DNA from: DRGV01 sp018903055 [NCBI: bacterium]
Lineage (GTDB): Bacteria; UBP18; UBA7526
DNA length: 18,213 nt
Direction of reading: 5' to 3'
NCBI GenBank assembly: GCA_018903055.1
Contig: JAHIPW010000029.1
Span: 1-18,213 of the forward strand
Shown: piece by piece, positions 1 to 18,213 of the stretch
Position numbering within the stretch: the first letter of the stretch is position 1
Layout of the letters: every line of letters starts with the position of its first letter
The notes under the pieces: generated by a model
What the model was told of the DNA's origin: nothing
The model's database searches: none
Seen by the model: only the letters and a program-made list of their open reading frames with translations
Made by a program: the position numbers and the translations under genes

Positions 1-1
1 C

Positions 2-319
2 ATTATGATGGGAGTGAATCCTGAGGATAATTCTATTACTGGAATAGAGATTTTGGAGCATATGGAGACTCCTGGTTTGGGAGCAAATATTGAGAAAGGG
101 GAATTTAAAAATCAATTTAAAGAAAAGTCCTTAGCTAATTCTAAATTGGTTGACGGGAAATTAGCAGTTAAAAAGAATAAGGGAGACATCGAAGCTCTTA
201 CTGGGGCCACCATCTCCTCCCGGGGAGTAACCGAGGCAGTAGATAAGGGACTGAAAGTTTTCCTGAAATACAAGGAAGAGATATTGGGTGAGAAAAAGCC
301 TGAGGTTACTGATGGTTAA
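2..319 (+). CDS. rnfG: RnfG C-terminal part (electron transport complex subunit G), 5'-truncated by window edge
   Basis: This is the C-terminal part of RnfG, a membrane-anchored subunit of the Rnf complex that carries a covalently bound FMN and passes electrons between ferredoxin and NAD+ while ions are pumped. The gene begins before the window; the open frame runs from base 2 to a TAA at 317-319. The flavinylation motif is clear: EALTGATISS, matching the family pattern [DE]xx[ST]GA[TS]. The flavin-accepting Thr is encoded at 209-211. The upstream MNPEDNSITGIEILEHMETPGLG stretch (numbered loosely) has the usual FMN-binding-domain signature HxETPGLG. The next genes are rnfE, rnfA and rnfB, which confirms the assignment. 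The likely modifying enzyme, an ApbE protein, is encoded at 5838-6929. Confidence 0.93.
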   Translation: MMMGVNPEDNSITGIEILEHMETPGLGANIEKGEFKNQFKEKSLANSKLVDGKLAVKKNKGDIEALTGATISSRGVTEAVDKGLKVFLKYKEEILGEKKPEVTDG

Positions 320-646
320 TATCAGTTATTATCAGTTAACATCAGTTAATAGCAGTTGCTGTACTTGCCTTTAAACCACTGAGATCAGAAAACAGTTGAC
401 CGAAATCTGCCCGCCCCGCTTCGCGGAGCGAGGCCGGGGAAAACTGTAGGGAAATCAGAAATTGGAAATCAGTGATTGTTTCCGTTTTCTGTTCTCTGTT
501 TTCTCTACCGATTTCCGTTTTCCAACAACTGATTTCCTTCTTCTGCCAATTCCTTATACCTAACTGATTTTAACCGTTAATAACCGTTTTTAACCGATAT
601 TAACCTTTCCTATAGTAGTAACCATATACTCTGTAGGTGAATAAGA
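320..646. repeat. rnfG-rnfE intergenic gap made of degenerate repeats
   Basis: This 327-bp gap lies inside what is normally a tightly packed operon. It starts with about four imperfect copies of an (A)TCAGTTA unit (320-357). A GC-rich hairpin-prone stretch follows at about 410-437, with CCCCG and CGGGG ends, and then pyrimidine-rich repeats of TTTCCGTTTTCTGTT type (475-530). The gap ends in TTAACCG-like repeats (565-608). I see no gene, promoter or convincing terminator in it. Confidence 0.6.
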
Positions 647-1282
647 ATGGATCTTAGAAGAGAATTTACCAAGGGATTCGTTGCCGAGAACCCAATCTTT
701 AGACTACTTCTCGGAATGTGTCCCACTTTAGCCGTGACTACCGCTGCCCTAAATGGGGTGGCTATGGGACTGGCCACTACCGTAGTCCTGGTTGGTTCAA
801 ACTGCACTATCTCCCTGCTGCGGAGATTCATTCCTCCTCGGGTGAGGATCCCGGCCTTCATTGTCATCATCGCCTCCTTCGTCACCATCATCGATATGCT
901 CATGGCCGGCTTCTTCTACGAATTGCACAAAGTGCTCGGCCTCTTCATACCCTTGATTGTGGTTAACTGCATCATCCTGGGAAGGGCAGAGGCCTATGCC
1001 TCAAAGAATCCCCTCCTTCGTTCACTAATCGATGGTTTGGGAATGGGGTTGGGCTTCACTATCTCTTTAATCGTTCTGGGTAGTATAAGGGAAATACTGG
1101 GAAGTGGAACCGTCTTTGGATTTGCTCTCTTAGGAGAAGGCTATCCTCCTTTTCTGGTTATGCTTCTTCCTCCGGGAGCATTCATCGTTCTCGGTCTTTT
1201 ACTGGGACTGATGAATAAGCTAATTGCCTCAGGCCGCAGGCCACAAGCCGCAAGCTTTAAAACTGAAGCTGGAAGCCTGTAG
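647..1282 (+). CDS. rnfE: RnfE, electron transport complex membrane subunit E
   Basis: RnfE is an integral membrane subunit of the Rnf complex. Its paired partner is RnfA, encoded directly downstream, and together they hold a membrane-embedded iron-sulfur cluster. The 211-residue length is typical. The protein is almost entirely hydrophobic helices. It has the two conserved cysteine motifs LLGMCPTLAVT (Cys25) and VNCIILGRAEAYA (Cys108), the second being the family signature NCxxLGRAE. The ATG at 647 follows AGGTGA at 635-640 with a 6-nt gap. The last ~15 residues (RRPQAASFKTEAGSL) are encoded by a degenerate intergenic-type repeat (AGCTTGAAGCTTGAA-like, from about 1233) and are probably not conserved, so the original stop was probably somewhat upstream. 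Confidence 0.95.
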   Translation: MDLRREFTKGFVAENPIFRLLLGMCPTLAVTTAALNGVAMGLATTVVLVGSNCTISLLRRFIPPRVRIPAFIVIIASFVTIIDMLMAGFFYELHKVLGLFIPLIVVNCIILGRAEAYASKNPLLRSLIDGLGMGLGFTISLIVLGSIREILGSGTVFGFALLGEGYPPFLVMLLPPGAFIVLGLLLGLMNKLIASGRRPQAASFKTEAGSL

Positions 1283-1308
1283 CTTGAAGCTTGAAACAAG
1301 GAGCAAGA

Positions 1309-1890
1309 ATGGCTAATCTATTTATAATCTTCTTAAGCGCCCTCTTGGTAAACAACTTTGTCCTAACGAGGTTCTTGGGCATCTGTCCCTTCTTGGGCGT
1401 TTCCCGAAAGGTGGAGACCGCTTTGGGGATGGGCATGGCAGTGATCTTCGTCATGACCTTAGCCTCTTTAGTGACCAACCTCGTATATAATCTTGTTTTA
1501 ATTCCCCTGAACCTCTTATTCCTACATATCATTACCTTCATCCTGGTCATCGCCTCCTTGGTTCAGCTGGTTGAGATCGTCTTAGAGAAGATTAGCCCTG
1601 CACTATATCGCGCTTTAGGAATCTATCTCCCTTTGATTACTACCAACTGTGCCATCCTGGGTCTTGCCTTATTGAACGTCATCAAAGGACATAGTGCCAT
1701 TCAGGCCATTTTCTTTGGTCTGGGAGCAGGGATTGGCTTTGCCCTGGCTCTTCTCATCATGGCCGGAATAAGAGAGAGGTTAGAGTTAGCAGATGTTCCA
1801 GTAGCCCTACAGGGAGCAGCCATTACCCTTATCACGGCTGGGCTTTTATCCCTGGCCTTTATGGGTTTCAGTGGATTGGTAAAGTTATAA
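1309..1890 (+). CDS. rnfA: RnfA, electron transport complex membrane subunit A
   Basis: RnfA is the second membrane subunit of the RnfA/RnfE pair, related to NqrE/NqrD. I chose ATG 1309 because AAGGAG lies at 1298-1303 with 5-nt spacing. A TTG at 1291 would add six residues that lie in repeat DNA and overlap the Shine-Dalgarno sequence. The protein has 193 residues, the usual size. Six or so membrane helices are visible. The conserved cysteines are in [12 protein letters not shown] (Cys26) and [14 protein letters not shown] (Cys114), equivalent to RnfE Cys25 and Cys108 and expected to ligate the shared cluster. The gene lies 26 bp after rnfE, so the two are surely cotranscribed. A 146-bp inverted-repeat element follows it, before rnfB. 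Confidence 0.95.
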
Positions 1891-1897
1891 AAGACCA

Positions 1898-2043
1898 AAG
1901 TTCTAAGTTGTTGGTAGTTGGGTTAGGGTAAGGTAGTAGGTTTGGTAGTTAGGTAATGGTTAGGTTTAAAGACCAACTACTTAACCCAACAACCAAACTA
2001 ATAACCTAACCTTAACCCTAACCGAATAACGAAGCGTTTTAAT
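1898..2043. repeat. TTAGGG-type long imperfect inverted repeat, copy 1
   Basis: The left half is G/T-rich (GTTAGGGTAAGG-like) and the right half is its C/A-rich imperfect complement (CCTTAACCCTAACC-like). Together they could form a hairpin with roughly 45 bp of imperfect stem around a short centre near 1967-1973. A second copy lies at 13902-14047 in the same orientation, with the same overall length and roughly 85-90% identity by eye. Both copies sit between genes of an operon, here rnfA and rnfB. Confidence 0.85.
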
Positions 2044-2072
2044 CTCTGACTTCTAATTCTGGAGAGTATTTG

Positions 2073-2870
2073 GTGTTAAATCCTATAACTCTTTCTATAA
2101 TTGTGTTGGGTGGCTTGGGTCTCTTGGCCGGAAGTGGGCTGGCCTATGCCTCTAAGAAATTCATCTCTAAGATAGACCCTAAAATAGAGACTATACTTGC
2201 GGCTCTGCCTGGAGCAAACTGCGGGGCCTGTGGATTTGCGGGATGTAGCGGTTTTGCTAAGGCACTCGTTGAAGAAAGAGCCCAGGCAAATGGTTGCATC
2301 TCTGGGGGGGAAGGAGTAGCAAGAGAAGTTGCTTCCATTTTGGGAGGAGAAGTAGCAGGTAAGGAAAAAAGGATTGCTAAGATATTGTGCTATCATAGAG
2401 GAGCATCCCAGACTCAATTTGATTATCAGGGTCTGGAAAACTGCCGGGCAGCGGCCCTCTTATTCGGTGGGAATAAGGCCTGTCTCTACAGCTGTCTGGG
2501 ATTGGGGGACTGTGTTGAAGTCTGCCCCCTTGGTGCCATAACCTTAGTTAATGGTAGAATTGAAATAGACGAAGAGAGATGTACCGGATGTGGCAAATGC
2601 GTCTCCATCTGTCCCAAGGGAATAATCGCCTTAGTCCCCAAGGAAAAAAAGGTTCATGTTCTTTGTAATTCTAAGGATAAAGGAGCGATAGTAAGGAAGA
2701 TATGCAAGGAAGGTTGCATAGGATGTGGGATATGTCTCAAGGTCTGTCCAGAGGGAGCAATAACCCTAAAGGATAACTTAGCCCATATCGATTACAAGAA
2801 GTGTACAGAGTGCGGGGTCTGTGCTGAGAAGTGCCCCACCCATATTATTCAAGTAACAAGTAACAAGTAA
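2073..2870 (+). CDS. rnfB: RnfB, polyferredoxin subunit of the Rnf complex
   Basis: RnfB is the subunit that accepts electrons from ferredoxin in the Rnf complex. An N-terminal membrane helix (residues ~5-25) is followed by the RnfB signature GANCGACGFAGCSGFA, with cluster cysteines near 50, 53, 58 and 75. Four ferredoxin-like motifs follow: a divergent CLYSC...CVEVCP, then CTGCGKCVSICP, CIGCGICLKVCP and CTECGVCAEKCP. That suggests about five Fe-S clusters, more than the three of E. coli RnfB (RsxB) and like the longer clostridial/Thermotoga type. GTG 2073 is preferred over TTG 2070 because GGAGAG at 2061-2066 then has 6-nt spacing. The choice changes one residue. The C-terminal residues VTSNK are encoded by a GTAACAAGTAACAAG tandem repeat. 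Confidence 0.94.
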   Translation: MLNPITLSIIVLGGLGLLAGSGLAYASKKFISKIDPKIETILAALPGANCGACGFAGCSGFAKALVEERAQANGCISGGEGVAREVASILGGEVAGKEKRIAKILCYHRGASQTQFDYQGLENCRAAALLFGGNKACLYSCLGLGDCVEVCPLGAITLVNGRIEIDEERCTGCGKCVSICPKGIIALVPKEKKVHVLCNSKDKGAIVRKICKEGCIGCGICLKVCPEGAITLKDNLAHIDYKKCTECGVCAEKCPTHIIQVTSNK

Positions 2871-3088
2871 CATTGAACAGTGAACAATTCCGTTTTTTGT
2901 CATACGTTGAAGGGTTGCGCAACTCGTATCGTCTTACGTAATACGGTTACGTCTTGTTACGAACGACGACAGACGATGGCCGAAACGAGCCTCGCAACCG
3001 CAACCGATTGACAATGACCGGCATTATCTGTGATCTGTGACCATCTGTAAATAATCTGTGCTGATCTGTGTCTCAAGGAGGTATTTCC
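2871..3088. repeat. rnfB to flavin-reductase intergenic gap with repeats
   Basis: The gap holds three blocks. The first is a short continuation of the AACAGTGAACA repeats. The second (2891-3008) is unusually rich in CG and ACG/CGT words, with small palindromes such as GTTGCGCAAC and TTACGTAA. The third (3025-3071) is a run of ATCTGTGATCTGTGA-type degenerate repeats that ends in the Shine-Dalgarno sequence of the next gene. No RNA gene is recognisable. A TTGACA at 3008-3013 has no convincing -10 partner. Confidence 0.5.
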
Positions 3089-3640
3089 GTGAAGGTAAAA
3101 GTTCCTTTGAGTAAAGCAAGTAGATTGTTAAATCATGGGCCAACAGTGCTCGTTACTTCATTCTATAAGGGTCGTCCCAATGTCCAGACCGTTGCCTGGA
3201 ATATGCCGTTAGATTATGATCCTCCAAGAGTGGCCCTGGTAATTGGTAGCGATAACTACTCCTATGAGTGTATTACTAGGACAGGCGAGTTTGTTATCAA
3301 TATCCCTCCCAAGAAACTTTTGGAGAAGACCGTTCAATGTGGAACCATCTCAGGAAGAAGAATAGATAAATTTAAAAGATTTAAACTAACCCCTATTCCA
3401 GCGAAGAAGGTGAAAGCACCACTCATAAAAGAGTGTATCGGTCACTTAGAATGCCGTCTCATTAAATCAGGAGTAACTAAGGACTATGATCTTTTCTTAG
3501 CGGATGTCATCTATGCCTGGGCAGAAGAGGGAACATTCACCGATAGGTGGCTCGTAGAAAAAGAGAAGGCGAAGACCATCCACCATCTTGGTGGAGAGTA
3601 CTTCACCTTTCCAAATAAAGTTAAGATCAGAGAATGGTAA
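3089..3640 (+). CDS. Flavin reductase-like FMN-binding split-barrel protein
   Basis: This protein resembles the flavin reductase / flavoredoxin family, small FMN-binding split-barrel proteins that reduce flavin or carry electrons. Visible family features are an N-terminal TVLVTS...GRPNVQTVAWNMPLDYDPPRVAL (start), then YECITRTGEFVINIP (the usual 'T..tgeFvvN.p' strand), VQCGTISGRRIDKFKRFKLTP and ECIGHLECRL. GTG 3089 was chosen because a perfect AAGGAGG lies at 3075-3081 with 7-nt spacing; an upstream in-frame GTG at 3068 would put that site inside the coding region. Length is 183 residues. The gene precedes the amrB-amrS pair. Its substrate cannot be told from sequence. Confidence 0.85.
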   Translation: MKVKVPLSKASRLLNHGPTVLVTSFYKGRPNVQTVAWNMPLDYDPPRVALVIGSDNYSYECITRTGEFVINIPPKKLLEKTVQCGTISGRRIDKFKRFKLTPIPAKKVKAPLIKECIGHLECRLIKSGVTKDYDLFLADVIYAWAEEGTFTDRWLVEKEKAKTIHHLGGEYFTFPNKVKIREW

Positions 3641-3727
3641 TTTTTTGATTCTAATCCCATTGGAGATTTTATCACCATAATCGGTAGTTTTAATCACTGT
3701 CATCATTTTTGAAAGAAGGAGACAAAG

Positions 3728-4531
3728 ATGATAAGAAAAGCAGTAGTTGCCGGGCAGTTCTATGATGGAACGAAGGAGAGTTTGAAAGAACAGGTAAAGA
3801 AATATATTGGTGAGAAGGCGAAGAAAGAAAAGGTAATCGGGGCCCTGGCTCCTCATGCGGGATTCATGTTCTCTGGAGGGGTAGCAGGAGCCGTCTATTC
3901 CCGGATCATCTTCCCAGAAACTTTCGTCATCCTGGGTCCCAATCATACCGGAGCAGGACACCCCTGCGCTATTATGACCAAGGGAAGATGGCAGACCCCT
4001 TTAGGAGAAGTGGAGATTGATTCTGACTTAGCCTGCAAGATATTAGCTAATTCTAAGAGTCTGAAAGAGGATGAGAGGGCCCATTCCTACGAGCATTCCA
4101 TAGAGGTTCAATTACCCTTTTTACAATACTTAGGAAAGGATTTTAAGTTCGTTCCCATCTGCTTGAGCCATTTAGATTTAGAGACCTGTCGGGATATTGG
4201 AAAGGCAATTGCCAAACCAATAAAAGAAGGAAAGAAGAAGGTAGTTATCGTAGCCAGTTCCGATCTCACCCACTATGAGCCGCAAGAAGAGGCCAATAAA
4301 AAAGATAAGATAGCCCTGGATGCAATAGTAAAATTAGACCCAGAAGAACTCTTCAATAAGATAGAGGAACTCAGGATATCGATGTGCGGAGTCATTCCTA
4401 CGAGTATCATGCTTATGGCAAGCAAAGAATTGGGTGCTACAAAGGGTGAGTTAGTAAAGTATATGACCAGTGGGGATGTCATCGGCGACTATCGCCAGGT
4501 GGTAGGCTACGGAGGAGCGCTCATAAAGTGA
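3728..4531 (+). CDS. amrB: AmmeMemoRadiSam system protein B (MEMO1 homologue)
   Basis: AmrB is a bacterial MEMO1-family protein with the fold of extradiol dioxygenases. It is one of three proteins in the AmmeMemoRadiSam set, whose biochemical role is still unsettled. The metal-site residues are all visible: His43 in LAPHAGFMFSG, His73 in LGPNHTGAG, His182 in SSDLTHYEP, and Cys220 in SMCGVIPTS. These correspond to the His/His/His/Cys set known for human MEMO1. Length is 267 residues, normal for the family. ATG 3728 follows AAGGAG at 3716-3721 with 6-nt spacing. The TGA stop (4529-4531) lies inside a 49-nt repeat that is identical to 10461-10509. The radical-SAM partner amrS lies 196 bp downstream. 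Confidence 0.95.
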   Translation: MIRKAVVAGQFYDGTKESLKEQVKKYIGEKAKKEKVIGALAPHAGFMFSGGVAGAVYSRIIFPETFVILGPNHTGAGHPCAIMTKGRWQTPLGEVEIDSDLACKILANSKSLKEDERAHSYEHSIEVQLPFLQYLGKDFKFVPICLSHLDLETCRDIGKAIAKPIKEGKKKVVIVASSDLTHYEPQEEANKKDKIALDAIVKLDPEELFNKIEELRISMCGVIPTSIMLMASKELGATKGELVKYMTSGDVIGDYRQVVGYGGALIK

Positions 4532-4573
4532 GCCCCGAAGGACAAGCCTACGGGGCAGGCAGGTGAGAAAGTG
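4525..4573. repeat. 49-nt identical repeat with hairpin, copy 1
   Basis: These 49 nt are identical to 10461-10509. The core is a hairpin with arms CCCCGAAGG and CCTACGGGG (8 of 9 paired) around an ACAAG loop, followed by a GTGAGAAAGTG-type tandem. In this copy the repeat supplies the last codon and stop of amrB. Beyond it, 4574-4715 is further degenerate repeats: GCAAAATGCAAAATTA and TACTTACTACTTATTAC types. Confidence 0.85.
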
Positions 4574-4727
4574 AGAAAGTGGGCAGGTGGGAAAGATAAA
4601 ACAGTGAAAAATGCAAAATGAAAAATTAGCAATGCAAAATGCAAAATTACTTCTTACTTTTTACTTGTAACTTGTTACTTACTACTTATTACTTACTACT
4701 TACTACTTCCGACCGAAGGGAGTGAGG

Positions 4728-5711
4728 ATGAAGGAAGCATTATATTATGAGAGAATAGATGATAAGATAAGGTGCCTCTTATGTCCTAAGGAGTGTCTCA
4801 TTGCTCCAGGAAAGAGGGGATTCTGCCGGGGAAGGGAGAATGTAGATGGAAGGTTAATCGCCTTAACCTATGAGGAGTGCGTCTCCATTGCTGTCGACCC
4901 CATAGAGAAGAAGCCCTTGTATCACTTCCGTCCCGGCTCTCTCATCCTTTCCTGCGCGCCCAATAGATGTAACCTCGGTTGCGTCTATTGCCAGAACTGG
5001 ACCATATCTCAAAAAGAGACCGCTACCCAACATATTACTTCCCGAGAAATAGTAGAACTCGCTCTTAAAAAAGATTCTTTTGGCATTGCCTATACCTATA
5101 CCGAGCCTTTAATCTGGTATGAGTACTTATTAGAGACAGCGAAGTTAGCCAAAGAGAAGGGATTGGCCAATGTCTTAGTTACCAATGGCTATATTAACCC
5201 TGAGCCCCTTGAAGAACTCCTTCCATTTATCGATGCCATGAATATCGATGTCAAGTCCATGAAAGAATCTTTCTATAAGGAATACTGCAAGGCTACCTTG
5301 TCCCCAGTCTTAAAGACGGCAGAGAGGGCGAGGAAGTCCTGCCATTTAGAAATCACCAATCTCGTCATCCCTACCTTGAATGATTCAGATGAGGACTTTA
5401 AAATGTTAATCGATTGGATAGCAGATAAGTTAGGGAATGATACCCCCTTGCATTTCTCAAGATACTTTCCCCATTACAAATTGAATATTCCTCCCACTCC
5501 AATAACCACTTTAGAAAAGGCGAGAGAAACGGCCCAGAAGAGATTAAAGTATGTTTATGTTGGGAATATCCTGGATCCCAGCGCCAATACCACTTACTGC
5601 CCAAAGTGCAAGAAGGCCTTGGTCGTGCGCGATGGATATTCTATCTCCAGGATGCATCTAAAAGGGAAGAGGTGTGACTATTGCGGGGAAGAGATTAACA
5701 TCGTTGCATAG
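4728..5711 (+). CDS. amrS: AmmeMemoRadiSam system radical SAM enzyme
   Basis: This is the radical S-adenosylmethionine member of the AmmeMemoRadiSam set, related to pyruvate-formate-lyase activating enzymes. Its substrate is not established. The [4Fe-4S]/SAM motif is CNLGCVYCQNW, with Cys81, Cys85 and Cys88 (CxxxCxxC). The N-terminus has the family's extra cysteine cluster CLLCPKECLI...GFC (from about residue 16). The C-terminus ends in a zinc-ribbon-like pair CPKC...CDYCGE. SAM-binding strands such as GIAYTYTEPLIWYEY and LVTNGYINPEPL are typical of the family. ATG 4728 with AAGGGAG at 4716-4722 was chosen over a GTG at 4722 that lies inside that site. Length is 327 residues. amrB lies upstream; no AMMECR1 partner gene lies nearby. 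Confidence 0.95.
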   Translation: MKEALYYERIDDKIRCLLCPKECLIAPGKRGFCRGRENVDGRLIALTYEECVSIAVDPIEKKPLYHFRPGSLILSCAPNRCNLGCVYCQNWTISQKETATQHITSREIVELALKKDSFGIAYTYTEPLIWYEYLLETAKLAKEKGLANVLVTNGYINPEPLEELLPFIDAMNIDVKSMKESFYKEYCKATLSPVLKTAERARKSCHLEITNLVIPTLNDSDEDFKMLIDWIADKLGNDTPLHFSRYFPHYKLNIPPTPITTLEKARETAQKRLKYVYVGNILDPSANTTYCPKCKKALVVRDGYSISRMHLKGKRCDYCGEEINIVA

Positions 5712-5837
5712 TCGGATGGTTAGCTTGACTAAAGTCCAAGGTCCTAGGTCCAAGGTCGACATTGGACGTTGCCTCTCGTCCCGAGGGGACTCGAGATCCC
5801 CGAGGGAGACATCGGACATTGGACAGATGAGGTAAAA
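5712..5837. repeat. amrS-apbE gap with GTCCAAGGTCC repeats and a hairpin
   Basis: Short GTCC(A/T)AGGTCC and GGACATTGGAC units flank a GC-rich inverted repeat at about 5772-5808 (CGTCCCGAGGGGA...TCCCCGAGGGAG, with CTCGAGA in the loop). The same GTCCAAGG units recur at 13882-13908 and 14049-14083. No gene is visible. An open frame runs through the gap from 5769 into apbE, but its codons are repeat DNA. Confidence 0.45.
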
Positions 5838-6929
5838 ATGATTAAAAAACTTTTACCCCGTTGGAGCCTTCCCTTAACGATGTTTCATAGAGGGATACAG
5901 GATTTAGTGAGGACTATAGTAGTGTCTATCTCAAAACAAGATGTTTTGCAAAGTCTCCAACGGGGTTTACTTTTTATCTTAACACTTGCTCTTTTGATAA
6001 GTGGGTGTGGTCAAAGATTCCCAAGCAAGAAAGAGTTCTTGATGGATACTGAGGTAGAGATTATCCTACCTCAAGGAAGTGAGGAGGATTTTACTGCGGC
6101 CTTCAATGAAATAAGAAGAGTTGAGAAATTAATGGATGTCCATAATCCAGAAAGCGAAATCTCTCGGATTAATCGGTTGGGCAGTAAAGAAGCGATTAAA
6201 GTTAGTAAGGAAATTTTTGGGGTTTTGAAAGAGGCGCTGGAATATAGTAGGCTTACCTCTGGGGCCTTTGATGTGAGCATTCGTCCTTTGTCCCATTTGT
6301 GGGGAGAAAAAGGAAAGTTAAAAGAAGTTCCTGAAGTAAGAGAGATAGAGGAGAGGTTACTTCTGGTAAATTACAAAAATATCATCTTGAATGAAAGAAA
6401 TCAGACGGTTGAGTTTAAGAGAGAGGGAATGGCTATAGATCTGGGAGGGGTTGCCAAGGGGTATGCCCTGGATTGTGCCATAATGGTTTTAAAAGAAAGG
6501 GGAGTTAAAGAGGCGCTGATCAATGCTGGTGGAGATATCAGGGTAACGGGAAAAAGGAATTGGAGGGTTGGTCTACAGCACCCCAGAAAAGAGGACGAAG
6601 TTTTAGCAATAATCAAATTAAAAGACCAGGCGATTGCCACCTCTGGTGATTATCAAAGATACTTTATCAAGGAGGGTAAGAGATATCACCACATCATTAA
6701 TCCCGAGACTGGTTACCCTGCCGTAGAATGTATGAGTGTCACCATTATCGGGCCAAGTGCTATTCAGACAGACATCCTTGCTACCGGAGTCTTTATCTTG
6801 GGCCCGGAGAAGGGAATGAAGTTGATAGAATTCCTGGAAAATATTGAAGGAATAATTGTCGATGTTCAAGGGAAAATTCTTCTCTCTTCCGGCCTGAAAG
6901 GCAAACTACAAATCAGCCCCAAAATCTAA
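5838..6929 (+). CDS. apbE: ApbE-family FAD:protein FMN transferase lipoprotein, with a palindromic insert in its signal peptide
   Basis: ApbE moves FMN from FAD onto Thr/Ser of target proteins such as RnfG and RnfD, outside the cytoplasmic membrane. Family motifs in order (residues of this start): MDTEVEI (~68), GAFDVSIRPLSHLW (~142-155), DLGGVAKGYA (201-210), NAGGD (229-233), TSGDYQRYF (268-276), HHIINPETGYP (284-294) and DILAT with the metal-binding Asp/Thr (312-316). ATG 5838 follows GAGGT at 5829-5833. A lipobox LISGC puts the lipidated Cys at 57, unusually far in. Residues 7-43 are encoded by a 111-bp palindromic element (5856-5966). Without it the N-terminus is a standard lipoprotein signal, MIKKLLLFILTLALLISGC. 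An in-frame TTG at residue 37 could also give a short signal peptide. Confidence 0.94.
   Translation: MIKKLLPRWSLPLTMFHRGIQDLVRTIVVSISKQDVLQSLQRGLLFILTLALLISGCGQRFPSKKEFLMDTEVEIILPQGSEEDFTAAFNEIRRVEKLMDVHNPESEISRINRLGSKEAIKVSKEIFGVLKEALEYSRLTSGAFDVSIRPLSHLWGEKGKLKEVPEVREIEERLLLVNYKNIILNERNQTVEFKREGMAIDLGGVAKGYALDCAIMVLKERGVKEALINAGGDIRVTGKRNWRVGLQHPRKEDEVLAIIKLKDQAIATSGDYQRYFIKEGKRYHHIINPETGYPAVECMSVTIIGPSAIQTDILATGVFILGPEKGMKLIEFLENIEGIIVDVQGKILLSSGLKGKLQISPKI
5856..5966. mobile_element. In-frame CCCC...GGGGT palindromic element in apbE (111 bp)
   Basis: The outer arms CCCCGTTGGAG (5856-5866) and CTCCAACGGGG (5955-5965) are perfect complements; A5855 and T5966 extend the pairing. Inside is a smaller hairpin, CAAAACA/TGTTTTG, at about 5934-5950. 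TTA lies on both sides (5853-5855 and 5967-5969), consistent with a 3-bp target duplication. The 111-bp length (37 codons) keeps apbE in frame. The codon phase (CCC CGT TGG) differs from the other copies. In the CGTTAGA arm of other copies this phase would read a TAG stop; here the arm has TGG. Confidence 0.82.
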
Positions 6930-6934
6930 GAAAA

Positions 6935-7012
6935 GAGGTCTCTGAAAAACCTTCAGAGCCCTCTAATTAGAGATTTCTGACTTTTTCAGAAATCTCGAAA
7001 AAAGACTTGACA
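6935..7012. promoter_or_regulatory. Double-hairpin plus TTGACA cassette, copy 1
   Basis: Two hairpins, CTCTGAA/TTCAGAG (6940-6958) and GAGATTTCTGA/TCAGAAATCTC with loop CTTTT (6970-6996), are followed after 10 nt by TTGACA (7007-7012). The same order of sequences recurs at 17977-18063. This copy lacks a T-run after the second hairpin, so it is a poor intrinsic terminator for apbE. TTGACAT (7007-7013) is also half of an inverted repeat with ATGTCAA (7026-7032), which looks like an operator upstream of the small gene at 7063. No good -10 box sits at 16-18 nt; TAAAAT and TATAGT at 7035-7045 are too far. Confidence 0.55.
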
Positions 7013-7062
7013 TTTTAGAAAAAGTATGTCAAACTAAAATATAGTAAAGGAGGTGTTTTGAA

Positions 7063-7302
7063 ATGGAGAAACTCGGTATCCTGGCGAATGTCAGTCTCTA
7101 TCGCATTCTGGGGATCCTCTTCTTAGTGGTTGGTGCTCTTTATATCCTTTCTCCCCGGACGATGAAGAAGATCGATGAGGTAGGAAAGAAGCTTTTATGG
7201 CAGGATGATTGGAGCATTACCCATCGCATCGGCTTTGGAATCTTCTTTCTCATCGTGGGATTACTACTCTGCTATACAGGCTTCGTTCTTCTGAAGAGAT
7301 AA
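7063..7302 (+). CDS. Small two-helix membrane protein of unknown function
   Basis: I do not recognise this 79-residue protein. It has two hydrophobic segments, about residues 14-29 (ILGILFLVVGALYIL) and 57-76 (IGFGIFFLIVGLLLCYTGFVLL), joined by a charged loop with SPRTMKKIDEVGKKLLWQDDW. It is therefore probably a small inner-membrane hairpin. It looks like a real gene: an excellent AAAGGAGG lies at 7046-7053 with 9-nt spacing to the ATG, a repeated regulatory cassette lies upstream and a strong terminator follows. It stands alone between the apbE gene and a convergent parvulin gene. Nothing in the sequence gives a function. Confidence 0.8.
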   Translation: MEKLGILANVSLYRILGILFLVVGALYILSPRTMKKIDEVGKKLLWQDDWSITHRIGFGIFFLIVGLLLCYTGFVLLKR

Positions 7303-7320
7303 AAGAAAAAAATAAAAAAC

Positions 7321-7347
7321 AAAAGCCCCCCGTAAAGGGGGGCTTTT
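7321..7347. terminator. Strong bidirectional intrinsic terminator
   Basis: This is a perfect 11-bp stem, AAAAGCCCCCC (7321-7331) with GGGGGGCTTTT (7337-7347), and a GTAAA loop. T-rich DNA follows on the plus strand and an A-rich run precedes it, giving a U-tract on the minus strand as well. It lies between the convergent genes ending at 7302 (+) and 7401 (-) and can serve both. Confidence 0.95.
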
Positions 7348-7400
7348 CTATTATTTATTCCTGTTTAGTCTCTTAGAGAATACACCTCCTTAGATGCTTG

Positions 7401-8798
7401 CTATCTAATGGGGTGAATCTTGATCTTTGCCTTTTGATATAAATTCCGGTACCACTGGCTATAGACAAGTGCTTTCTTCTTTTGAATAAAGTCTTTAGTG
7501 AATGCTTCTTTCTCTTCGGCAAATCTTTCCTTATCCATTCCTTTTCGTTTAATCAGTCTGATGATGTAATAGCCATCCCTTCCCCTTAGAGGGCCCTTCA
7601 CTTCACCCACTTTGAGACCAAGGGCCTCCTCTTCAATTTCCTGGGGCAAATTACTTTCCCCACGTTTAAAAAGACCAGTTTCCTTAATCTCCACAGAGAG
7701 CCTTTTAGCTAAAACTCTTAAATCCTCTTTTTCTATTTCTTTTGTTACTTCCCGAGTTCTTTCTTTAGTAATCCTCCATCCCTTTTCTTCCTTTAAAGTT
7801 CTTTTTATCTTTTCTTTTACTTCATCCAATGGAGGAATGTAAGATTCTTTCTTTTCCTCTAACTTGATGATGTGGTAACCGAACCTGCTTTTCACCGGCC
7901 GAGATATTTGCCCTTCTTCCAGACCAAAAGCCACCCCCTCAAACTCCTCCACCATATCCCCCCTCTTAAAGAAGCCCAGATCTCCACCTTTTTCTTTGCT
8001 GGGACACTGGGAGAATTCTTTTGCCAACTTTTCAAAATCCTCTTCCTTCCCCAACCTCCTCGTTATCTCTTTTATTCTCTCACGAGCCTCCCTTCCCTTA
8101 ATCAGGACATGTCTTACCCGTATTTTCTCCGGCACGCGATAACTTTCTTTATTCTCCTGATAATACTTCTCTATTTCCTTCTGATCAATCCTCACCTCTT
8201 TAGCAGGCGCTATCAGAAGATATTCAATCTCTATCTCTTCATTCCTTTTTAGATATTCATCCCGGATCTCCTTTTCGCTCATCTCTATCCCATCCAGAAT
8301 TAGATTCTTCAATTTGGTAATAGAGATTTCCTTACTCATCTCCTCTTCAAACTTTTGGGGAGTATATCCCAACCAATCCAGGAGGGCAAAGTAGGTCTCT
8401 TTATCAAACTTTCCCTCTTTCTGAAAGGCCGGGTAGCTTCTTATCTCTTCCCTCAATTCTTGATCACTCACCCCGATTCTCTTCCTCTTCACTTCCTGGA
8501 GCAGAAGTTCTCTTTCGATTAAGATATTTAGTGCCGCTTCCTCCAGGTTTAAAATCTTTGCTATTTCTTCGTTGAATTTGTCTCCCATCCCCTCTCTCAT
8601 CTCCCGATAGAGCCTCTCTACTTCCTTATAATAGGCCTCTCCTGTAATCCCTTTTCCATTCACGGCGGCAACCAGGTTTAATCTCCTCTCTTTCAATCCC
8701 ACTAAGGCTCCAGCCAGGATGAAGGTTGGGATAACTAAGATGATAGTACCCCATAAAATCATTCGGGTTTTTTTACGCATGGCCTTGAGCATTACCAT
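7401..8798 (-). CDS. Membrane-anchored SurA/PpiD-like peptidyl-prolyl isomerase (parvulin)
   Basis: This is a foldase of the SurA/PpiD type that probably helps exported proteins fold outside the cytoplasmic membrane. The start is the ATG at 8798, set by AGGAGG at 8805-8810 with 6-nt spacing; an upstream ATG at 8816 would put that site in the coding region. Length is 465 residues. It has a basic N-terminus and a membrane anchor (residues ~13-35), then a SurA_N-like helical chaperone region with AAVNGKGITGEAYYKEV (45-61) and ERELLLQEVKRKRIGVS. The parvulin domain spans ~224-314: RVRHVLIKG, GGDLGFFKRGDMVEEFE and SRFGYHIIKL. A second, degenerate parvulin-like segment (GLKVGEVKGPLRGRDGYYII) lies near the C-terminus. 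The anchor and layout fit PpiD better than free SurA. Confidence 0.9.
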   Translation of the reverse strand: MVMLKAMRKKTRMILWGTIILVIPTFILAGALVGLKERRLNLVAAVNGKGITGEAYYKEVERLYREMREGMGDKFNEEIAKILNLEEAALNILIERELLLQEVKRKRIGVSDQELREEIRSYPAFQKEGKFDKETYFALLDWLGYTPQKFEEEMSKEISITKLKNLILDGIEMSEKEIRDEYLKRNEEIEIEYLLIAPAKEVRIDQKEIEKYYQENKESYRVPEKIRVRHVLIKGREARERIKEITRRLGKEEDFEKLAKEFSQCPSKEKGGDLGFFKRGDMVEEFEGVAFGLEEGQISRPVKSRFGYHIIKLEEKKESYIPPLDEVKEKIKRTLKEEKGWRITKERTREVTKEIEKEDLRVLAKRLSVEIKETGLFKRGESNLPQEIEEEALGLKVGEVKGPLRGRDGYYIIRLIKRKGMDKERFAEEKEAFTKDFIQKKKALVYSQWYRNLYQKAKIKIHPIR

Positions 8799-9004
8799 AG
8801 TCCGCCTCCTCACCATAGTTGTTGGAATAGTCAGTGATCGGTGATCAGCAATAATTGGTTTACGGTTTACGGTGTACGGTTTACGGTGAAAAACCGCCTC
8901 TCGTTTTCACTCGAGACTGAGCGATCCTGAATGAAATGAAGGACGGTAAACGGTAAACAGCGACCCCGATGAATCGGGGGAGCGGGTAAACGGTTAACCT
9001 TAAG

Positions 9005-9024
9005 TAACACGGCTCACCGTGTTA
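9005..9024. promoter_or_regulatory. Palindrome at the predicted transcription start (possible operator)
   Basis: TAACACGG (9005-9012) and CCGTGTTA (9017-9024) form a perfect 8-bp inverted repeat with CTCA between. It abuts the -10 box of the minus-strand promoter. It could be a repressor site or a 5' hairpin of the transcript. Confidence 0.45.
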
Positions 9025-9052
9025 TTATATCTTCTTCTTAAAATTTTTGCAA
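9024..9052 (-). promoter_or_regulatory. Sigma-70-type promoter for the parvulin gene
   Basis: On the minus strand, TTGCAA (9047-9052) and a perfect TATAAT (9024-9029) are separated by exactly 17 nt. Transcription should start near 9017. That gives a long leader of ~220 nt to the gene start at 8798. The predicted start falls inside an 8-bp palindrome (9005-9024). Confidence 0.8.
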
Positions 9053-9143
9053 GAAAAATAATAATGATTGTTATGCTTTCAATATCATTGTAATCTGTTT
9101 AGCCATCACTGTAATCCCGTGACAATTTTAGAAAATAAAAAAC

Positions 9144-9172
9144 TTGCTAATTTCAAAAACCTCTGATATTAT
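9144..9172 (+). promoter_or_regulatory. Sigma-70-type promoter for the mreB operon
   Basis: TTGCTA (9144-9149) and TATTAT (9167-9172) are separated by 17 nt and lie in an AT-rich stretch. The predicted start near 9179 leaves a ~190-nt leader containing the double hairpin at 9233-9269, ahead of mreB at 9372. Confidence 0.7.
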
Positions 9173-9371
9173 AGCAAGTAACAATTGACATTGAGCAAGT
9201 AGAAAGTAGAAAAGTAAGTTTTGAAGCAATCGAGCCCCGCTTAAGCGGGATCCCGCCACAGGCGGGGCTATCGAGCTATCTAGTATCCAGCATCAAGGAT
9301 CCAGAATCTGTGATCTGTGCTAATCTGTAATCAATCTGTGAAAATCTGCGTTTGATAAAAGGGAGGAAGAG

Positions 9372-10412
9372 ATGTTATTCGATTGGTTTTTAGGGTTATT
9401 CTCCAATGATATGGCCATCGACTTAGGGACGGCCACCACCCTGGCCTATATCAAGGGCCAGGGAATTATTTTAAGAGAGCCCTCTGTGGTGGCCATCCTG
9501 AAAGATACGGGCAAGGTAGTGGCGGTGGGAAGCGATGCCAAGAGAATGCTGGGAAGGACCCCGGCCAATATCGTGGCCATTCGGCCCATGAGGGATGGGG
9601 TGATTGCGGACTTCGAGATTACAGAAGAGATGCTGCGCTACTTCATCACTAAGGCCCACAAGAGGAGGGCATTGGTGAGACCCCGGATCATCGTCTGTGT
9701 CCCTTTAGGGATAACAGGGGTGGAGAAGAGGGCGGTAAGGGACGCGGCCCAGGCAGCAGGCGCCCGGGAGGTTTATTTAATAGAAGAGCCCATGGCCGCC
9801 GCTATTGGGGCCGGACTTCCCGTTGCCGAACCCGCGGGGAATATGATCGTAGATATCGGCGGGGGAACGACTGAGGTAGCAGTCATCTCATTGGGAGGGA
9901 TTGTCTGTCATTGCTCGATTAGGGTGGCCGGGAATGAGATGGATGAGGCCATTATGGCCTATCTTAAGAAGACCTATAACCTGGCTATTGGAGAGCATAC
10001 TGCAGAGGAGATCAAGATAAGGGTAGGAAGCGCCTGCCCCTTAAAGGAGGAGCTCACCCTGGAGGTGAAGGGAAGGGACCTGATAGCTGGCCTCCCAAAG
10101 ACAGTGACCATTACCTCTCAAAAGATAAGGGAAGCAATACAAGAACCCTTAGGGGCCATTGTGGAAGCGGTGAAGAACACCCTGGAGCGCACCCCACCAG
10201 AACTATCCGCAGATATCATGGAGAGGGGAATTATCTTGGCAGGCGGAGGAGCCCTGCTCCGGGGAATAGATAGGCTACTCTCTGAAGAGACCGGGCTTCC
10301 TGTTAATCTCGACGAGGATCCCTTATCTACGGTTGTTCTGGGAACGGGCAAGGTCCTGGATGAATTGGATACCCTAAAGATGGTTCTTGCCCCTGCCCAT
10401 CGCCGCTACTGA
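9372..10412 (+). CDS. mreB: MreB, rod-shape-determining actin homologue
   Basis: MreB forms ATP-dependent filaments on the inner face of the membrane that direct lateral cell-wall synthesis. The actin-fold motifs are present: phosphate-1 loop [13 protein letters not shown] (residues 15-27), [14 protein letters not shown] (136-149), phosphate-2 loop [11 protein letters not shown] (160-170), and the adenosine motif [12 protein letters not shown] (289-300). Length is 346 residues, normal. The N-terminal [10 protein letters not shown] is hydrophobic and could act as the membrane-binding helix or loop. ATG 9372 follows GGGAGG at 9361-9366. It is the first gene of mreB-mreC-mreD-mrdA-rodA. It is higher in GC than the surrounding spacers and contains no palindromic insert, unlike the three genes from mreD to rodA. 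Confidence 0.98.
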
Positions 10413-10712
10413 GACGCAGATTTACGCAGATCCAATCACAGATGACCGCAGATAAGCAGGAAAGTGAGCCCCGAAGGACAAGCCTACGGGGCAGGCAGGT
10501 GAGAAAGTGGGAAAGTGAGAAAAGAGAAAATAAGAGAATACGAGAATACGTAAATAAGAGAATGAAGCAAGAGAAGGCAAGACGAGAAGAAACTTACCAA
10601 CTTATTTTCTTATTAACTTATTAACTTGCTTTTGTTTGAGGCTTGCGACTTGAGGCTTGAAGCATACTTTATTACTTATTCACTTGTTAACTTGTCAACG
10701 GCAAACTATATA
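10413..10712. repeat. mreB-mreC gap filled with several repeat types
   Basis: This 300-bp gap is a patchwork. CGCAGATTTACGCAGAT units lie at 10413-10456. The 49-nt repeat (10461-10509) is identical to 4525-4573. GAGAATACG/AAGAG purine repeats follow, then TTATTAACTTGC repeats, GAGGCTTGCGACTTGAGGCTTGAAGC (in parts, 10638-10665) and CACTTGTTAACTTGTCAAC. A 60-codon frame at 10442-10624 is made only of this repeat DNA. No separate promoter is obvious. Confidence 0.6.
10461..10509. repeat. 49-nt identical repeat with hairpin, copy 2
   Basis: It is identical over 49 nt to 4525-4573, with the same CCCCGAAGG/CCTACGGGG hairpin. Here it is fully intergenic. Confidence 0.85.
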
Positions 10713-11429
10713 ATGAAAAAAAAAGTTTTTGTTTTAGTCATACTCATTTTAATATCCCTCTTTCTTTTATTCTCTAAAAGGCGGGCTCCCAAATTAGAGG
10801 AGGGTCTGACCGCTGTCATTTATCTGCCGGCAAAGGTTCTGGCCAAGACCACTTCTCATCCCAGGGAGACCTTATCCCAGGGGGAAGAGAGGCTCCTTTT
10901 GGAACTTGAAAGGGAGAATGAACGCCTGAGGAGTCTCCTTAAATTAAGAGAGAGACTTACCCACCGAAGCATGGCCGCTTTGGTTATCGGTCGGGAGCCC
11001 ACTAATTGGTTCAACTCTATCCTTCTCGATAAGGGAAGGGAAGAGGGGGTAGAAGAGAATTTCGTAGTAATTACTCCAGAGGGTCTGGTGGGAAGGGTGA
11101 ATAAAGTCCACCGGAATTCCTGTCAGGTTCTGCTCATCACTGACCTGGAGAGCGAGATTGGTGCTCTCATAGAGAGGTCTCGAGTTCAGGGGGTGCTCCA
11201 GGGAAGAAAGAGAGGCCTGATTTTAAAGTACCTCCCCTTAGGAGCAGATGTCAGGGAAGGAGATGTGATTACCACCTCTGGCCTGGAAGAGGGCCTCTTT
11301 CCCAAGGGTCTCGTCATAGGAAGAATAAAAAGAATAGAGGCTTCTCATCCTCAGGATCTCTTCCTGGAGATAATCGTTACCCCCAAGGCCAACCTGAGCA
11401 GATTAGAAGAAGTCCTGATCCTTAAGTGA
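10713..11429 (+). CDS. mreC: MreC, rod-shape-determining protein
   Basis: MreC is a bitopic membrane protein that links MreB to the periplasmic wall-synthesis enzymes. ATG 10713 begins MKKKVFVLVILILISLFLLF, a short basic tail and a membrane helix (residues 5-20). A coiled coil follows (about 53-82, GEERLLLELERENERLRS). The two-part beta domain then runs from residue ~88 to the end, with GREPTNWFNSILLDKGREEGVEENF, VVITPEGLVGRV and TTSGLEEGLFPKGLVIGRI, all family-typical. Length is 238 residues. A longer frame from 10626 only adds repeat DNA. No clear Shine-Dalgarno sequence precedes the ATG, which is odd for this operon. The stop TGA overlaps the GTG start of mreD. Confidence 0.94.
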   Translation: MKKKVFVLVILILISLFLLFSKRRAPKLEEGLTAVIYLPAKVLAKTTSHPRETLSQGEERLLLELERENERLRSLLKLRERLTHRSMAALVIGREPTNWFNSILLDKGREEGVEENFVVITPEGLVGRVNKVHRNSCQVLLITDLESEIGALIERSRVQGVLQGRKRGLILKYLPLGADVREGDVITTSGLEEGLFPKGLVIGRIKRIEASHPQDLFLEIIVTPKANLSRLEEVLILK

Positions 11430-12025
11430 ACCCCGCCCCTTTTACTCGGAAAAATCCTTTCGTAGCAGAAAGGTGTAGGAGTAAACCCCGCCCCTTCTTC
11501 TCCCCCAGTCCCAACTGCAGGCAAGGAAGAGGCGGGATAAAGAGAATAATTTTTTTCTTTCTTCTCCTCTTTCTGGTTACTCTTCAGGCCACTCTCCTGA
11601 ATGGACTGAACATCTTAGGAATAAAGCCCGACTTCCTTTTCATCCTAGTTATTTTTATAGCTCTCCATAAGGGGCCCATCTCTGGGGCCTGGTGCGGTTT
11701 CCTGGCTGGGATTTTGTTAGACCTCTTCTCCTTTGCCCCCTTAGGGACCAATGCCCTCTCCAAAACAGCCCTGGGATTTTTACTGGGCGCAGTAGCACCC
11801 TTCCTATACTTCGAAGCCCCCTTCATCCAGGGGCTCCTTCTATTTATAGCCATGCTTTTAGAGGGAATTTTTCTCTTTATTCTTCTCTCCTCTCTCCATC
11901 TTGCCCTTCCCTTCTCCCATTCATTTCTTCACATCATCCTCCCCACTTCTCTCTATACCTCTCTTCTTACCCCCCTCCTCTTCTATGTCTTCAAGAAGAC
12001 AGGGGTCAGCGATTATGCCTTTTGA
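11426..12025 (+). CDS. mreD: MreD, rod-shape-determining protein, with tandem palindromic inserts at its N-terminus
   Basis: MreD is a small integral membrane protein of the elongasome. The core begins at about residue 39 (IKRIIFFFLLLFLVTLQA) and has five or so membrane helices, with the family segments KPDFLFILVIFIALHKGPISG and GFLAGILLDLFSFAPLGTNAL. The GTG start at 11426 overlaps the mreC stop (GTGA). No other usable start lies before the first helix. The N-terminal tail of about 37 residues (NPAPFTRKNPFVAER and onward) comes from two palindromic elements in tandem at 11431-11538. Without them the gene would read GTG AAG AGA ATA, giving MKRIIFFFLLLFLV, a normal MreD start. Length is 199 residues against a usual ~160-170. 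It overlaps mrdA by 11 bp. Confidence 0.9.
   Translation: MNPAPFTRKNPFVAERCRSKPRPFFSPSPNCRQGRGGIKRIIFFFLLLFLVTLQATLLNGLNILGIKPDFLFILVIFIALHKGPISGAWCGFLAGILLDLFSFAPLGTNALSKTALGFLLGAVAPFLYFEAPFIQGLLLFIAMLLEGIFLFILLSSLHLALPFSHSFLHIILPTSLYTSLLTPLLFYVFKKTGVSDYAF
11431..11482. mobile_element. Palindromic element 1 of mreD tandem (52 bp)
   Basis: It aligns almost base for base with the 51-bp element in mrdA (12026-12076): CCCCGC, then CC(T/C)TTTACTCGGAA, then GTA(G/A)CAGAAAGG. The right end is eroded (GGTGTAGGAGT against GGGGCGGGGT). An inner hairpin CCTTTC/GAAAGG is intact. The flanks are GAA (11428-11430) and AAA (11483-11485), two of three bases matching. It encodes PAPFTRKNPFVAERCRS. Confidence 0.72.
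11486..11538. mobile_element. Palindromic element 2 of mreD tandem (53 bp)
   Basis: It runs from CCCCG to GGGAT. The arms CCCGCCCCTTC (11487-11497) and GAAGAGGCGGG (11526-11536) pair at 10 of 11 positions. It is flanked exactly by AAA (11483-11485) and AAA (11539-11541). Elements 1 and 2 together, with their 3-bp copies, add 111 bp, a multiple of three, although neither does alone. Confidence 0.7.
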
Positions 12026-13862
12026 CCCCGCACCCTTTACTCGGAAGCGTTTCTTTGTAACAGAAAGGGGCGGGGTTGACCTCCGGCCTCCTTCAACGAG
12101 GAGGGAATTTCGTTTCCGCCTCTTATTCGTTACCGTTATCATATGTCTCTTGTTTCTTATCCTCTTTTTGAGACTCTGGGTCCTGGAGATTTTTCAGGGT
12201 GAGAAGTTCACGCGCTTAGCAGAGGATAATAGTATTAGACTCCTGGCCTATCCCGCCCCTCGGGGCCTCATCTACGATCGAAAGGGAAGGGTTTTGGCCA
12301 AAAGTCGTCTCTCCTTCTCCATCACCATCCATCCATGGAATCTGAGTGAGGAGATATTGAATGAGACCATCGACCACATCGGTCCCATAATTGGGATGAG
12401 GAAAGAGGAGATCAGGGAAAGAATAGCGAAGTGGCCCACTCCCTTCTCAAGCGTTCTATTGAAAGAGGATGTCGGCTTGGAAGTGGCGACTAAGATTCTG
12501 GAGAGGAAGGGGAGTTTAGCAGGGATGGATGTGAAGACCCGGCCCCTGCGCTACTATCCGGATGGGGAGCTTCTGGCTCCGGTCCTGGGATACTTAGGGG
12601 AGATCGGCAGGGAGGAGCTGCGGACCTTGAGGAGCAAGGGATACTCCTTGGGGGATAGGATGGGCCAGGATGGATTAGAGAAGGTCTATGATGGGTATCT
12701 CAGGGGTGAGGATGGGGGCTGGCAGGTTCAGATCAGTAACCAGGGTCAGAGGATAGGGGTCATCGGCTATAGAAAGCCTATCCCCGGGAATGACCTCATA
12801 CTCACCATTGATAAGAGAATGCAGGAAGTGGCCTGGGATTCTCTGAGAGGCCGTTCAGGAGCCATCGTGGTCCTGGATCCCAGAACAGGGGAGGTCCTGG
12901 CCCTGGTGAGTTCCCCAACCTTCGATCCCAACCTCTTTGTCCCCAGAATCTCGAAGACGAAGTGGTCCTCCTTAAAGGAGGATCCCCTACATCCCCTGAC
13001 CAATCGTGCCATCCAGGGTCAGTATGCCCCGGGTTCGATCTTCAAGGTAATTACTGCTCTTGCTGCGCTGGAGAAAGGACTTATCTCCAGAGATGAGAGG
13101 TTCTCCTGCTCGGGAACCTTCCCCTTTAAGGATCGGGTCTTCAGGTGCTGGAGGAAGGAGGGGCATGGGGAATTGAATATTAAAGAAGCCATCATTCATT
13201 CCTGCGACATATTCTTCTATCAACTGGGCCTGAGGGTGGGGGTGGATAACCTGGTGGAACTCTCCCAAAAGTTTGGCCTGGACCAATCAACCAGGATAGG
13301 CCTTCCCCATGAGGAAAAAGGTCTTCTGCCCACCAAGCGATGGAGGAAGGATTCTCTGGGCAGGGGATGGTATGAAGGAGATACCGTCAACCTCTCCATA
13401 GGTCAGGGGTATCTCTTAGTCACCCCTTTACAGATGGCAAGTCTAATGAGTGCTGTCGCTAATGGAGGGAGGCTATATGAACCCCAATTGGTTAAGGAAA
13501 TCATCTCTTCAGAGGGGGAGACAATATGGAGAATGGGGCCTCGCTTGGTAAGAGAGATTAATTTAGAGAGAGAGACCATTGAATTCCTGAGGGAATCCCT
13601 CTTTGGTGTGGTCAATGAACTAGGAACTGGTTGGCGGGCAAAGATAGAGGGAGTAGGAGTAGCGGGGAAGACGGGTACCGCTGAAAACCCCTTAGGAGAG
13701 GACCATGCCTGGTTCATTGGCTTCGCCCCCCACAAAGAACCAGAGATAGCGCTCGCCGTTCTTATAGAGCATGGAGGGATGGGAGGGGAGGTTGCCGCTC
13801 CCATTGCCAAAAAAATATTCGAAGCATACTTTGACCAGCGAACAGTAACCAGCGAACAGTAA
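12015..13862 (+). CDS. mrdA: Penicillin-binding protein 2 (elongasome transpeptidase)
   Basis: PBP2 is the class B transpeptidase that cross-links new peptidoglycan during elongation, as the partner of RodA. ATG 12015 overlaps the end of mreD; a longer frame from 11901 lies wholly within mreD. It has 615 residues: a cytoplasmic tail, a membrane helix (~35-54), the pedestal with APRGLIYDRKGRVLA (~81-95), then the transpeptidase domain. The catalytic SxxK is SIFK with Ser341. The second motif is SCD (Ser396), and KTG is in GVAGKTGTAE (Lys552). The 51-bp element at 12026-12076 encodes PAPFTRKRFFVTERGGV-like sequence in the tail; without it the start reads MPFDLRPPSTRREF. The C-terminal RTVTSEQ comes from an ACCAGCGAACAGTA repeat. 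Confidence 0.96.
   Translation: MPFDPAPFTRKRFFVTERGGVDLRPPSTRREFRFRLLFVTVIICLLFLILFLRLWVLEIFQGEKFTRLAEDNSIRLLAYPAPRGLIYDRKGRVLAKSRLSFSITIHPWNLSEEILNETIDHIGPIIGMRKEEIRERIAKWPTPFSSVLLKEDVGLEVATKILERKGSLAGMDVKTRPLRYYPDGELLAPVLGYLGEIGREELRTLRSKGYSLGDRMGQDGLEKVYDGYLRGEDGGWQVQISNQGQRIGVIGYRKPIPGNDLILTIDKRMQEVAWDSLRGRSGAIVVLDPRTGEVLALVSSPTFDPNLFVPRISKTKWSSLKEDPLHPLTNRAIQGQYAPGSIFKVITALAALEKGLISRDERFSCSGTFPFKDRVFRCWRKEGHGELNIKEAIIHSCDIFFYQLGLRVGVDNLVELSQKFGLDQSTRIGLPHEEKGLLPTKRWRKDSLGRGWYEGDTVNLSIGQGYLLVTPLQMASLMSAVANGGRLYEPQLVKEIISSEGETIWRMGPRLVREINLERETIEFLRESLFGVVNELGTGWRAKIEGVGVAGKTGTAENPLGEDHAWFIGFAPHKEPEIALAVLIEHGGMGGEVAAPIAKKIFEAYFDQRTVTSEQ
12026..12076. mobile_element. In-frame CCCC...GGGGT palindromic element in mrdA (51 bp)
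   Basis: The left arm ACCCCGCACCCTTT (12025-12038) pairs with AAAGGGGCGGGGT (12064-12076) apart from one bulged base. It is flanked exactly by TGA (12023-12025) and TGA (12077-12079). The left TGA is the stop codon of mreD. The 51 bp equal 17 codons of mrdA. It is closely related to 11431-11482. Confidence 0.82.
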
Positions 13863-14106
13863 CCAGTTGAAAGGGAATTAAAGTCCAAAGTCCAAGGTCC
13901 AAAGTCCTAAGTCGTTGGTAGTTAGGTTAGGGTAAGATAGTGGGTTTAGTAGTTAGGTAAGGGTTAGGTGTTTAAGACCAACTACCTAACCCAACAACTA
14001 AACCAACAACTTAACCCTAACCCTAACCAAATAACAAAGTCTTTAATTTTGGACGTTGGACTTCGGACATAGGACATTGGACCCGAGCGACTAAAAGGAG
14101 CGAGTA
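13863..14106. repeat. mrdA-rodA gap: GTCC repeats around long hairpin copy 2
   Basis: This 244-bp gap holds an AGTCCAAAGTCCAAGGTCC array (13880-13908), the long TTAGGG-type hairpin (13902-14047) and a GGACGTTGGACTTCGGACA-type array (14050-14083). The rodA ribosome-binding site AAAAGGAG comes next, at about 14094-14101. No gene is visible. Confidence 0.65.
13902..14047. repeat. TTAGGG-type long imperfect inverted repeat, copy 2
   Basis: It has the same orientation and overall length as 1898-2043, with roughly 85-90% identity by eye. The left half has GGTTAGGGTAAG and the right half CCTAACCCTAACC, able to pair around a centre near 13971-13976. Many differences from copy 1 are C/T or A/G transitions. 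Confidence 0.85.
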
Positions 14107-15294
14107 ATGTTTGATAAAAGACTCTTAAAGAACTTCGATTGGCCACTACTGGCCATTACCCTTCTCTTATGTCTAATAGGGATACTGACCATCTATAGTA
14201 CAGCAAAGACATTGGATACTCCCTATCACCTGAAGCAACTCGCCTCTCTGGGTCTGGGCTTGGTTGTCTGCGTCATTGTTTTCTCCATAGATTATCATAA
14301 GTGGTCCAGATGGGCCCCCTTCCTTTATCTGGGAAGCCTCCTGCTTCTCTTCTTTCTCTTCTTTTTTAGTCCCCCAGCATTAGGTGTCCGCCGCTGGCTC
14401 TCTATTGGCCCCCTAACCTTTCAACCCTCAGAAATTTCCAAGGTAGCAACCTTCCTTCTCCTCGCCAGATACCTAAGCCCCGTTAGAGGTAATCCGTCCC
14501 TTTCGGGGTCGGATGCCTCCCGACGTTCCATCGGAAGGACCTCTAACGGGATAAACCGAAAGGAGAAAGCAGATATTCTCATCCCCCTGGCCATTGTCGC
14601 TCTACCCCTTTTTCTAATAGCCAGCCAGCCTGATCTAGGAACCGCCCTTCTCTTTCTGCCTTTGGGATTGGTTCTGGTCTATCTCGCTGGTACCAGGACA
14701 AAGCATCTTTTTCTTTTAATCGGTTTCTTTCTACTTGCTTCTCCCTTAGGATGGTTCTTCTTACACGGCTATCAGAAAAGGAGGATCCTCTCCTTCTTAA
14801 ATCCAACGAGGGACCCCCTGGGTGCGGGCTACAATATCATCCAGTCCAAAATCGCTATCGGCTCTGGTCGGCTCCTGGGGAAAGGATTTCTAAACAGCAC
14901 CCAGAGTAATTTTTTACCCGGACATCATACAGATTTCATCTTTTCCTCCTTTGCTGAGGAGTGGGGCCTTTTGGGATCCCTTTTCCTCATTCTTCTCTAC
15001 CTCTTCATCATCATCCGGGCAATTGAAATAAGCCTTCATGCTAAGGATAGATTGGGATCTCTCTTAGCAGCAGGGATTGCTACCATCCTGGCCAGTCAGG
15101 TAATAATTAATATCGCCATGGCAACCGGGATCCTGCCTGCTACGGGCTTGCCCCTGCCTTTCTTAAGCTATGGAGGGAGCCACTTGGTGATGAGTCTCGT
15201 CTCCATTGGCTTTTTACTCAATATTAGAATGAGAAGATTCATGTTTAAGAACAGCTACAGGCTTCAGGCTACAGGCTATAGGTTTGAAGCTTGA
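14107..15294 (+). CDS. rodA: RodA, SEDS peptidoglycan glycosyltransferase, with an inserted cytoplasmic-loop segment
   Basis: RodA polymerises lipid II into glycan strands in complex with PBP2. The 395-residue protein has about ten membrane helices. SEDS landmarks are FQPSEISKVATFLLLARYL (105-123), SQPDLGTALLFLPLGL (173-188), GHHTDFIFSSFAEEWG (272-287) and PLPFLSYGGSHLVMSL (near residue 350). Asp276 in HTDF is the likely catalytic Asp; subtracting the insert puts it at about 252, close to Asp255 of Thermus RodA. ATG 14107 has an AAAAGGAG site upstream. Residues 125-148 (PVRG...TSNG) come from a 75-bp palindromic element in a cytoplasmic loop. Without it the loop reads ARYLSRKEKADILIP. The C-terminal NSYRLQATGYRFEA is encoded by a CAGGCTACAGGCTATAGG repeat. 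Confidence 0.96.
   Translation: MFDKRLLKNFDWPLLAITLLLCLIGILTIYSTAKTLDTPYHLKQLASLGLGLVVCVIVFSIDYHKWSRWAPFLYLGSLLLLFFLFFFSPPALGVRRWLSIGPLTFQPSEISKVATFLLLARYLSPVRGNPSLSGSDASRRSIGRTSNGINRKEKADILIPLAIVALPLFLIASQPDLGTALLFLPLGLVLVYLAGTRTKHLFLLIGFFLLASPLGWFFLHGYQKRRILSFLNPTRDPLGAGYNIIQSKIAIGSGRLLGKGFLNSTQSNFLPGHHTDFIFSSFAEEWGLLGSLFLILLYLFIIIRAIEISLHAKDRLGSLLAAGIATILASQVIINIAMATGILPATGLPLPFLSYGGSHLVMSLVSIGFLLNIRMRRFMFKNSYRLQATGYRFEA
14478..14552. mobile_element. In-frame CCCC...GGGAT palindromic element in rodA (75 bp)
   Basis: The outer arms CCCGTTAGAGGT (14479-14490) and ACCTCTAACGGG (14539-14550) are perfect 12-bp complements. Two shorter hairpins lie inside (ATCCGTCCC/GGGGTCGGAT, imperfect, and a CCGA/TCGG pair), giving a three-way-junction shape. 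The flanks are AAG (14475-14477) and AAA (14553-14555). The ends encode PVRG and TSNG, in the same phase as the element at 17679. Confidence 0.82.
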
Positions 15295-15327
15295 GGCTTG
15301 CAGCTTGTGGCTTGAAGCGGAGTAGAA
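15295..15327. repeat. GCTTGAGGCTTGCAGCTTG repeat between rodA and the next gene
   Basis: This degenerate array of CTTGNGGCTTG units begins inside the end of rodA (about 15252) and runs to the ribosome-binding site CGGAG before ATG 15328. Related arrays lie at 1233-1297 and 10638-10665. Confidence 0.6.
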
Positions 15328-18009
<2,682 letters not shown>

Positions 18010-18057
18010 TCACCGTAATCAAGATTTCTGACTTTTTCAGAAATCTCTTTTTAGAAT

Positions 18058-18086
18058 TTGACAAATTTCTTTATTGGTGATATACT
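18058..18086 (+). promoter_or_regulatory. Consensus sigma-70 promoter directed out of the window
   Basis: A perfect TTGACA (18058-18063) and TATACT (18081-18086) are separated by 17 nt. The gene it serves lies beyond 18213; nothing up to there starts a convincing ORF. Confidence 0.8.
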
Positions 18087-18148
18087 TGTTTAAAAGCATC
18101 GAAATTTCAATACAACCACGGATTTATCGAATTTAACCAGCAATATTT

Positions 18149-18209
18149 ACCACGAAAGCACGAGAACTTATTTAACACGAAAACACAAAATTTTTCATAG
18201 TTTCGTGGT
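18149..18209. repeat. CACGAAA-type degenerate array with terminal inverted repeat
   Basis: CACGAAAGCACGAGAA and AACACGAAAACACAAAA units are bounded by ACCACGAAA (18149-18157) and its exact complement TTTCGTGGT (18201-18209). This lies in the presumed leader of the next transcript. Confidence 0.55.
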
Positions 18210-18213
18210 TTTC

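What the first reader, a model, noticed from the sequence alone, without database searches (positions are those of the whole stretch)
5853..17744. Family of mobile palindromic elements inserted in-frame in five protein-coding genes
Six elements (5856-5966, 11431-11482, 11486-11538, 12026-12076, 14478-14552, 17679-17741) share a left end CCCC(G), a right end GGGGT or GGGAT, complementary arms and internal hairpins. The flanking 3 bp match on both sides: TTA/TTA, AAA/AAA, TGA/TGA and GAA/GAA exactly, GAA/AAA and AAG/AAA at two of three. The net insertion per gene is 114, 111, 54, 78 and 66 bp, all multiples of three. Deleting element plus one 3-bp copy restores a conventional protein each time. 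Rickettsia palindromic elements are the closest known concept. Here the density (five of the eight plus-strand genes from apbE to 18009) and a likely 3-bp target duplication stand out. The matches are seen; mobility is inference.
Basis: partly seen in the sequence, partly recalled or inferred. Interest (0 to 1): 0.93.

Follow-up and report, generated by a model that had tools for sequence, protein, structure and literature searches.

The report
Jumping palindromes inside protein-coding genes
Tiny palindromic DNA elements with one shared end sequence have jumped, in frame, into conserved genes of this uncultured bacterium and of bacteria from about a dozen other groups, duplicating four bases of target as they went; neither a description of them nor the enzyme that moves them was found.

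Summary
The finding is real and larger than reported. Six palindromic inserts lie in five genes of the window (apbE, mreD, mrdA, rodA, a TIGR03960 radical-SAM gene). They belong to a dispersed family with ends CCCCG...CGGGG. The target duplication is 4 bp, not 3; all 116 exact duplications found with the family's arms read YNNR. Exact: 26 of 58 elements in this genome's fetched stretches (shuffled mean 4.9), 76 of 150 in other groups (9.7), 51 of 57 in one Omnitrophota genome's stretches (10.4). Relatives show empty sites with one 4-bp copy. Of 54 elements in open frames, 53 add a multiple of three bases. The same ends occur in Patescibacteria, Omnitrophota, Planctomycetota, Cloacimonadota, Nitrospirae, Elusimicrobia and others. 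One class keeps a covarying three-way-junction fold. Four transposase families were searched in draft genomes; none explains the elements, and no autonomous copy was seen. They work like Rickettsia palindromic elements but span phyla. Extra: 5 of 68 tRNA predictions lie inside such elements, and the elements appear to sit inside other tRNA genes (software agrees for 3 of 5). Enzyme and intermediate are unknown.

The parts
5856..5965 (.). Element 1 (110 bp, arms CCCCGTTGGAG/CTCCAACGGGG) in the N-terminal region of apbE; flanks TTTA 5852-5855 and TTTA 5966-5969
   Evidence: exact 4-bp duplication; host gene ApbE PF02424 7.4e-91
11431..11481 (.). Element 2 (51 bp, left end CCCCGCCCC, decayed right end) after the start codon of mreD; left flank TGAA, right flank TAAA
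   Evidence: sequence and flanks; absent from G001, G002, G005
11486..11537 (.). Element 3 (52 bp, CCCCGCCCC...GGCGGGA) directly behind element 2 in mreD; flanks TAAA 11482-11485 and TAAA 11538-11541
   Evidence: exact 4-bp duplication; absent from G001, G002, G005; host gene MreD PF04093 4.2e-12
12026..12075 (.). Element 4 (50 bp, CCCCGCACCC...GGGGCGGGG) near the start of mrdA (PBP2); flanks TTGA 12022-12025 and TTGA 12076-12079
   Evidence: exact 4-bp duplication; host TIGR03423 3.5e-198; no such element at this place in G001, G002, G005, where the region is too diverged to read the site
14478..14551 (.). Element 5 (74 bp, three-way-junction class) inside rodA; flanks TAAG 14474-14477 and TAAA 14552-14555
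   Evidence: same-genus G001 carries a 68-bp version at the same codon with TGAG/TGAG; empty site in G002-G004
17679..17740 (.). Element 6 (62 bp, three-way-junction class) inside the TIGR03960/DUF2344 gene; flanks CGAA 17675-17678 and TGAA 17741-17744
   Evidence: absent from same-genus G001 and from G005; member of alignment A1
5838..6929 (+). apbE, host gene
11426..12025 (+). mreD, host gene
12015..13862 (+). mrdA (PBP2), host gene
14107..15294 (+). rodA, host gene
   Evidence: TIGR02210 9.3e-113
15328..18009 (+). TIGR03960 + TIGR03936 (DUF2344) radical-SAM gene, host gene

Best explanation
A family of very small, non-autonomous, palindromic insertion elements (26 to about 150 bp, rarely longer; ends CCCCG...CGGGG). 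An enzyme supplied from elsewhere joins the element to a target cut with a 4-nt stagger at YNNR; gap filling leaves the 4-bp duplication (inferred from the duplications; the enzyme was not found). With CCCCGTTAGA arms the element has a stop in one frame of each strand and can read open in the other two (encoding NPVR...SNGV or TPLE...LTG), so insertions in genes survive when element plus 4 bp is a multiple of three (shown as a bias) and fall where the protein tolerates them, such as N-termini, a gap between aligned halves of RodA, and prepilin leaders (shown for examples). The arms and, in one class, two inner hairpins stay complementary while their sequence changes (shown), so a folded form is probably what is recognised or copied (inferred). 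The family has passed between phyla (inferred from shared ends and fold).
For: Exact 4-bp duplications far above shuffled flanks in partly overlapping sets. Specificity: of 1179 inverted-repeat pairs in 427 kb, 28 of 66 that start CCCC and 2 of 8 that start TCCC carry the duplication, against 4 of the other 1105; two offset controls gave 25 matches over all pairs, 1 of them at CCCC. Empty sites: rodA in G002-G004, L026 and L048 sites in G001; presence/absence within the genus for element 6. In-frame bias: 53 of 54 and 23 of 23. Covariation: 32 compensatory cells against 7.9 shuffled, 0 of 500. Cross-phylum copies. One copy nested in another with its own CAGG/CAGG duplication (L029). At L262 the two tRNA halves give a tRNA when the element and exactly four bases are left out.
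Against: No transposase or autonomous copy found. Families searched: Y1_Tnp 0 of 6 genomes of this phylum; DDE_Tnp_1_4 3 of 22; DDE_Tnp_1 9 of 22 and 0 of 6 here; rve 8 of 23; none of the 37 loci returned for the last three shows the family's ends. About a third of the copies seen in this genome (20 of 58) have flanks that are not a duplication but pyrimidine-rich left / purine-rich right, with 0 of the opposite kind, which a simple model does not explain. The open-frame test is partly circular, because a frame must stay open to be counted. Length+4 divisible by three is also enriched outside such frames (30 of 47, 14 of 19, 59 of 113; 24 of 34). In the looser set one exact flank pair, AGGC at L051:448, is not YNNR and looks like a chance palindrome.
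Confidence: 0.85

Rival explanations
1. A folded single strand (DNA hairpin, or an RNA copied back to DNA) is the intermediate, not a double-stranded transposon with two ends. The hairpin is joined to a 4-nt staggered cut, so no separate end-pairing is needed.
For: Two identical 26-bp copies at different sites, each with an exact duplication (L282:3056 TAAA, L287:1398 TTTA): too short, on general knowledge, for two ends to be synapsed as duplex. Covarying stems. No autonomous partner seen in the draft genome with about 50 copies. tRNA genes as contents.
Against: Complementarity can also be kept by template switching at palindromes (general knowledge). Of single-strand enzymes only Y1_Tnp was searched, absent from 6 of 6 genomes; reverse transcriptases were not searched. 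Both orientations occur in genes.
Confidence: 0.3
2. Ordinary MITEs of a conventional IS whose transposase was missed, because of family choice, incomplete genomes, an IS lost at contig breaks, or an extinct IS.
For: Terminal inverted repeats, duplications of fixed length, variable interior and high copy number are MITE traits (general knowledge; MITE review PMC10969869, passages).
Against: No convincing IS-size pair of ends among 9 candidates in the loci held. In G006 the 99 ends listed pair within 131 bp, apart from five single ends, no two of which face inward on one contig. Four families negative or patchy. The same ends serve many groups while the interiors differ.
Confidence: 0.4
3. REP/REPIN elements moved by a RAYT (Y1 transposase).
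For: Short palindromes, high copy number.
Against: Y1_Tnp absent from 6 of 6 genomes of the phylum; a 4-bp target duplication is not expected of Y1 enzymes (general knowledge); insertion in genes.
Confidence: 0.03
4. Not mobile: structured RNA or terminator motifs under selection, with flank matches by chance or composition.
For: Strong folds; many copies are not in an open frame.
Against: Duplications, empty sites, in-frame insertion in unrelated genes; no Rfam match at gathering threshold in the window and only tRNAs in nine loci.
Confidence: 0.03
5. Assembly or binning artefact.
For: Nearly all named sources are metagenome assemblies.
Against: Some copies lie well inside long contigs (L067 on 534 kb, L148 on 361 kb), others inside open host genes, in records from many groups; the same rodA site is occupied in two separate genomes.
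Confidence: 0.02

Closest known systems
Rickettsia palindromic elements (RPE)
   Same: Palindromic, dispersed, inserted in frame in conserved protein genes and also in RNA genes (PMC10969869 and PMC2229807, passages read)
   Different: RPEs are given as 105-146 or about 150 bp, Rickettsia-specific, with target duplication marked unknown. Here 26 to about 150 bp, a 4-bp YNNR duplication, ends CCCCG/CGGGG, and copies in many phyla. No RPE sequence was compared.
MITEs (Correia/NEMIS, RUP, ERIC)
   Same: Short terminal inverted repeats and target duplications
   Different: No parent IS with the same ends was found; the interior is replaceable while the fold is kept. Most of the repeat elements in that review have TA at their ends (PMC2229807, passages).
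REP / REPIN with RAYT
   Same: Short palindromes in many copies
   Different: Y1 transposase absent in 6 of 6 genomes of this phylum; target duplication present.
Small dispersed repeats of cyanobacteria (SDR)
   Same: Very small mobile palindromic repeats (recalled; seen only as a citation in PMC3116915, passage)
   Different: Original paper not seen, not compared.

Membership tests
Rickettsia palindromic elements | In-frame insertion in unrelated conserved genes | tested here: met
   53 of 54 elements in open frames add a multiple of three; rodA, mrdA, mreD, apbE, TIGR03960 hosts
Rickettsia palindromic elements | Sequence membership in an RPE family / restriction to Rickettsia | not tested
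   No RPE sequence was compared; none of the record titles names Rickettsia
MITE | Terminal inverted repeats and fixed-length target duplication | tested here: met
   a few copies suggest 3 or 5 bp
MITE | Autonomous parent transposon with the same ends | tested here: not met
   limited to held loci and one element-rich genome, all draft assemblies
REP/REPIN-RAYT | Y1 (RAYT) transposase in the genome | tested here: not met
   0 of 6 genomes
IS1380-derived MITE | IS1380-type transposase (DDE_Tnp_1_4) present | tested here: not met
   3 of 22 genomes, 0 of 6 in this phylum
Known structured RNA family | Rfam match | tested here: not met
   0 in the window; only tRNAs in nine loci

The most novel reading that the evidence does not exclude
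A structure-recognised mobile element: a folded hairpin, down to 26 nt, that an unknown enzyme shared by many phyla inserts with a 4-nt stagger. It tolerates free change and even exchange of its inner hairpins, captures tRNA genes, and acts as a cross-phylum source of short in-frame protein inserts (about 10 to 38 residues).
Probability: 0.28. Interest if true: 0.95.

Novelty: new variant of a known kind. Interest (0 to 1): 0.86.

Why it matters
Protein-coding palindromes are reported from Rickettsia and Wolbachia. A family with a strict target rule, empty sites, and one genome where 51 of 57 copies keep exact duplications makes the mechanism testable. It also shows a route by which the same short peptide module enters conserved proteins across phyla, including the cleavage motif of pilin-like proteins. 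The unknown enzyme would be a new insertion tool able to place tens of base pairs without a cargo gene.

Tried and rejected
REP/RAYT: rejected for this phylum. IS1380, chosen because recalled traits (CC ends, 4-bp duplication) fitted: rejected. DDE_Tnp_1: present in 9 of 22 genomes, but the family's ends are at none of the loci returned; one of the two DDE_Tnp_1 loci in the most element-rich genome lies at a contig start that reads GAGGCTGTCC (the IS1182 likeness and that this is an IS end are recalled/inferred). rve: 8 of 23 genomes, none in G006; no family ends at the 12 loci returned. IS-size pairs of ends with a duplication: 9 candidates, none around a recognisable transposase; their longest frames were only read by eye. 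Contig ends as hints to a repeated IS: one pair of contig ends overlaps, nothing else. Integron attC: considered because of GTT/AAC cores, but the order is inverted relative to attC and the seventh base varies; rejected by inspection (recalled consensus). Literature: searches listed no description of this element among the titles and abstract starts I saw; only open-licence papers are held, and several lists were cut. The Rickettsia paper PMC186582 is not held.

Full report
OBSERVATION. The six palindromes are in the sequence. With boundaries set at the four C/G of the arms, the flanks are TTTA|TTTA (apbE), TGAA|TAAA and TAAA|TAAA (two neighbouring elements behind the mreD start codon), TTGA|TTGA (mrdA), TAAG|TAAA (rodA) and CGAA|TGAA (TIGR03960 gene). 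Host genes were confirmed with Pfam and NCBIfam.

GENOME-WIDE. The genome (G000; 1,085,295 bp, 191 contigs, 85% complete) holds 75 ends ACCCCGTTRGA against 2 for the pattern read backwards. I fetched 47 stretches around hits; they are chosen for elements, so they give no density. In them and the window, 84 palindromes with 12-bp arms starting CCCC were found; 31 have identical 4-bp flanks, against a shuffled mean of 4.0 and a maximum of 12 in 1000. With a stricter finder (two arm types, [CT]CCC[GA]TTRGA and [CT]CCC[GA]C[AC]CC) 26 of 58 are exact, shuffled mean 4.9, maximum 12 in 2000; in relatives 12 of 25, mean 1.7, maximum 7. Specificity: over 427 kb of this genome and its relatives, 1179 inverted-repeat pairs with 9-bp arms were listed; 28 of 66 that start CCCC and 2 of 8 that start TCCC have the duplication, 4 of the other 1105 do. 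Two offset controls gave 25 matches in all, 1 of them at CCCC.

TARGET RULE. Over this genome, its relatives, other groups and viral contigs, 116 elements have exact duplications. Their first base is T (104) or C (12), their fourth A (102) or G (14), without exception. The 51 exact ones of the Omnitrophota stretches also fit; some of those copies are in both sets. In the looser set one of 31, AGGC at L051:448, does not fit. Some copies suggest 3- or 5-bp duplications (for example L104 TGA, L090 TGAAA; read by eye).

EMPTY SITES. Only six genomes of the host phylum are held; all six carry the family. rodA: G000 and same-genus G001 carry an element at the same codon (74 and 68 bp, the second hairpin differing); G002-G004 read ...TAAG|CC without it, and G005 lacks it too. 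The insert falls between two well-aligned halves of RodA (query 133 to 159; structure 8tj3, residues 138 to 142). Element 6: present in G000, absent in G001 and G005. L026:3359: the empty allele in G001 has one TAAA. L048:2099: the empty allele in G001 has one TGAA; there the insert is the element plus about 20 extra bases (read by eye; the printed alignment of that site is poor). The mreD inserts are absent from G001, G002 and G005; at mrdA the region is too diverged to read the site. Two further sites (L048:1338, L036:3863) also lie in diverged regions and were not readable. The apbE insert was not compared.

FRAME. Counting elements with at least 15 open codons before, 40 after and 120 in all: 11 in this genome, 6 in relatives, 37 in other groups; 53 of 54 have length plus 4 divisible by three. 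The criterion favours in-frame copies by construction. Outside such frames the fraction is still above one third (30 of 47, 14 of 19, 59 of 113). In the Omnitrophota stretches: 23 of 23, and 24 of 34 outside. By a text pattern the translated inserts are NPVR...SNGV-like in 36 and TPLE...LTG-like in 17, one other. In four elements of three records (L060 twice, Jorgensenbacteria; L088, Phycisphaerae; L098, Omnitrophica) the end LTG plus the flanking TTTA rebuilds the sequence G-FTL-E; Pfam finds the N_methyl pilin motif directly behind the insert in three of the four proteins, one of them below the curated cut-off.

SPREAD. Record titles name Patescibacteria of many kinds, Omnitrophota, Phycisphaerae and other Planctomycetota, Cloacimonadota, Bacteroidota, Nitrospirae, Nitrospinota, Deltaproteobacteria/Syntrophaceae, KSB1, Riflebacteria, Ratteibacteria, Stahlbacteria/WOR-3 and Elusimicrobia. 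Of 122 elements of this pattern, 64 of the 121 with flanks are exact, shuffled mean 9.2, maximum 18 in 1000; with the wider finder 76 of 150, mean 9.7, maximum 20. Prevalence: 27 of 379 genomes in the phylum of a Kaiserbacteria genome, 68 of 384 in the phylum of Omnitrophica UBA1562, 1 of 395 in the phylum of a Bacteroidetes genome, that one being the centre itself. The centres were chosen because they carry elements and are counted. The backward control was 0 in the rows. Viral contigs: 6 stretches in the IMG/VR scan; 2 of 8 elements there are exact.

FOLD. One class (62-80 bp) folds as a 13-bp stem holding two hairpins. On 13 distinct 62-mers from the host family of genomes 99.1% of cells pair, 11 of 27 pairs change on both sides, 32 such cells against 7.9 in shuffles, 0 of 500; further pair types, 24 against 20.1, were reached by 14 of 500. 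The structure was read from these sequences, which favours it. A covariance model (15 sequences, two of them from other phyla) gives 22 places above 45 bits in 100 of the 116 far loci (16 loci were not given to it); elements of other classes score roughly 25-37 through their arms. Beyond the two training members these lie in Omnitrophota, several Patescibacteria, Phycisphaerae, Nitrospirae, Riflebacteria and Elusimicrobia records.

THE MOST COPY-RICH GENOME. G006 (UBA1562) holds 49 and 50 ends CCCCGTTAGAAAY. They pair within 131 bp, apart from five single ends, no two of which face inward on one contig, so no autonomous copy with these ends is seen; one broken at contig ends would be missed. 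In 40 stretches, 51 of 57 elements have exact duplications, shuffled mean 10.4, maximum 21. Most are 53 bp. Two identical 26-bp elements sit at different exact duplications.

ENZYME. Not found; see Tried and rejected. The six genomes of the host phylum lack Y1_Tnp, DDE_Tnp_1 and DDE_Tnp_1_4 matches; two have one rve hit each. The six are 53-93% complete.

tRNA GENES. Of 68 tRNA predictions in the held loci (some loci overlap), 5 lie inside element arms: Leu and Lys in L012, Met in L032, Val in L042, Met in L262. All 5 elements look, by eye, as if they sit inside another tRNA gene. Test: with the element and up to eight bases on each side left out, ARAGORN calls a tRNA across the junction for 3 of 5: Lys (ctt, as inside), Met in L262 (cat, as inside, and only when exactly four bases are left out, which is the TGAG duplication) and an uncertain one in L032; none for Leu in L012 and Val in L042, whose outer genes by eye also carry a second element; 0 of 40 control sites. 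I have no mechanism for this nesting.

VERDICT. Mobility with a 4-bp YNNR duplication is shown as well as sequence comparison allows; in-frame retention by selection is strongly supported; horizontal spread is inferred; the enzyme and the intermediate are open. It works like Rickettsia palindromic elements, but membership in that family was not tested by sequence.

Noticed in passing
L012:4091-4244, L012:4401-4505, L032:977-1083, L042:209-317, L262:1484-1614: Elements that carry a complete tRNA gene and lie, by eye in all 5 and by ARAGORN in 3, inside another tRNA gene, in two cases with the same anticodon.
   Followed up: partly
This genome, 20 of 58 elements (for example L009:1816, L034:2976, L036:3863): Copies whose flanks are not duplicated but pyrimidine-rich on the left and purine-rich on the right (such as TTCA...CAGG); the opposite arrangement is 0 of 58 here and 3 of 150 elsewhere. 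Unexplained.
   Followed up: partly
window 4533-4563 and 10469-10499: A second intergenic repeat, CCCCGAAGGACAAGCCTACGGGGCAGGCAGG, with TGAG on both sides; 7 places with CCTACGGGGCAGG in the window and held stretches. Possibly a related element family.
   Followed up: no
window about 6968-6998 and 18022-18050: TTTCTGACTTTTTCAGAAATCTC hairpins behind genes, 4 in the window and held stretches; look like terminators or another repeat.
   Followed up: no
window 1890-2040 and 13880-14040: Long intergenic runs of near-repeats of the type GGTTAGGGTAAGG...CCTAACCCAAC; CACAGATTAACACAGATC-like text elsewhere; degenerate intergenic repeats, seen by eye.
   Followed up: no
L060:2942-6200, L088:2236, L098:6383: Elements inserted at the prepilin cleavage motif in records of three phyla, rebuilding G-FTL-E.
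   Followed up: partly
rodA of G000 and G001 (window 14478-14551; L216:4452): The same insertion carries different second hairpins in two genomes of one genus, both in frame: inner hairpins may be exchanged.
   Followed up: partly
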